From Mycolicibacterium holsaticum DSM 44478 = JCM 12374 (GTDB taxonomy: Bacteria > Actinomycetota > Actinomycetes > Mycobacteriales > Mycobacteriaceae): DNA of 64,000 nt. The position numbers and the translations under genes were made by a program. Below, piece after piece: positions 1 through 64,000 of the stretch (positions within the stretch are counted from its first letter, which is position 1; every line of letters starts with the position of its first letter). The notes beneath the pieces were generated by a model. It was given only the letters and a program-made list of their open reading frames with translations. It did not search any database and was not told the origin of the DNA. Location of the stretch: the NCBI RefSeq assembly GCF_019645835.1, contig NZ_CP080998.1, forward strand, positions 558,001 to 622,000, written 5' to 3'.

Positions 1-3
1 AAC

Positions 4-981
4 CTATCCGGGATAGGCCTCTCCCGCCTGCCGACGGGCGACCCACGCCGACCGCACCATCTCCTCCAGCGAGTGCCGCATCTGCCAGTCGAGGTCGCGG
101 CCGGCCAGGTCCTTGGACGCGACGATGCGGGCCGGATCACCGGGCCGGCGCGGCCCGACGGTCGGTTCGAAGTCCACGCCGGTCACCTCCCGGATCGCGG
201 TCATGATCTCGCGCACCGAGGTGCCGTTTCCGCTGCCGAGGTTGTACACGGCCTCGACCGGTGCACCGGCGTCCAACCGCTGGGCCGCGGCGACATGCGC
301 TGCCGCCAGATCCGATACGTGGACATAGTCACGCACGCAGGTGCCGTCCGGGGTGGGGTAGTCGTTCCCGTTGATCCGCGGTGTCTCCCCGCGGTAGAGC
401 ATGTCGAACACGACGGGGAACAGGTTGTGCGGGCTGACGTCGAACAACTCCGGCGCACCGGATCCCACCACGTTGAAGTAACGCAGGCTGGTGTGCCGCA
501 GCTCGGTGGCGTGTGCGACGTCACGCAAGATCCATTCGCCGACCAGTTTGCTTACCCCGTACGGGGATTCAGGCGTGGTCGGCGTCTGCTCGGTGACCGT
601 GTCGACGTCAGGGGTGCCGTAGGTCGCGGCGCTGGACGAGAACACCAACTTGTCGGTGCCCACCGACGTCATCGCCTTGAGCAGGTTGACCATCGCCGTG
701 ACGTTCTGCTCGTAGGTGTGCAACGGTTCGCGTACCGAAACGCCCGCGTATTTGAACCCCGCGATATGGATGACGCCGGTGACCCGGTGCTCGCGCAGCG
801 TCTGGGTGATGAGTTCGGTGTCGAGCAAGGTGCCGCGCACCAACGGCACGCCCGGCGGGACGAACGCTTCCAGCCCGGTCGACAGATCGTCGAGCACCAC
901 CACCGGCAGGTCGGCGTCGCGCAGCGCACGCACTACGTGCGAGCCGATGTACCCGGCCCCGCCGGTCACCAGCCAAGTCAT
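4..981 (-). CDS. galE: UDP-glucose 4-epimerase GalE
   Basis: A 325-residue extended short-chain dehydrogenase/reductase. It has the N-terminal NAD-binding motif TGGAGYIGS directly after the start and the catalytic YGVSK (Tyr-x3-Lys) mid-protein. The family interconverts UDP-glucose and UDP-galactose in the cytosol, supplying galactose for mycobacterial arabinogalactan. The ATG at 981 is preceded by a GAGGGAGAG ribosome-binding site; a longer in-frame reading that runs back through the upstream genes is spurious. It lies 71 bp downstream of the flippase gene on the same strand, so it probably ends the operon that starts at 7560. Order and identity match M. tuberculosis galE1 (Rv3634c). The specificity is inferred from family and synteny. 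Confidence 0.93.
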   Translation of the reverse strand: MTWLVTGGAGYIGSHVVRALRDADLPVVVLDDLSTGLEAFVPPGVPLVRGTLLDTELITQTLREHRVTGVIHIAGFKYAGVSVREPLHTYEQNVTAMVNLLKAMTSVGTDKLVFSSSAATYGTPDVDTVTEQTPTTPESPYGVSKLVGEWILRDVAHATELRHTSLRYFNVVGSGAPELFDVSPHNLFPVVFDMLYRGETPRINGNDYPTPDGTCVRDYVHVSDLAAAHVAAAQRLDAGAPVEAVYNLGSGNGTSVREIMTAIREVTGVDFEPTVGPRRPGDPARIVASKDLAGRDLDWQMRHSLEEMVRSAWVARRQAGEAYPG

Positions 982-1052
982 CTGCTCTCCCTCGCCGTCG
1001 TTTGAAGTGGCACCTTCGGCAGCATAGGTGCGCCCGCCGCCGGCCCGCGTCG

Positions 1053-2294
1053 TCACCGGGGGCTCTTGGCCAGCGCGGCCATGTGCACGGCGATGCCCAC
1101 CAGCGGACCGCACAGCAGCGCGATCACCGTGCGGGTCTCCAGGGGTAGCGGAAGCAGCAGCAACAGCGTTGATGCGACCGTCGCCGACACCCAGCCCAGC
1201 GAATAGGCCCGGTGCAGGGCCGCCGCGACCGCCGCCGCGCCGGTCAACGTCAACAACGCGATCGCCACCGCCGCCCCGGTCAGCCAGGCCAGCAGCGCGC
1301 CGCCGGCCAGGTATTCGGGGCCGAACGCGGTGCGCAACAACCACGGCCCGAACACGCCGGCGGCCAGCACCCCGGCCAACCCGACACCGGTCACCACCGC
1401 CGCCGGGGCCGCCAGCGCCCGCAACCGTTCGGTGCGCTGGTCGACGAAGTGCGCGATCAGGTTGCCCTGCATCGCGGTCAGCGGGACCAGGAGCGGGGCC
1501 CGAGTCAGCGTCACCGCCAGGATCACCACACCGCCGGCCGCGCCCAGCTCGCCGGTGGTGGCCTTGAGCAGCACGGGGAAGCCCATCACCAGCACCGCGC
1601 TGGCCCCGGCCGCGGCGATCGAATGTGCCGCACCGCGCAGAAACGTCGCGGTGCCGCCCGGTGTCAGCAGCCCGGCGGCCTCGCGGGTCGACGGTGAAAC
1701 GATCAGCATGATCAGCCACGCCACCGCACCGGCCACGGTGGCCCACAGGTAGCCGACCAAGCCCCACCCGACGACGAACGTCACCGCGGCCACGATCACC
1801 CGCAGCCCGGCGTCGGTCACCATCAGCGCCCCGTAGGGCGTCCACCGGTTCAGCCCGGCCATCATGCCCAGCAACGTGGCGTGCAGGCAGAACCCGGCCA
1901 GCCCGACGGCCAGCAGCGCGGCGCTGAGCCAGCGCGACGCCACGAACACCTGCGCCGACCACAGCGGCGAGGTGGCGATGATCAGCCCGGCGGCGACCAC
2001 GCCGACCATGGCGGCCACCTTCGCCGGATGGGTGCGCGGGCCTTCGGCGACCTCGACGTAACCGGCCGAGCGCACCTCCCTGGTGGCCTCCTGCAGCAGA
2101 CCGAACGCCGCGCCGGTGACCAAACCGAACGCCCCCCAGAAGACGCCGAACACCGCGAACCCCGTCGGCTCCAGATCGCGGGCGGCCAGGTACAGCACCG
2201 CGTACCCACATAGCGCCGACGCCGCGGTGGCCGCACCCACCCGCGCCACGCTGCCCCGCGTGACCGGGCCGGAGGGCGTGCCGGCGTCGGTCAC
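1053..2294 (-). CDS. Wzx/MATE-like polysaccharide flippase, multispanning membrane protein
   Basis: A 413-residue, very hydrophobic protein with about 12 predicted membrane helices, interrupted by short Arg-rich loops, as in the MOP (Wzx/MATE) exporter superfamily. Members flip lipid-linked glycans or other amphiphiles across the inner membrane. The GTG start at 2294 overlaps the stop of the aminopeptidase gene in a GTGA, so translation is probably coupled; the longer reading to 2435 is antisense-like sequence inside that gene. M. tuberculosis has a membrane protein (Rv3630) near galE1 that may be the counterpart. The substrate is unknown. Its position downstream of a Pls-like synthetase suggests it could export that enzyme's product, which is inference. 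Confidence 0.75.
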   Translation of the reverse strand: MTDAGTPSGPVTRGSVARVGAATAASALCGYAVLYLAARDLEPTGFAVFGVFWGAFGLVTGAAFGLLQEATREVRSAGYVEVAEGPRTHPAKVAAMVGVVAAGLIIATSPLWSAQVFVASRWLSAALLAVGLAGFCLHATLLGMMAGLNRWTPYGALMVTDAGLRVIVAAVTFVVGWGLVGYLWATVAGAVAWLIMLIVSPSTREAAGLLTPGGTATFLRGAAHSIAAAGASAVLVMGFPVLLKATTGELGAAGGVVILAVTLTRAPLLVPLTAMQGNLIAHFVDQRTERLRALAAPAAVVTGVGLAGVLAAGVFGPWLLRTAFGPEYLAGGALLAWLTGAAVAIALLTLTGAAAVAAALHRAYSLGWVSATVASTLLLLLPLPLETRTVIALLCGPLVGIAVHMAALAKSPR

Positions 2295-3622
2295 GGCGGC
2301 GGTTCCAGCGCGGGCAGTGCCCGCGCGTACAGCCAGGCCTCGAACAGCGCGCGCAGCGACTGGTCGGCGTAGTGCGAGGCCAGCCCGGTGAAGTCGTCGG
2401 TGACCACCGTGCTGTGCCGGTAGCGCTGAGTCCAATCCCGAAGCAGTGCAAAGAAATTGTCGTCACCGATGCGGCCCCGCAACACGTGCAGGGTGAGCGC
2501 GCCGCGTTTGTACACGCGGTCGTCGAACAGGTCCTGGACTCCTGGATCGGCCAGCAGCAGGTCCTGGGGCGCGTCGGCAAGCCGCTGATGGTAGTGCCGC
2601 GCCCACTCCTCGGCGCTGCGGCCGCCGGAGTTCTCCGACCACAGCCACTCGGCGTAGCAGGCGAAACCCTCGTGCAGCCAGATGTCTTGCCAGCGCCTGA
2701 CGGTGACCGAGTTGCCGAACCACTGATGGGCCAGCTCGTGGGCGATCAGCCGTTCCCCCCGGCCGCGGCCCGCGCAATGATTGGCGCCGAAGATCGAAAT
2801 ACCTTGTGCCTCAAGCGGTATCTCGAGGTCGTCATCGGTGATCACGACCGTGTACCCGTCGGCGAGTGGATAGGGGCCGAACAGTTCGACGAACAGCGTC
2901 ATCATCTGCGGTTGCCGGGCGAAGTCGGATGCGAAGTTCTCGCTCAGCCGGTCGGGCAGCACCGCGTGGATCGACACGCCGTTTCTGGCCACCCGATGCC
3001 GGTCGTACCTGCCGATCTGCAACGTCGCCAGATACGTCGACGTCGGCTCCGGCTGTTCGTAGGTCCACGTGGTCATCCCGGCGTGCGCGCGCCGGGAGAT
3101 CAGCCTGCCGTTGGCGATCGCGTAGTAGGAACGTTCCGTGCGGATTCGGATGTGGATGCTGGCCTTGGCGCTGGGCTGGTCGTCGCACGGAAACCACGAT
3201 GGGGCCCCGTTGGGCTGACCCGCCACCAGCGCACCGTCGGTGAGCTCCTCGAATCCCACGTCGCCCCAATGGGTTCGGATCGGTCGCGGGCTGCCGCCGT
3301 AGCGTACGACGATCGTCATCGCCGCACCGGCGGGCAGGCCCTCCGCCAGCGTGATGTGCAGCTTGTTCGCCGAGGTCTTGAACCTGCCCGCACGCGCGCC
3401 GTTGACGGCCACTTTCGTCACCGACAGCGCATCGGAGAGGTCGAGGGTCAACGTGCGCAGCGCCGCCAGCGTCACCGCGGTGATGGTGGCGGTCCCCGAC
3501 AGCCGGTTTGTCGCGACCTTGTATTCCAGGTCGAGTTCGTAGCGCGAGACCCGGTAGCCGGAATTACCGTTGTCGGGCAGATAGGGATCGATGATCCGCG
3601 TCGAGTTCTCGCCGCCCGTCAC
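2291..3622 (-). CDS. M1-family zinc aminopeptidase, short form
   Basis: 443 residues. The gluzincin signature is complete: HELAH at residues 295-299 and the third zinc ligand Glu318 in the following helix (WLHEGFACYAEW). A Tyr near residue 383 (VYKRGA) fits the transition-state tyrosine. The exopeptidase loop reads PLEAQG (269-274) instead of the usual GAMEN; this variant occurs in some short bacterial M1 enzymes. The N-terminal half is the beta-rich M1 domain. The helical C-terminal domain of full-length PepN is absent, so the protein is half the length of mycobacterial PepN. No signal peptide is visible. Its start overlaps the synthetase stop by 4 bp (ATGA), and its stop overlaps the flippase start. 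Substrate not known. Confidence 0.88.
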   Translation of the reverse strand: MTGGENSTRIIDPYLPDNGNSGYRVSRYELDLEYKVATNRLSGTATITAVTLAALRTLTLDLSDALSVTKVAVNGARAGRFKTSANKLHITLAEGLPAGAAMTIVVRYGGSPRPIRTHWGDVGFEELTDGALVAGQPNGAPSWFPCDDQPSAKASIHIRIRTERSYYAIANGRLISRRAHAGMTTWTYEQPEPTSTYLATLQIGRYDRHRVARNGVSIHAVLPDRLSENFASDFARQPQMMTLFVELFGPYPLADGYTVVITDDDLEIPLEAQGISIFGANHCAGRGRGERLIAHELAHQWFGNSVTVRRWQDIWLHEGFACYAEWLWSENSGGRSAEEWARHYHQRLADAPQDLLLADPGVQDLFDDRVYKRGALTLHVLRGRIGDDNFFALLRDWTQRYRHSTVVTDDFTGLASHYADQSLRALFEAWLYARALPALEPPP

Positions 3623-6600
3623 GCTGCAGCGTCTTCTGGTTTCTTGGACTTACCCCTCGATTTGTTGGCGCGCTTCTTACCCAACCCATTCCACGGTGCG
3701 ATCGGATTGCCCAGCCACCGTGTCGCGGCTGGCACCTGGTCGCCGCGCATGACCAGCGAGGCCGGTCCGACGGTGGCGCCCGCCCCGATGCGCGATGCGG
3801 GCAGCGCGACGCAGTGCGGTCCCAGCGTCGAACCTTCCTCGAGCACAACGGTGTCCATCGCCATGATCCGGTCCTGGAACAGGTGGGTCTGCACCACGCA
3901 GCCCCGGTTTACGGTCGCACCGCGGTCGATTGTCACCAGGTCGGCCTCCGGTAACCAGTACGTTTCACACCACACGCCGCGCCCGATCGTCGCGCCCAGC
4001 GCCCGCAGCCACCAGTTCATCACCGGCGTCCCGCTGGCCGAGCGGGCAAACCACGGCGCGGCGACGGTCTCCACGAAGGTGTCGGAGACTTCGTTGCGCC
4101 ACACGAACGACGACCACAGCGGATGCTCGCCGGTGCGGATCCGTCCGACCACAGCCCATTTCGCGACGACGGCGACCGCGCCCGCCAGCGCGCCGGCCGC
4201 CAGCAACAGCACGCCGCTGCCCAGCGCCGCCCACAGCCAACCGAATTCGGTCGCCAGCCACTGCAGCCCGAACAGCACCCCGACACCGATCGCGAACGTC
4301 ACGACCACCGGCACGATCCGGCAGGCTTCGACCATCGCGCGCAACGTCTTCAGCCGCAGCGGCGGATCGAACGTGCGCTGCGTGTCGGCGGCGGTGGGCT
4401 TGCGGCGCAGCCGAACCGGCGGGCTGCCCAGCCACGACGAGCCGGCCTTGGCCTTGTGCGGTGCTGCGGACAACACCGCGACCAGGCCGTCGTCGGGCAC
4501 CTTGCGTCCCGGTTGGGCGATCCCGGAGTTGCCGAGAAACGCGCGCTTGCCGATCGTCGCCTTGGCCACGTGCAGCCAGCCGCCGCCCAGTTCGTAGGAG
4601 GCCACCATGGTGTCGTCGGCCAGGAACGCGCCGTCCTCGATCACCGTGAACGTCGGCGTCAACAGCACCGTGGAAATCTCGGTGCCCCGACCGACTTTCG
4701 CGCCGAGCGCACGTAGCCACCACGGTGTCAGCAGGCTGGCGTAGATCGGGAAAAGGTAGGTGCGCGCGGCGTCCATGAGCCGCTCGATGGCCCAGATCTG
4801 CCAGCCGACGCGGCTGCGTACGGGGTGATAGCCGTCGCGCAACCCCACCGACAGCACCCGCACACCGATCAGGGTCAGCAGCGCATAGCTGAGCAACGCG
4901 ACCAGCGTCGCCACCGGAGCCCACCGCAGCGTGGGTGCGATCGCCGCGGTCACCGACGCGGTATCGCGGATGGCCCAACCGATCACCGCCAGCGCGGTGC
5001 CGAGCGCCAGCAGCGGCAGCCCGCCCAACAGCACTGAGGTCACGCCGTAGACCGCGACCCAGGCGGGCGCGCGCGGCGGCCGGTGGTCGGGCCACGGATG
5101 GCGGGCCTTGCCGGACTTCGCCGCAGGCGAACCCTTCCAGTACTGGCCGTTCTTGACCTTGCCGAGCACCCCGGAACCGGGCGCCACATCGGCGTTTTTG
5201 CCGACGACGGACCCGGGCAGCAGCGTGGTGCGCGCACCGATGCTGGCGTCGTTGCCGATCGTGATCGGACCGACGTGGAAGCTATCCCCGTCGATCCAGT
5301 GCCCGGACAGGTCCACCTCGGGTTCGACCGAACTGCGGTGGCCGAGTTTGAGCATCCCGGTCACCGGTGGGGTGGAATGCAGATCGACCCCGTTGCCGAC
5401 CCGGTTGCCCAGTGCGCGCGCGTAATACACCAACCACGGTGCGCCGGCGAGGTTTTCGGCGCCGCTGGCCTGGGCCAGCCGCTCGGCCAGCCACACCCGC
5501 AGGTGCACGGGGCCGCCCCGGCGGTACGTGCCGGGTTGCAGCCCCGCCAGTAGCATCCGGGCGCCCAGCGCCGCGATGCCCATCCGCCCCAGCGGGGTGA
5601 CGAACAGCACGAAACCCGCTGCTACCCACCACCAGTCGACGGGCCGGACCCACGGCACCGCCGTGGCCGCCACGTTGTACGCGATGTTGTTCGCGATGGC
5701 CAACCACACCACCCACTGCAGCCCGGTCAGCGTCGCCAGCGGCAACGAGAGCGCCAGCTGGGCGGCCTGGGTCAGGCGCGGCATCGGTTTGACCGCCCGC
5801 GGTTCGTTCACCGGCGGCGCCTCGAGCTCGTCGAGGAACCCGGCGAGTGAGCCCAGCCGGGGACGGTCGTACAGGTCGCCGACCGTCACCTGCGGATAGC
5901 GTTGGCGCAGCGCCGACACCAGCTGCGCGGCGGCCAGCGAACCGCCGCCGAGCGCGAAGAAGTCGGCTTCGGGGCCGGTGACCGGCGCGGCCAGTACCTC
6001 CTGCCACAGCCCGGCGACCCAGGCCGCCGTGCCGGTCAGGTCCGTGGGTTCCTCGCCGGTGTCGCCGGGCGTCGGCCACGGCAGCGCGTCGCGGTCCACC
6101 TTGCCCGAGGTGCGGGTGGGCAATTCGTCGATGTGCACCAGGCGAGGGACCAGTGCGGCGGGCAGCGTCTGGGCCAGCGCCGTGCGGGCCTCGGCCAGGT
6201 CGAACGACGGATCGGCGCTGACGACGTAGCCGACCAGAACCGGTGTGCCCGCTGACGTTTGCCGCACCGCGGCCGCAGCGCCGCTGACACCGGGCAGGTT
6301 GACGAGCGCGGCGTCGACCTCGCCGAGTTCGATGCGCCGACCGCCGACCTTGACCTGGTCGTCGGCCCGGCCCACGAAGTAGAGCCCGTCGGATTCCCAC
6401 CGCACCAGATCACCGCTGCGGTAGGCCCGCGACCACGTCAGCCTGGGCATCGGCGCATACCTGTCGGCGTCCTTGTCGGGGTCCAGGTAGCGGGCCAGGC
6501 CGACCCCGCCGATCACCAGTTCGCCCACCTCGCCGTAGGGCACCGGCGCACCGTTCGCGTCGACCACCGCGAGGTCCCATCCGGCCAGCGGCAACCCGAT

Positions 6601-7560
6601 GCTCACCGGGCCGCGCCCGTCCAGCCGGGCCGCGCATGCGACGACGGTGGCTTCCGTGGGGCCGTAGGTGTTCCAGACCTCGCGGCCAGCCGAGTCGGGA
6701 CCCGCGGCGAGCCGCTCGGCCAACTCCGGCGGGCAGGCTTCACCGCCGAAGATCAGCAGTCGCACGGCTTCCAGCGCCTCGGCGGGCCACAGCGCCGCCA
6801 GCGTCGGCACCGTGGAGACCACAGTGATGTCGCGCGACACCAGCCACGGCCCCAGGTCCATGCCGCTGCGCACCAACGAGCGGGGCGCGGGCACCAGGCA
6901 GGCGCCGTGCCGCCAGGCCAGCCACATCTCCTCACACGATGCGTCGAAGCCCACCGACAGTCCGGCCAGCACCCGGTCGCCCGGGCCGATCGGGTTGTCC
7001 TGCAAAAAGAGCTGCGCCTCGGCGTCGACGAAGGCCGCCGCGCTGCGGTGCGTCACCGCAACGCCCTTGGGCGTGCCGGTGGATCCCGACGTGAAGATGA
7101 CCCATGCGTCGTCTCGGGCCAGCGGGCGCACGGCGCGCCAACCCCGGGATGAGCCGGGTCCGCGCACCAGTCCCTGTTCGGTGATGATCGCCACCACGTC
7201 GGCCGCGGTGAACACCAACTCGGCGCGCTCGAGCGGGTCGTCGGCGTCGACCGGCACGTAGGCGGCGCCGGTGGCCAGCGTCGCGAGGATCGCCACGTAC
7301 AGCGCGTAGCTGCCCGACGGCATCCGGATGCCGATGCGGTCTCCGCGCCCGATCCCGCGGGCGGCCAGCCACTCGACGGTTTCCTCGATGTCGGCGATCA
7401 GCTCCGCATACGTCAGCTGCACCGTGCCGTCGTCGAGCGCAGGCGCATCGGGATAACGGTGCCCGGTCTCGTAGAAGATGTCGATGAGGGTGCGCGGTTC
7501 GGGTGCGTACGACGACAACGCGTACTGAGGGGGCACCTCGGAAACAAAATCCCCAGTCAC
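3619..7560 (-). CDS. Pls/PosA-type non-ribosomal peptide synthetase (A-T plus three membrane/hexapeptide modules)
   Basis: 1313 residues. The adenylation domain (about 25-495) has A2 (97-105), A3 IFTSGSTGTPKG (155-166), A5 NTYGPTE (297-303), A7 YRSGDL (380-385), A8 (398-415) and the A10 lysine (Lys487). A carrier domain follows (510-580; LGGGS, Ser541 for phosphopantetheine). There is no condensation or thioesterase domain. Residues 600-1290 hold pairs of membrane helices alternating with three left-handed beta-helix acyltransferase-like modules (about 715-815, 950-1050, 1185-1290). This architecture is that of Pls (epsilon-poly-L-lysine synthetase) and PosA. Aligning the substrate-pocket positions by hand gives D206 A207 E210 S249 I270 G272 T298 V306 V307 K487, close to codes known for lysine. 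The start is GTG with a weak ribosome-binding site. The C-terminal tail is Lys-rich. First gene of the minus-strand operon. Confidence 0.87.
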   Translation of the reverse strand: MTGDFVSEVPPQYALSSYAPEPRTLIDIFYETGHRYPDAPALDDGTVQLTYAELIADIEETVEWLAARGIGRGDRIGIRMPSGSYALYVAILATLATGAAYVPVDADDPLERAELVFTAADVVAIITEQGLVRGPGSSRGWRAVRPLARDDAWVIFTSGSTGTPKGVAVTHRSAAAFVDAEAQLFLQDNPIGPGDRVLAGLSVGFDASCEEMWLAWRHGACLVPAPRSLVRSGMDLGPWLVSRDITVVSTVPTLAALWPAEALEAVRLLIFGGEACPPELAERLAAGPDSAGREVWNTYGPTEATVVACAARLDGRGPVSIGLPLAGWDLAVVDANGAPVPYGEVGELVIGGVGLARYLDPDKDADRYAPMPRLTWSRAYRSGDLVRWESDGLYFVGRADDQVKVGGRRIELGEVDAALVNLPGVSGAAAAVRQTSAGTPVLVGYVVSADPSFDLAEARTALAQTLPAALVPRLVHIDELPTRTSGKVDRDALPWPTPGDTGEEPTDLTGTAAWVAGLWQEVLAAPVTGPEADFFALGGGSLAAAQLVSALRQRYPQVTVGDLYDRPRLGSLAGFLDELEAPPVNEPRAVKPMPRLTQAAQLALSLPLATLTGLQWVVWLAIANNIAYNVAATAVPWVRPVDWWWVAAGFVLFVTPLGRMGIAALGARMLLAGLQPGTYRRGGPVHLRVWLAERLAQASGAENLAGAPWLVYYARALGNRVGNGVDLHSTPPVTGMLKLGHRSSVEPEVDLSGHWIDGDSFHVGPITIGNDASIGARTTLLPGSVVGKNADVAPGSGVLGKVKNGQYWKGSPAAKSGKARHPWPDHRPPRAPAWVAVYGVTSVLLGGLPLLALGTALAVIGWAIRDTASVTAAIAPTLRWAPVATLVALLSYALLTLIGVRVLSVGLRDGYHPVRSRVGWQIWAIERLMDAARTYLFPIYASLLTPWWLRALGAKVGRGTEISTVLLTPTFTVIEDGAFLADDTMVASYELGGGWLHVAKATIGKRAFLGNSGIAQPGRKVPDDGLVAVLSAAPHKAKAGSSWLGSPPVRLRRKPTAADTQRTFDPPLRLKTLRAMVEACRIVPVVVTFAIGVGVLFGLQWLATEFGWLWAALGSGVLLLAAGALAGAVAVVAKWAVVGRIRTGEHPLWSSFVWRNEVSDTFVETVAAPWFARSASGTPVMNWWLRALGATIGRGVWCETYWLPEADLVTIDRGATVNRGCVVQTHLFQDRIMAMDTVVLEEGSTLGPHCVALPASRIGAGATVGPASLVMRGDQVPAATRWLGNPIAPWNGLGKKRANKSRGKSKKPEDAAA

Positions 7561-7740
7561 GCCTACAAAGTACTAAGCCGACCCGGCCGTGCCCCCGCGC
7601 CGCACGCGGTGGCTGATCACAATTGCGACAACGACGGTGGCTGGGGCCGCGTCGGCGCACCGGCCTGCGGTGTAACCGCAGGTTCGACGGGTATCCCCGG
7701 GTTGGGATTTCGCGTCGGGCGACGGACTGGCAGACTCGTC
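7561..7740. promoter_or_regulatory. Divergent intergenic region: NRPS promoter (minus) and terC leader promoter (plus)
   Basis: 180 bp between the synthetase start and the riboswitch aptamer. On the minus strand a TA-rich stretch (TAGTAC) lies about 10-16 bases before the GTG start, so the synthetase transcript may have a very short leader. The plus-strand promoter for the riboswitch-terC transcript must lie here, but no clear -35/-10 pair could be singled out. Nothing else was recognised. Confidence 0.35.
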
Positions 7741-7851
7741 GCCGGAGGGGAGTATTCCTTCGCCGCGGTATCGTCATCACGTTGGCCGTCATCGGACGAC
7801 CGGTGCCGCGGGCCGACACGACGGTTCGTGGCGGTGGAAGAGACCTCCGGC
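7741..7851 (+). promoter_or_regulatory. yybP-ykoY (Mn2+) riboswitch upstream of terC
   Basis: The aptamer is closed by a perfect 8-bp P1 helix: GCCGGAGG at 7741-7748 pairs with CCTCCGGC at 7844-7851. The 5' strand runs straight into the family's conserved GGGGAGTA (7747-7754), and the second conserved internal-loop block (GCCGACA, 7812-7818) lies on the 3' side, as in the Mn2+-sensing yybP-ykoY class. The 3' strand of P1 can instead pair with the terC Shine-Dalgarno (CCGGAGG, 7862-7868), giving a translational off-state. High Mn2+ should stabilise P1 and free the ribosome-binding site. The class assignment rests on conserved blocks and gene context, not on a covariance search. Confidence 0.83.
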
Positions 7852-7870
7852 GCTTTGACGACCGGAGGTT
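7843..7870 (+). promoter_or_regulatory. Shine-Dalgarno-sequestering hairpin (riboswitch expression platform)
   Basis: ACCTCCGG (7843-7850) is perfectly complementary to CCGGAGGT (7862-7869), leaving an 11-nt loop. The right arm contains the GGAGG that serves the terC GTG start at 7874. The left arm is the same strand that closes the Mn riboswitch P1 helix, so the two pairings exclude each other. There is no U-tract, so control should be of translation initiation rather than termination. Confidence 0.75.
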
Positions 7871-7873
7871 CTG

Positions 7874-8899
7874 GTGAACGTAAGCGGGCTCGAGTGGGCC
7901 ATCACGCTGAGCGTGACGATCGCCGTTCTGCTGTTCGACGTGATCGTCATCGGCCGGCGCCCGCACGAACCGACCAAGCGTGAGACCGGGACGTACCTGT
8001 CGATCTACATCGGGCTCGCGGTGGCGTTCGGGCTGTGGACCTGGTTCTTCCACGGCAGCCAGTACGGGCTGGAGTTCTTCGCCGGCTGGCTCACCGAATA
8101 CAGCCTGTCCGTGGACAACCTGTTCATCTTCTTGATCATCATGGCCAGCTTCAAGGTGCCCAGGATCTACCAGCAGCAGGCCCTGCTCGTCGGGATCATC
8201 CTGGCGCTGGTCTTCCGCGGCATCTTCATCGCGCTCGGCGCCGTCGCGATCAACCAATTCTCCTGGGTCTTCTACATTTTCGGTGCGTTCCTGCTCTACA
8301 CCGCGGTGGGGCTGGTACGCGACACCGAGCACGACGACGACGCCGAGAACCGGGTGGTGCGCTTCGCCCGCAAGCACATGAAATTCACCGACACCTGGGA
8401 TGGCCTGCGGCTGTGGGTGCGCGAGAACGGCACGCGGGTGATGACGCCGATGTTCCTCGTCATCGTCGCGTTGGGCACCACCGACCTCATCTTCGCGCTG
8501 GACTCGATTCCGGCCATCTACGGTCTGACCCAGGAGCCCTACCTGGTGTTCACCGCGAACGTGTTCGCGCTGATGGGCCTGCGGCAGCTCTACTTCCTGC
8601 TCGGGGACCTGCTCAAACGGCTCATCTACCTGTCGCAGGGGCTGGCGTTCATCCTCGCGTTCATCGGCGTGAAGTTGGTGCTGCATGCGCTGCACGAGAA
8701 CGAGGTGCCGTTCATCAACGGCGGCGAGCATGTTCCGGTACCGGAGATCCCCACCCTGGTCAGCCTCGGGGTGATCGTGGTGACGTTGATCGTCACCACG
8801 GTGGCCAGCCTGTACAAGACCGGGGTGCGCGGCGCGAAGGAGCGGGGCACGTCCGACGTTGCCCCCGACGAGCCCGAGCCGCATCCGCGCAAGGGTTAG
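7874..8899 (+). CDS. TerC-family integral membrane protein, probable manganese exporter
   Basis: 341 residues with about nine predicted membrane helices. Both acidic signature segments of the TerC family are present: SLSVDNLF in an early helix and DLIFALDSIPA in the middle; these carry the buried Asp residues thought to bind metal. Bacterial TerC proteins such as Alx, MeeF and MeeY export Mn2+ and help metallate secreted enzymes. The GTG at 7874 is chosen because GGAGG lies 5-9 bases upstream. The gene is preceded by a Mn-type yybP-ykoY riboswitch that can hide that site, which supports a manganese role over the old tellurite name. A hairpin overlaps the stop codon. The C-terminal tail is hydrophilic and Pro/Glu-rich. 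Confidence 0.9.
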   Translation: MNVSGLEWAITLSVTIAVLLFDVIVIGRRPHEPTKRETGTYLSIYIGLAVAFGLWTWFFHGSQYGLEFFAGWLTEYSLSVDNLFIFLIIMASFKVPRIYQQQALLVGIILALVFRGIFIALGAVAINQFSWVFYIFGAFLLYTAVGLVRDTEHDDDAENRVVRFARKHMKFTDTWDGLRLWVRENGTRVMTPMFLVIVALGTTDLIFALDSIPAIYGLTQEPYLVFTANVFALMGLRQLYFLLGDLLKRLIYLSQGLAFILAFIGVKLVLHALHENEVPFINGGEHVPVPEIPTLVSLGVIVVTLIVTTVASLYKTGVRGAKERGTSDVAPDEPEPHPRKG

Positions 8900-8922
8900 C
8901 TGCAACTAGATAGTTCAGCTAA
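8896..8922 (+). terminator. Hairpin overlapping the terC stop, possible terminator
   Basis: TTAGCTG (8896-8902) pairs with CAGCTAA (8916-8922), and inside it AACT (8904-8907) pairs with AGTT (8912-8915) around an AGAT loop, an 11-bp stem with one bulged C. The stem includes the terC stop codon. It is followed by A-rich rather than U-rich sequence, so it is not a classical intrinsic terminator on the plus strand; it may protect the 3' end. Confidence 0.4.
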
Positions 8923-9137
8923 AAACCCTGTTGGGTGCCTTGATTCTGGGCACGAAATATAACTGCGAATTCGGTTTGCGGAAGACCGTTGTTCGGCGGC
9001 GCTCGTCGGTGAAATAGCGGTTCGCGAATTTCGCGGCGTTGGTCTTACCATGGCGACGGTTAGCTGTCTGGATGACCTTCGAAGAAAGTGGGACCTTTCG
9101 TGCGTGACGCCACTTCCGGCACCGGCCGTCGATCGCG

Positions 9138-10421
9138 ATGACGACCGAGGCGGCGAAAGACAGCGCGGCGCCACGGACACCCTCAAGCCCAACCGAGGAC
9201 CGAAAGCACAAGCGGGCACGGATAATCGGCCTCGACGGCATCCGCGGACTGCTGTGCCTGAGCATCGCCATCACCCATGTCACCGGGTACTACACGAAGA
9301 ACACCGCCGACACCTGGAAGACCAATTTGTTCGGCTTCTCGCTGGTGTATTTTTTCGTCCTCAGCGGTTTTCTGTTGTTTTTGCCGTACGTGCGAAACCT
9401 GGTAACCGCCGGCGCGTCGACCCGCATGCCGGACGTCCGCGATTACGCGGTACACCGTCTCGCGCGAATCATGCCGGCATACCTCGTGATTTTCTTGATC
9501 GTCAATTTTGTCCTGCGCCTGTCCTATATCGACAACGCGGCCTTGATGCCCGATGACGCGCGCACGGGCATCGGCATGATCACCGATCCGCTGGAGTTGC
9601 TGGCCAACCTGGCGTTGGTGCAGACCTATTTCCCGGCCTACATCCAGACCGGGATCGGACCGTCGTGGTCGCTGACCCTGGAGTACGCGTTCTACCTGAC
9701 GCTTCCGGCGCTGGGCTGGCTGATCTTTCGGATGCGCCGCCACAGCAGGCGCAACCCGTACCTGGTGGCCGTGGTCGCGCCCGCCGTTCTGCTGGGCATC
9801 GGGTTGCTCGGTCGCGCGCTGACCCCCCTGGTGAACCGCTACGGGGGCACCTCCGACTTCATCCTGCTCAACTGGGGTCCCAACATCGCCGCGGTGTTCA
9901 CCCGCAGCATCCTGACCAACGCCGACAACTTCGCGATGGGCATGTTCGCGGCCGTCGTGTTCGTCGCGATCGAGCACGGCGTGCTCTCCGAGCGCGCGGG
10001 CCGGCGCATCCGGACGCTCAGCGCCGCCGCGATACTTCCCGTGCTGGTGGTGGGCGCCTTGATGTTCGCGGTCGCGGTGTCGTTCGTCACCGCGGTGGTC
10101 GGCGTGGTCGCTGCGCTGATGATCCTCGTCGTCGTCGTGCCGTTGGCCCGAGGCCAGCGGTCCAAGCTGGCGCGCGCCCTCGACATCCGCCCGATCCGCT
10201 ACGTCGGCGAGATCTCGCTGTCGGCGTATCTGTGGCATTTCCCGGTGTTGCTGTTACTCGGCCGGCTCGGCTGGATGGCCGGCGACACGTTGCCGGGCAT
10301 GCTCTACAACATCGCGGTTCTGCTCGCCGTGACGATTCTCGCCGCGAGTGTGACCTACTACCTCGTGGAAAAGCCGGCGATGACCTACGCCAGAGCCAAA
10401 ACCGCGCGAGCGGCCAGTTGA
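9138..10421 (+). CDS. Acyltransferase family 3 (OafA-like) membrane protein
   Basis: 427 residues with about ten predicted membrane helices. It begins with the family signature GLDGIRGLLCL followed by a His in ITHVTGYY, the conserved N-terminal His of acyltransferase-3 proteins that O-acylate surface glycans or lipids. The ATG at 9138 is the first possible in-frame start after a stop near 9104 and lacks a clear ribosome-binding site. The N-terminal 28 residues are charged and cytoplasmic. It stands alone between terC and the convergent YhgE/Pip gene. The upstream 240 bp is AT-richer than its surroundings and contains a CGCGAA-T-TTCGCG palindrome (9023-9035) that could be an operator. The acyl donor and acceptor cannot be told from sequence. 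Confidence 0.85.
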   Translation: MTTEAAKDSAAPRTPSSPTEDRKHKRARIIGLDGIRGLLCLSIAITHVTGYYTKNTADTWKTNLFGFSLVYFFVLSGFLLFLPYVRNLVTAGASTRMPDVRDYAVHRLARIMPAYLVIFLIVNFVLRLSYIDNAALMPDDARTGIGMITDPLELLANLALVQTYFPAYIQTGIGPSWSLTLEYAFYLTLPALGWLIFRMRRHSRRNPYLVAVVAPAVLLGIGLLGRALTPLVNRYGGTSDFILLNWGPNIAAVFTRSILTNADNFAMGMFAAVVFVAIEHGVLSERAGRRIRTLSAAAILPVLVVGALMFAVAVSFVTAVVGVVAALMILVVVVPLARGQRSKLARALDIRPIRYVGEISLSAYLWHFPVLLLLGRLGWMAGDTLPGMLYNIAVLLAVTILAASVTYYLVEKPAMTYARAKTARAAS

Positions 10422-10479
10422 TACACGCGTTTCGGCCTCAACCGTGCATCAACCGGCCACTCGGCCGAAACTAGACCGC

Positions 10480-12492
10480 TCACACTTCTATGGGTGGGTG
10501 CAGCCGCTCCATCGTGTACTGCCGGTTGCGTCGTGCCGACCACGCGGTGGCGGTCAGCGAGGCCGCGGTGATGCCGACCAGCACCGCGACCGCCACCCAA
10601 AGCCGGAAGTCGATACCGCCCACGGTCAACTGGCGTAACCCGTTGACGGCGTAGGTCATCGGATCGATGTGATGGATGACCTGAAACGGCTTCGGGGTGG
10701 TCTCCACCGGATAGATACCGCCGGCCGACACCAGCTGGAACATCAGGAACGCCAGCGTGACCACCCGGCCGACCGCGACACCGAACAGCGCGTTGAACGC
10801 CTGGATGAGCGCCAGGAACGCCCCCGCAACCAGAATCAGGAACGCGACGGTGGCCACCGGGTACACCGCCTTCAAACCCACCCCGACATGCACCACCGCG
10901 TACATCACCAACACCTGGCACACCGCGATGAGCAGGCCCGGCCAAAAGGATGCCACCGCGACGCGCAACGCGCCGAGCCCGTTGACGATCGGCCGAGATT
11001 GCAAGGGTGTCAACAGCATCCAGATGATCAACGCCCCGATGAACAACGCCAGGGGCAGGAAGAACGGGGCGAACCCGGTGCCGAATGTCGGCGCGGGGTG
11101 GTGGGTCACCTCGTCGAGCGCAACCGGCTGCGCCAGGGCATCGGCGACCTGGTTGCGTTGCTGAGCCGTCCACTGCGGAACCCGTTGGGCACCTTCGCGT
11201 AGGCCGTGCGCGAGTTCCACGCTGCCGCTTCGTAGTTGGCTGGTGCCGTCGGCCAGCGTCGTCGCACCCGCCGACAGCTTCTCGCCGCCGTCGGCCAGCG
11301 CCACCAGCCCGCCGCGCAGCTGGTTGGCCCCCGCGCTCAACTGGGTCGCGCCGTCGCGCAGCCGCACCACGTCGTCGCGCAGGCCGCCGTCGAGCGCCTT
11401 GGTCAGAAACGTCCGCAGCTTGCTGTTGGGGTCGACTAACTCGGCCTCCAGCCCAGCGGCCTTGTCCCGCAACATGATCAGACCGTCATCGGTGGTCGGA
11501 TCGATGTCGTTGGCGCGCAGCAGCCGCTGGGTACCTGCCAACGTGTCGCCCAATGCCCGCACCGCCGGGTCAGGGTTCGCTCGCAGCGCGCCGACCACCG
11601 TGTCGACGACGGCCGCGGCCTGTGCCTGGTCGACGTTGAGCGCGGCCACCCGGTCGCTGGTCGACTTGACCAGCCTGGACAGCCCGACTGCCAGGTCGCC
11701 GACCTCGGCCGGATCCAGGCCCAGCCCGCTGACGCGGTCGAGCACGGACAGCAGCGGATCGGTTGCGGTGCCGATTCCCTCGGACAACTGCGCAGCGCCT
11801 GCGGCCAGGGCGGTCGAGCCGTCGCGCGCGGTGTCCAACCCGGCCGACAGCGCACGCGAGCCGCTGGCCAGCTCATGTGCACCGGCGTCGGCCCGCGCCA
11901 CGCCGGCAGCGAGCCGGTCGGCGCCGTCGGCGGCGGTGACCAGGCCGGCACCCGCCTGCGTCACACCGGTGAGGACCTGACCGACCGTCTGCTGCCCGAC
12001 GCGCGCGTTGACCTGGTTGAGCACCTCCCGCGCGGCGTTCTGGCCGATGATCGACGCCAGATAATTGTTTGAGTTGTCGAAGGTGAACCGGATCTTGGCC
12101 GGGCGCGGATCCGGCCCCGCCGGCGATGCCACCGCCGCGCTGAAGTCCTCGGGAATCGTGATCGCGAAGTAGTAACGGCCGTGGCGCACACCGTCGGCCG
12201 CTTCCGCAGCCGACATCTCGTGCAGGTCGAGTTGCCCGGAGTCCAGCAGTGAGCGGGCCACCTGATCGCCGGCGTTGACCTGTTGGTCTTGGGTTTGCGT
12301 TCCGCGGTCCTCGTTCACCAGCGCCACCGGCAGCTTGTTGACCTCACCGAACGGATTCCAGAACGCCCACAGGTACATCGCGCCGTACAGCAGCGGCATC
12401 AGGATGATGGTGGCCAGTGCCAGCCGCGGCAGAACGCCGCGGGAATAACGCTTGAGGTCGGTGCCCAGTGACATCCCCGCAAGCATCGTCAT
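10480..12492 (-). CDS. YhgE/Pip-family membrane protein (ABC-2-type permease-like)
   Basis: 670 residues. One N-terminal membrane helix (about 20-42) is followed by a long extracytoplasmic region of roughly 400 residues rich in Ala/Gly/Leu heptads and repeats of the LxxGAxxLxxG type (about 190-270 and 360-430), then five or six membrane helices in the last 220 residues. This is the layout of YhgE/Pip (phage infection protein homologue) and ABC-2-type exporters related to type VII accessory proteins. The ATG start overlaps the stop of the upstream ATPase gene by 4 bp (ATGA), so the two are probably translated together and form one transporter-like complex. The substrate is not known. It converges on the acyltransferase gene with about 58 bp between. 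Confidence 0.83.
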   Translation of the reverse strand: MTMLAGMSLGTDLKRYSRGVLPRLALATIILMPLLYGAMYLWAFWNPFGEVNKLPVALVNEDRGTQTQDQQVNAGDQVARSLLDSGQLDLHEMSAAEAADGVRHGRYYFAITIPEDFSAAVASPAGPDPRPAKIRFTFDNSNNYLASIIGQNAAREVLNQVNARVGQQTVGQVLTGVTQAGAGLVTAADGADRLAAGVARADAGAHELASGSRALSAGLDTARDGSTALAAGAAQLSEGIGTATDPLLSVLDRVSGLGLDPAEVGDLAVGLSRLVKSTSDRVAALNVDQAQAAAVVDTVVGALRANPDPAVRALGDTLAGTQRLLRANDIDPTTDDGLIMLRDKAAGLEAELVDPNSKLRTFLTKALDGGLRDDVVRLRDGATQLSAGANQLRGGLVALADGGEKLSAGATTLADGTSQLRSGSVELAHGLREGAQRVPQWTAQQRNQVADALAQPVALDEVTHHPAPTFGTGFAPFFLPLALFIGALIIWMLLTPLQSRPIVNGLGALRVAVASFWPGLLIAVCQVLVMYAVVHVGVGLKAVYPVATVAFLILVAGAFLALIQAFNALFGVAVGRVVTLAFLMFQLVSAGGIYPVETTPKPFQVIHHIDPMTYAVNGLRQLTVGGIDFRLWVAVAVLVGITAASLTATAWSARRNRQYTMERLHPPIEV

Positions 12493-13184
12493 CGACCTTT
12501 CTGTCGGCCCTTTTGGGCGGCTACCAACTCTTCGCGCGAGGTGTTGGCCACCTCGAGCTGGGCCCGTACGCCGTCGTGGCTGACCCCGTTGACCGTCGTC
12601 GTCACCACCGTCTGTGTCTCGCCCAGCGCGATCAGCCGGTTCAGCACGGTCTCGCGGTGACGGTCGCTGGTGACGTGGTCGAGGTCGCCCACCACCAGCA
12701 GCGGCGGCCGTTTGGTGTTGGCCAGCGCGATCCGCAACAGCAACCGGTCGCTCTCGCTGAGTTCCTCGACGAACTCATCCAGCGGCGGCGACGGCAGCTC
12801 CCCGAACACCGGACCGCACACCGCGTCGACGTCGGCCGGCCCGGCCCGGCGCACCAGCCGGTACCACGCGGCGTCCCAGCGCAGCTGTTCGGTGACCAGA
12901 TCGGCCACGGTGACCGACTCGGCGACCGCGTCGAGCTCGTCGAAACCGGCGAGTGCCGCGGACCGGAAGATGTCGTCGACGTCGGTGCGGCCGAACACCG
13001 AAAGCGAGCCGCTCTGCGGTTTCATCCGGCCGGCCAACGTCATCAGCAGAGCGGTGCGTCCCGAACCGCTCGGGCACACCAGGACGGTGACCCCGCCCGC
13101 GTCGATCTCCACATCGACCGGCCCGTACACCGGGCCCCACGGACCCGAGACCGTGATGCCGCGAGCAATCACCTTGTCCGACAC
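12489..13184 (-). CDS. Degenerate ABC-transporter ATP-binding protein partnered with YhgE/Pip
   Basis: 231 residues with an ABC-ATPase fold. Several key residues depart from the consensus: the P-loop reads CPSGSGRTA (37-45) with Arg43 in place of the Walker A lysine, and the signature region reads LSESDRLLL rather than LSGGQ. Walker B-like LLVVGDLD is present. The GTG at 13184 is chosen because GGGAGGT lies just upstream; the longer reading to 13424 is antisense to ppa. Its stop overlaps the start of the YhgE/Pip gene. It may bind ATP weakly or act as a structural subunit. Coupling to a permease-like protein supports a transporter pair, function unknown. Confidence 0.78.
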   Translation of the reverse strand: MSDKVIARGITVSGPWGPVYGPVDVEIDAGGVTVLVCPSGSGRTALLMTLAGRMKPQSGSLSVFGRTDVDDIFRSAALAGFDELDAVAESVTVADLVTEQLRWDAAWYRLVRRAGPADVDAVCGPVFGELPSPPLDEFVEELSESDRLLLRIALANTKRPPLLVVGDLDHVTSDRHRETVLNRLIALGETQTVVTTTVNGVSHDGVRAQLEVANTSREELVAAQKGRQKGR

Positions 13185-13213
13185 CGCGACCTCCCGCGCC
13201 CTGGGCGCTGTTT

Positions 13214-13702
13214 TCAGTGAGCCTGCGTTTTGAACCGGTCGATCGACGCCTTCACCTCGGCCTCGGCCTTGTCCCGGCCCACCCAGTCGGCGGCCTTGAC
13301 GAACTTGTTCGGCTCGAGGTCCTTGTAGTGCACGAAGAAGTGCTTGATCTCCTCGAGCACCTGCGCGGGCACGTCGGCGAGATCCTGGATGTGGTCCCAG
13401 CGCTTGTCGCCCGCGGGGACGCACAGCACCTTGTCGTCACCGCCGGCCTCGTCGGTCATCTGGAACATGGCCACCGGGCGGGCCTCCACCAGGCAGCCGG
13501 GGAACAGCGGCTCGGGCAGCAGCACCAGCGCGTCCAGCGGGTCACCGTCCTCGCCGAGGGTGTCGTCGATGAACCCGTAGTCGGTCGGATAGCCCATCGA
13601 GGTGTAGAGGTAGCGGTCCAGCTTCACCCGTCCGGTGTCGTGATCCACCTCGTACTTGTTGCGCGAACCCTTCGGGATCTCGATGACTACGTCGAACTCC
13701 AC
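13214..13702 (-). CDS. ppa: Inorganic pyrophosphatase
   Basis: 162 residues, family I soluble pyrophosphatase, which hydrolyses PPi from biosynthetic reactions in the cytosol. [15 protein letters not shown] at the N terminus, the DYGFI block and the metal-binding DGDPLD (DxDPxD) signature are all intact, as is the downstream [12 protein letters not shown]. Length and sequence agree with M. tuberculosis Ppa (Rv3628). The start is GTG with AGGAG upstream. It is transcribed divergently from dacB; the 98-bp gap must hold both promoters. Confidence 0.96.
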
Positions 13703-13800
13703 CGGCGGCTCCTTGCCCTGTGCGAACGGTCTTGGGGACGGGCATCACCCTAATGGAGCGATACGCTGCTCTACGGGGCGGTCGACAGATCAGGAGAGTT

Positions 13801-15177
13801 ATGCGGCCCACGAGGTGGGGGCCATCGACCCATGTGTTGGTCGGGGTGGTCGTGCTGGCGCTGGTCGCCGTCGTGGTGGCGGCGGCAGCCGTGTTGACGA
13901 CGGGCGACACCGACGCGGCGGCGATCAAGCCGACGCCGCCGGCCGCCACCGCCGAACCGGGTGTCGTCCCGGTGTCGGACTCCGCGCCCAAGCCCAGGCC
14001 TGACCTGCTGGCATCCGTGCTGGCCCCCGCGCTGGCCGACCCGAACCTCGGCCATCTCACCGGCCGCATCGCCGACGCGATCACCGGCGACCAACTGTGG
14101 GAGCGGGGCGCCGACGTGCCGATGCAGCCCGCGTCGACCAACAAGACGCTCACAACGGCCGCCGCGCTGCTGGCCCTCGACCGCGACGCCCGGCTGACCA
14201 CCCGGGTGCTGACCGGCGACCGGCCCGGCGTCGTGGTGCTCAAGGGCGGCGGTGACCCGACGCTGTCGGCGGCGCCAAAGAACCAGGACACCTGGTACCG
14301 CGACGCCGCACGCATCAGCGATCTGGCCGACCAGGTGCGCCGCAGCGGCATCGACGCGACCGCCGTTCAGGTCGACATCAGCGCCTACAGCGGGCCCACG
14401 ATGGCGCACGGCTGGGACCCCGCCGACATCGACGGCGGCGACATCGCGCCGATGGAGGCGGTGATGCTCGACGCCGGGCGCACCCAGCCGGTCAGCGTCG
14501 ACTCGACCCGGTCGACCACGCCCGCGCTGGACGCGGGCCGCGCGCTGGCGGTGGCGCTGGAAGTCGACCCGGCGAAGGTCACTGTCCTGGCCGGCCCTTC
14601 GCGCGGCGGCAAGGAGATCGCGGCGGTGCAGTCGCCGCCGCTGATCAACCGGCTGCGCGAGATGATGAACGCCTCCGACAACGTGATGGCCGAGGCGATC
14701 GGTCGTGAGGTGGCCGCCGCGGCGGGCAAACCGCAGAGCTTCGACGGCGCCGCCAGTGCCGTGCTCGACGAGTTGAAGGCCGCGGGCGTCGACACCGCCG
14801 GGGCGAGGTTGTTCGACTCCAGCGGGCTGTCCGTCGACGACCGGCTCACCGCCAAGACGCTCGACGAGGTGGTCAGCGTCGCGGTCGGTGACGAGTACCC
14901 CCGGCTGCGGCCGCTGGTGGACCTGGTGCCGATCGCGGGCGGCAGCGGAACGTTGTCCAACCGCTTCCTCGACACCGAACCGGGCCGGGACGCCGCGGGG
15001 TTCCTGCGGGCCAAGACCGGATCGTTGACCGGAACCAACACGCTGGCAGGGTTTCTCACCGACGCGAGCGGGCGGGTGTTGACGTTCGCGTTCATCTCCA
15101 ACGACGCGGGCCCGATGGGCCGCGTCGCGCTGGACCACCTGGCCGCCACGCTGCGGTCGTGCGGATGCAGCGCATGA
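13801..15177 (+). CDS. dacB: D-alanyl-D-alanine carboxypeptidase/endopeptidase (PBP4 family)
   Basis: 458 residues with an N-terminal membrane anchor (about residues 10-35), so it acts on peptidoglycan outside the membrane. The three penicillin-binding motifs are present in order: SxxK as STNK in PASTNKTL, SDN in NASDNVMAEA, and KTG in RAKTGSL. The PBP4/S13 family removes terminal D-Ala or cuts cross-links. The ATG at 13801 is preceded by AGGAG; readings starting at 13720 lack a site. It corresponds to M. tuberculosis Rv3627c in place and length. Its stop overlaps the start of the next gene (ATGA), so the zincin downstream is probably translated with it. Confidence 0.94.
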   Translation: MRPTRWGPSTHVLVGVVVLALVAVVVAAAAVLTTGDTDAAAIKPTPPAATAEPGVVPVSDSAPKPRPDLLASVLAPALADPNLGHLTGRIADAITGDQLWERGADVPMQPASTNKTLTTAAALLALDRDARLTTRVLTGDRPGVVVLKGGGDPTLSAAPKNQDTWYRDAARISDLADQVRRSGIDATAVQVDISAYSGPTMAHGWDPADIDGGDIAPMEAVMLDAGRTQPVSVDSTRSTTPALDAGRALAVALEVDPAKVTVLAGPSRGGKEIAAVQSPPLINRLREMMNASDNVMAEAIGREVAAAAGKPQSFDGAASAVLDELKAAGVDTAGARLFDSSGLSVDDRLTAKTLDEVVSVAVGDEYPRLRPLVDLVPIAGGSGTLSNRFLDTEPGRDAAGFLRAKTGSLTGTNTLAGFLTDASGRVLTFAFISNDAGPMGRVALDHLAATLRSCGCSA

Positions 15178-16238
15178 GCCCGGCCACCGAAACCAAGGTC
15201 ACCGTCGGACGCGCCGTCGACTGGGACTTCGCCGCCACCGTCGGCGCCAAACTGGCCAGGCCCGGCCCTGCCACCACCGACTACACCCGCCAGCAGGTCA
15301 TCGACCAACTCAGTGAGGCGTCACGGTCGGCCGAACTGCCGGTGCGCGACGTCACCGGGCTCACCGAGGGCGGCGAGATCCCCGAGGCGCGCGTCGTCGA
15401 CCGTGCCGAGTGGGTGCGGGCCGCCACCAAATCGATGCGCGTGATGACCGGCGGCTCCGACGAGGGCGGGAGTCCGCCAGGCTTCCTCACCGGCCGTATC
15501 ACCGGCGCCCAGACAGGCGCCGTGCTGGCGTTCGTGTCGTCGGGCATCCTCGGCCAGTACGATCCGTTCGGCCGTGACGGCGGTGAGCTTCTGTTGGTGT
15601 ACCCGAACGTGATCGCGGTGGAACGCCAACTGCGGGTGCAGCCCTACGACTTTCGGCTGTGGGTGTGCCTGCACGAGGTCACCCACCGGGTGCAGTTCCG
15701 TGCCAACCCGTGGCTGGCCGACCACATGTCGGGAGCGCTGGCCGTGCTCACCGACGAAACCGAGAACGACGTCACCGAGGTGATCGGCAGGCTCGCCGAG
15801 TTCGTCCGTGCGCGACGCGCGGATAACGGTGTCGCCGAACCGAATTCGGAAGGCGTGGTCGGCCTGCTGCGCGCGGTGCAATCCGAGCCGCAGCGCAAGG
15901 CGCTGGACCAGTTGCTGGTGCTGGGCACGCTGCTGGAGGGGCACGCCGACCATGTGATGGACGCGGTCGGGCCCGCGGTGGTGCCGTCGGTGGCCACCAT
16001 CCGGCGCCGGTTCGACGAACGCCGCCGCCGCAAACAGCCACCGCTGCAACGGTTGGTGCGGGCGCTGCTGGGGTTCGACGCCAAGCTCAACCAGTACACG
16101 CGCGGCAAGGCGTTCGTCGACCACGTGGTGTCCACGGTGGGCATGCAACGGTTCAACGCCGTCTGGTCGGGGCCCGAAAACCTGCCGTTGCCAACCGAAA
16201 TCGACGAGCCGCAACAATGGATCGACCGGGTGCTCTAG
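15174..16238 (+). CDS. Zincin-type metalloprotease-like protein (DUF2342, Rv3626c family)
   Basis: 354 residues. A HEVTH zinc-binding motif (HExxH, in CLHEVTHRVQF) lies near the middle, followed by a conserved Ala/Asp-rich helical region and a C-terminal Arg-rich segment. The family is widespread in actinobacteria, has been labelled coenzyme F420 biosynthesis-associated, and has no established reaction. No signal peptide is visible. The ATG at 15174 sits within the dacB stop (ATGA), and the 3' end overlaps tilS by 22 bp, so this gene is embedded in a dacB-zincin-tilS-hpt unit. It matches M. tuberculosis Rv3626c. Protease activity is inferred from the motif only. Confidence 0.85.
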   Translation: MSPATETKVTVGRAVDWDFAATVGAKLARPGPATTDYTRQQVIDQLSEASRSAELPVRDVTGLTEGGEIPEARVVDRAEWVRAATKSMRVMTGGSDEGGSPPGFLTGRITGAQTGAVLAFVSSGILGQYDPFGRDGGELLLVYPNVIAVERQLRVQPYDFRLWVCLHEVTHRVQFRANPWLADHMSGALAVLTDETENDVTEVIGRLAEFVRARRADNGVAEPNSEGVVGLLRAVQSEPQRKALDQLLVLGTLLEGHADHVMDAVGPAVVPSVATIRRRFDERRRRKQPPLQRLVRALLGFDAKLNQYTRGKAFVDHVVSTVGMQRFNAVWSGPENLPLPTEIDEPQQWIDRVL

Positions 16239-17179
16239 CCGCGCTGCATGCCGCGGTCAGCGCCTTTGCCCGCGACTTCTGCGCAGCCGACGAGCGCTGG
16301 TGCGTTGCGCTGTCCGGCGGGGCCGACTCGCTGGCGCTGACGGCGGCCGCGGCCAAGCTCAAACCGACCACCGCCCTCGTCGTCGACCACCAACTGCAGC
16401 CGAACTCCGCCGCGGTGGCCGCCACCGCCGGCGAGCAGGCGCTGACGTTGGGATGCGTTGGTGCCCAGGTGATTCGCGTCGACGTCGGCGCCGAGGGGGG
16501 CCCGGAGGCCGCGGCGCGCACGGCGCGGTACCGGGCGCTGGAGCAGGCCAGGGGCGGCGCACCGGTGCTGCTGGGCCACACGCTCGACGATCAGGCCGAA
16601 ACCGTGCTGCTCGGGCTCGGCCGGGGCTCGGGGCCGCGGTCGATCGCCGGGATGCGGGCCAGCGACCCGCCGTGGGGCCGGCCGCTGCTGGGGCTGCGGC
16701 GCAGCGTGACGCGGGCGGCGTGCGCCGAACTCGGCGTGGCGCCGTGGCAGGACCCGCACAACAGCGACCGCCGCTTCACCCGGGTGCGGCTGCGCACCGA
16801 GGTGCTTCCGCTGCTCGAGGACGTGCTGGGCGGCGGCGTGGCCGACGCGTTGGCGCGCACCGCGGCCGCGCTGCGCGCCGACACCGACGCGCTCGACGAC
16901 CTGGCCCGGCAGGCGTTGGCTGAGGCGGGGTCGGGCACCGGGCTGGACACCACGAGGCTGGCCGTTTTGCCGGAGGCCATCCGGCGCCGGGTCATTCGCG
17001 GCTGGCTGCTCGCAGGCGGGGCCAGCGGTCTGACCGACAAGCACATTCGCGGCGTCGACACCCTGGTCATGGCGTGGCGCGGGCAGGGCGGGGTGGCGGT
17101 GGGATCGCCGCTGCGCAACCAGCGGCTGATCGCGGCGCGCCGTGACGGGGTGCTGAGCCTGCACACCGAACCGGTCTAA
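16217..17179 (+). CDS. tilS: tRNA(Ile)-lysidine synthetase TilS
   Basis: 320 residues. The PP-loop ATP pyrophosphatase motif SGGADS is at about residues 34-39. The family modifies C34 of tRNA-Ile(CAU) to lysidine using ATP and lysine, letting it read AUA codons. The N-terminal catalytic domain is complete, with the family's [10 protein letters not shown] block. The C-terminal part is shorter than in E. coli TilS, as is normal in mycobacteria (Rv3625c, mesJ). The ATG at 16217 lies inside the zincin 3' end, and hpt follows within 50 bp, the widely conserved tilS-hpt pairing. Confidence 0.95.
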
Positions 17180-17226
17180 GACACCGCGCCTTGGTCGGCG
17201 GATCGGTCACATGGCACGCTGTGGGC

Positions 17227-17811
17227 GTGGCTGAGCAATCCACCGAGCTGTACAACGGCGACATCGAGTCTGTACTGCTTCCCGCAGAAGAGATCCAGGC
17301 AAAGGTCAACGAGCTCGGCGCGCGGATCGGCGACGACTACCGCGAAGCCATCACCCCCAGCGGCCAGGATCTGCTGCTGGTCACCGTGCTCAAGGGGGCG
17401 GTGTTCTTCGTCACAGATCTCGCGCGGGCGATCCCGCTGCCCACGCAGCTGGAGTTCATGGCGGTCAGCTCGTATGGCTCGTCGACGTCGTCCTCGGGAG
17501 TGGTGCGCATCCTCAAGGACCTCGACCGCGACATCAACGACCGCGACGTACTGATCGTCGAGGACGTCGTCGACTCCGGGCTGACGCTGTCGTGGTTGCT
17601 GCGCAACCTCGCGTCGCGGCGGCCGCGCTCACTGCGGGTGTGCGCACTGCTGCGTAAGCCCGACGCCGTGCGCGCCGACGTCGACATCGCCTACGTGGGT
17701 TTCGATATCCCCAAGGAGTTCGTCGTCGGCTACGGCCTGGACTACGCCGAGCGCTACCGGGACTTGAACTACATCGGCACGCTGGACCCCAAGATCTACG
17801 AACAACCCTGA
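17227..17811 (+). CDS. hpt: Hypoxanthine-guanine phosphoribosyltransferase
   Basis: 194 residues. The PRPP-binding motif [14 protein letters not shown] is intact, with the flexible-loop segment [13 protein letters not shown] ahead of it and the base-binding VGYGLDY block near the C terminus. It salvages hypoxanthine and guanine to IMP and GMP. It is highly similar across its length to M. tuberculosis Hpt (Rv3624c). Start chosen at GTG 17227 by homology; a GTG two codons upstream and a longer reading to 17191 are less likely. Directly downstream of the stop lies the 62-bp bipartite repeat described separately. Confidence 0.94.
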
Positions 17812-17821
17812 TCGACACCGT

Positions 17822-17883
17822 GCCCAAAGCGACAAGCGGGCGGGAAAGTGCGAGAAGAATCGTGCAAAACGTCGATTTCGGCG
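17822..17883 (+). repeat. Dispersed bipartite element, copy 1 (hpt/oxidoreductase gap)
   Basis: A 33-nt block (17822-17854, core GCCCAAAGCGACAA then CGGGCGGGAAAGT) and a 14-nt block starting CGTCGAT (17870) flank 15 variable bases. The same arrangement with identical spacing is found on the minus strand at 62962-62901. The two copies agree at 31 of 33 and 12 of 14 positions in the blocks but only 6 of 15 between them. It sits 10 bp after the hpt stop and ends 12 bp before the oxidoreductase start. Not palindromic. Function unknown. Confidence 0.7.
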
Positions 17884-17895
17884 GAGGATGGGGTG

Positions 17896-20115
17896 ATGAG
17901 CCAGACAGCCTTGCGGATCTGCCCGCTGTGCGAGGCCACCTGCGGCCTGACGTTGACGATCTCCGACGGCCGGATCACCGGGGCCCGCGGCGACCGTGAC
18001 GACGTGTTCAGCCGCGGGTTCATCTGCCCGAAGGGCGCCAGCTTCGCCGAACTCGACAACGACCCCGACCGGCTCACCCGCCCGCTGGTCCGGCGCAACG
18101 GTGAGCTGACCCAAACCAGCTGGGAAGAGGCGTTCGCAACGGTCGCCGACCGGCTCGGTACCGTCGTGGCCGAGCACGGCGGGCCCTCGGTCGGCGTATA
18201 CCTGGGCAACCCCAACGCGCACACGATCGCAGGCGCGCTGTACCCGCCGCTGCTCGTACGGGCGCTGGGCACTCGTCAGGTCTACTCCGCCAGCACCCTG
18301 GACCAGATGCCCAAGCACGTCGCACTGGGCCACATGTTCGGCAGCCCGGTCGCCTTCACCGTCCCCGACCTCGACCGCACCGACTATCTGGTCGTCATCG
18401 GTGCGAATCCTCTTGTCTCCAACGGCAGTTTGGCGACGGCCGCGGACTTTCCCGGCAAGCTGCGCGCGCTGCGCAAGCGCGGCGGCCGGCTCGTGGTCAT
18501 CGACCCGGCCCGCACACGCAGCGCAGAGCTCGCCGATCGTCACCTCGCCCCGCGACCCGGCACCGATGCGGCGCTGCTGTTCGCCATCGTGCACACCCTG
18601 TTCGACGAGGGTCTGGTCGCCCTCGGCGCGCTGGCGGGTTCGGTCAACGGCGTCGATGACGTGCGCGCGCTGGCCGCCGACTTCGCCCCGGAGACCGTCG
18701 CGACGTACTGCGGTGTGGACGCCGAGGATATCCGCCAGTTGGCCCGCGAAATCGCGGCGGCGCCGTCAGCGGCTGTCTACGGCCGAATCGGCACGTCCAC
18801 AGTCGAATTCGGGACGATCGGCAGCTGGCTCGTCGACGTCGTCAACGTTCTGACCGGCAATCTCGACCGGCCGGGCGGTGCGATGTTCCCGCTGTCTGCC
18901 GTCGCTCCGGCGCCACGGCCGCCGAAGCCCGGCCGCGGATTTCGGACCGGCCGCTGGCACAGCCGCGTCTCGGGCCACCCCGAGGTGCTCTCGGAGATTC
19001 CGGCCGCCGCCCTGGCCGAAGAGATCGACACCCCCGGCGACGGGCAGATCACGGCGCTGATCACCATCGCGGGCAACCCGGTGTTGTCCGCACCAGACGG
19101 GGACCGGCTCGACCGCGCACTCGACGGGCTCGGTTTCATGGTTTCGATCGACCCGTACCTCAACGAGACGACCCGCCACGCCGACGTCATCCTGCCGCCA
19201 CCGGCGCCGTCGCAGAGCGCGCACTTCGACTTCGCGCTCAACAACCTCGCGGTGCGCAACAACGCCCGGTACTCACCACCGGTGCTGCCGCTCGACGACC
19301 GTCCCGACGAAGCCGAGATCCTGTCGCGAATCGCGTTGATCCTGTACGGCGTTGGTGCAGACGGTGATCCGGGGCTGGTCGATCAGCAGGTGATCGCGAC
19401 GACGCTGGCAAAGGAAACCGCCGATCCGCACTCGCCGGTCGCCGGGCGCCCGGTCGAGGAGCTGACCGCGATGCTCGAGGAGGCGCCCGGTTACCAGCGA
19501 CGCCTCGACATGATGCTTCGGCTCGGACCGTACGGCGACGCGTTCGGCGCCAAACCCGACGGGCTGACGCTGGCCCGGCTCAAGGCCGCACCGCACGGCA
19601 TCGACCTCGGCCCGATGCAACCTCGGTTGGCTCAGGTGTTGCGGACCCCAACGGGCAGAATCGAACTCGCCCCCGAACCGCTGATCGCCGATGTGCCGCG
19701 GCTGCGGGAAGCGCTGCGGGTCCGCGCCGACGGGTTCCTGCTCATCGGGCGGCGGCACCTGCGGTCCAACAACAGCTGGATGCACAATGTGCCCGCGCTG
19801 GCCGGCGGCACCAACCGGTGCACACTGCGGATCCATCCCGACGACGCCGAGGAGATCGGGCTCACCGACATCGCCGTCGTCAAAGGACCCGGCGGTGAGC
19901 TGCTGGCGCCGATCGAGTTGGCGCCGGGCATGCGCCGCGGTGTGGTGTCGCTGCCGCACGGGTGGGGTCACGACCGCGGCGGCACCGGACAGAAGGTGGC
20001 ATCGGAGCAGGCCGGTGTCAACGTCAACCAGCTCAACGACGGTAGCCATCTCGATCCGCTGTCGGGTACCGCTGTGCTCAACGGCATTCCGGTGGATATC
20101 GCCCCCGCGGGGTAG
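17896..20115 (+). CDS. Molybdopterin (bis-MGD) oxidoreductase with N-terminal 4Fe-4S site
   Basis: 739 residues of the DMSO reductase/formate dehydrogenase superfamily. Cys9, Cys12, Cys16 and Cys44 form the N-terminal C-x2-C-x3-C-x27-C iron-sulphur ligand set. The molybdopterin oxidoreductase domain follows (about 55-490), and the C-terminal dinucleotide-binding domain (about 600-735) includes RRHLRSNNSWMHN. No twin-arginine signal is present, so it should be cytosolic. The ATG at 17896 follows a GGAGG site; the earlier in-frame ATG at 17848 lies within the repeat element. It stands alone, with no partner redox subunit nearby, and is not at this place in M. tuberculosis, so it is probably accessory. 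The substrate cannot be predicted. Confidence 0.87.
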   Translation: MSQTALRICPLCEATCGLTLTISDGRITGARGDRDDVFSRGFICPKGASFAELDNDPDRLTRPLVRRNGELTQTSWEEAFATVADRLGTVVAEHGGPSVGVYLGNPNAHTIAGALYPPLLVRALGTRQVYSASTLDQMPKHVALGHMFGSPVAFTVPDLDRTDYLVVIGANPLVSNGSLATAADFPGKLRALRKRGGRLVVIDPARTRSAELADRHLAPRPGTDAALLFAIVHTLFDEGLVALGALAGSVNGVDDVRALAADFAPETVATYCGVDAEDIRQLAREIAAAPSAAVYGRIGTSTVEFGTIGSWLVDVVNVLTGNLDRPGGAMFPLSAVAPAPRPPKPGRGFRTGRWHSRVSGHPEVLSEIPAAALAEEIDTPGDGQITALITIAGNPVLSAPDGDRLDRALDGLGFMVSIDPYLNETTRHADVILPPPAPSQSAHFDFALNNLAVRNNARYSPPVLPLDDRPDEAEILSRIALILYGVGADGDPGLVDQQVIATTLAKETADPHSPVAGRPVEELTAMLEEAPGYQRRLDMMLRLGPYGDAFGAKPDGLTLARLKAAPHGIDLGPMQPRLAQVLRTPTGRIELAPEPLIADVPRLREALRVRADGFLLIGRRHLRSNNSWMHNVPALAGGTNRCTLRIHPDDAEEIGLTDIAVVKGPGGELLAPIELAPGMRRGVVSLPHGWGHDRGGTGQKVASEQAGVNVNQLNDGSHLDPLSGTAVLNGIPVDIAPAG

Positions 20116-20142
20116 CGCGCTCCGGCCGGTCGCTTCCGCAGG

Positions 20143-20889
20143 TCAGGTGAGCTCCCAGACCACGGTCACCGTGAATCCGACCGTCTGCTGACCGGGTTCC
20201 AGTGGTACGGCGGCCAATTCGGCGCCGCGGGTGGTGGGCATCGGAGTGGGGGGTTGCTGACCGCCGGTCGCCTCGGAGATCGAGATGACCTGGCCCAGGT
20301 GCGAACCCGACAACTCGGCGTACTGCTCGGCGCGGTCCTTGGCATCGTCGAAGGCCCGGCTGCGGGCATCGCGGACCAGCTGCGAATCGTCCTCGAGCGA
20401 GTAGTTGACCGAGTTGATCCGGGTGGCGTCGCCGCCGCTGCTGACGATCAGCGCCAGCGCCTGCGACGCGGCATCAAGCTGGCGGATCTTGATGTCGATC
20501 GAATTGCTGGCCCGGTAGCCGACGATGGTCGCCGGGTTGTCCCCGCCGCCTGAGAACTGCGGCTGCAGGCTGACCTGGGCGGTGCTGATGTCCTTGCGGT
20601 CGACGCCGGCGTCCACCAGCGCGTTGATCACCGCCTGCTGGCGGCCGCTGGTCTGGTTCATCGCACCGGTGACATCGGGCGCGATGGACTCGATGGACGC
20701 GTTGACGTTGAGGGTGTCCGGCTCGCCCTGCACCTCGCCGGAACCCTGGACGGTCACGTGCCGCACGTCGGCCTGTGTACCGGTCGTCGGTCCCGATGTC
20801 GCATCGCAACCCGCGACGGCGACCATGAGCCCCGCGGCGGCGACGGCGAGCATTTTGGTTGGCGTGTTCGCCCGTACAGCGATCGGCAT
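20143..20889 (-). CDS. lpqG: SIMPL-domain lipoprotein LpqG
   Basis: 248 residues. An N-terminal signal sequence ends in the lipobox VAGC (AVAGCDA, about residues 23-29), so it is an acylated surface lipoprotein. The mature part is a SIMPL (DUF541) domain beginning VTVQGSGEVQGEPDT and carrying the typical YRASNSIDIKIR and DDAKDRAEQYAE segments. Its biochemical role is not established. The ATG at 20889 begins the signal peptide; an in-frame start at 20979 falls inside the upstream dehydrogenase gene. It matches M. tuberculosis LpqG (Rv3623), also next to hpt. It follows the dehydrogenase by 16 bp and is probably the last gene of that operon. Confidence 0.9.
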   Translation of the reverse strand: MPIAVRANTPTKMLAVAAAGLMVAVAGCDATSGPTTGTQADVRHVTVQGSGEVQGEPDTLNVNASIESIAPDVTGAMNQTSGRQQAVINALVDAGVDRKDISTAQVSLQPQFSGGGDNPATIVGYRASNSIDIKIRQLDAASQALALIVSSGGDATRINSVNYSLEDDSQLVRDARSRAFDDAKDRAEQYAELSGSHLGQVISISEATGGQQPPTPMPTTRGAELAAVPLEPGQQTVGFTVTVVWELT

Positions 20890-20905
20890 GCCTGGCACGA
20901 TACCG

Positions 20906-21925
20906 TCACGGGGCCACCAGAACCTTGCAATGCTGGTCCGGGTGCGCCAGCTCGTCGAACGCGGCGCCCACCCCGGCAAGGTCGACTTCCCCGGTGATCA
21001 GCGGTGCGACGTCGATCTCGCCCTCGGCGATCGCCCGCAACGACGCACCGAACTCGGTGAAATCGTAGGCGAATACGAAGTGCACGCTGATCTCCTTGGC
21101 GCTGCCGAAGAACGGGACCACGGTGTCGGGTTCCATGCACACGCCCGCGACCACCACTCGACACCCCGCCGGCGCCTGGCGCAGGACGTCGTTGATGATG
21201 CCGGGCATCCCGACGGCCTCGAACACCACCGCGGGCGTCGCGGTGTCGAACGGTGAGCCTTGCGCCGGATCGAGGATCTCGTGGGCGCCCATGGTGTCGG
21301 CCAGCTGCCGCCGCTTCGGTGAGAAGTCCGCGGCCACAACGTGTTCCACCCCGCGGTGGCGCAGCGCGGCGACGATCGCCAGGCCGACGGGCCCGCAGCC
21401 GAGCACAAGTGCGGTTTCGCCGCGCTCGATGGCCGACTTGTTCACCGCGTGCAGACCGACCGCCATGGGCTCGGTGAGCGCGGCATGGCGCGGGTCCAAA
21501 CCGTTGGGCACCGGCAGCAGCAGCGGCGCTGACAACAGCATCCGCTCGGCGTAGCCGCCGATCGTGGTGTTGGAGAACACGATCGGCTCCACACCGGTCG
21601 CGGTCAGCAGTGCGGGCACCGAGGTGACGATCGTGCCCGGCGCAGGTGCGTCGGTGTCGGGCCCGGAGTCGAGCACCTCGGCGCTGAACTCGTGTCCGAG
21701 GAACACGTCACGTGAAAGGTCCAGCCGCGCACCGTCACCGCCGGGCAGCCCCTTCATCTCGGCGCTGAGCTCCACCATCTTGTGGCCGTGTTGGGCGAAG
21801 TGCAGGTCCGATCCGCAGATGCCGCACGCCTTGACTCCGACCAGCACCTGTCCAGGTCCCGGCACGGGTTCGGCGACGTCGTCGCGCAGCACCATCCGCC
21901 CGTCGCGCAGCACGGCGGCCCGCAT
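20906..21925 (-). CDS. Zinc-dependent medium-chain alcohol dehydrogenase
   Basis: 339 residues, MDR superfamily. Near the N terminus GICGSDLHF carries the catalytic zinc Cys, and GHEFS has the conserved His-Glu pair. The NAD(P)-binding LGCGPVGLAIV lies mid-protein, followed by AADFSPKR, whose Asp suggests NAD preference. The four-cysteine structural zinc loop of classical alcohol dehydrogenases is missing and is replaced by an acidic/Gly segment. Its ATG overlaps the stop of the monooxygenase gene (TGATG). Gene order ephA, monooxygenase, dehydrogenase suggests a shared oxidative pathway for an alkene, terpenoid or fatty compound. The substrate is not predictable. Confidence 0.88.
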   Translation of the reverse strand: MRAAVLRDGRMVLRDDVAEPVPGPGQVLVGVKACGICGSDLHFAQHGHKMVELSAEMKGLPGGDGARLDLSRDVFLGHEFSAEVLDSGPDTDAPAPGTIVTSVPALLTATGVEPIVFSNTTIGGYAERMLLSAPLLLPVPNGLDPRHAALTEPMAVGLHAVNKSAIERGETALVLGCGPVGLAIVAALRHRGVEHVVAADFSPKRRQLADTMGAHEILDPAQGSPFDTATPAVVFEAVGMPGIINDVLRQAPAGCRVVVAGVCMEPDTVVPFFGSAKEISVHFVFAYDFTEFGASLRAIAEGEIDVAPLITGEVDLAGVGAAFDELAHPDQHCKVLVAP

Positions 21926-23112
21926 CAACCCTCCCGGTTCTCGAGTTCGTCGGTGTGCTCGGTGATCGCGTTGACGATCGCCTCGCCCGCCCGGCCCAGC
22001 AGTTGGTCGCGCATGCCCTTGGCCCAGTCGTGCGACGCCCGCGGCGCGATGAGCTGCCCCTTGAAGTGCGGGATGACCTCGCGGGCGAACAGTTCGTAGG
22101 AGTGATACGTCGCCTGCGGTGAGGCCCAGTCGTGGCCGAGCAGCAGCAGCGTGCCGAAGCCGCCGGACTGCTCGAGCAGGTCGTGGATGTAGGCGATCGC
22201 GTCGCCGGGGGTGCCGATACAGCAGTTGCCCTTGCCCGCATACTCTTCGACGAACTCCCGCGGTGACTGCTCGCCCTCCACGCTGTTGGACAGCGGCACG
22301 AACCCGGCGGCGCCGAAGTAGTTCGCGAAATCCGCTAGCCCGTAGGTGCAGTCGTCGATCGCCTGCTCGCGGGTGTCGGCCAGATGCATGATCGACAGCA
22401 CCCGCCAGTTGTCGCGGTTCGGTTCGTCGCGGCCCGACTTCTCGGCCTGTTCGACGACGACCTGCCACGTGTTCTCCAGCGCGGCGAACCCGCCGGGCAC
22501 CGACATCGACAACGAAAGCAGCGACGTGCCAAGCGTTCCGGCCAGCCGCGGACCCGACGGTGAAATCATTGCCGCCGTCGATATTTCGGGGTACGGCCAG
22601 GTGTAGGGGCGGATGTGCAGCGCGGCGTCGCGCAGGGTGAACCAGTCCGACGTCCTGGTGATCCGCTCGTCGGGGGCGGCGCGAAACAACGCCAGGATCG
22701 CCTCCAGCGACTCCTGCATCATCCGGCGCTGGTCGACCGGGTCGATACCCATCATGTAGGCGTCCGAGGGCAGCGCGCCCGGACCGGTGCCGAACATCAC
22801 CCGGCCGCGGGTGATGTGGTCGAGCAACACCCAGCGGTCGGCCACCATCAGCGGATGGTGGTAGGGCAGCGACACCACGCCGGTGCCGAGCCGGATGTGC
22901 TTGGTGCGCTCGGCGGCTGCGGCGATGAGCACCTCCGGGCAGGCGATCAACTCGTAACCGCCGGAGTGGTGCTCGCCGAACCAGACCTCGTCGTAACCGA
23001 GACGGTCCAGCGCGACAGTGCGTTCGAGGTCGTATTCCAATGCCACGGTGGGGGATTGACCGACCGGGTGGAACGGGGTGATGAACACCCCGAAGTTCAG
23101 TGGGCGCGTCAT
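21925..23112 (-). CDS. LLM-class flavin-dependent monooxygenase (Rv3618 type)
   Basis: 395 residues with the bacterial luciferase-like TIM-barrel pattern: N-terminal NFGVFITPFHP, WFGEHHSGG with the conserved His pair, GTGVVSLPYHHP, and GRVMFGTGPG. These use reduced FMN from a reductase encoded elsewhere. It resembles limonene 1,2-monooxygenase-type enzymes and M. tuberculosis Rv3618, which is also beside ephA. It begins at the base after the epoxide hydrolase stop and ends on the dehydrogenase start. Making an epoxide that the neighbouring hydrolase opens would be consistent, but that is inference from context. Confidence 0.87.
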   Translation of the reverse strand: MTRPLNFGVFITPFHPVGQSPTVALEYDLERTVALDRLGYDEVWFGEHHSGGYELIACPEVLIAAAAERTKHIRLGTGVVSLPYHHPLMVADRWVLLDHITRGRVMFGTGPGALPSDAYMMGIDPVDQRRMMQESLEAILALFRAAPDERITRTSDWFTLRDAALHIRPYTWPYPEISTAAMISPSGPRLAGTLGTSLLSLSMSVPGGFAALENTWQVVVEQAEKSGRDEPNRDNWRVLSIMHLADTREQAIDDCTYGLADFANYFGAAGFVPLSNSVEGEQSPREFVEEYAGKGNCCIGTPGDAIAYIHDLLEQSGGFGTLLLLGHDWASPQATYHSYELFAREVIPHFKGQLIAPRASHDWAKGMRDQLLGRAGEAIVNAITEHTDELENREG

Positions 23113-24084
23113 CTACAGCTCCAATCGCTTGAGGAACTCGATCAGCTCGGCGTTTACCTCGACGGGACGCTCCTGTTGGATCCAGTGGCCGGCGCCCTCG
23201 ATCATCACCTCGCGGTAGTCGCCGGACACCAGATCGCGCACGCGGTGGCGCGGTGTGTAGGCCAGGGTCGGGTCGGCGGTGCCGCCGACGAACAGCGCGG
23301 GAACGGTGATGGTGGCAGCCGGCAACCGATCCGGCGCGGTCAGCTCCCAGTTGCGGTCAAAGCAGCGGTACCAGTTCAGCGGCGCGGTGAACCCGTGCTC
23401 GGTGAACTCGGCGACGTAGCGGTCGAACTCGTCGGAGCGCAGCCAGTCGGGCAACGCGCCCGGTTCGGGGATGCGTTCGATGAAGCCCTCCGGGCCGGCT
23501 TGGACCATGCGCAGCGCCGCGGCCTCGTCCGAGGGCGTGGTCAGCGACCCGAACAGTTTGCGCATCGTGGTGGCGACATCGCGGTTCAGGTCGGCGTCGG
23601 CAGGACCGGGCTGTTGGAAGTACAGGATGTAGAAGAAGTTGTCGCCGAAGAGCTTGCGGAAGGCTTGGGTGGTCGGGACCCGCGAACGCGGCACCGGGGG
23701 CACGCTCAACCCGACGACCCCGGCGAACCGGTCCGGATGCAACAGCGGAGCCGACCACGCCACCACGGCGCCGAAGTCGTGGCCGACGATCGCCGCCCGT
23801 TCCGCGCCGACGTCGTCGAGCAGGCCGACCAGGTCCGCGCTCAGGTCGACGACGGTGTAGGCGTCGACCGCGCCGGGTTTCGACGATCCGCCGTAGCCGC
23901 GCTGGTCGGGAGCCAGCACGTGGAAGCCCGCTTCGGCCAGCGCCGGGATCTGATGGCGCCACGAGTACGCCAGCTCGGGAAAGCCGTGGGCCAAGACAAC
24001 CACCGGGGCCCCGCGGTCGCCTGCCTCGACGACCCGGAGCTGCACGCCGTTGGTTTCGACTAGACGTTCGGTCCAGGTGGGCAC
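23113..24084 (-). CDS. ephA: Epoxide hydrolase EphA (alpha/beta hydrolase)
   Basis: 323 residues. HGFPELAYSWRHQIPAL holds the HGFP oxyanion-hole motif, GHDFGAVV carries the nucleophile Asp, FFYILYFQQPG matches EphA closely, and GAGHWIQQERP has the catalytic His; cap-domain tyrosines are present. The enzyme adds water to epoxides through an alkyl-enzyme ester. The GTG at 24084 is chosen by comparison with M. tuberculosis EphA (Rv3617, almost the same length); another GTG lies at 24093. It is the first gene of the ephA, monooxygenase, dehydrogenase, lpqG operon and is divergent from ftsH across 159 bp. M. tuberculosis carries espACD between these two genes; here that space is empty. Confidence 0.92.
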   Translation of the reverse strand: MPTWTERLVETNGVQLRVVEAGDRGAPVVVLAHGFPELAYSWRHQIPALAEAGFHVLAPDQRGYGGSSKPGAVDAYTVVDLSADLVGLLDDVGAERAAIVGHDFGAVVAWSAPLLHPDRFAGVVGLSVPPVPRSRVPTTQAFRKLFGDNFFYILYFQQPGPADADLNRDVATTMRKLFGSLTTPSDEAAALRMVQAGPEGFIERIPEPGALPDWLRSDEFDRYVAEFTEHGFTAPLNWYRCFDRNWELTAPDRLPAATITVPALFVGGTADPTLAYTPRHRVRDLVSGDYREVMIEGAGHWIQQERPVEVNAELIEFLKRLEL

Positions 24085-24243
24085 GGTAACCACCAAAGCA
24101 CAGTTCCGCGCGCCAGGTCCCCACCCGTCGGGAACCTTGCCTCGTTGGTATAGCGGTAGCCTGGAAGTTCCCAGCTGCACGTATCGGAAGGAGACCGGCC
24201 GCGGGCGGCCGAAAGACATGACGCCGACGAAGGCCGAGGCTTG

Positions 24244-26574
<2,331 letters not shown>

Positions 26575-26585
26575 CAGGAGGCGTA

Positions 26586-27209
26586 ATGACGCGGTCGCAC
26601 AACAATTCGACCACGATCTCACCCGGTAGGTTCTCGCCCGCGACGTTCGATCAAGCGCGTGCCGAGGCGGCGGTGCGGGAGTTGCTGGTCGCCGTGGGCG
26701 AAGACCCCGACCGAAACGGACTGCAGGACACCCCGGCCCGGGTGGCGCGCGCGTACCAGGAGCTGTTCGCCGGTCTGTACACCGACCCGGATACCGTGCT
26801 GGACACCACGTTCGACGAACAGCACGACGAGCTGGTGCTGGTCAAGCAGATCCCGCTGTACTCCACTTGCGAACACCACCTGGTGTCGTTTCACGGTGCC
26901 GCGCACGTGGGCTACATCCCGGGCGCGGACGGCCGGGTCACCGGGCTGTCCAAGATCGCCCGCCTCGTCGACCTGTACGCCAAACGACCCCAGGTGCAGG
27001 AACGGTTGACCGCACAGATCGCGGATGCGTTGATGCGCAAGCTCAATCCGCGCGGGGCGATCGTCGTGATCGAGGCCGAACACCTCTGCATGGCAATGCG
27101 CGGTGTGCGCAAGCCGGGCGCCATCACCACCACTTCAGCGGTACGCGGTCAGTTCAAGTGCGATGCGGCATCGCGTGCCGAGGCGCTGGATCTCATCCTT
27201 CGGAAGTGA
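26586..27209 (+). CDS. folE: GTP cyclohydrolase I
   Basis: 207 residues. It catalyses the first step of tetrahydrofolate synthesis, GTP to dihydroneopterin triphosphate. Zinc ligands are visible in [13 protein letters not shown] and HLCMAMRGV, and the GTP-binding loop [10 protein letters not shown] is intact. A strong AGGAGG lies 5-10 bases before the ATG. The gene follows ftsH by 11 bp and overlaps folP (GTGA), starting the compact folE-folP-folB-folK array. Corresponds to Rv3609c. Confidence 0.96.
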
Positions 27210-28111
27210 GCCCACCCAGCCCAATGGTCCCTTCGGGAACGCGCGTGCAGGTCATGGGGGTCGTGAACGTCACCGACGACTCCTTCTCCGACGGGGGACT
27301 GTTCCTCGACCGTGACCGCGCGGTCGAACACGGGCTGGCGATGGCCGCCGAGGGCGCCCAGATCATCGACGTCGGCGGTGAGTCCACCCGCCCGGGTGCC
27401 ACCCGCATCGACCCCGAGATCGAAACGTCACGTGTCGTACCGGTGATCAAAGAGCTTGCCGGGCAAGGGCTGACGGTCAGTATCGACACCATGCACGCCG
27501 AGGTCGCCCGCGCCGCGCTGGACAGCGGCGCCACGATCGTCAACGACGTCTCCGGCGGCCGCGCCGACCCGAACATGGCCCCGTTGCTGGCTGACGCGAA
27601 AGTGCCGTGGGTGCTGATGCATTGGCGCTCGGTCGGCGCGCAGCGCCCGCATGAGGTGCCCGCCTACCGTGACGTGGTCGCCGACGTGCGCGCGGAACTG
27701 CTCGCCAACGTCGACACCGCTGTGGCGGCCGGTGTCGACGCGGACCGGCTGATCATCGACCCGGGCCTGGGTTTCGCCAAGACCGCAGAACACAATTGGG
27801 CGCTGCTGCGCGCGCTGCCCGAGTTCGTCGGCACCGGGATACCGGTCCTGGTCGGCGCGTCACGCAAACGCTTTCTCGGTACGCTGCTGGCCGACGCGGA
27901 CGGCCTTGCGCGGCCGCCGGGGGGGCGGGAGACGGCGACGGCGGTGATATCCGCGTTGGCCGGACTGCACGGCGCGTGGGGGGTGCGGGTGCACGACGTG
28001 CGCGCATCGGTCGACGCGCTCAAGGTGCTCGGAGCGTGGTCAGGGGCGTGGGGGCACCACCCGCGCGAAGCGCAGGGGGACGGAGCGACGGGAAATATTT
28101 CGAGTGGCTGA
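27206..28111 (+). CDS. folP: Dihydropteroate synthase
   Basis: 301 residues, TIM barrel, condenses hydroxymethyl-dihydropterin pyrophosphate with p-aminobenzoate; the target of sulphonamides. The two family signatures are [15 protein letters not shown] near the N terminus and [10 protein letters not shown]; the pterin-site block GASRKRFLG is intact. The GTG at 27206 overlaps the folE stop in a GTGA; an internal ATG at 27224 is an alternative. The C-terminal 25 residues are longer and more polar than in M. tuberculosis FolP1 (Rv3608c), and the 3' end overlaps folB by 8 bp. Confidence 0.95.
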
Positions 28112-28487
28112 CCGAATCGAGTTGCGCGGCTTGACCGTTCGTGGTCATCATGGAGTTTTCGACTACGAGCGCCGCGACGGACAGGACTTCGTCGTCGACG
28201 TCACGGTGTGGGTCGATCTGGCGCCGGCCGCGGCCAGCGACGACCTGGCCGACACCATCGACTACGGCGGGCTGGCCAAGCTGGCTGCCGACATCGTCGC
28301 CGGGCCCGCGCGCAACCTGATCGAGACGGTGGCAGGCGAGATCGCCGACGCGGTAATGGCCGACGCGCGCGTGCACGCCGTCGAGGTGACGGTGCACAAA
28401 CCCGGTGCGCCCATCCCGCTGGACTTCGCCGACGTCGCGGTGGTGGCACGACGGTCCCGGCGCGACGGCCGCGGCGGCGCCGCGTGA
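28104..28487 (+). CDS. folB: Dihydroneopterin aldolase
   Basis: 127 residues. Converts 7,8-dihydroneopterin to 6-hydroxymethyl-7,8-dihydropterin and glycolaldehyde. The family signature [18 protein letters not shown], a conserved Glu in the middle ([11 protein letters not shown]) and the catalytic Lys in [10 protein letters not shown] are present. The GTG start lies within the last 8 bp of folP, and its stop overlaps the folK start (GTGA). The extra 10-residue basic C-terminal tail is poorly conserved. Corresponds to Rv3607c. Confidence 0.95.
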
Positions 28488-28996
28488 GCCGGGTGGTGCT
28501 GTCCATCGGGTCGAACATCGGCGACCGCAAAGCGCGGCTGCGGTCGGTCGTCGACGGCCTCGCCGAAGCGGTGCGGGCGGTCTCGCCGGTTTATGAGACC
28601 CAACCGTGGGGCGGCGTGGCGCAAGACCACTTCCTCAACGCCGTGGTGATAGCCGAGGACGCGGACCTCGACGCACGCGGGTGGCTGCGCCGCGCGCAGG
28701 ACCTGGAGCGCGCCGCCGAACGGGTGCGCGCCCAACGTTGGGGACCCCGCACGCTCGACGTGGACCTGATCAGCTGCCGAGCCGCAGACCGCGAGGTGAC
28801 CTGTCGCGATGACGATCTGACGTTGCCGCATCCGCGCGCACACCAGCGCGCGTTCGTCCTGCTCCCGTGGCTTGCCGTCGAACCCGACGCGACGCTCAGC
28901 GTCGACGGCGTCGCCCGCCCGGTGACCGACCTGCTCGCCGAACTCGACCCCGCCGAGCGCGACGGGGTGCGACCCACCGACCTGACGCTGAGCTGA
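28484..28996 (+). CDS. folK: 6-hydroxymethyl-7,8-dihydropterin pyrophosphokinase
   Basis: 170 residues. It starts [10 protein letters not shown], has the substrate-binding YETQPWGG and the ATP/Mg signature [12 protein letters not shown] with its paired Asp residues, followed by [13 protein letters not shown]. It activates the pterin for FolP. The GTG start overlaps folB, and the stop is joined to the next gene by TGATG, so all four folate genes form one coupled unit. Corresponds to Rv3606c. Confidence 0.95.
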
Positions 28997-29472
28997 TGGG
29001 ACCGACCCGCAAGCGTGACCTGACCGCCGCGACGGCGATCACGGTCGTGCTCGGCTACCTGCTGGTGCTGCTGCTCTACAAGTGGTTTCCGCCGATCACG
29101 GTGTGGACGGGGTTGTCGCTGCTCGCGGTCGCGATCGCCGAGGCGGGCTGGGCCTTCTATATCCGCGCCAAGATCCGCGACGGCCAGATCGGCGACGGCC
29201 CGGGTTGGCTGCATCCGCTGGCGGTGGCCCGGTCGGTGGTGATCGCCAAGGCGTCGGCGTGGGTGGGCGCGCTGGTGCTCGGCTGGTGGGTGGGCGTGCT
29301 CCTGTACCTGTTACCACGGCGTTCGACGTTGCGCGTCGCCGGTGAAGACACCGCGGGCACCGTCGTCGCGGCCGGGTGCGCGCTGGCGTTGGTGATCGCC
29401 GCGTTGTGGCTGCAGCATTGCTGCAAGTCGCCGAACGAGCCGCAGGACAACGCCGACGCCGCAACCGATTAG
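28996..29472 (+). CDS. DUF3180 membrane protein (Rv3605c family)
   Basis: 158 residues with four predicted membrane helices arranged as two hairpins (about 10-30, 35-55, 80-105, 115-140) and short charged ends. The family is an actinobacterial protein regularly placed right after folK and has no known function. Its ATG is joined to the folK stop in TGATG, so it is co-translated with the folate genes. It could be a transport or membrane-association factor for the pathway, but nothing in the sequence shows this. Confidence 0.83.
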   Translation: MGPTRKRDLTAATAITVVLGYLLVLLLYKWFPPITVWTGLSLLAVAIAEAGWAFYIRAKIRDGQIGDGPGWLHPLAVARSVVIAKASAWVGALVLGWWVGVLLYLLPRRSTLRVAGEDTAGTVVAAGCALALVIAALWLQHCCKSPNEPQDNADAATD

Positions 29473-29549
29473 CGGCGCCGCGGCGCCGACGCGCCGAATC
29501 GCCGATACGGTCGACACGCTCGGTGACCTGTGCCGGGTACAGTCGGCCC

Positions 29550-30800
29550 ATGACCGATCTGCCCCGCAGCGCCAGGCCGCGGCGCAGCGGCCGCAGGCCG
29601 AGTTGGGTGCTGCTGAGCGCGTTGCTGGTCCTTGCGATCGCGGCCAGCTCCGCCTTGGTGTTCACCAACCGGGTGGAACTGCTCAAGCTGGCCGTCATCC
29701 TGGCGTTGTGGGCCGCCGTGGTAGCGGCGTTCGTTTCCGTCATCTACCGCAGGCAGAGCGACGCCGACCAGGCCAAGGTGCGTGACCTCAAGCTGGTCTA
29801 CGACCTGCAACTGGACCGCGAGATCTCAGCACGCCGCGAGTACGAGCTGTCGGTGGAAACCCATCTGCGCCGGGAACTGGCCACCGAGCTGCGTGCCCAG
29901 GCCGCGGACGAGGTGGCCGCCCTGCGCGCCGAACTGGCAGCCCTGCGCAGCCATCTTGAGGTTTTGTTCGACGCCGAGCTGTCGGATCGGCCGGCGCTGG
30001 AAACCGAACGCACGACGGTACGGGCCTACAGCGACTGGGACCGTGACGAGGAGCCCGCCGCCCGGCTCGGCGCCGGCCGCATCGACACCGGCTACGGCGA
30101 GGACCACAACGCCCAGACCGATGAAAGCCCGATCATCGACGTCCCGGCCGAACCCCATCCGCCCGAGTTCGAGTGGGTGCCCCCGCCGCCCAGCGCGGGA
30201 GGCGCCCACCGCAGGCCCTCCGAGGCCGAGCCCGAGGAGCCGCGGCAGTTCGCCGAGGAGCCCAGGGTGTGGGCGCCGCCGCCGCCCCCGCCGCCCCCAC
30301 CTCCAGCGCCCGAGCCGGAGCCCGAGCCCGAACCGGCCGCCGGCAGCACCCACTTCAGTTGGGCCCCATTGGAAGACCCCGCGCCGCAGCCCGAGCCGTC
30401 CGCCGCCCACCCCCCGGCCACCGGCTGGCATCCCGCACCGGCGGACGGACAGTGGTTGCCGCCGGGTGCCCCGGGCAGCAACTGGGTGGCCCCGGTCGAG
30501 GAGGACCGCCCCGCCCAGGAGTACGTCGGCAAGCGGCGCGCACCGGAGCCGACAGCGGCCGCACCTGAGCCGTCGCCGACGCCACCCGGGTACGAACCGC
30601 CGCGCCGTGGCAGGCACTCCGGACCGGCCGAGACCGCCGATCCCGGCGCCGCTGCCGAGGAGCCGGAGCAGCCCACGCCGCGACGGCGGCGCCGCGCCGC
30701 GGACGACGAACAGACCGGCGGTCAGTCGGTCGCCGAACTGCTCGCACGGCTGCAGGCCAGCCCGACGGGGGGCGGCCGTCGCCGCCGCCGCGAAGAGTGA
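29550..30800 (+). CDS. Membrane-anchored, proline-rich protein of unknown function (Rv3604c-like)
   Basis: 416 residues. A basic N terminus (PRRSGRRPS) leads into two membrane helices (about 18-36 and 42-64). A charged segment (about 70-135, rich in Arg/Glu/Leu heptads) is probably a coiled coil. The remaining 260 residues are low-complexity Pro/Glu/Ala sequence with a run of prolines around 250-262. The tail ends in an Arg cluster. It lies 77 bp after the DUF3180 gene in the folate/pantothenate cluster and resembles M. tuberculosis Rv3604c in place and design. A scaffold or cell-envelope role is possible; no catalytic motif was found. Confidence 0.75.
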   Translation: MTDLPRSARPRRSGRRPSWVLLSALLVLAIAASSALVFTNRVELLKLAVILALWAAVVAAFVSVIYRRQSDADQAKVRDLKLVYDLQLDREISARREYELSVETHLRRELATELRAQAADEVAALRAELAALRSHLEVLFDAELSDRPALETERTTVRAYSDWDRDEEPAARLGAGRIDTGYGEDHNAQTDESPIIDVPAEPHPPEFEWVPPPPSAGGAHRRPSEAEPEEPRQFAEEPRVWAPPPPPPPPPPAPEPEPEPEPAAGSTHFSWAPLEDPAPQPEPSAAHPPATGWHPAPADGQWLPPGAPGSNWVAPVEEDRPAQEYVGKRRAPEPTAAAPEPSPTPPGYEPPRRGRHSGPAETADPGAAAEEPEQPTPRRRRRAADDEQTGGQSVAELLARLQASPTGGGRRRRREE

Positions 30801-30880
30801 GTTAATCTTTTTCTGACCGTCTGGTACCCGCGCCGCGGGACTGGAACGTACACACTTCTGACACTCAGCGAGGTCGCTGC

Positions 30881-31804
30881 ATGGGGACGCCCGACGTATT
30901 CCGCCCCGCGCGGCTCACGATCGGCATCATTTCCGCTGGTCGCGTGGGTACCGCGCTGGGTGTGGCGTTGGAGCGCGCCGAGCACGTGGTGGTGGCCTGC
31001 AGCGCCATCTCGCAAGCCTCGCGCGAGCGCGCCCGGCGCCGGCTGCCCGACACCGTGGTGGCCCCGATAGACGAGGTCGCCGCACGCGCCGAGCTGTTGT
31101 TGCTGACGGTTCCCGACGCCGAGCTCGCCGGGCTGGTCTCGGGTCTGGCGGCCACCGGGGCGGTTCGGCCGGGCACCATCGTCGCGCACACGTCGGGCGC
31201 CAACGGGGTGGCGGTGCTGGCGCCGCTGACCGAGACGGGTTGTATACCCCTGGCCATCCATCCGGCGATGACGTTCACCGGCTCCGACGAGGACATCGAC
31301 CGGCTGCCCGACACCTGCTTCGGCATCACCGCCGCCGACGAGGTGGGCTATGCGATCGCCCAGTCGCTGGTGCTCGAGATCGGCGGCGAGCCGTTCCGCG
31401 TGCGCGAAGATGCCCGCACCCTCTATCACGCGGCGTTGGCCCATGCCAGCAATCACCTGGTCACCGTCGTCCTGGATGCCGTGGATGCGCTGCGTTCGGC
31501 GCTGTGGGGTCAGGAACTCCTCGGCCAGGAACTCGTCAGCAACGCGCCGGGCGGTATCGCGGAGCGCGTCGTCGGACCGCTGGCGCGCGCCTCGCTGGAG
31601 AACGCCCTGCAACGCGGGCAGGCCGCGCTGACCGGTCCGGTCGCCCGCGGCGACGCACCCGCCCTCGCCGGCCATCTGCTGGCCCTGACCGAAATGGATC
31701 CGCAACTGGCACAGGCGTATCGGGCCAATTCACTGCGCACCGCACAGCGGGCCCACGCTCCCGACGAGGTGTTCACGGTGCTGCAGGAAGCGCGACGCCC
31801 ATGA
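30881..31804 (+). CDS. Rossmann-fold DUF2520 oxidoreductase-like protein (Rv3603c family)
   Basis: 307 residues. An NAD(P)-binding Rossmann fold opens the protein ([14 protein letters not shown], the GxGxxG variant SAGRVG), with [11 protein letters not shown] and HTSGANG further on. The C-terminal half is an all-helical DUF2520 domain with conserved [13 protein letters not shown] and [16 protein letters not shown]. The overall plan resembles ketopantoate and hydroxyacid reductases. It is coupled to panC by an ATGA overlap in an operon that makes pantothenate but has no panB or panE in this window, so a ketopantoate reductase-like role is tempting yet unproven. The last conserved gene before panC in M. 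tuberculosis is the same family. Confidence 0.85.
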
Positions 31805-32733
31805 CCGAACGCAAACCACAGTTCACCGCGCGCCAGTTGAACGTCTACCAGAACCCGCGCGACGTCGCGGCCGTCACCAAGGCGCTGCGCGCCACCGGGC
31901 GCCGGGTCATGCTGGTGCCGACGATGGGCGCTCTGCACGAGGGGCACCTGACGCTGATCCGCGCCGCCAAACGGGTGCAGGGCGCCGTGGTGGTCGTGTC
32001 GATCTTCGTCAACCCGCTGCAGTTCGGTGCGAACGAAGACCTCGACGCCTATCCGCGCACGCTGGACGACGACCTCGCCGCACTGGGCAGGGAAGGCGTC
32101 GAGATCGCGTTCACCCCGACCGTCGACGACATCTACCCCGACGGCATCCGCACCTGCGTGCAGCCCGGGCCGCTCGGTGCCGAACTCGAAGGTGCCTCGC
32201 GCCCAACGCATTTCGGTGGTGTGCTGACGGTGGTCCTCAAGTTGCTCAACATCGTCAATCCGGACCGCGCGTTCTTCGGCGAGAAGGACTACCAGCAGCT
32301 GGTCCTGATCCGCCAGATGGTCGCCGATTTCAACCTCGACGTCGGGATCGTCGGCGTCTCGATCGTGCGGGAAACCGACGGGTTGGCGATGTCGTCGCGC
32401 AACCACTACCTCAGCGAGGAGGAACGCGAGCAGGCCGGTGCGCTGTCGGCGGCGCTGCTGGCGGGCATGTACGCGGCGGGGGAAGGAACCGCCGCGGCAT
32501 TGGACGCCGCGCACGCGGTGCTCGACGAGGTGGGCGCCATCGAGATCGACTACCTGCAGGTGCGTGACCCGATGCTGGGCCCCGCGCCGACCACGGGGGC
32601 GGGCCGCATGCTCGTCGCCGCGCGGCTCGGCAGCACCCGGCTGCTCGACAACATCGCCATCGACATCGGGGTGCCGTCGGGCCCCGGTCCGCACGTTGAG
32701 TTCGACGAGCACGAACTTCCTTGGAGGAATTGA
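31801..32733 (+). CDS. panC: Pantothenate synthetase
   Basis: 310 residues. Joins pantoate and beta-alanine with ATP through a pantoyl-adenylate. The nucleotidyltransferase HxGH motif is in [17 protein letters not shown] is the pantoate site, [11 protein letters not shown] and the KMSKS-like SSRNHYLS are present. The ATG overlaps the stop of the DUF2520 gene (ATGA), and panD follows as TGATG. It matches M. tuberculosis PanC (Rv3602c) in length and motifs. Confidence 0.96.
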
Positions 32734-33140
32734 TGTTACGAACCATGCTGAAATCCAAGATCCACCGGGCGACGGTCACGCAGGCCGATCTGCACTACGT
32801 CGGATCAGTCACCATCGACGCCGACCTGATGGACGCCGCGGACCTGCTCGAGGGTGAGCAGGTCACGATCGTCGACATCGACAACGGCGCCCGGCTGGTG
32901 ACCTACGCGATCACCGGCGAGCGCGGCAGCGGTGTGATCGGGATCAACGGTGCCGCAGCCCATCTGGTGCACCCCGGTGACCTGGTGATCCTGATCGCCT
33001 ACGGCACGATGGAAGATGCCGAGGCACGCCGCTATCAACCCAGGATCGTGTTCGTCGACGCCGACAACAAGCCGGTCGACCTCGGTCACGACCCCGCCCA
33101 TGTGCCGGCCGATGCGGCCGAACTGATGTCGTCGCGGTGA
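32733..33140 (+). CDS. panD: Aspartate 1-decarboxylase (pro-enzyme)
   Basis: 135 residues. A pyruvoyl enzyme that makes beta-alanine from aspartate. The self-cleavage site Gly-Ser is seen in HYVGSVTID (Gly24-Ser25), with the catalytic Lys9 in MLKSKIHR and Tyr58-region [11 protein letters not shown] intact. GGAGG is 6 bases before the ATG, and the ATG shares a base with the panC stop. The C-terminal tail (about 115-135) is the extension found in mycobacteria, a region associated with pyrazinamide action in M. tuberculosis PanD (Rv3601c). Confidence 0.96.
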
Positions 33141-33144
33141 TCGT

Positions 33145-33960
33145 GTGCTCCTCGCGATCGACGTTCGCAACACCCACACCGTCGTCGGCCTGATCTCTGG
33201 TTCCGGTGACCACGCAAAGGTGGTGCACCACTGGCGGATTCGCACCGAACCGGAGGTAACCGCCGACGAGCTCGCGCTGACCATCGACGGTCTGATCGGT
33301 GACGACTCCGAACATCTGACCGGGGCGGCCGCGCTGTCCACCGTGCCGTCGGTGATGCACGAGCTGCGCGAGATGCTGGGCCAGTACTGGCCCAGCGTCC
33401 CGCACGTGCTGATCGAACCGGGGGTGCGTACCGGCATCCCGCTTCTGGTCGACAACCCCAAGGAAGTCGGGGCCGACCGCATCGTCAACTGTCTGGCGGC
33501 CTTCCACAAGTACGGCACCGCGGCGATCGTGGTGGACTTCGGCTCGTCGATCTGCGTCGACGTGGTGTCTGCCAAGGGCGAGTTCCTCGGCGGGGCGATC
33601 GCCCCGGGCGTCGAGGTGTCCTCGGATGCCTCGGCCACCCGGTCGGCGGCGCTGCGCCGCGTCGAGCTGACCCGGCCCCGGTCGGTGGTCGGCAAGAACA
33701 CCGTGGAGTGCATGCAGGCCGGTGCCGTTTTCGGGTTCGCCGGGCTGGTCGACGGCCTGGTGCAGCGGGTCCGCGACGATGTGGACGGCTTCTCGGGGGC
33801 CGACGTGACGGTGGTGGCGACCGGCCACAGCGCACCGCTGCTGTTGCCCGATATGCGCACCGTCGAGCACTACGACCGGTATCTGACGTTGAGCGGTCTG
33901 CGGCTGGTGTTCGAACGCAACCGCGACAGCCAGCGGGGCCGCCTCAAACAAGCCAGATAG
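33145..33960 (+). CDS. coaX: Type III pantothenate kinase
   Basis: 271 residues, ASKHA fold. The phosphate-binding [15 protein letters not shown] starts the protein, [14 protein letters not shown] is the pantothenate site, [11 protein letters not shown] is the second phosphate motif, and GGAIAPGV follows. CoaX is insensitive to CoA feedback. In M. tuberculosis the homologue (Rv3600c) is reported to lack detectable activity, with CoaA serving instead, so the role here is open. The GTG at 33145 lies 4 bp after panD, and lysS begins 11 bp after its stop. Confidence 0.93.
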
Positions 33961-33971
33961 GCTGGCACGAC

Positions 33972-35480
33972 GTGACCTCAGCTGATACTCCCGACGCCGA
34001 CCTTCCCGAGCAGTACCGGATCCGTCAGGCCAAGCGTGAGCGGCTGCTGGCCGAGGGCCGAGATCCGTACCCGGTCGAGGTGCCCCGCACCCACACGCTC
34101 GCCGAGATCCGCGAGGCCTACCCCGACCTGGCCGCCGACACCGAAACCGGCCAGCTCGTCGGCGTCGCCGGACGGGTGATCTTTGCCCGCAACGCCGGAA
34201 AGCTGTGCTTTGCGACACTGCAGGAAGGTGACGGCACCCAACTGCAGGCGATGTTCAGCTTCGACCGCATCGGTCAGGAGTCCCTGGACGCGTGGAAATC
34301 CGACGTCGACCTGGGCGACATCGTCTTCGTGCACGGCGAGGTGATCAGCTCACGGCGCGGCGAACTTTCAGTGCTCGCCGATTCCTGGCAAATCATTTCC
34401 AAAGCACTGCGTCCCCTGCCCGTCGCGCATAAGGAAATCAGCGAAGAGATGCGGGTGCGGCAGCGCTATGTCGATTTGATCGTGCGCCCCGAGGCGCGCA
34501 CGGTCGCCCGGCAGCGGATAGCGGTGATAAGGGCGTTGCGAGCGGCGCTCGAGCGGCGCGGTTTCCTGGAAGTCGAGACCCCGATGCTGCAGACATTGGC
34601 CGGTGGTGCGGCCGCGCGGCCGTTCGTCACCCATTCCAATGCGCTCGATGCCGATCTGTATCTGCGAATCGCCCCGGAACTGTTCCTCAAGCGCGCTGTC
34701 GTGGGCGGCTTGGAGAGGGTCTTCGAGTTGAATCGGGTGTTCCGAAACGAGGGTGCGGATTCCACGCATTCTCCGGAATTTGTGATGCTCGAGACATATC
34801 AGGCGTATGGCACCTATGACGATTCCGCCATCGTCACCCGTGAGCTTATTCAGGAAGTCGCGGACGAGGCGATCGGCACCAGAAAGGTGCCATTGCCGGA
34901 TGGCACCGTCTATGACCTTGATGGTGAATGGCAGACCCTGCAAATGTATCCATCTCTGTCAGAAGCACTCGGGGAAGAGATCACCCCCCAAACTCCGGCC
35001 GAGAAGTTATGGCAGATCGCGGACCGACTCGATGTGGAGATTCCCCGCGACCGTGGCTACGGGCACGGAAAATTGGTTGAGGAACTTTGGGAACACACCG
35101 TCGGTAACACCCTGTGGGCGCCGACCTTCGTTCGTGACTTTCCTGTCGAAACCACGCCGCTGACCCGGTCACATCGCAGCATCGAGGGTGTCACCGAAAA
35201 GTGGGATCTCTATGTGCGGCGGATTGAACTCGCCACCGGCTACTCTGAACTGATCGATCCGGTAATCCAACGCGAAAGGTTTGAAGCACAAGCCCGCGCG
35301 GCGGCCGCCGGAGACGACGAGGCAATGGCCCTCGACGAGGATTTTCTCACCGCGCTGGAGTATGCGATGCCACCGACCACCGGTACCGGAATGGGTATCG
35401 ATAGGTTGATGATGGCATTGACCGGCCTGTCGATTCGAGAGACTGTTTTGTTCCCGATTGTTCGACGTCACGGTGCGTGA
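33972..35480 (+). CDS. lysS: Lysyl-tRNA synthetase, class II
   Basis: 502 residues. An OB-fold anticodon-binding domain occupies about 60-160, and the class II catalytic core follows with motif 1 around [10 protein letters not shown], motif 2 [14 protein letters not shown] and motif 3 GMGIDRLMM. It charges tRNA-Lys. GTG start 11 bp after coaX. The base composition changes inside the gene: up to about 34380 nearly all third positions are G or C, whereas a 68-codon stretch after 34780 has 25 A/T third positions, unlike the neighbours upstream. The encoded protein is intact. This suggests replacement of the 3' part by recombination, or relaxed codon selection. Corresponds to Rv3598c. Confidence 0.95.
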
Positions 35481-35591
35481 ACCGGTTCGATTTCAGAACG
35501 TGTTGAATGGGGCCCATACATATGGCAGATTGGTTCCAGGGTTCGAGAACTAATGTAACAATCTAGTTCTCAAGTAGAAGGGCGTAAGCAA
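35481..35591 (+). promoter_or_regulatory. lsr2 upstream region with inverted repeat
   Basis: 111 bp, clearly AT-richer than most of the window. It contains a perfect 8-bp inverted repeat, GAGAACTA (35545-35552) and TAGTTCTC (35564-35571), separated by 11 bases, ending 20 bases before the ATG. It could be a protein-binding operator or a hairpin in the 5' leader. TAATGT and TAACAAT within and after the left arm resemble -10 elements. An AGAAGGGCG ribosome-binding site precedes the ATG. Since Lsr2 binds AT-rich DNA, autoregulation here is plausible. Confidence 0.5.
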
Positions 35592-35933
35592 ATGGCGAAG
35601 AAAGTGACCGTCACGTTGGTCGACGATTTCGACGGCGAAGGCGCAGCCGATGAGACCGTCGAATTCGGCCTTGACGGTGTGAGTTACGAGATCGACCTTT
35701 CTTCCAAGAATGCCGCGAAACTGCGCAACGACTTGAAGCAATGGGTGGAAGCCGGTCGCCGCGTCGGTGGTCGCCGGCGCGGCCGCTCGGCCGGATCGGG
35801 CCGCGGCCGTGCGGCGATCGATCGCGAGCAAAGCGCCGCGATCAGGGAGTGGGCGCGACGCAACGGACACAACGTGTCGACCCGCGGCCGGATCCCTGCC
35901 GATGTCATCGACGCGTTCCACGCGGCGACGTAG
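35592..35933 (+). CDS. lsr2: Lsr2 nucleoid-associated protein (xenogeneic silencer)
   Basis: 113 residues. The N-terminal dimerisation domain ([16 protein letters not shown] to about residue 60) is followed by a basic linker and the C-terminal DNA-binding domain, whose AT-hook-like RGR is seen in [11 protein letters not shown]. Lsr2 bridges DNA, silences AT-rich and horizontally acquired genes and is the mycobacterial H-NS analogue. Length and sequence match Rv3597c. It lies between lysS and clpC1 as in M. tuberculosis, with its own regulatory region. Confidence 0.97.
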
Positions 35934-36270
35934 CCGGCTACATATCAAGAAGTATCGAGAAATTGCCCGAACGCCCTGTAACCGCTGCTCAACTCTGCGG
36001 GTAGCCCGCCGGTACGCCTGTTCGCCGCACGCGAACCCGCCGTGCTGCGATCGCGGAATCGAATCCGCCCGCCCAGGCGTTGCTAACCGGTAGCCACCGG
36101 GTAACCAGCCGAGGTGGGGATAGGTATTCCGGTTGTCCGCTCACAGCAGACCGCCGGACGGGGCACCGGGGAGTCCCGCCCATTAGAGTGGACGGCAGGT
36201 GCAGTGCGTTTCCGGAGCCTTTCGGGGCGGGCGGCACCGTACCTATGTGATGGAGAGCAGGTAACCACCG
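35934..36270 (+). promoter_or_regulatory. Intergenic region upstream of clpC1
   Basis: 337 bp without a gene. The notable site is GTTCGCCGCACGCGAAC (36020-36036), a perfect 6-bp inverted repeat with a 5-bp spacer that resembles operators of ClgR, the activator of clp genes in actinobacteria. A TAGAGT (36184-36189) could be a -10 hexamer, but no matching -35 was found. The ribosome-binding site before clpC1 is weak (GCAGGT). A GTAGCCGGCTAC palindrome overlaps the lsr2 stop codon (35930-35941). Confidence 0.5.
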
Positions 36271-38814
<2,544 letters not shown>

Positions 38815-38830
38815 CCTCATAGCGCGAAGG

Positions 38831-38857
38831 CCCCCGAACCTCGGTTCGGGGGTTTTT
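38831..38857 (+). terminator. Intrinsic terminator after clpC1
   Basis: A perfect 10-bp stem, CCCCCGAACC (38831-38840) with GGTTCGGGGG (38843-38852), closed by a TC loop and followed by TTTTT (38853-38857). Outer AGCGC/GCGCT sequences can extend it. This is the clearest Rho-independent terminator in the window and separates clpC1 from the cobalamin riboswitch. Confidence 0.92.
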
Positions 38858-38887
38858 GCGCTCCCGGGTCTCCATTCACCGAGCGAT

Positions 38888-39005
38888 TGCATAGGATGTG
38901 CGATGTAATCGCAGGCAGAGGAATCTGGTGAGAATCCAGAACGGTCGCGCCACTGTGTCAAGTCAGACCCGACGCCTGTCGTCCACCTTGAACCGGGACG
39001 CGAAA
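38888..39005 (+). promoter_or_regulatory. Cobalamin riboswitch upstream of cbtB
   Basis: The core shows the adenosylcobalamin-element signatures: GAGGAATCTGGTGAGAATCC with its short stem TCTGG/CCAGA, then the B12-box-like CGCGCCACTG (about 38948-38957). It lies in front of cbtB, the usual place for this element in actinobacteria. Binding of cobalamin is expected to lower expression of the downstream genes. The outer boundaries are approximate, and the expression platform near the cbtB ribosome-binding site (GAAAGGA) was not resolved. Confidence 0.82.
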
Positions 39006-39024
39006 TCCCCGAAAGGACACCGAC

Positions 39025-39240
39025 ATGACCTCTTCTGAGGCCCGCAGGACAGTCGTCCCCGCTATCGACTTCTCGGCAGCCAAGGCGGTGGCCTGGCTGA
39101 CCCTGACCGCGTTCTTCGCGCTGCTGGTGATCTACTTCGTCGGGATGGATCAGGGCGCGACGTCGGTGTTCGGCAACAACACCCTCATCCACGAGTTCGT
39201 GCACGACGCCCGCCACCTGCTCGGCTTCCCCTGCCACTGA
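39025..39240 (+). CDS. cbtB: CbtB, small cobalt-transporter subunit
   Basis: 71 residues with one membrane helix (about 22-45) and a His-rich C terminus (IHEFVHDARHLLGFPCH), the hallmark of CbtB proteins predicted to bind cobalt. CbtB always accompanies CbtA and is typically under a cobalamin riboswitch, as here. AAAGGA lies about 8 bases upstream of the ATG. cbtA follows after 29 bp. Confidence 0.9.
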   Translation: MTSSEARRTVVPAIDFSAAKAVAWLTLTAFFALLVIYFVGMDQGATSVFGNNTLIHEFVHDARHLLGFPCH

Positions 39241-39269
39241 TCGCCGGCACTGGTCGAGCACGGAAAACA

Positions 39270-40079
39270 ATGGAAAAGCAGATAATCGGGCGCGGTGTAC
39301 TGGCCGGCGCCCTGGCCGGGTTGTTCGCGTTCGTCTTCGCCCGGATCTTCGTGGAACCGGTGATCGAACGGGCGATCGGCTACGAAGAGGGCATTGGCGC
39401 CGCGCAGGAGGCGCTGGAGGGTGCCCACGCACACGCCGGGCATCACCACGGTGGTGGCGGTTTCGAAGGGTTCACCCGCGGCGTGCAGGCCAACATCGGC
39501 ATGGGTTTTGGCGTACTGGCGTTCAGTGTCGCGATCGGCGCGCTGTTCGCGGTGGTGTTCGCGGTGACGTACGGACGCGTGGGTGACATCTCCGCGCGCC
39601 TGCTGTCGTTATACGTTGCGGGCGGAATGCTGCTGAGCCTCTTTGTCGTTCCCGCGCTGAAGTATCCGCCGAGCCCGCCCGCGTTGAGCCTGGACGAGAC
39701 GATCCGCCAGCGCACGTTGCTGTACCTGCTGATGGTCGCGGTCTCCGCCGCGCTGCTGGTGGGCGCGGTTTATCTGGGACGCCGGTTGGCCGACCGGATG
39801 AGTGCGTGGAACGCGGCGCTGGTCGCCGCCGGTGGCTACGTGCTGGCGGTCGCCGTGGTGATGTTGATCCTGCCGACCATCGACGAGACGCCGGGCCCGC
39901 AGCTCGACGCCGCGGGCAACATCGTCTACGAAGGGTTCCCCGCCGACGACCTCTACGAGTTCCGGCTCTACTCGCTGGGCACCCAGATCGTGTTGTACGC
40001 GACGATCGCGCTGGCGTTCGGTGCGATGGCGGCCCGGCTGCTGGAGTCCAGACGGCGGGAGAATTCCATCCCGGCATGA
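39270..40079 (+). CDS. cbtA: CbtA, predicted cobalt transporter membrane subunit
   Basis: 269 residues with about six membrane helices. A His-rich loop between helices 1 and 2 (HAHAGHHHGGGG, about 52-63) would bind metal on one face of the membrane. CbtA is predicted from comparative genomics to take up cobalt for cobalamin synthesis. The ribosome-binding site is weak (CGGA). Its stop is coupled (ATGA) to a histidine-phosphatase-like gene, so the riboswitch should control all three. Confidence 0.88.
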   Translation: MEKQIIGRGVLAGALAGLFAFVFARIFVEPVIERAIGYEEGIGAAQEALEGAHAHAGHHHGGGGFEGFTRGVQANIGMGFGVLAFSVAIGALFAVVFAVTYGRVGDISARLLSLYVAGGMLLSLFVVPALKYPPSPPALSLDETIRQRTLLYLLMVAVSAALLVGAVYLGRRLADRMSAWNAALVAAGGYVLAVAVVMLILPTIDETPGPQLDAAGNIVYEGFPADDLYEFRLYSLGTQIVLYATIALAFGAMAARLLESRRRENSIPA

Positions 40080-40627
40080 CCGAAGTCGTCCGGCTGACCC
40101 TGGTCTCCCACGCCATGACCGACGCGACGGCGGCCGGGCGATTTCCCACCGACGAGTCGCTGAACTCGCTCGGCCACCGGCAGATCGACGTGTCGACCGA
40201 TCTGGGCGCCGTTGACGCCGCGTTCTGCGGCCCCGAGAAGCGGACCCGCCAGACCGCGGAGTTGCTCGGCCTGCAGGCGTCGGTCGAACCGCGGCTTTGC
40301 GACCTCGACTGCGGCCGCTGGCGAGGCGATGTGCTTGGTCGGTTGGCCCCGGACGACCTGGCGATCTGGTTGACGGATCCGAGCAGGGCGCCGCACGGCG
40401 GTGAAACCGTCGTCGAGCTGGTCGAACGGGTGCGGGACTGGATGGACGGCCTGCCCGAGCGTCGCGGCCGGCTGGTCGCGGTGACCCACCCCGCGGTGGT
40501 CCGCGCCGCCGTTCTCACCGCACTGGAGGCGCCACCGAAGTCGTTCTGGCGCATCGATATTGCACCGGTGAGCCGCACGGTCATGCATTACCGCGGGCAC
40601 GCGTGGACGCTGCGGTCGGGTCGGTAG
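40076..40627 (+). CDS. Histidine phosphatase family protein with altered RHG motif
   Basis: 183 residues resembling the phosphoglycerate-mutase-like branch that includes alpha-ribazole phosphatase (CobC). The second-half motif VTHPAVVRA and the GPEKRTRQTAELL segment fit. The first motif, normally L-V-R-H-G, reads LVSHAMT: the phospho-acceptor His is kept, but the phosphate-binding Arg is Ser and the Gly is Ala. Activity may therefore be changed or lost. The ATG overlaps the cbtA stop (ATGA) in a cobalamin-regulated operon, so a role in B12 metabolism is the best guess. It ends 1 bp short of the convergent lpqF stop. Confidence 0.8.
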   Translation: MTEVVRLTLVSHAMTDATAAGRFPTDESLNSLGHRQIDVSTDLGAVDAAFCGPEKRTRQTAELLGLQASVEPRLCDLDCGRWRGDVLGRLAPDDLAIWLTDPSRAPHGGETVVELVERVRDWMDGLPERRGRLVAVTHPAVVRAAVLTALEAPPKSFWRIDIAPVSRTVMHYRGHAWTLRSGR

Positions 40628-40628
40628 G

Positions 40629-41984
40629 TCAGCCGATCGGCGCCAGGTCGAAGGCCCGGTGAGCGATCGACAGGAGCCAACCCGCCGCGGTGGGGCTGCG
40701 GAAACGCGGCCAGTTGAGCTGGAAGCTGACCACCCACGGTTGCCCGGTGCGGTCGACGGCGTACCAACTGAACGCCAGGTCCCCCGGCAGGTTTCCCGCC
40801 TTGGCGCCGACGTAGGTCCACTTGGAGCGGTCCAGGTCGATCCCGGGGATCGCGGCCATGATGTCCTTCACCGGCGCCGCTTTGCCCACCGCCCCCGCCT
40901 GCAACGCGGCGTGCACTCGACAGATGTCTTCGGCGCTGCCGTACCACTCCGCGCCGAACTCGGACGCCGGGGTGTGGGTGCGCTCCGGATCCGGTTGATA
41001 CGGACGCGAATTGGTTTGTCTCAGCAGGGCGGCGCGGCCCTCGGGGGATGCGCTCTTCCACTGTTCACGCAGATCGGGTTCGCCCCATCCGACCGAGAAC
41101 AGCTCGCGCATCGTCGGGAACGGGGTCATGCTCGCCGGATCGTGATGGCCTGCGGTGATCAGGGCCCGTTCGACAGCACCTGGTCCCAGCCGTCCGATGA
41201 GCAGGTCGGTGGCCATGTTGTCGCTTGCCGAGATCATCTGCTGGGCAGCGGTTCTCACCGATATCTGCGCCCCGGGCGGAAGGTCCTCGAGGTTGGACGA
41301 GCCGAGGGCCTTGACGTCCTCGGTGATGGTGAGCGAGTCGGTCCAGTCCAGCGTGCCTTCTTCGACCGCATCGGCAACCGCAAGCAGCACATACAGTTTG
41401 AAGATCGACGCAAGCGGCAGCGAAAGGTCGGTGTTGGTTCCGGCGACCACAGTGCACTCGCGGGCGTCGAGGTCCACTTTGGCGACCTGGTAGGAATAAC
41501 GTGCCCCGGACTTCGTCAGCTCGTCGTCGATGTCTGACCACGTGTCGATCTTCGGCGGCTGCAGCGCCACCTCCAACCGATCCACCAGGCCCGCGTCGTC
41601 GGTGCGCAGGGTGATCTCCTGCTCGACGCCATAGGACGTCACCACGTCCAGCGTCGCCTGTCCCGCACCGATGTCGACGTTAGCCACGGTGAACGGCCGG
41701 TCCCACCAGATCTTGTCGAGTTGCACTGCGATGTCGTCGACCTCGTCGGGTGCGGCCAGGGTGCGCACACCCACCTCGCCGATCGGCCAGTCCGAGTTCA
41801 GCATGTCCATGGTCTGCTTGGCCCGCAGACCCTGCGGTGTGTTGATCTCGATCGGCACGCCGTACGCCGCGTCGGCCGGTGGCGGAGCGCTCTGGCCGCA
41901 TCCGGCCATCGCGACCACGAGGGTGACCGCGACCGCTAGGCCCGTCGCGCGGCGCGGGTCAGGCGTGCCGCTATTTGCTGCCAC
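40629..41984 (-). CDS. lpqF: LpqF, beta-lactamase-like serine hydrolase lipoprotein
   Basis: 451 residues. The signal peptide ends in the lipobox MAGC (about residues 25-28), so the protein is membrane-anchored outside the cell. The N-terminal 150 residues form a separate domain. The C-terminal part is a class A beta-lactamase/penicillin-binding fold with SxxK as SIFK (in LPLASIFKLY), SDN in SASDNMATD, and a KTG-like KAGN. The family includes M. tuberculosis LpqF (Rv3593). GTG 41984 is taken as start; a TTG at 41996 is also possible. Either overlaps the mhuD 3' end (stop 41971), so the two are coupled. Confidence 0.88.
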   Translation of the reverse strand: MAANSGTPDPRRATGLAVAVTLVVAMAGCGQSAPPPADAAYGVPIEINTPQGLRAKQTMDMLNSDWPIGEVGVRTLAAPDEVDDIAVQLDKIWWDRPFTVANVDIGAGQATLDVVTSYGVEQEITLRTDDAGLVDRLEVALQPPKIDTWSDIDDELTKSGARYSYQVAKVDLDARECTVVAGTNTDLSLPLASIFKLYVLLAVADAVEEGTLDWTDSLTITEDVKALGSSNLEDLPPGAQISVRTAAQQMISASDNMATDLLIGRLGPGAVERALITAGHHDPASMTPFPTMRELFSVGWGEPDLREQWKSASPEGRAALLRQTNSRPYQPDPERTHTPASEFGAEWYGSAEDICRVHAALQAGAVGKAAPVKDIMAAIPGIDLDRSKWTYVGAKAGNLPGDLAFSWYAVDRTGQPWVVSFQLNWPRFRSPTAAGWLLSIAHRAFDLAPIG

Positions 41985-42294
41985 CCGCAACGTCAAGGAC
42001 GACCTCGAACTCCAGGAGGGATGCGCCGGTGGCTACCGGGTTGGCCTGCTGGCCCTTGTGCGCCTCGATGGCAGGGCCGGTTGCCCAGGCCTGGAAAGCC
42101 TCTTCGGACTCCCACTGGGTCACCACGAAGTAGCGGTCCTCGCCCTTGACGGGGCGAAGCAGCTGAAAGCCGAGGAAACCGGGCTGGTTGTCGACGGCGT
42201 GGGCGCGGTGAGCGAACCGTTTCTCCAGTTCGGGACCCGCGTCGGCAGGGACTTCGATTGCGTTGATCTTCACCACGGGGTTTTGGCTCGGCAT
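41971..42294 (-). CDS. mhuD: Heme-degrading monooxygenase MhuD
   Basis: 107 residues, an ABM-fold IsdG-type enzyme that opens heme to mycobilin and releases iron. The characteristic Asn (KINAIEV), Trp (VTQWESEEAFQAW) and heme-ligand His (EAHKGQ) are all present. Strong agreement with M. tuberculosis MhuD (Rv3592) in length and motifs. ATG at 42294, 54 bp from the divergent hydrolase gene; lpqF is downstream and overlaps it. No clear iron-box was recognised in the short divergent gap. Confidence 0.93.
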   Translation of the reverse strand: MPSQNPVVKINAIEVPADAGPELEKRFAHRAHAVDNQPGFLGFQLLRPVKGEDRYFVVTQWESEEAFQAWATGPAIEAHKGQQANPVATGASLLEFEVVLDVAGGSK

Positions 42295-42348
42295 GCGAAT
42301 CAGGCTACCGAATGGGTGCCGGGCGTTCCGAGGCGTGATGATGTCGGC

Positions 42349-43110
42349 ATGCTCTTGACGTCTCGCGGTGGGAAGGGCCGCCCCCTGGTGCTGGTGCACG
42401 GCCTGATGGGGCGGGGCAGCACCTGGTCTCGCCAGCTGCCGTGGCTGACCCGCTGGGGCGAGGTGTACACCTACGACGCGTTGTGGCACCGGGGCCGCGA
42501 CGTCGCCGATCCGCACCCGATCAGCACCGAGCGGTTCGTGTCCGACCTCGGTGACGCGGTGGCCGAGGTCGGCAGGCCCGCGGTGATGATCGGGCATTCG
42601 ATGGGCGCGTTGCACGCGTGGTGTCTGGCCGCCACGCACCCGGACCTGGTCGAGGCGCTGGTCGTCGAGGACATGGCGCCTGACTTCCGTGGCCGCACCA
42701 CCGGGCCCTGGGAGCCGTGGGTGCACGCCTTGCCGGTGGAATTCGAGTCGGCACAACGGGTTTACGACGAGTTCGGGCCGATCGCCGGCCAGTATTTCCT
42801 CGAGGCGTTCGACCGCACGGCGACCGGGTGGCGACTGCACGGGCAGCCGAAGAGGTGGATCGAGATCGCCGCAGAATGGGGCACCCGGGACTACTGGCGC
42901 GAGTGGAACGCGGTGCGCGCGCCCGCGTTGTTGATCGAGGCGGCAAACTCCGTCACGCCGCCAGGGCAGATGCGCCGAATGGCTGAAACCGGTTGGCAGA
43001 CCACATATCTGGCTGTTCCGGATGCGGGTCATCTGGTGCACGACGACGCGCCGCGCGTCTACCAGCAGGCGGTGCAGTCGTTTCTAGCGTCGCTCGCCCA
43101 ACGCCCCTGA
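42349..43110 (+). CDS. Alpha/beta-fold hydrolase (Rv3591c family)
   Basis: 253 residues. The oxyanion-hole HGLMGRGSTW, the nucleophile elbow GHSMGA (Ser in the sixth-strand turn) and the catalytic His in DAGHLVHDD are present. Substrate unknown. The ATG at 42349 is the first plausible start; a much longer open reading back to 41671 only reflects antisense sequence of mhuD and lpqF. It corresponds to M. tuberculosis Rv3591c. Its 3' end overlaps the small convergent gene by 27 bp. Confidence 0.87.
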   Translation: MLLTSRGGKGRPLVLVHGLMGRGSTWSRQLPWLTRWGEVYTYDALWHRGRDVADPHPISTERFVSDLGDAVAEVGRPAVMIGHSMGALHAWCLAATHPDLVEALVVEDMAPDFRGRTTGPWEPWVHALPVEFESAQRVYDEFGPIAGQYFLEAFDRTATGWRLHGQPKRWIEIAAEWGTRDYWREWNAVRAPALLIEAANSVTPPGQMRRMAETGWQTTYLAVPDAGHLVHDDAPRVYQQAVQSFLASLAQRP

Positions 43111-43290
43111 ACTCGGCCAGGTGGGTTGGCGTTCGAAGCGGCTGCGCACCGCGTCCAGGTCGTGTTCCACGCGCGCCCGGTCACGGTCGTCAGCCGGATC
43201 GGATCCGTAGGCCCGACCGGAGGTCAACACGGACATCCATACCTCGTGGAGACGCAGTTGAGATAACAGGCGGCTCAGCGCTTCGGTCAT
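43084..43290 (-). CDS. Small conserved-looking hypothetical protein
   Basis: 68 residues, starting MTEALSRLLSQLRLHEVW, with an Asp/Arg-rich middle (DPADDRDRARVEHDL) and no membrane helix. The ATG at 43290 has GGAGG 9 bases upstream, which argues for a real gene; the reading to 43368 adds a Cys-rich stretch without a site. It is divergent from the GlxA-type regulator and converges on the hydrolase. Two copies of GGCAGTAA flank its upstream side (43291 and about 43331). Function unknown. Confidence 0.6.
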   Translation of the reverse strand: MTEALSRLLSQLRLHEVWMSVLTSGRAYGSDPADDRDRARVEHDLDAVRSRFERQPTWPSSGALGERR

Positions 43291-43361
43291 GGCAGTAATC
43301 CTCCGGCAACAAATATCCCGCCAACAGTGGCAGTAAGGACATGTTGAGATAAAATGCTGCC

Positions 43362-44327
43362 ATGGCATTGAAAAGCGTATCCGCGCTGGTGTTGGACGGT
43401 CTAGCGGTTTTCGAGTTCGGCGTCATCTGCGAGGTCTTCGGCATCGATCGGTCCGCTGACGGCGTGCCGAACTTCGACTTCAAGGTCTGCGGGCCCGAGC
43501 CGGGACGGCCGCTTGCCACCTCAGTGGGTGCGACGCTGACGCCCGATCACGGCCTCGACGACCTGATCGGGGCGGACCTGGTGGCCATTCCGGCGATCGG
43601 CGGCTCGGAGTATCTACCCGAGGCCCTGGCCGCGGTCAGGACCGCAGCCGAGGCCGGGTCGATCATCCTCACGGTGTGCTCGGGGGCGTTCGTCGCAGGT
43701 GCGGCCGGTCTGCTCGACGGCAGGCCCTGCACCACGCACTGGATGCACGCCGACGACCTCGCCCGCCAGTACCCGACGGCGAAAGTCGACCGCAACGTGT
43801 TGTTCGTCGACGACGGCAACCTCATCACCAGCGCGGGCACCGCGGCCGGTATCGACGCATGCCTGCATCTGGTGCGCCGCGAGCTTGGTAGCGAGGTGAC
43901 CAACAAGATCGCCCGCCGCATGGTGGTGGCCCCGCAGCGCGACGGCGGTCAGCGTCAGTACATCGATCAGCCTATCCCGGTCCGATGTTCGGAACGCTTT
44001 GCCCCGCATCTTGATTGGATCATCACCAACCTCGATCATCCGCATACGGTTGCGACGTTGGCTGCGCGCGCGCACATGTCGGCTCGCACGTTCGCCCGGC
44101 GGTTCGTCGAGGAGACCGGGCGCACGCCCATGCAGTGGGTCACCGACCAACGGGTGTTGTACGCCCGCCGACTGCTCGAGGAGACCGACCTCGACGTCGA
44201 CAGGATCGCCGAGCGTTCGGGTTTCGGCACCGCGACGCTGCTGCGCCACCACTTCCGCAGGATCATCGGGGTGACGCCGTCGGACTACCGGCGCCGGTTC
44301 GCCTGCGGGGAAGCGGCCACCGCCTGA
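43362..44327 (+). CDS. GlxA-type AraC-family transcriptional regulator with DJ-1/PfpI domain
   Basis: 321 residues. The N-terminal DJ-1/PfpI class I glutamine amidotransferase-like domain (about 5-175) has the nucleophile-elbow cysteine in LTVCSGAF. The C-terminal AraC/XylS domain (about 215-315) has two helix-turn-helix units: TVATLAARAHMSARTFARRF and the family signature IAERSGFGTATLLRHHFRR. Such proteins are usually ligand-sensing activators or repressors. The 71-bp gap to the divergent small gene contains direct repeats of GGCAGTAA, a possible operator. Target genes are unknown. Confidence 0.9.
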   Translation: MALKSVSALVLDGLAVFEFGVICEVFGIDRSADGVPNFDFKVCGPEPGRPLATSVGATLTPDHGLDDLIGADLVAIPAIGGSEYLPEALAAVRTAAEAGSIILTVCSGAFVAGAAGLLDGRPCTTHWMHADDLARQYPTAKVDRNVLFVDDGNLITSAGTAAGIDACLHLVRRELGSEVTNKIARRMVVAPQRDGGQRQYIDQPIPVRCSERFAPHLDWIITNLDHPHTVATLAARAHMSARTFARRFVEETGRTPMQWVTDQRVLYARRLLEETDLDVDRIAERSGFGTATLLRHHFRRIIGVTPSDYRRRFACGEAATA

Positions 44328-44340
44328 TCTGCCCGATGCA

Positions 44341-45213
44341 TCACGGATCACCTTCTCCGGCAAGCGCGTAGCGGCCGTCGGCGGTCTGCTCCACCAGCCC
44401 ATCGACCAGCAGCGAGTCCAGGGCACGGTCGCGTTGGGCGGTGTCGCTGAGCCACACCACGTCCAACTGCGCCCGGGTGACTGGTGAGTCGCTGCTGCGC
44501 AACACGTCCAGCAACCGGCCGCGGACCTGACGGTCGGTGCCGGCATACCGCTGCGGGCGTCGCGCTGGGGCGCTCGGGGCCGGATATCCGCGAGCACGCC
44601 AGGCGCATGTGCTCAGCGGGCACCCGCCGCACCGCGGCGCGCGGGCGGTACACACCGTCGCGCCGAACTCCATCAGCGCAACCGAAAACGTCGGCGCGGC
44701 ATCGCCTTCGGGCAACAGGGCCGCCACGTCGGCGAGGTCGCGCACCGAGGCGGCCGCGTCTGCGTGGCCGTGGATCACCCTCGTCACGACCCGGCGGACG
44801 TTGGTGTCGACGACAGGAACCCGCTGCCGGTAGGCAAAGCACGCGACGGCACGCGCGGTGTAGGCGCCGATTCCCGGCAGTGCCAGAAGGGTTTCGACGT
44901 CGGCGGGGACCACGTCGTCGTATTCGGCTGCGATCACCGTTGCGCACTCGTGCAGCCGTTTGGCACGACGCGGATAGCCGAGTTTGCCCCACGCCCGCAA
45001 GACATCTGCGGCGCTGGCCGCGGCCGTCGCCGAGGGCGTCGGCCAGCGCGCCACCCACGCTTCCCAAACCGGCTGCACCCGCGCGACAGGCGTCTGCTGG
45101 AGCATGAACTCGCTGACCAGAACCTGCCAGGGCGTCACGTCGGGGCGCCGCCACGGCAGATCCCGACGGGCGCCGTCATACCATTCGAGCAGTTGGGGCA
45201 CAATAAGGCTCAT
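44341..45213 (-). CDS. mutY: A/G-specific adenine DNA glycosylase MutY
   Basis: 290 residues. The helix-hairpin-helix ALPGIGAYTARAV with the following VVDTNVRRV (catalytic Asp) and the catalytic Glu region SEFMLQQTP are intact. The 4Fe-4S cluster ligands C-x6-C-x2-C-x5-C are seen in CTARAPRCGGCPLSTC. It removes adenine opposite 8-oxoguanine. The C-terminal domain is reduced, as in M. tuberculosis MutY (Rv3589). The ATG at 45213 lies within the CATG that also starts canB on the other strand, so the two start codons overlap. No ribosome-binding site was seen, which fits a leaderless transcript. Confidence 0.94.
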   Translation of the reverse strand: MSLIVPQLLEWYDGARRDLPWRRPDVTPWQVLVSEFMLQQTPVARVQPVWEAWVARWPTPSATAAASAADVLRAWGKLGYPRRAKRLHECATVIAAEYDDVVPADVETLLALPGIGAYTARAVACFAYRQRVPVVDTNVRRVVTRVIHGHADAAASVRDLADVAALLPEGDAAPTFSVALMEFGATVCTARAPRCGGCPLSTCAWRARGYPAPSAPARRPQRYAGTDRQVRGRLLDVLRSSDSPVTRAQLDVVWLSDTAQRDRALDSLLVDGLVEQTADGRYALAGEGDP

Positions 45214-45832
45214 GCCGCATACCAGCCCGATAACCGCATGGAAAGCACTCAAAGAAGGTAACGAGCGGTTCGTGGCGGGCAAACCGGTGCACCCGAGCCA
45301 GGGTGTCGAGCACCGCGCCGGCCTGGCCGAGACCCAGACGCCCACCGCGGTGGTGTTCGGGTGCGGGGACAGCCGGGTGGCCGCCGAGCTGATCTTCGAC
45401 CAGGGACTGGGCGACATGTTCGTGGTGCGCACGGCCGGACACGTCATCGACGCGGCTGTGCTCGGCTCGGTCGAGTACGCCGTCGCGGTGCTCGACGTGC
45501 CGCTGATCGTGGTGCTCGGCCACGACAGTTGCGGGGCGGTCAAGGCGACGCTCGCGGCCCTCGACGAGGGTGTGGTGCCCGGCGGTTACGTCCGCGACAT
45601 CGTCGAGCGGGTCATGCCGTCGATCCTGCTGGGCCGTCGTGACGGGCTTACCAGGGTCGACGAGTTCGAAGCCCGCCACGTCACCGAGACCGGCGCGCAG
45701 TTGATGGCACGCTCGACGACGATCGCCGAAAGGGTGGCTGCAGGCACGCTGGCGATCGTCGGCGCCACCTACCACCTGGCCGACGGACGGGTCGGGTTGC
45801 GGGACCACCTGGGCGACATCGGCGAAGCCTGA
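45212..45832 (+). CDS. canB: Beta-class carbonic anhydrase CanB
   Basis: 206 residues. Zinc ligands and the Asp/Arg dyad are Cys51-Gly-Asp53-Ser-Arg55 and His104/Cys107 (GHDSCGAV), the full beta-carbonic anhydrase set. Interconverts CO2 and bicarbonate. Close in sequence to M. tuberculosis Rv3588c, including the N-terminal AWKALKEGNERFVAG. The ATG at 45212 shares bases with the divergent mutY start. CACAATAAGG just upstream could be a -10 region of a leaderless transcript. Confidence 0.95.
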   Translation: MPHTSPITAWKALKEGNERFVAGKPVHPSQGVEHRAGLAETQTPTAVVFGCGDSRVAAELIFDQGLGDMFVVRTAGHVIDAAVLGSVEYAVAVLDVPLIVVLGHDSCGAVKATLAALDEGVVPGGYVRDIVERVMPSILLGRRDGLTRVDEFEARHVTETGAQLMARSTTIAERVAAGTLAIVGATYHLADGRVGLRDHLGDIGEA

Positions 45833-45867
45833 GACGCGACACGCCGGGGCGCCTGGGACAACTAGGC

Positions 45868-46650
45868 GTGACCTGGGCTTACCGTGAAGCTGTGCTCGAT
45901 CTGGATCCGCAAGGCCCGCTACCTCCGCAGATTTACTGGCGGCGCAGGGCGCTGGCGCTTGGCTTGGCGGTGCTGGTCATCGGCGTGATCTCTGCCATCG
46001 TGGTGGCGATCGTCGCCAACACCGGGTCGACGGACACCGCGAACGCCGAGCAGTCGGTCCCCGAGGCCGCGCCGACACCGCTGCCGGGCGAGAACCCCGA
46101 AGTCAAGTCTCCCGTCATGCCTCCGCCGCAGGCGGCACCGCCGCCGACACCGACGCCGACCGCGGCGGTCACCCCGCCGCCGGTGCTCAACGAGGGCGAC
46201 GACTGCCCGGACTCGACGCTCGCGGTCAAGGGCATCACCAACCAACCCCAGTACGTCGTCGGCGATCAGCCCAAGTTCACGATGGTCGTCACCAACATCG
46301 GCCTGGTCTCGTGCAAGCGGGACGTCGGGGCCGCCGTGCTGGCCGCCTACGTGTACGGGTTGGACAACAACCGGCTGTGGTCGAACCTGGACTGCGCACC
46401 GTCGAACGAGACGCTGGTCAAGACGTTCCAGCCCGGTGAGCAGGTGACCACCGAGGTGACCTGGACCGGGATGAGTTCGGCGCCGAACTGTCCGCTGCCC
46501 CGCGAACCGATCGGCCCGGGCACCTACAACCTGGTCGTGCAGCTGGGCAATCTACGGTCGGCGACGGTGCCGTTCATCCTGGCCGAACAGGCCCAGGTGC
46601 CGCACGCCGAGGGCGCACCGCTGCCCGGCCCGGCACCCGCGGCGGGCTGA
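45868..46650 (+). CDS. Membrane-anchored conserved protein (Rv3587c family)
   Basis: 260 residues. A short cytoplasmic N terminus (to about 26), one membrane helix (about 28-50), a Pro/Thr-rich linker (about 60-105) and an extracytoplasmic beta-rich domain (about 110-240) with paired cysteines (CPDSTL, CKRDVG, CAPSN, CPLPR) that could form disulphides. Found next to disA in mycobacteria; function unknown. GTG 45868 is used; GTG 45892 is an alternative. It converges on disA with a 35-bp gap. Confidence 0.82.
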   Translation: MTWAYREAVLDLDPQGPLPPQIYWRRRALALGLAVLVIGVISAIVVAIVANTGSTDTANAEQSVPEAAPTPLPGENPEVKSPVMPPPQAAPPPTPTPTAAVTPPPVLNEGDDCPDSTLAVKGITNQPQYVVGDQPKFTMVVTNIGLVSCKRDVGAAVLAAYVYGLDNNRLWSNLDCAPSNETLVKTFQPGEQVTTEVTWTGMSSAPNCPLPREPIGPGTYNLVVQLGNLRSATVPFILAEQAQVPHAEGAPLPGPAPAAG

Positions 46651-46685
46651 CAACCGCCGGTCGGACGTAGTGGCGTAGAGCTGGG

Positions 46686-47804
46686 TCAGGCCAGCCGGTC
46701 TGCGATCGTGGATTCGGCCAGCTGTGAAAGGCCCTCGCGGATATGGCGCGCCCACATCGACCCGATGCCATCCACCGACTGCAGGTCCCCTGCGCTGGCG
46801 GCCAGCAGCCCCTGCAGTGAACCAAACGAGCGCACCAGCAGATCCACGTGGGCGAACTGCAGCCGCGGGATGCCGGCCATCGCCCGGTAGCCACGCGAAC
46901 TCATCGCCGAGTCCTGCGCCTCCATCGTGGATGGGTAACCGAAAACCCTTGCCAGCGTGGTGAAGTCGAGTAGCTCGTTGTCGGACAGCGCGTCGAGTTC
47001 TTCCAGTGTGGCGCTCACCTGGGCGGCGGTCGGCGGATCCGGATTGGCGTGATAGTCGCGCACGATCAGCTCGCGGGCGGTGTCGTTGTCGCCGACCAGC
47101 TCTTCGACCTGAAGCTTGAGCTGACGTCCGTCGGTGCCCAGTTCGACCACGTCGGCGTCGATCTCCAGGCTGATCCGGCGCACCATCTCGAGCCGCTGCA
47201 CCACCGTCATCACGTCGCGCAGCGTCACGAAGTCCTCGATCTCCGCCGTCGACAGCTGCCTGCTGACCTCGTCGAGGCGGGTCTTGTAACGCTCCAGGGT
47301 GTCGATGGTCTGGTTGGCGCGCGACAGGATGGTCGCCGAATCGGGAACCACGTGACGTTCACCGGCGACGTAGACGGTCACGATGCTCATCGAATGGCTG
47401 ACCGAGATCACCGGATATCCGGTCTGGATGGCCGTGCGCTCGGCGGACCGGTGCCGGGTGCCGGATTCCTCGGTCGGGATCGACGGGTCGGGCACCAGCT
47501 GCACGTTTGCCCGCAGAATGCGGCTGCCGTCGCTGGTGAGCACCACGGCACCGTCCATCTTGGACAGTTCGCGCAGCCGCGTCGGAGCGTAGCGGACGTC
47601 GAGTGAGAAGCCGCCGTCGCAGATGGCTTCGACGCTGTCGTCGTACCCGATCACGATCAGGGCGCCGGTACGGCCGCGCAGGATGCGTTCCAGCCCGTCG
47701 CGCAGCGCGGTACCTGGGGCGAGCCGTGCCAGCGTCTCGCGCATGGTGGGTCTGGCCAACGGCACCACAGTGCGCCCAGACCGGCCGCCCGCTTTCACGG
47801 CCAT
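46686..47804 (-). CDS. disA: DNA integrity scanning protein / diadenylate cyclase DisA
   Basis: 372 residues. The DAC domain has the catalytic DGA (84-86) and RHR (117-119, in GTRHRSAER) motifs for making cyclic di-AMP from two ATP. A helical linker follows, and a C-terminal helix-hairpin-helix region (about 320-365, [13 protein letters not shown]) binds branched DNA. It matches M. tuberculosis DisA (Rv3586), the sole c-di-AMP synthase there. It lies 25 bp downstream of radA, the usual pairing; RadA is known to restrain DisA in some bacteria. Confidence 0.96.
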
Positions 47805-47829
47805 CGTCCCCTCCTAGGATCGGCCGCCG

Positions 47830-49221
47830 TTATCCGCCATCTTTGCTGATGTCCCGCAAAACTCGCAATGCCGCGCCGATGTTGTCGGCGGCAATCGCGC
47901 GCAGCCCGGCAGGCACGGACGTCACGCCGGGCGGCACCACGGCCCGGGTGAAGCCCAACCGCGCGGCCTCGGCCATCCGGCGATCCATTCCGGTGACGCG
48001 CCGGAGGTCACCGGCCAGCCCGACCTCACCGATGGCGACGACGGCGGCGGGCACCGGCAGGTTCATCGACGACGACGCGATGGCGAAGGCCACCGCCAGA
48101 TCCGCGGACGGGTCGGTCAGTCGCATGCCGCCGACCGTGGACAGGTAGATGTCGTGGCCGCTGATCGCCAGGTGCGCGTGTTTGTCGAGCACGGCGGTGA
48201 TCATCGCGGCGCGCGAGGAGTCGATGCCGCTGACCGCGCGGCGCGCCGTCCCGTTGGCGGCCGGGCCGATGAGCGCCTGCACTTCACCGATCAGCGGGCG
48301 TTTGCCGTCGAGCGTCACCGTGATCGCGGTGCCCGCCACCGGTTTGGGTCGTTGGTCGCGGAACAATCCGGACGGATCGGCGACACCTTCGATTCCGTTG
48401 TCGTGCAACAGGAAACAACCGACCTCGTCGGCCGCGCCGAACCGGTTCTTGACACCGCGCACCATGCGAAGCGGCGACGCGCGGTCACCCTCGAAGTGCA
48501 ACACGACGTCGACGAGATGTTCCAGCGAGCGCGGCCCGGCGATCGCCCCGTCCTTGGTGACGTGGCCGACCAGAATCAGCGCGACGCCGGATGTCGTAGC
48601 GGCCAGCCGGACATGCTGAGTCAACGCGGTGGTGACCGCGCGCACCTGGGTGACGCCGCCGGTGACGCCGTCGGCCTCGGTGGTCGACATGGTCTGCACC
48701 GAGTCGACGACCACCAGGCTGGGTTGCACCGCCTCGATGTGGCCCAGCGCCGTCGACAGATCCGATTCGGCGGCCAGGTATACCTCGTCGTGCGTGCAGC
48801 CGGTGCGTTCGGCACGCATCCGGATCTGGCCGGCCGACTCCTCACCCGACAGATACAGCGCCCGCTTACCCGCAGCCGCCCACTGGTGTGCGACCTCGAG
48901 CAGCAGGGTGGACTTGCCGACGCCCGGATCACCGGCCAGCAGCGTCACCGAACCCGGCACCAGCCCGCCGCCGAGCACCCGGTCGAGTTCGGCGACCCCG
49001 GTGCGGAAGTGGCGGGTGCGGCCGGGGTCGATGGAGCTGATCGGCACAGCCGGTGAGGTAGGTGCGACCGCGCGTCGCGCAGGTGCGCCGCTGATCGCGG
49101 CCAGCGCGGCCACCTCGTCGACGGTGCCCCAGGTTTCGCACTCCGGGCAGCGGCCCACCCACTTGGGGGTCAGGTGGTGGCACTCCGAGCAGCGGTACTG
49201 AGAACGCTGAGCTTTGGCCAC
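47830..49221 (-). CDS. radA: DNA repair protein RadA (Sms)
   Basis: 463 residues. Zinc finger Cys11/Cys14/Cys25/Cys28, RecA-like ATPase with Walker A GDPGVGKS (97-104), the RadA-specific KNRFG, and a C-terminal Lon-protease-like domain (about 330-455). It is a branch-migration helicase used in recombination. ATG at 49221 with the zinc finger right at the N terminus. Corresponds to Rv3585. It is followed by disA and preceded by lpqE on the same strand across 68 bp. Confidence 0.95.
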
Positions 49222-49289
49222 GCTGTGACGTTAGCCCTGGGAACCGACAGATCCGCCCCGGTGAGCTGCCGTGTCGCCGATCGGTGCGG

Positions 49290-49856
49290 TCAGTGACCGC
49301 CGGAGTGGCCGGCGGAGTCCTGTACGGCGTCGCGGCGCGGGGACTCGCCCGCCGACACCGGCACCCGCACGGTGCCTTCGCCGGCCTTCTCGAAGGTGAA
49401 CGTGAATTCGTAGGTCAGCCCGTTGGTGATCGGCTTGGTCAGCGACACGCTGGCCTCCGCGGCCTCGGCGGCTTCCACGCTCTCCAGCGGTGTGGTCTGT
49501 CCATCCGGGGCGCCGACGATCAGCACACCGCTGGCAGGCAGGGTGGTGTCACCGGTCAGCGTCACCGAACCGACCTCGGAGCTGACGGACAAGAGTTTGT
49601 CCTCGACCTCCGGTGACGGGTTGGACGCCTGGAACAGCAACTCGACGTCGGTGCCGGGCTGAACGTAGTCCGAGGTCTGGGTGGCCCGCAGGTGGACGTT
49701 GCGCAGTGCGATGGGGCCGATGTTGGCGCTGGTGCCGTTGACGGCGGGCTCCTGCGTTGCGGTCTGGGATATCTGCCCGGCGCCACAGCCGCTGAGCGCC
49801 CCACCGACTAGGACGGCGGCGGCCAGCCCGTAAGCGGCCAGTTTGAAGCGGTCCAC
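49290..49856 (-). CDS. lpqE: LpqE lipoprotein
   Basis: 188 residues. Signal peptide with lipobox LSGC (in ALSGCGAG), then an extracytoplasmic beta-rich domain and a His-containing C terminus (DSAGHSGGH). The GTG at 49856 is preceded by AGGAGG; the longer reading to 49916 lacks a signal peptide at its start. It corresponds to M. tuberculosis LpqE (Rv3584). Role not established. Divergent from carD. Confidence 0.88.
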
Positions 49857-50648
<792 letters not shown>

Positions 50649-50656
50649 CGGCTGAG

Positions 50657-51184
50657 ATGTCGGCGAACGGCCTGCCCCGAATCGGGCTCGGCACCGACGT
50701 TCACCCGATCGAGGCCGGACGGCCGTGCCGACTGCTGTGCCTGTTGTTTGATGACGCCGACGGATGCGCCGGCCACTCCGATGGAGACGTGGCCGCGCAT
50801 GCGTTGTGCGACGCGCTGTTGTCGGCGGCCGGACTGGGCGACATCGGCGCGGTTTTCGGCACCGACCGGCCGCAATGGCGCGGGGTCAGCGGGGTGGACA
50901 TGCTGCGCCATGTGCGCGGACTCCTCGTGGATGCCGGCTTCCGTGTCGGCAATGCCGCGGTCCAGGTGATCGGTAACCAACCCAAGGTGGGCCCGCGACG
51001 CGCCGAGGCGCAGAAGTTGCTCTCGGAGCTGCTGGGTGCCCCGGTATCGGTGTCGGCGACGACGACGGACGGCCTCGGCCTGACCGGGCGCGGCGAAGGT
51101 CTGGCCGCGATCGCCACGGCCCTGGTCGTCACCGACCATGGCGGCCCGACGGCCGATTCGGGATCTGGACAAATAGGCCGGTAA
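50657..51184 (+). CDS. ispF: 2-C-methyl-D-erythritol 2,4-cyclodiphosphate synthase
   Basis: 175 residues, MEP pathway for isoprenoids. Zinc ligands Asp14-x-His16 (GTDVHPIE) and His48 ([16 protein letters not shown]) are intact, as is the C-terminal [17 protein letters not shown]. The first 20 residues and LLCLLF are somewhat divergent, but no catalytic residue is missing. The ispD gene that normally sits between carD and ispF is absent, and no remnant of it is visible in the 8-bp gap. cysS follows after 11 bp. The C-terminal 15 residues are an unusual Gly/Ser/Asp tail. Confidence 0.94.
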
Positions 51185-51195
51185 GCTGGCGCGTC

Positions 51196-52614
51196 GTGAC
51201 CAATCGCGCGGGAGCCTCCGTCATGCGGCTCCACGACACCATGACCGGTGGCGTGCGCGATTTCGTGCCGATCACGCCGGGGCACGTGTCGATCTACCTG
51301 TGCGGGGCGACCGTGCAGGGCCTCCCACACATCGGGCACGTCCGCAGCGGGGTGGCGTTCGACGTACTGCGGCGCTGGCTGATGGCCAAGGGCTACGACG
51401 TCGCGTTCATCCGCAACGTCACCGACATCGACGACAAGATCCTCACCAAGGCCGCCGATGCGGACCGCCCATGGTGGGAGTGGGCCGCCACCTACGAGCG
51501 GGCGTTCACGGCCGCCTACGACGCGCTGGGGGTGCTTCCACCGTCGGCCGAGCCGCGCGCCACCGGCCACATCACGCAGATGGTCGAGCTGATCGAGCGG
51601 CTGATCGACCGCGGCCACGCCTACGCCAGCGGCGGCGACGTGTACTTCGACGTGCTCAGCCAGCCCGAATACGGCAAGTTGTCCGGCCACCGGATCGACG
51701 ACGTGCACCAGGGCGAGGGGGTGGCCAGCGGCAAGCGCGACCAACGCGACTTCACGCTGTGGAAGGGCGCCAAACCCGGTGAGCCGTCCTGGCCGACGCC
51801 GTGGGGCCGGGGCAGGCCAGGCTGGCACACCGAGTGCGTGGCGATGTGCGAGGCCTATCTCGGCGCCGAGTTCGACATCCACGCAGGCGGTATGGACCTG
51901 GTGTTCCCGCATCACGAGAACGAGATCGCGCAGGCGGAGGCCGCAGGCGACCGCTTCGCCCGGTACTGGCTACACAACGGCTGGGTCACCATGGGCGGGG
52001 AGAAGATGAGTAAATCGCTGGGCAACGTGTTGGCGATTCCGGCTGTGCTGCAACGGGTCCGGGCCGCTGAGTTGCGGTACTACCTGGGCAGCGCGCACTA
52101 CCGCTCGATGCTGGAGTTCTCCGAGGCCGCGCTGGCCGACGCGGCGCGGGCCTACACCGGGATCGAGGACTTCCTGCATCGCGTGCAACACCGCGTCGGC
52201 GCGGTCGCACCAGGCCAGTGGACACCGGCGTTCGCCGCCGCGCTCGACGACGACCTGGCGGTGCCCGCGGCACTGGCCGAAGTGCACGCCGCTCGCGCGG
52301 AGGGCAACCGGGCGTTGGACGCGGGCGACCACGACGCCGCGCTCGCCCAAGCCGAGTCGATCCGGGCGATGCTGGGCATCCTCGGCGCCGACCCGCTCGA
52401 CGAGCGCTGGCAATCCAAGGACGAGACGTCGGCCGCGCTGCGGGCCGTCGAGGTGCTGGTAGCGGCCGAGATTCAGCGCAGGGAAGACGCCAGGGCGCGC
52501 AAGGACTGGGCGGAGGCCGACGCGATCCGCGACCGGCTCAAGGAGGCTGGCATCGAGGTCACCGACACCGCCGACGGGCCACAGTGGTCGCTGCTCGACG
52601 GGTATACCAAGTAG
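51196..52614 (+). CDS. cysS: Cysteinyl-tRNA synthetase
   Basis: 472 residues, class I. HIGH is seen in [10 protein letters not shown] and KMSKS in [10 protein letters not shown]. Zinc ligands (Cys in IYLCGATV, Cys/His in WHTECVAM and PHHENE) are complete. The C-terminal helical domain ends [16 protein letters not shown], as in M. tuberculosis CysS (Rv3580c). GTG start 11 bp after ispF; the next gene begins at the base after its stop. Confidence 0.96.
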
Positions 52615-53547
52615 ATGGCGGGAAATTCGCGGCGCCGGGGCGCAGTGCGCAAACCGGGAACCAAAAAGGGGCCAACGGTCGGTTCCGGCGGGGTGCGCAG
52701 GCGCGGTCTGGAAGGCCGCGGCGCCACCCCGCCCGCACACATGCGGCCCAACCATCCCGCCGCCAAACGGGCCGCCAAAGCCACCCGGCGTCCCACCCGC
52801 AAGACCGACGACACCGAGGTCGTGCTGGGCCGTAACCCGGTGCTGGAGTGCCTGCGCGCCGGGGTTCCCGCCACCGCGTTGTACGTCGCGCTCGGCGCGG
52901 AGGCCGACGAGCGGTTGACCGAATCCGTTCGCATCGCCGCGGATTCGGGGATCTCGATCCTCGAGGTGCCGCGCCATGACCTCGACCGCATCGCCGCCAA
53001 CGGGCTGCATCAGGGTTTGGCGCTGCAGGTGCCGCCCTACGTCTACGCCCATCCCGACGATCTGCTGGCCGCCGCGACGGCCGACGGTTCACCTGCGCTG
53101 CTGGTGGCGCTGGACAATATCTCCGATCCCCGCAACCTCGGCGCGATCGTGCGCTCGGTCGCCGCCTTCGGTGGGCACGGTGTGCTGATCCCGCAGCGAA
53201 GGTCGGCGTCGGTCACGGCGGTGGCGTGGCGCACCAGCGCAGGCGCTGCGGCCCGGCTGCCGGTGGCGCGGGCGACGAACCTGACCAGGACGCTGAAGGG
53301 TTGGGCCGACGCGGGCCTGCAGGTCGTCGGCCTGGATGCCGGCGGGACGTCCACGCTCGACGAGCTCGACGGCGCCGGGCCGATCGTGGTGGTGGTCGGC
53401 TCGGAGGGTAAGGGGCTGTCGCGCCTGGTGCGGGAGAACTGCGACACGGTGGTCTCCATTCCGATGGCCGGGCCGACGGAGTCGCTGAACGCGTCGGTGG
53501 CCGCCGGTGTGGTGCTGGCCGAGATCGCCCGCCAACGCCGCGGCTGA
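52615..53547 (+). CDS. rlmB: 23S rRNA 2'-O-ribose methyltransferase, SpoU/TrmH family (RlmB-like)
   Basis: 310 residues. An Arg/Lys-rich N-terminal extension (about 1-65) precedes the substrate-binding domain ([19 protein letters not shown]) and the knotted SPOUT methyltransferase domain with its three motifs: [27 protein letters not shown] and [16 protein letters not shown]. Uses S-adenosylmethionine. The position target (G2251-type) is inferred from family. Immediately adjacent to cysS (Rv3579c in M. tuberculosis). Confidence 0.92.
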
Positions 53548-53566
53548 GTTATCCCGGCACAAGGAG

Positions 53567-54802
53567 TCACACGCCGAACAGCTCGATGCTCACCCACAGG
53601 GCCAGCACCGAAACCACCAGGGTGAGCGGCACCGTGCACAGCCCGATGCGGCTGAATTGCCCTGCACGAACCGGTATTTCGTGACGGACGACGCTGCGCC
53701 ACAGCAGGTTGGCCAGTGACCCGATGTATGTCAGGTTCGGTCCGATGTTCACGCCGACCAACACGGCCAGCACCGCCGCGGGCGACGACACCAGCGGCAG
53801 CATCACCAGCACGGCAGGCAGGTTGTTGACCATGTTGGACAACACCGCGGCCACCACCGCGATTGCCAACAGCGCCGCCAGGCCGTGACCGGTCGGCAGC
53901 ACATCGCGCATCGCGGCCCCCAAGCCGTTGACGATCACGGCGTCGACCACCACACCCAGACACAGCACGAACACCAGGAACGGCACATCGGCCGCCGCCG
54001 CCATGCCGCGCACACTACTGGTGCGCCGCACCAGACCATGAGCCGCGAGCACCACCACCCCGGCAAGCGCGGCCCACGCCGGCGAGAATCCCAGCGTCGA
54101 GACGACACCGAAACCGAGTAACGTCAATCCCAGTATCAGCAGCGGCAGCACCGGAACGCGCACCGTCTGATCAGCCACCGCGGGTGTAGCCGGGACCGAA
54201 AGCTCGGCGGCGAAAATCCAGCGCAGCATGAGGAATTCGACGGCTATCGCCGCCAGCCAGGGCAGTGCCATGACGGCGGTGAAATGTAGAAACGAGATCC
54301 CGGCCGCGGTGAACGCCAACAGGTTCGTCAGGTTCGACACAGGAAGAAGCAGTGAGGCACTGTTGGCCAGGTGCGCCGTGGCGTAGGCGTGCGCTTTGGG
54401 CGGTACGGCAAGCATGCGCGCCGTCGCCAACACCGCAGGCGTGAGAAGGACGACCGTCGCGTCCAGGCTCAGCACCGCGGTGGTCATCGCCGCGGCCACG
54501 AAAACCTTTGCGAAAAGCCGATTCTGGCTACCGGCGCCGGTGCGCGCCATCACCGCTCCTGCGGCGCGGAAGACGCCTTCGTCGTCGCAGAGCCGGGCCA
54601 GCACCAGCACGGCGGCGAGAAAGCCGACCACCGGCAACAGGCTTTTGACCTCCGCGATCGCGTCGGAAACCGAGATCACCCCGAACCCGATCAGCATTGC
54701 CACCGCGGGCAGCGCGACGATCACCTCGGGCCACTTGTGCGGGCGTACAGCCGCAAAGGTCACCACGACGACCAGCGCGAGCAGCGCCAGCGTCAGATCC
54801 AC
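53567..54802 (-). CDS. ArsB/SLC13-like anion permease
   Basis: 411 residues with about 11 predicted membrane helices in two similar halves, typical of the ion transporter superfamily containing ArsB and citrate/DASS carriers (SVSDAIAEVKSLLPVVGF, SNMVNNLPAVLVMLPL and GVNIGPNLTYIGSLANLLW). M. tuberculosis arsB2 (Rv3578) is at the same place and of similar length. The GTG at 54802 overlaps the upstream hydrolase gene by 10 bp; the long reading to 55177 is shadow sequence. No arsenic-resistance partner gene is nearby, so arsenite export is uncertain. Confidence 0.85.
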   Translation of the reverse strand: MDLTLALLALVVVVTFAAVRPHKWPEVIVALPAVAMLIGFGVISVSDAIAEVKSLLPVVGFLAAVLVLARLCDDEGVFRAAGAVMARTGAGSQNRLFAKVFVAAAMTTAVLSLDATVVLLTPAVLATARMLAVPPKAHAYATAHLANSASLLLPVSNLTNLLAFTAAGISFLHFTAVMALPWLAAIAVEFLMLRWIFAAELSVPATPAVADQTVRVPVLPLLILGLTLLGFGVVSTLGFSPAWAALAGVVVLAAHGLVRRTSSVRGMAAAADVPFLVFVLCLGVVVDAVIVNGLGAAMRDVLPTGHGLAALLAIAVVAAVLSNMVNNLPAVLVMLPLVSSPAAVLAVLVGVNIGPNLTYIGSLANLLWRSVVRHEIPVRAGQFSRIGLCTVPLTLVVSVLALWVSIELFGV

Positions 54803-55713
54803 GGATCGCTGCGCTGCCAGAGCGTCGGCAGGTGCAGGTTCACGCCGTCGTCGGCGGCAAGCCGCGACAGCACCCGCATCGAGAAATCCAGATCGTCGGT
54901 GGCGTACGGCAGTGCGCGCAACGGCTTGTGCAACGGACGGAAGAAGTCGTCCCAGTGGATCAGCAGCACGCGGCGGGCGCCGACGGCACGCACGGTCTCG
55001 GTCCAATAGTCGACCAGATAGCGCTCCGGCTGCAGACCGAGTTGCCCGACGCCCAGGCACACCACGTCGGCGCGCTGGCCGGCCAGCGCTGCGGGAACGA
55101 AGCCGGCGCTGCCCTGAATCAGCAGGCGACGGCCCGATTCCCGATGGTGCAGCAGCGTCGACCACGCCTCGCCGCACCGGTATGCCGACACCTTTACCGG
55201 CGGCACCACCGGTGCGGTGATGACGCCGGGGAACCGGTCGGGCGGGCTGTGCCGGCTCTCGATCAGCGTGACGTCATAGCCGCCGAGGGCTACCGTCTCG
55301 CCGGACGCGACGACCGTCAGGCGCTCCTCGGGCAGCCGCCCGCCACGCCCGACCTGTGCGGTCGACGTCCCGCCCACCAGCCTGGCGCCGGTGCGCTCGG
55401 CGACGACGGCGCTGTCCATCGCGTGGTCGTAGTGGGTGTGTACGGGCAGCACGGCGTCGAGGCGGTCCACGCCCATGCGCGCCAGGTAACCGTCGATGCG
55501 CGGCGTCGACGGGGACAGCTTGCGCAGGCCCAGTTCCGCCAGCCCGGGCCGGGAGAAGAAGCCGTCGGTCATCACCGCGGATCGGCCGTCGTCCACGAGC
55601 AGCGTGGCGACCCCGGCCCAGGTGACGGTCAGCGCCGAATCCACGCTTGCCGCGGGCGCGTCGAAGTACTGCGTGTAGTCGGTCAGCTTCGGACGCCCGG
55701 GCTTGAGACGCAT
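54793..55713 (-). CDS. Metallo-beta-lactamase-fold hydrolase (Rv3577 family)
   Basis: 306 residues. The metal-binding motif HTHYDHAMD (HxHxDH) is present, with further conserved His in ESRHSPPDRFPG and LIHWDDF. This resembles the UlaG/NAPE-PLD-like branch of the fold. No signal peptide is obvious. Its 3' end overlaps the permease start, so the two form an operon. The promoter region (55714-55804) is shared with the divergent WhiB-like gene and contains a Zur-like palindrome. Substrate unknown. Confidence 0.85.
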   Translation of the reverse strand: MRLKPGRPKLTDYTQYFDAPAASVDSALTVTWAGVATLLVDDGRSAVMTDGFFSRPGLAELGLRKLSPSTPRIDGYLARMGVDRLDAVLPVHTHYDHAMDSAVVAERTGARLVGGTSTAQVGRGGRLPEERLTVVASGETVALGGYDVTLIESRHSPPDRFPGVITAPVVPPVKVSAYRCGEAWSTLLHHRESGRRLLIQGSAGFVPAALAGQRADVVCLGVGQLGLQPERYLVDYWTETVRAVGARRVLLIHWDDFFRPLHKPLRALPYATDDLDFSMRVLSRLAADDGVNLHLPTLWQRSDPWI

Positions 55714-55763
55714 GATGCAACTCTATGCGGCACCCGCCCGGCACGGACCCGGCCCACTATTGA

Positions 55764-55778
55764 AAACGATTATCGTTT
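55764..55778 (+). promoter_or_regulatory. Zur/Fur-like operator upstream of the WhiB-like gene
   Basis: AAACGATTATCGTTT is a perfect 7-1-7 palindrome lying in the setting TGAAAACGATTATCG, 26 bases before the WhiB-like ATG and 50 bases from the divergent hydrolase start. It resembles the Zur (FurB) operators of mycobacteria and the general Fur-family TGAnAAnnATTnTCA pattern. A second, less perfect site precedes the zinc transporter operon at 61076. Confidence 0.7.
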
Positions 55779-55804
55779 ACATTAGTGCCGAGGGAAGGAG
55801 GCCG

Positions 55805-56125
55805 ATGTCCGCACATCGTCAGGATCTGGACTGGCAGCGTCATGCGCGCTGCCGCGGCATGTCCACCGCGATCTTCTTTGTGCCCGATCGGGAGCGCGGC
55901 AGGCGCAAAGCCGCGCGCGAGGAGTACGCAAAGCACATCTGCGCGGCGTGCCTGGTTCGCCGGGAATGCCTGCGCCATGCGGTGGCGGCCAGGGAACCGC
56001 ACGGTGTCTGGGGTGCGATGACGCCAGACGAGCGTGTGGCAATATCACTGCGCAAAGGCGACGGCGAATCCGTACCGGGTCGTCGTGGAGCAGCATCCCG
56101 AACCGCTCGCCGACCCCGGCGATGA
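55805..56125 (+). CDS. WhiB-family iron-sulphur transcription factor
   Basis: 106 residues. The four cluster ligands are Cys16, Cys46, Cys49 and Cys55 (C-x29-C-x2-C-x5-C). The G(I/V)WGG turn reads GVWGA (67-71), a one-residue departure. It is followed by TPDER and a basic DNA-binding tail (88-106, Arg-rich). WhiB proteins bind a 4Fe-4S cluster and the housekeeping sigma factor. AAGGAGG is 4 bases before the ATG at 55805. It is not one of the seven M. tuberculosis WhiB genes by position. The perfect Zur/Fur-like palindrome just upstream suggests control by zinc or another metal. Confidence 0.88.
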   Translation: MSAHRQDLDWQRHARCRGMSTAIFFVPDRERGRRKAAREEYAKHICAACLVRRECLRHAVAAREPHGVWGAMTPDERVAISLRKGDGESVPGRRGAASRTARRPRR

Positions 56126-56163
56126 CCGCACGTCCGACGGCGGAAAATGCCGGGACTGCGCGC

Positions 56164-56937
56164 TCACGAAAACGCCCGAAGCTCCACACCCTCTTTGAGC
56201 AGCCGCGCCCGGACCGCGTTCGCGATCTGCACCGAACCCGGCGAATCCCCGTGTATGCACACCGATTCCACGGTGACCGGGATCATCGACCCGTCGACCG
56301 CGTCCACCCGCCCGGTCGCGATCATCGAAGCCACCCGCTCGGCGATCTGATCCACATCGTGCAGCACCGCGTTGCGTTCACGACGCGAAACAAGTTGTCC
56401 GTCAGGGCGATACGCGCGGTCAGCGAACGCCTCTGATACCGTGCGCAGCCCCAGCTCCTGCGCCTCGGCGAAGAACGCCGAACCGGCCAGGCCGAGCACC
56501 GGCAGTTCACGGTCGACGGTGTAGACCGCTTCGGCGACCGCTCGGGCCTGCTGGCGGTTGGTGACGATCGCGTTGTACAGCGCACCGTGCGGTTTGACGT
56601 AACGCACGGCCGATCCCGACGCCTGCGCGAGCGCCTGCAGCGCGCCGATCTGGTAGATGACGTCGGCGGTGAGGTCTTCGGGCGCGACGTCGATGAACCG
56701 GCGACCGAACCCGGCGAGGTCGTGGTAGCCGACCTGCGCGCCGATGCGCACCCCGCGCTCGACGGCCGCGCGGCACGTGCGCGCCAGCGTCGCGGCGTCA
56801 CCGGCGTGGAAGCCACACGCCACGTTGGCGCTGGTGACCATGTCGAGCATGGCGGCGTCGTCGCCGAACTGCCACACGCCGAAACTCTCGCCCAGATCGG
56901 CGTTCAGATCGATGTGTCCGGCACCGGCGTCAGCCAT
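56164..56937 (-). CDS. pxpA: 5-oxoprolinase subunit PxpA (LamB/YcsF family)
   Basis: 257 residues with the family hallmarks: DLNADLGESFGVW at the N terminus, SANVACGFHAGDA, YHDLAGFGRR, YVKPHGALYN and CIHGDSPGS near the C terminus. PxpA normally works with PxpB and PxpC to open 5-oxoproline to glutamate using ATP; those partners are not in this window. The ATG at 56937 overlaps the bluB stop by 8 bp, so the two are co-transcribed. Confidence 0.92.
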   Translation of the reverse strand: MADAGAGHIDLNADLGESFGVWQFGDDAAMLDMVTSANVACGFHAGDAATLARTCRAAVERGVRIGAQVGYHDLAGFGRRFIDVAPEDLTADVIYQIGALQALAQASGSAVRYVKPHGALYNAIVTNRQQARAVAEAVYTVDRELPVLGLAGSAFFAEAQELGLRTVSEAFADRAYRPDGQLVSRRERNAVLHDVDQIAERVASMIATGRVDAVDGSMIPVTVESVCIHGDSPGSVQIANAVRARLLKEGVELRAFS

Positions 56938-57601
56938 GTCTCCAGCCTAATGCGGCGGGTCGCCACCGGTTCTCGGAGACGAACTCGGATAACGGGCGGG
57001 CATGTGCCCAGTCGTCGAGTTCGAGCGCGGGCCGGTCCGGAAAGTCGGGGACCGGCCCGAGGCAGAGGATCGCCACCGGTTCGGCGCCGTCTGGGATGTC
57101 GAGCAGTCCGGCGAGCCGGGCGGGCTCGAAGATCGACACCCAGCCCATGCCCAGCCCTTCGGCGCGGGCCGCCAGCCACATGTTCTGGATCGCGCACGAC
57201 ACCGAGGCCAGGTCCATCTGTGGCAGCGTGCGCCTGCCGAACACGTGCGCATCGCGGCCGTCACCGAGCGCCACCACGAAAAGCTCTGCGCACTCCAGGA
57301 TCCCCTCGACCTTCAGCGCCAAGAACTCGTCGCTGCGCGACCCCAGCGCGTCCGCGGTGCGCACCCGCTCCTCGTCGACCAGCCGGTGGATCTGCCTGCG
57401 CAGCCGGGGATCGGTGATTCGGATGAACCGCCACGGCTGCATCAGCCCGACGCTGGGCGCGGCGTGCGCGGCGTGCAGAAGCCGGGCGAGCACGTCCTCG
57501 GAGACGGCGCTGTTCGGCACGAAGCGGCGCATGTCACGGCGCTCGGCGATGGCCCGGTAGACAGCGCGCCGCTCGGCGGAAGTGAACGCGTGCCTGCTCA
57601 T
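56930..57601 (-). CDS. bluB: 5,6-dimethylbenzimidazole synthase BluB
   Basis: 223 residues, nitroreductase-fold flavoenzyme that cannibalises FMNH2 to make the lower ligand of cobalamin. RRDMRRF near the N terminus, the APSVGLMQPWRFI signature, and MGWVSIFEPARLAGLL agree with BluB rather than ordinary nitroreductases. ATG at 57601, 30 bp from the divergent rhodanese gene. Followed by pxpA. With the cobalamin-riboswitch operon at 38.9 kb it indicates a B12-making organism. Confidence 0.88.
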   Translation of the reverse strand: MSRHAFTSAERRAVYRAIAERRDMRRFVPNSAVSEDVLARLLHAAHAAPSVGLMQPWRFIRITDPRLRRQIHRLVDEERVRTADALGSRSDEFLALKVEGILECAELFVVALGDGRDAHVFGRRTLPQMDLASVSCAIQNMWLAARAEGLGMGWVSIFEPARLAGLLDIPDGAEPVAILCLGPVPDFPDRPALELDDWAHARPLSEFVSENRWRPAALGWRHG

Positions 57602-57631
57602 CCCGGACAGCTTAGGTGGCAGGATCATCGG

Positions 57632-58453
57632 GTGACCCGTGAGCATGTCCTGATCAGCGCAGGCACGCTGGCCCGGCGCCTCGACGCAGGTGAGCAGCCG
57701 ACGATCCTCGATGTCCGCTGGCAGCTGGCCGATCCCGACGGCCGCGCCGCATACGAACGCGGCCACGTCCCCGGCGCGGTCTACGTATCGCTGGAAGACG
57801 AGTTGTGCGATCACACGGTGAGCGGGCGGGGACGTCATCCGCTGCCGTCGGGCCGCGATGTGCAGGCGGCGGCGCGGCGGTGGGGTGTGCGGGCCGGGAC
57901 GGCGGTGGTGGTGTACGACGACTGGAACCGGGCGGGCTCGGCGCGGGCGTGGTGGGTGCTGCGTGCGGCGGGCATCGCCGATGTGCGGATCCTCGACGGC
58001 GGGCTCGCGGCGTGGACGGCCGCCGGTGGTGCGCTGGAAACCGGTGTCGTCACGCCCGAACCGGGCGATGTCACCGTCGCACATGACGACCTCTACGACG
58101 GTGCGCTGGCCACGCTGAGCGCTGCGCAGGCCGCGGCGGTGCCGCTGCTTGATGCGCGGGCGGCCGAACGGTTCCGCGGGGACGTCGAACCCATCGACCC
58201 TGTCGCCGGGCACATCCCGGGTGCGCGCAACCTTCCGAGCACCAGCCTGCTGGCCGAGGACGGCACCTTTCTGCCCGGCGCGGAGGCCATCGGCCTTGCC
58301 GGCGAAGAGGCGGTCGGTGCGTACTGCGGATCGGGTGTCACCGCGGCGGTCGTGGTCGCGGCGCTGGCGGCGGCAGGGCGTGACATCGCGCTGTACCCAG
58401 GTTCGTGGTCGCAATGGTGTAGTGACCCAACGCGTCCCGTCGAACGCGGTTAG
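57632..58453 (+). CDS. Two-domain rhodanese-type sulfurtransferase (SseA-like)
   Basis: 273 residues with two rhodanese domains. The N-terminal one (about 8-120) is inactive-like, with VVYDDWNRAGSARAWW. The C-terminal domain (about 150-270) has the active cysteine in AYCGSGVTA, the thiosulphate/3-mercaptopyruvate sulfurtransferase loop. GTG start. It is divergent from bluB, and its last 4 bp overlap the convergent zinc permease stop. Actual sulphur donor not known. Confidence 0.9.
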   Translation: MTREHVLISAGTLARRLDAGEQPTILDVRWQLADPDGRAAYERGHVPGAVYVSLEDELCDHTVSGRGRHPLPSGRDVQAAARRWGVRAGTAVVVYDDWNRAGSARAWWVLRAAGIADVRILDGGLAAWTAAGGALETGVVTPEPGDVTVAHDDLYDGALATLSAAQAAAVPLLDARAAERFRGDVEPIDPVAGHIPGARNLPSTSLLAEDGTFLPGAEAIGLAGEEAVGAYCGSGVTAAVVVAALAAAGRDIALYPGSWSQWCSDPTRPVERG

Positions 58454-59316
58454 CCCGCCGTCGACACACGGGCCCGGCGGCCCACCACCCAGCACACTAA
58501 GAAGATCGCGAACGAGATGGTGGTGACGAACACCGAAACCGGCACACCCGGCGCCAGCGACAGCAGAATGCCGCCCACCGCGGAGATCTCGGCGAAGACG
58601 ACCGACGCCGCGATGGTCGCGCCGGGGGAGACGAACACCCGCGCCGCGGCGGCCGCCGGGGTGATCAACAGCGACATCACCAGCAGGGCGCCGACGATCT
58701 GCACACCCTGTGCCGCGGTGACTCCCACCAACGCGGCGAACACAATTCCCAACGCGCGGACCGGAACTCCGCGTCCAGCCGCCACCTCCGGGTCGACGGT
58801 CGCGAACAGCAGCGGTCGGTAGGACGCCACCAGCACCCCGATCACCACCACCGACACCACCGCCAGCAGCGCCAGTCCCGAGTACCCCACGCCGACGATC
58901 TGGCCGGTCAGCAACGCGAAACTGGTGCCGGTGCGGCCCGGATACAAGTGGATGAACAGCACCGCCAGGCCCAGGCCGAAGGCCAACACCACCCCGATCG
59001 CCGAATCGCGTTCGCGGGCGCGCTGTCCCAAGAAACCGAACAACACCGCGGCCAGCGCGCATCCGACCAGCGCGCCGATCCCGACGTTGAACCCGGCCAG
59101 CAACGCGAAAGCCGCGCCGGTGAGTGACAACTCGCTGGACCCGTGCACCGCGAACGACATCTGCCGCATCACGATGAACGGCCCGATCAAACCCGACACC
59201 AGCGCCAGCAGTGCGGCGGCCAGCAGCGCCTGCTGAACGAAGTCGCGGTGCAGCAGGTCCGCGGTGATCTCGAACGAGAACAGGTTGGCCAGCAGATCGG
59301 TGAGGCGCTCAATCAT
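58450..59316 (-). CDS. znuB: Zinc ABC transporter permease, ZnuB/TroC-type
   Basis: 288 residues with about eight membrane helices, ABC-3 family permease. The start ATG at 59316 lies in the 3' end of the ATPase gene (8-bp overlap); the longer reading to 59418 is a shadow of its His-rich tail. Zinc rather than manganese is suggested by the Zur-like box in front of the operon. Gene order substrate-binding protein, ATPase, permease on the minus strand. Confidence 0.9.
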   Translation of the reverse strand: MIERLTDLLANLFSFEITADLLHRDFVQQALLAAALLALVSGLIGPFIVMRQMSFAVHGSSELSLTGAAFALLAGFNVGIGALVGCALAAVLFGFLGQRARERDSAIGVVLAFGLGLAVLFIHLYPGRTGTSFALLTGQIVGVGYSGLALLAVVSVVVIGVLVASYRPLLFATVDPEVAAGRGVPVRALGIVFAALVGVTAAQGVQIVGALLVMSLLITPAAAAARVFVSPGATIAASVVFAEISAVGGILLSLAPGVPVSVFVTTISFAIFLVCWVVGRRARVSTAG

Positions 59317-60133
59317 GGACGTGTCCGCTCGCGTGGCCGGAGTGGTCATGGTGGTACTGGCTGTGCTCGCCGACGACGACGTAGCGGTTGCGCACCTTGA
59401 CCACCTCGATGTCGGCACGGTACAACTCCGAAAGCGTCGCGGAGGTCATCACCTCTTCGACGGTGCCGATGCGGAATCTGCCGTCGACCAGGTAGAGCAC
59501 CCTGTCCACATATGGCACAACCGGATTCACTTCATGGGTGACGAAGAACACCGCGGTATCAACTTCCCGTCGTCTGGCGTCGATCAGCCTCGACACCAGC
59601 CGCGCGTTGGCGGGGTCGAGGTTGAGCAACGGCTCGTCGCACAGCAGCAACACCGGATCGGTGGTCAGTGCCTGGGCGATACGCAGGCGCTGCAGTTCAC
59701 CACCGGACATCACCCCGACCGGTACCCGGGCCAGCTTCTGCCCGTTGACCTGTGTCAGGGCCCGCTCGACGGCACGGCGTTTGGTGGCCCGGTCCCGCAA
59801 TGTCGTGATGCCCCAGCGGTGCCCGTCGTATCCGAGGCCGACGAGGTCGCGTCCCCGCATCGACAACCCCTGGTCGATGGATCGGTGCTGGGGTACGTAA
59901 CCGATTCGCTCGCTGCCCTTTTCGACCTCGCTTCCGCAGACCGTCACGGTGCCCGCGGTCAGCGGCAGCTGACCGAGCAGCACCTTGAGCAGCGATGTCT
60001 TTCCGGTGCCGTTGGGTCCCAGGACGGCGAGGAACTCCCCGGCGCGCACCGTGAGGTCCAGCTGATCCCACAGCACACGGTCGCCGAACGCCAGGCGTGC
60101 GCCGGTCAGTTCGGCGACGACGTCCACAGCCAC
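59309..60133 (-). CDS. znuC: Zinc ABC transporter ATP-binding protein, ZnuC-type
   Basis: 274 residues. Walker A GPNGTGKTS, a Q-loop VPQHR, the signature MSGGELQR (in place of LSGGQ) and Walker B LLLCDEPL are present. The last 25 residues form a His-rich tail (SQYHHDHSGHASGHVHD) that could bind zinc, as seen in some zinc transporters and chaperones. GTG start at 60133 or two codons later. It is separated from the binding-protein gene by 3 bp. Confidence 0.92.
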   Translation of the reverse strand: MAVDVVAELTGARLAFGDRVLWDQLDLTVRAGEFLAVLGPNGTGKTSLLKVLLGQLPLTAGTVTVCGSEVEKGSERIGYVPQHRSIDQGLSMRGRDLVGLGYDGHRWGITTLRDRATKRRAVERALTQVNGQKLARVPVGVMSGGELQRLRIAQALTTDPVLLLCDEPLLNLDPANARLVSRLIDARRREVDTAVFFVTHEVNPVVPYVDRVLYLVDGRFRIGTVEEVMTSATLSELYRADIEVVKVRNRYVVVGEHSQYHHDHSGHASGHVHD

Positions 60134-60136
60134 AGG

Positions 60137-61045
60137 TTATCGGCTCGCCCGCGGGGCCTTATCCAACTGGCTGGCCAGCTGCTCGGCGGTCTGGCGCTGC
60201 CAGGTCAGGTAGTCGGTGCCCTCGGGAAGGGCCTCGGTGACCGTGACGACGGGCACCGAGGCACGCGTCGCGGCGTCGCGCAACTGCTTGGTGACCGCGG
60301 TTTCGGTCTGCGGGTTGAACAGCACCGCCGACACCTCGCGATTTTCGATCAGGTCGAGCATCGTCGCGAGGTCCGCCGGTGACGGGTCGGCATCTTCCGC
60401 TACGGCGTTCTGGAACCCCTCGGGGGTCTTGTCGGTGATACCGGCGTTGCTCAGCAGGTAGTGCGCGACGGGTTCGGTCGCGACCACCGACGCCCCGGGG
60501 TGGGCCTGTCCGATGGCCCGCTCGGTCGCCAGGATCTCGTCGGCGCCCGCGCCGAACGCCGCGGCGTTGGCACGGTAGGCCTCGGCGTGGTCGGGGTCGA
60601 TCTCGGCAAGCCGCTCGGCGATCTGGGCGGCCACGGCCTTGGCGGTGGCGGGGTCGTAGAAGACGTGTTCGTTGGCGGGCGGTTGCGTCGCGGGGTGCAG
60701 CGAGTACGCGTCGACGGTCGCCACGTCCGGGCTGTTCGCGAGTACCTCGTCCACCCAGTGGTCGTAGTCGCCGCCGTTGTAGACCACCAGCGCCGCGTCG
60801 GTGATCGCGGCGGCGTCGGCGGGGGTGGCCTGGAACGAGTGCGGGTCGGCGACGGTGCCATTGACGATGGAGGTGACGGACGCGTGGTCGTCGACGACGG
60901 CGTCGGCGACGCTGCCCCATACGTCGGTGGAGGCGACGACGGTCGCGGTGCTGCCGTGCTCGTGCTGGGCCGTCTGCTGCTGGGTGCACCCGGCCGCCGC
61001 GAGCGCCAACGCGACCGCCGCGGCGGCGGCCAGAACTGCACGCAT
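60137..61045 (-). CDS. znuA: Zinc ABC transporter substrate-binding lipoprotein, ZnuA-type
   Basis: 302 residues. Signal peptide with lipobox AAGC (in LAAAGCTQQQ), then a His-containing segment (AQHEHGS), a cluster A-1 fold with metal-binding His residues (DPHSFQATP, NEHVFYDP, VAHYLLS) and the conserved NPQTET near the C terminus. ATG at 61045 after an AGGGAG site. A Zur-like box lies 31 bases upstream (61076-61090). First gene of the operon. Confidence 0.92.
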   Translation of the reverse strand: MRAVLAAAAAVALALAAAGCTQQQTAQHEHGSTATVVASTDVWGSVADAVVDDHASVTSIVNGTVADPHSFQATPADAAAITDAALVVYNGGDYDHWVDEVLANSPDVATVDAYSLHPATQPPANEHVFYDPATAKAVAAQIAERLAEIDPDHAEAYRANAAAFGAGADEILATERAIGQAHPGASVVATEPVAHYLLSNAGITDKTPEGFQNAVAEDADPSPADLATMLDLIENREVSAVLFNPQTETAVTKQLRDAATRASVPVVTVTEALPEGTDYLTWQRQTAEQLASQLDKAPRASR

Positions 61046-61075
61046 GGACAACTCCCTAAGGTATCCAGATAACAA

Positions 61076-61090
61076 TGAAAACCGTTTCCA
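61076..61090 (-). promoter_or_regulatory. Zur-like operator upstream of znuA
   Basis: On the minus strand TGGAAACGGTTTTCA, an imperfect 7-1-7 palindrome (six of seven pairs), followed toward the gene by TTGTTATC. The position, 31 bases before the znuA start, fits a Zur repressor site over the promoter. It shares the GAAAACnnTTTC pattern with the site at 55764. Confidence 0.68.
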
Positions 61091-61147
61091 AAAACTCTAG
61101 TGCACGGTGGCCCGGAACGCGCAAGTCGATGGGCTAACGTCCAGAGC

Positions 61148-62248
61148 ATGTCGAGGAGTCCCACGCCCAGGCGGCGTGCGACCCTGGCCTCACTGGCCGC
61201 CGAGCTCAAGGTCTCCCGGACCACGATCTCCAACGCCTACAACCGCCCTGACCAGCTGTCGGCTGATCTTCGTGAACGTGTGCTCGCGACCGCCAAGCGG
61301 ATGGGCTACCCGGGCCCGGACCCGGTGGCGCGGTCGTTGCGGACCCGCAGGGCCGGCGCCGTCGGCCTGATGATCACCGAACCGCTCAACTACTCGTTCA
61401 GCGATCCGGCTGCGCTGGATTTCGTCGCGGGGCTCGCGGAGTCCTGCGAAGAGGCCGGGCAGGGCTTGCTGTTGGTGGCGATCGGCCCGAACCGCACGGT
61501 CAGCGAAGGGTCGGCCGCGGTGCTGGCCGCAGGCGTCGACGGCTTCGTGGTGTATTCGGCCTCCGACGACGACCCGTACCTGCCCGTCGTACAACAACGG
61601 CATCTGCCGGTGGTCGTGGTGGATCAGCCCAAGGACGTGCCCGGCCTGTCCAGGGTGGGTATCAACGACCGCGACGCCATGCGCCAGCTCGCCGAACACG
61701 TTGTGGGCCTTGGCCATACCGAGATCGCACTGTTGACGATGCGGCTGGACCGCGACTGGCCGCACCCCGGATCGCAGCCGACGGTGGCCGACCCGCAGCG
61801 GCTGGGCATGCCGCACTTCCACGTCCAGCGTGAGCGTATCCAGGGTGTCTACGACGCGATGGCCGCGGCCGGTCTGGATCCCGCGTCGTTGACGGTGGTG
61901 GAGAGCTACCAGCACCTGCCGACGTCCGGGGGTGCGGCCGCGGAGGTGGCGATGGAGGCCAACCCGCGGGTGACCGCGCTGATGTGCACGGCCGACGTGC
62001 TGGCGCTGTCGGCGATGGACTACCTGAGGGGCCGCGGCATCTACGTGCCCGGTCAGATGACGGTAACCGGTTTCGACGGGGTGCCCGAGGCGCTGCGCCG
62101 TGGCCTGACCACCGTGGTGCAGCCCAGCGTCGAGAAGGGCAGGCGCGCCGGTCAGCTGCTGCACCGTCCGCCGCGGTCGGGTCTGCCGGTCGTCGAGATG
62201 CTCGACACCGAGGTGGTGCGGGGCCGCACCAGTGGCCAGCCCGCCTAG
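61148..62248 (+). CDS. LacI-family transcriptional regulator (Rv3575c family)
   Basis: 366 residues. The N-terminal LacI helix-turn-helix is ATLASLAAELKVSRTTISNA followed by the hinge YNRPDQLSADLRERV. The periplasmic-binding-protein-like ligand domain covers about 70-350 (GLMITEPLNY, GVDGFVVYSAS, MTVTGFDGVPEALRRGLTTV). Matches Rv3575c in position and type. The inducer and targets are unknown; otsB nearby makes a sugar link possible. Its stop overlaps the remnant phosphotransferase stop by 3 bp. Confidence 0.9.
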   Translation: MSRSPTPRRRATLASLAAELKVSRTTISNAYNRPDQLSADLRERVLATAKRMGYPGPDPVARSLRTRRAGAVGLMITEPLNYSFSDPAALDFVAGLAESCEEAGQGLLLVAIGPNRTVSEGSAAVLAAGVDGFVVYSASDDDPYLPVVQQRHLPVVVVDQPKDVPGLSRVGINDRDAMRQLAEHVVGLGHTEIALLTMRLDRDWPHPGSQPTVADPQRLGMPHFHVQRERIQGVYDAMAAAGLDPASLTVVESYQHLPTSGGAAAEVAMEANPRVTALMCTADVLALSAMDYLRGRGIYVPGQMTVTGFDGVPEALRRGLTTVVQPSVEKGRRAGQLLHRPPRSGLPVVEMLDTEVVRGRTSGQPA

Positions 62249-62851
62249 AGTTCGCACAGCTCCGGGGTGGTGCGCAGCGTCTCGATCACCGGTGCGATCA
62301 CCGCCCATTCCCGTTGTGCGCGAGCAAGATCCGATGTCGGGAGTAGATCGTCGTGGTCCTGCAGTGCGGCGAGCCCGTCGGGGATGTGGCCGAAGGGCGC
62401 CCAGAATCCCAGTTCACCGCCGTCGTAGTCGTCGCAGCGCCGCGTGCAGCCGCGCGGTCTGCTCGATGCGCTCGGCCATGTTCGGTTCGACATCGGACAC
62501 CTGTTCGACGAACTGCCGGAACGTCATTGAAAAGCCTTCTCGGCGAACGGGTTGAGCGCTGACGAGCGGGCTGGGCGGAACCACCGGGTGACCGCGGTCG
62601 GCGAGCCAGCCGGCCACCGCGAGTTCGGCGCGCTGCTGAGCGGCTTGGGCGTCCGGAGATTCCTTGTACGACGGCGGCAGCACGGTCGGCACCCGAACCA
62701 CCACCGGTGACGGCGCCAGGTGCACGACGACGGAGAACATGTCGTGCAGCACGCGAGCGTCGTCCACTTGTAGTTCCAACTCGGCACCGGCCGCTGCCGC
62801 AGCCGACACCGCTCGCGCGGTACGTGCGGAGATCTCGTCAGGGGTGAGCAT
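62245..62851 (-). pseudogene. Frameshifted, truncated aminoglycoside-phosphotransferase-like remnant
   Basis: The first 140 codons from ATG 62851 read like the N-lobe of an APH-family kinase (SPVVVRVPTVLPP, AELAVAGWLADRGHPVVPPSPLV, then ARLHAALR) and stop at 62414. After a one-base shift near 62444 the other frame goes on with CDDYDGGELGFWAPFGHIPD to a stop at 62245. The catalytic HGDxHxxN and DFD part of these kinases is absent, and lacI ends right there. So the gene has lost its 3' half and has a 1-bp indel. A sequencing error could explain the shift but not the truncation. Confidence 0.65.
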
Positions 62852-62900
62852 CCCCGCCAGTATCGCGACGCCCCCGCGACCCGTCGACTGGTTTTCCCGG

Positions 62901-62962
62901 CGCCCAGATCGACGAAATGGTGGGTTTTACTCGAACTTTCCCGCCCGTTTGTCGCTTTGGGC
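62901..62962 (-). repeat. Dispersed bipartite element, copy 2 (otsB 3' end)
   Basis: Second copy of the element at 17822-17883, on the minus strand. GCCCAAAGCGACAA then CGGGCGGGAAAGT begins at 62962 and includes the last 12 codons of otsB; the CGTCGAT block starts at 62914. The 48-base distance between block starts is identical to copy 1. It ends 49 bp before the start of the phosphotransferase remnant. Confidence 0.7.
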
Positions 62963-63721
62963 GCCAGCGGTGCGGCGGCGGGCGTCGAGGAGGAACTGCA
63001 GCGCTTCGGCGACGTCCTCTGGTGCGTCGACGCGGTATGGCGCCAACGACTCGCCGGGGCCGACCTTGACCGCGACATCGGCGTCGCGCAGCCGTCGGAA
63101 CGCCTTCTCATCGGTCACGTCGTCGCCGAAATACACGACGGCCGAAGCGTTTTCCTGCTCGCGAAGGACATCGAGCGCCGACCCCTTGTCGGTCTGGATC
63201 ACCGCGAACTCGAGCACCGCCTTACCCTCGGTGAGCTGGGCGTCCCACGACTCGGCGGCCGCGCGCGCCGCACGCAGCGCGGCATCCCCGTCGTCTGCTG
63301 ACGCGTTGCGCACGTGCAGCGCCACGCTGGCCGGTTTGGGTTCGACGGTGACCCCGGGCCGCTCGGCGGCGATCGCGTTGAGTTCGGCGGTGATGCGCTC
63401 CAGGCGGGCGCGGTCGATGTCGTGGGTGAAACCGGACGTGAACTCCGCGCCGTGGCTGCCGACGAGGTGCACTGGCGAAGGCACCCCGGTAAACCCAGAC
63501 AGCGTGCGCAGCACCTCCAGCGCGCGTCCCGAGATCACCGCGGCCGAGGTGTCGGGCAGGCCGGCGAGTTGGACCAGGGCCTCGGCGGCCGCGGGCAGCG
63601 GGCGGGCGTCGGCCGGGTTGTCCACGATCGGTGCCATCGTGCCGTCGAAGTCGGAGGTGACCAGCAGTCGCGGCACGGTGGCCGCCGAGGTGAGCGCATG
63701 CTGCAGGTCGGCTGGAAGCAC
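62927..63721 (-). CDS. otsB: Trehalose-6-phosphate phosphatase
   Basis: 264 residues, HAD superfamily. Motif I is TSDFDGTMAPI with the nucleophile Asp, motif II is the Ser/Thr in VISGR, the conserved lysine lies in TDKGSALD, and motif IV is YFGDDVTDEKAF. It dephosphorylates trehalose 6-phosphate to trehalose. The protein is compact, without the long N-terminal extension of M. tuberculosis OtsB2. GTG start at 63721. The last 12 residues (GAQSDKRAGKFE) are encoded by the dispersed repeat, so they were probably appended or replaced by it. kstR is 2 bp upstream on the same strand. Confidence 0.92.
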   Translation of the reverse strand: MLPADLQHALTSAATVPRLLVTSDFDGTMAPIVDNPADARPLPAAAEALVQLAGLPDTSAAVISGRALEVLRTLSGFTGVPSPVHLVGSHGAEFTSGFTHDIDRARLERITAELNAIAAERPGVTVEPKPASVALHVRNASADDGDAALRAARAAAESWDAQLTEGKAVLEFAVIQTDKGSALDVLREQENASAVVYFGDDVTDEKAFRRLRDADVAVKVGPGESLAPYRVDAPEDVAEALQFLLDARRRTAGAQSDKRAGKFE

Positions 63722-63723
63722 GC

Positions 63724-64000
63724 CTAGATCTTAGGGTGCTCGCCGTCGCCGATGAGCAGTCGCACAGCGAGGTCGAGGCGTTTGCTGACGTCGGTCGCCG
63801 ACGCCCGCCGGGTCAGCCACGCCAGCAGGTTCGACAGCCACACATCGGAGATGACCCGCGCGATGTGGTACTGGTCCTCGGTCGGTTCGCCGTCGCTCAT
63901 GGCGCGGGCGAACATCGAGTCCATCAGCTTGCCGACGTGATCAACCTCACCGGCCGCCGACGCGTCGGCGAACACGAACGCCCGCGTCATCGCCTCGGTC
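63724..64000 (-). CDS. kstR: KstR, TetR-family regulator of cholesterol catabolism (3' part, runs off the window)
   Basis: The C-terminal 91 or so residues of a TetR regulator; the gene continues beyond base 64000, so the helix-turn-helix is not visible. The sequence LMDSMFARAMSDGEPTEDQY and ISDVWLSNLLAWLTRR is nearly the same as the C terminus of M. tuberculosis KstR (Rv3574), which represses cholesterol and lipid catabolic genes until it binds a CoA thioester. An internal ATG at 63990 is not the start. It lies next to lacI and otsB as expected for fast-growing mycobacteria. Confidence 0.88.
   Translation of the reverse strand, partial: TEAMTRAFVFADASAAGEVDHVGKLMDSMFARAMSDGEPTEDQYHIARVISDVWLSNLLAWLTRRASATDVSKRLDLAVRLLIGDGEHPKI

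What the first reader, a model, noticed from the sequence alone, without database searches (positions are those of the whole stretch)
1053..7560. Coupled operon of a Pls/PosA-like synthetase, a short M1 aminopeptidase and a flippase
Three minus-strand genes are chained by ATGA and GTGA overlaps, so they should be made in fixed proportion. The first is a stand-alone A-T synthetase whose C-terminal half has three hexapeptide-helix modules set between membrane helices and no thioesterase, the design of enzymes that polymerise basic amino acids by isopeptide bonds. An aminopeptidase and a polysaccharide-type flippase co-translated with it suggest a route in which an amino acid polymer or amino-acid-decorated lipid/glycan is made at the membrane, trimmed and flipped. 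galE follows on the same strand. I know of no described mycobacterial product for such a set.
Basis: partly seen in the sequence, partly recalled or inferred. Interest (0 to 1): 0.82.

Follow-up and report, generated by a model that had tools for sequence, protein, structure and literature searches.

The report
Mycobacterial polylysine operon with a flippase
This mycobacterium carries a known kind of gene pair that should make and break down the antimicrobial polymer epsilon-poly-L-lysine, joined to a membrane flippase gene that is widespread in mycobacteria and may serve cell-wall sugar decoration instead.

Summary
Three minus-strand genes (window 7560 to 1053) are chained by two 4-base GTGA overlaps.

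Genes 1 and 2 are a known kind. [quoted passage not shown] Gene 2 is an M1 peptidase like PldII, whose gene is coupled to pls in Streptomyces albulus. Three searches of an open-access library listed no paper on a mycobacterial Pls.

The flippase is the new part. In 118 Mycobacterium genomes pls and pld occur in the same 83; the flippase occurs in 115 and lies directly behind pld in 62 of the 83. PpgS lies directly behind the flippase in 79 of 87 PpgS genomes. Of 29 flippase genomes without PpgS and DUF2304, 28 keep it behind pls-pld; the other has no pls. Gene order makes it the likely orthologue of M. tuberculosis Rv3630 and a candidate for the unidentified flippase of polyprenyl-phosphate-GalNAc.

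Core (epsilon-PL made, peptidase protects): about 0.85. What the flippase carries is open: a lipid-linked sugar is most likely (about 0.5), epsilon-PL itself about 0.25.

The parts
3619..7560 (-). pls: epsilon-poly-L-lysine synthetase, A-T-[TM pair + beta-helix]x3, 1313 aa
   Evidence: TIGR02353 742.8 bits (cut-off 423.1) over residues 600-1287; PF00501, PF00550; 7wew A domain E 1e-184; code DAESIGTVV; AF2 of C-terminal half
2291..3622 (-). pld: short M1 metallopeptidase, PldII-like, HELAH at residue 295 and second motif HEGFA at 317, 443 aa, no hydrophobic stretch found
   Evidence: PF01433, PF17900; solved relative 6a8z; motifs and hydropathy scan; 42% identical to the M1 gene overlapping a Streptomyces pls
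1053..2294 (-). flip: Wzx-type MOP flippase, 413 aa, start GTG at 2294; likely Rv3630 orthologue by gene order
3619..3622 (-). GTGA overlap pls stop / pld start
   Evidence: sequence; NTGA overlap kept in 76 of 108 loci
2291..2294 (-). GTGA overlap pld stop / flip start
   Evidence: sequence; NTGA overlap kept in 39 of 47 loci
4..1005 (-). galE (UDP-glucose 4-epimerase), same strand; stands where relatives have ppgS-DUF2304
   Evidence: TIGR01179 328.5 bits, cut-off 262.3; downstream of flip in 26 of 27 further PpgS-less genomes
7874..8899 (+). terC/alx-type membrane protein, divergent neighbour; directly beside flip in 3 of 6 pls-less loci looked at
   Evidence: TIGR03718 374.7 bits

Best explanation
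pls and pld are an epsilon-poly-L-lysine synthesis/self-protection pair. Pls loads L-lysine as the AMP ester onto its carrier Ser; its membrane-embedded triple beta-helix domain joins the lysines by alpha-carboxyl/epsilon-amino bonds to an antimicrobial polycation; the M1 peptidase made in fixed ratio degrades epsilon-PL that reaches the cell. The third gene is a Wzx-type flippase that has stood behind pls-pld probably since before Mycobacterium split from its closest relatives. It most likely flips a polyprenyl-phosphate sugar for wall decoration (with PpgS and DUF2304 in the probably ancestral operon; with galE and a conserved membrane protein downstream here), co-expressed with, but not chemically part of, polylysine synthesis. 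Shown here: gene anatomy, start/stop overlaps, lysine code, co-occurrence, gene order across relatives. Inferred: product, peptidase substrate, flippase substrate, ancestral order.
Against: 28 of 118 genomes, the window's included, keep flip behind pls-pld without PpgS and without DUF2304, with dN/dS 0.06-0.24 in ten pairs. This argues for a role of the flippase that does not need PpgS. The Z gap between WzxE and MATE is modest, and PMC8562490 (passages) annotates Rv3630 as a putative MATE-like drug antiporter. No product has been shown in any mycobacterium that I found, and C. variabile itself made no detectable epsilon-PL in culture (PMC8117764). The M1 gene has no hydrophobic stretch in the scan, while PldII is reported outside the membrane (PMC9223678). 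terC was not found near the flippase in 3 of 6 pls-less loci.
Confidence: 0.6

Rival explanations
1. The flippase is the exporter of epsilon-PL (or of a short lysine oligomer) and a true third member of the polylysine system.
For: NTGA overlap with pld in 39 of 47 loci; behind pld in 62 of 83 pls carriers; kept behind pls-pld in all 28 pls carriers without PpgS and DUF2304, a label that changes at least 6 times on the flippase tree (gains or losses); also behind pls-pld in Williamsia, Speluncibacter and Dietzia loci.
Against: 20 pls carriers have the flippase elsewhere, all with PpgS (for one, G008, a contig end hides the neighbour); 32 genomes keep it without pls. In an order-wide sample of 150 genomes 46 have Pls, but flippase matches of 48% identity or more occur only in the window's genus and one other genome; 11 more match at 28-32%. 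So Pls does not need it in general.
Confidence: 0.25
2. Polylysine and the lipid-linked sugar are parts of one pathway: lysine oligomers and/or GalN are put on a wall glycan, a joint polycationic decoration built by the set pls-pld-flip-ppgS-DUF2304.
For: That five-gene order occurs in 18 of 80 named loci, with flanking genes varying, including Speluncibacter and Williamsia; a genome with pls elsewhere still has pld-flip-ppgS-DUF2304 (L269).
Against: Flip was not found next to pls-pld in 20 of 83 carriers of the genus that have it, and it was not found in the Nocardia and Rhodococcus loci; no enzyme that would join lysine to sugar is visible.
Confidence: 0.12
3. The three genes are only neighbours held together by inheritance, with no shared function.
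For: Mycobacterial pls is one clade, so the adjacency could be one old event; pls and flip lie apart without loss of either in about 20 genomes.
Against: Start/stop overlaps kept across the genus and retention of flip exactly there where PpgS is missing.
Confidence: 0.15
4. The synthetase polymerises another diamino acid (ornithine, diaminobutyrate, diaminopropionate).
For: The family holds such enzymes (PMC10522769, passages).
Against: Pocket position 2 is Ala as in Pls; it is Met in PosA and Phe in the PDAP enzyme (PMC10522769); full code equal to 7wew as read.
Confidence: 0.06

Closest known systems
pls-pldII operon of Streptomyces albulus and Corynebacterium variabile (epsilon-poly-L-lysine)
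   Same: Same synthetase architecture, same pocket code as the solved Pls A domain, peptidase gene directly behind; coupling is stated for S. albulus (PMC9223678, PMC8117764, passages).
   Different: A Wzx-type flippase is coupled behind the peptidase here; divergent terC upstream; galE downstream.
PosA, delta-poly-L-ornithine synthetase of Acinetobacter baumannii
   Same: A-T plus a terminal domain of six helices and three left-handed beta-helices (PMC10522769).
   Different: PosA is a single-gene operon with Met at the pocket position that is Ala here (PMC10522769).
M. tuberculosis Rv3629c-Rv3634c region (Rv3630 transporter, PpgS Rv3631, Rv3632, galE1)
   Same: Same gene order flip-ppgS-DUF2304-galE1 in pls-less mycobacteria of the survey, with terC beside flip in 3 of 6 looked at.
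   Different: The window genome has pls-pld in front of flip and lacks PpgS and DUF2304. Orthology with Rv3630 rests on gene order; its sequence was not fetched, and absence of pls from M. tuberculosis is recalled, not tested.
Lipid III flippase WzxE and other MOP flippases
   Different: 15% identity; no Pfam family at E up to 1; substrate unknown.

Membership tests
epsilon-poly-L-lysine synthetase (Pls) | A and T domains followed by the NRPS terminal domain, no thioesterase | tested here: met
   TIGR02353 742.8 bits, cut-off 423.1; PF00501, PF00550, no thioesterase hit
epsilon-poly-L-lysine synthetase (Pls) | Lysine pocket code (Ala at position 2, Glu at position 3) | tested here: met
   DAESIGTVV, same residues read in 7wew; GrsA position numbers recalled
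epsilon-poly-L-lysine synthetase (Pls) | Three pairs of TM helices alternating with three beta-helices | tested here: met
epsilon-poly-L-lysine synthetase (Pls) | Makes epsilon-PL | not testable with these tools
   needs expression and mass spectrometry
PldII-type epsilon-PL-degrading M1 peptidase | M1 fold with HExxH-x18-E, gene directly behind pls | tested here: met
   motifs; pls and pld in the same 83 of 118 genomes
PldII-type epsilon-PL-degrading M1 peptidase | Cleaves epsilon-PL; located outside the membrane | not testable with these tools
   no hydrophobic stretch found; no assay
Wzx/MOP lipid-linked glycan flippase | MOP superfamily fold | tested here: met
Wzx/MOP lipid-linked glycan flippase | Match to Pfam Polysacc_synt PF01943 | tested here: not met
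   no Pfam family at E up to 1 for the window protein; 10.9 bits (cut-off 28.2) for a Williamsia relative
Wzx/MOP lipid-linked glycan flippase | Flips a polyprenyl-linked substrate | not testable with these tools
   needs assay
Rv3630 orthologue | terC-flip-ppgS-DUF2304-galE1 gene order in relatives | tested here: met
   PpgS directly behind flip in 79 of 87; DUF2304 and galE1 in loci; terC beside flip in only 3 of 6 pls-less loci; locus names from PMC6487176, PMC5389812 and PMC9671496 passages; terC = Rv3629c recalled
Rv3630 orthologue | Sequence similarity to Rv3630 | not tested
   sequence not fetched
GalN (PpgS) decoration pathway in the window genome | PpgS and DUF2304 partner present | tested here: not met
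   no PpgS at E 1e-40; no DUF2304 at E 0.001

The most novel reading that the evidence does not exclude
In mycobacteria the polylysine operon is part of envelope building: the flippase behind pls-pld moves polylysine or a lysine-bearing lipid-linked sugar, and the M. tuberculosis GalN-arabinogalactan genes Rv3630-Rv3632 are the remnant of an ancestral five-gene polycation operon (pls-pld-flip-ppgS-DUF2304) from which the polylysine pair was moved away and often lost.
Probability: 0.17. Interest if true: 0.85.

Novelty: new variant of a known kind. Interest (0 to 1): 0.52.

Why it matters
It predicts that 83 of 118 sampled Mycobacterium genomes can make epsilon-poly-L-lysine, an antimicrobial polymer; three library searches (listings) showed no paper about that. 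It also puts a specific flippase gene next to PpgS. The flippase of polyprenyl-phosphate-GalNAc is stated to be unidentified (PMC9671496, passage), so a simple gene-removal test in harmless species becomes possible. Natural genomes without PpgS but with the flippase, and without pls but with the flippase, are a ready-made comparison for asking what it carries.

Tried and rejected
A new polymer class: rejected, the A-domain code equals that of the solved Pls. M1 peptidase as a trimming enzyme of a new route: set behind the published PldII pair. Flippase as a gene restricted to pls carriers: rejected, 115 of 118 genomes. Riboswitch or other known RNA in window 7300-9200 (pls/terC gap): no Rfam match at E up to 1. 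Structure papers on Pls: none in the library holding all six terms. Comparison with S. albulus PldII itself: its sequence was not fetched; a Streptomyces plasmid pair (L237) was used instead. Rv3635 and Rv3779 search: listing only, nothing on the flippase seen.

Full report
What is there. On the minus strand lie a 1313-aa, a 443-aa and a membrane-protein gene, the last ending at window position 1053. The listed 460-aa frame of the third gene begins inside the second; the coupled GTG at 2294 gives 413 aa. galE follows on the same strand; terC runs the other way on the upstream side.

Gene 2. It matches Peptidase_M1 and its N-terminal domain, has HELAH at 295 and the second motif at 317, and is closest among solved structures to a 474-residue zinc metalloprotease, 6a8z. 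In S. albulus pldII is described as translationally coupled to pls, and its repression lowers tolerance to epsilon-PL (PMC9223678, passages; the papers differ on exo- or endo-cleavage). [quoted passage not shown] coelicolor, although C. variabile itself made none detectable (PMC8117764, passages). A Streptomyces plasmid shows a 4-base overlap of pls and an M1 gene; its proteins are 54% and 42% identical to the window's. So genes 1 and 2 are a new instance of a known pair.

Survey of the genus. In 118 genomes drawn from the genus, Pls occurs in 83 (in G044, G045 and G070 only partial or split matches), pld in the same 83, flip in 115 (in G086, G112 and G115 only fragments; the query was the 460-aa frame), PpgS at E 1e-40 in 87 (the query protein is over the NF058614 equivalog cut-off). 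Flip is directly downstream of pld on the same strand in 62 of 83, farther on the same contig in 14, on another contig in 6, not found in 1. Of the 6, G008 has pld at a contig end, so its neighbour cannot be judged; 62 is a lower bound. Cross table: pls with adjacent flip, PpgS absent 28, PpgS present 34; pls with non-adjacent flip 20, all with PpgS; pls and PpgS without flip 1; flip and PpgS without pls 32; flip alone 1 (G072); none of the three 2 (G005 and G052, 84% and 87% complete). PpgS lies within 200 bases behind flip on the same strand in 79 of 87 PpgS genomes, 1-3 kb behind in 6, not judged in 2; in the pls-less ones 31 of 32. DUF2304 is absent in all 28 of the first group and in G072, present in 3 of 3 comparison genomes. 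Flip pairs in the first group have dN/dS 0.06-0.24 (10 pairs), others 0.05-0.16 (7 pairs), so the gene is under selection although perhaps somewhat more loosely.

Gene order. Among 80 named loci the order pls-pld-flip-ppgS-DUF2304 is found in 18, including Speluncibacter L089 and Williamsia L080; two more (L108 and the Dietzia locus L117) have pls-pld-flip-ppgS. The window type terC / pls-pld-flip-galE is found in 7, and flip with none of the downstream genes, or with only the other galE, in 3. Forty-one loci show only pls-pld among the genes sought, many of them Nocardia and Rhodococcus, some Mycobacterium; a few of these contigs end close by. Of six pls-less loci looked at, flip stands directly beside terC in three and no terC was found in the other three; it is also beside terC in two with pls elsewhere. 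In the two pls-less loci read gene by gene flip is followed by PpgS and DUF2304 and by a second type of galE. This fits the reported set Rv3630-Rv3634c (PMC6487176, PMC5389812, PMC9671496, passages; terC as Rv3629c is recalled). Orthology with Rv3630 is therefore by position; the sequence was not compared. Of 27 further PpgS-less genomes 26 have the window-type galE behind flip, 21 directly and 5 about 2.5-3 kb on, and one has only the other galE. Beyond galE a membrane protein is shared (77% identity over 572 residues) between the window genome and a pls-less one.

History. In a tree of 109 flippases (105 of 115 mycobacterial ones, 4 outgroups) all 44 non-adjacent copies used fall into one group, support 86, i.e. 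not starred; the label 'adjacent, no PpgS' needs 9 changes, at least 6 forced by starred branches; these may be gains or losses. The outgroup branches are long and their placing is unsure. The Pls tree (82 of 87 loci given) puts all mycobacterial Pls used in one starred group, with relocated copies in two groups. So adjacency is probably ancestral, PpgS was probably lost several times, and pls-pld was moved away once or twice.

Wider order. In 150 genomes of the order Pls is in 46, PpgS in 28 (13 over the cut-off), and flip matches in 26: 14 in the genus (73-100% identity), one of the same family (G194, 48%), and 11 at 28-32%. By the coordinates none of the 28-32% matches lies near a Pls. G194 keeps pld-flip-PpgS-DUF2304 together and has pls on another contig. 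In another family (G133, L268) PpgS lies head to head with a 28% identical flippase; in a third (G222, L271) the 32% match is about 7 kb from PpgS. The other PpgS loci of this sample were not looked at. Pls in general does not need this flippase.

Mechanism. Epsilon-PL synthesis plus peptidase protection is the committed reading for genes 1 and 2 (about 0.85). For gene 3 a lipid-linked sugar is favoured (about 0.5): fold, PpgS directly behind it in most PpgS genomes and present in 52 of 53 genomes where flip was not found next to pls-pld, GalE and a conserved membrane protein downstream here. Against this stands its retention behind pls-pld where PpgS and DUF2304 are missing (28 of 29 such genomes with flip; the exception, G072, has no pls); hence export of epsilon-PL (0.25) or a joint decoration (0.12) stay open. 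PMC9671496 (passage) states that the flippase of polyprenyl-phosphate-GalNAc is unidentified; this family is a candidate.

Literature. Searches listed no paper that by title and abstract reports a mycobacterial Pls (listings only). In PMC8117764 'mycobacter' does not occur; in PMC10522769 'Mycobacterium' occurs once, in the reference list. The library holds only open-licence papers, so this is not proof of absence.

Noticed in passing
L236 (M. avium plasmid pMAH135), 7902-11882: A plasmid-borne Pls, 71% identical, with the same lysine code but no M1 peptidase annotated within 8 kb (PLSDB gene table is incomplete), between NRPS, cysteine-synthase-like and PE/PPE genes; beside Mycolicibacter Pls in the tree.
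   Followed up: partly
L269/L270 (genome G194): pld-flip-ppgS-DUF2304 stay together while pls lies on another contig with no pld found in the stretch.
   Followed up: partly
genome G220: Three Pls copies (64, 56 and 52% identical to the window's) in one genome.
   Followed up: no
L118:8536-11705: Left of the window, beyond galE and a membrane protein, two genes with EspA-like ESX-associated TPR matches, the larger also EspA/EspE family.
   Followed up: no
L246, L248, L255, L257, L262: Between flip and the next galE a TetR-like regulator and an amidohydrolase-like gene on the other strand in five PpgS-less genomes (names from the look of the sequences, not searched).
   Followed up: no
L067: Contig titled Bifidobacterium breve MAG, but its Pls and gene order lie inside Mycobacterium: probably a wrong label or bin.
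   Followed up: no
genome G115, C1:278470-278973: Flippase only as a 52% identical fragment with three stops, next to an open PpgS: looks like a decayed copy.
   Followed up: no
window 9138-10421: Acyltransferase_3 membrane protein with weak partial similarity to SucT (26.9 bits, cut-off 1275).
   Followed up: no
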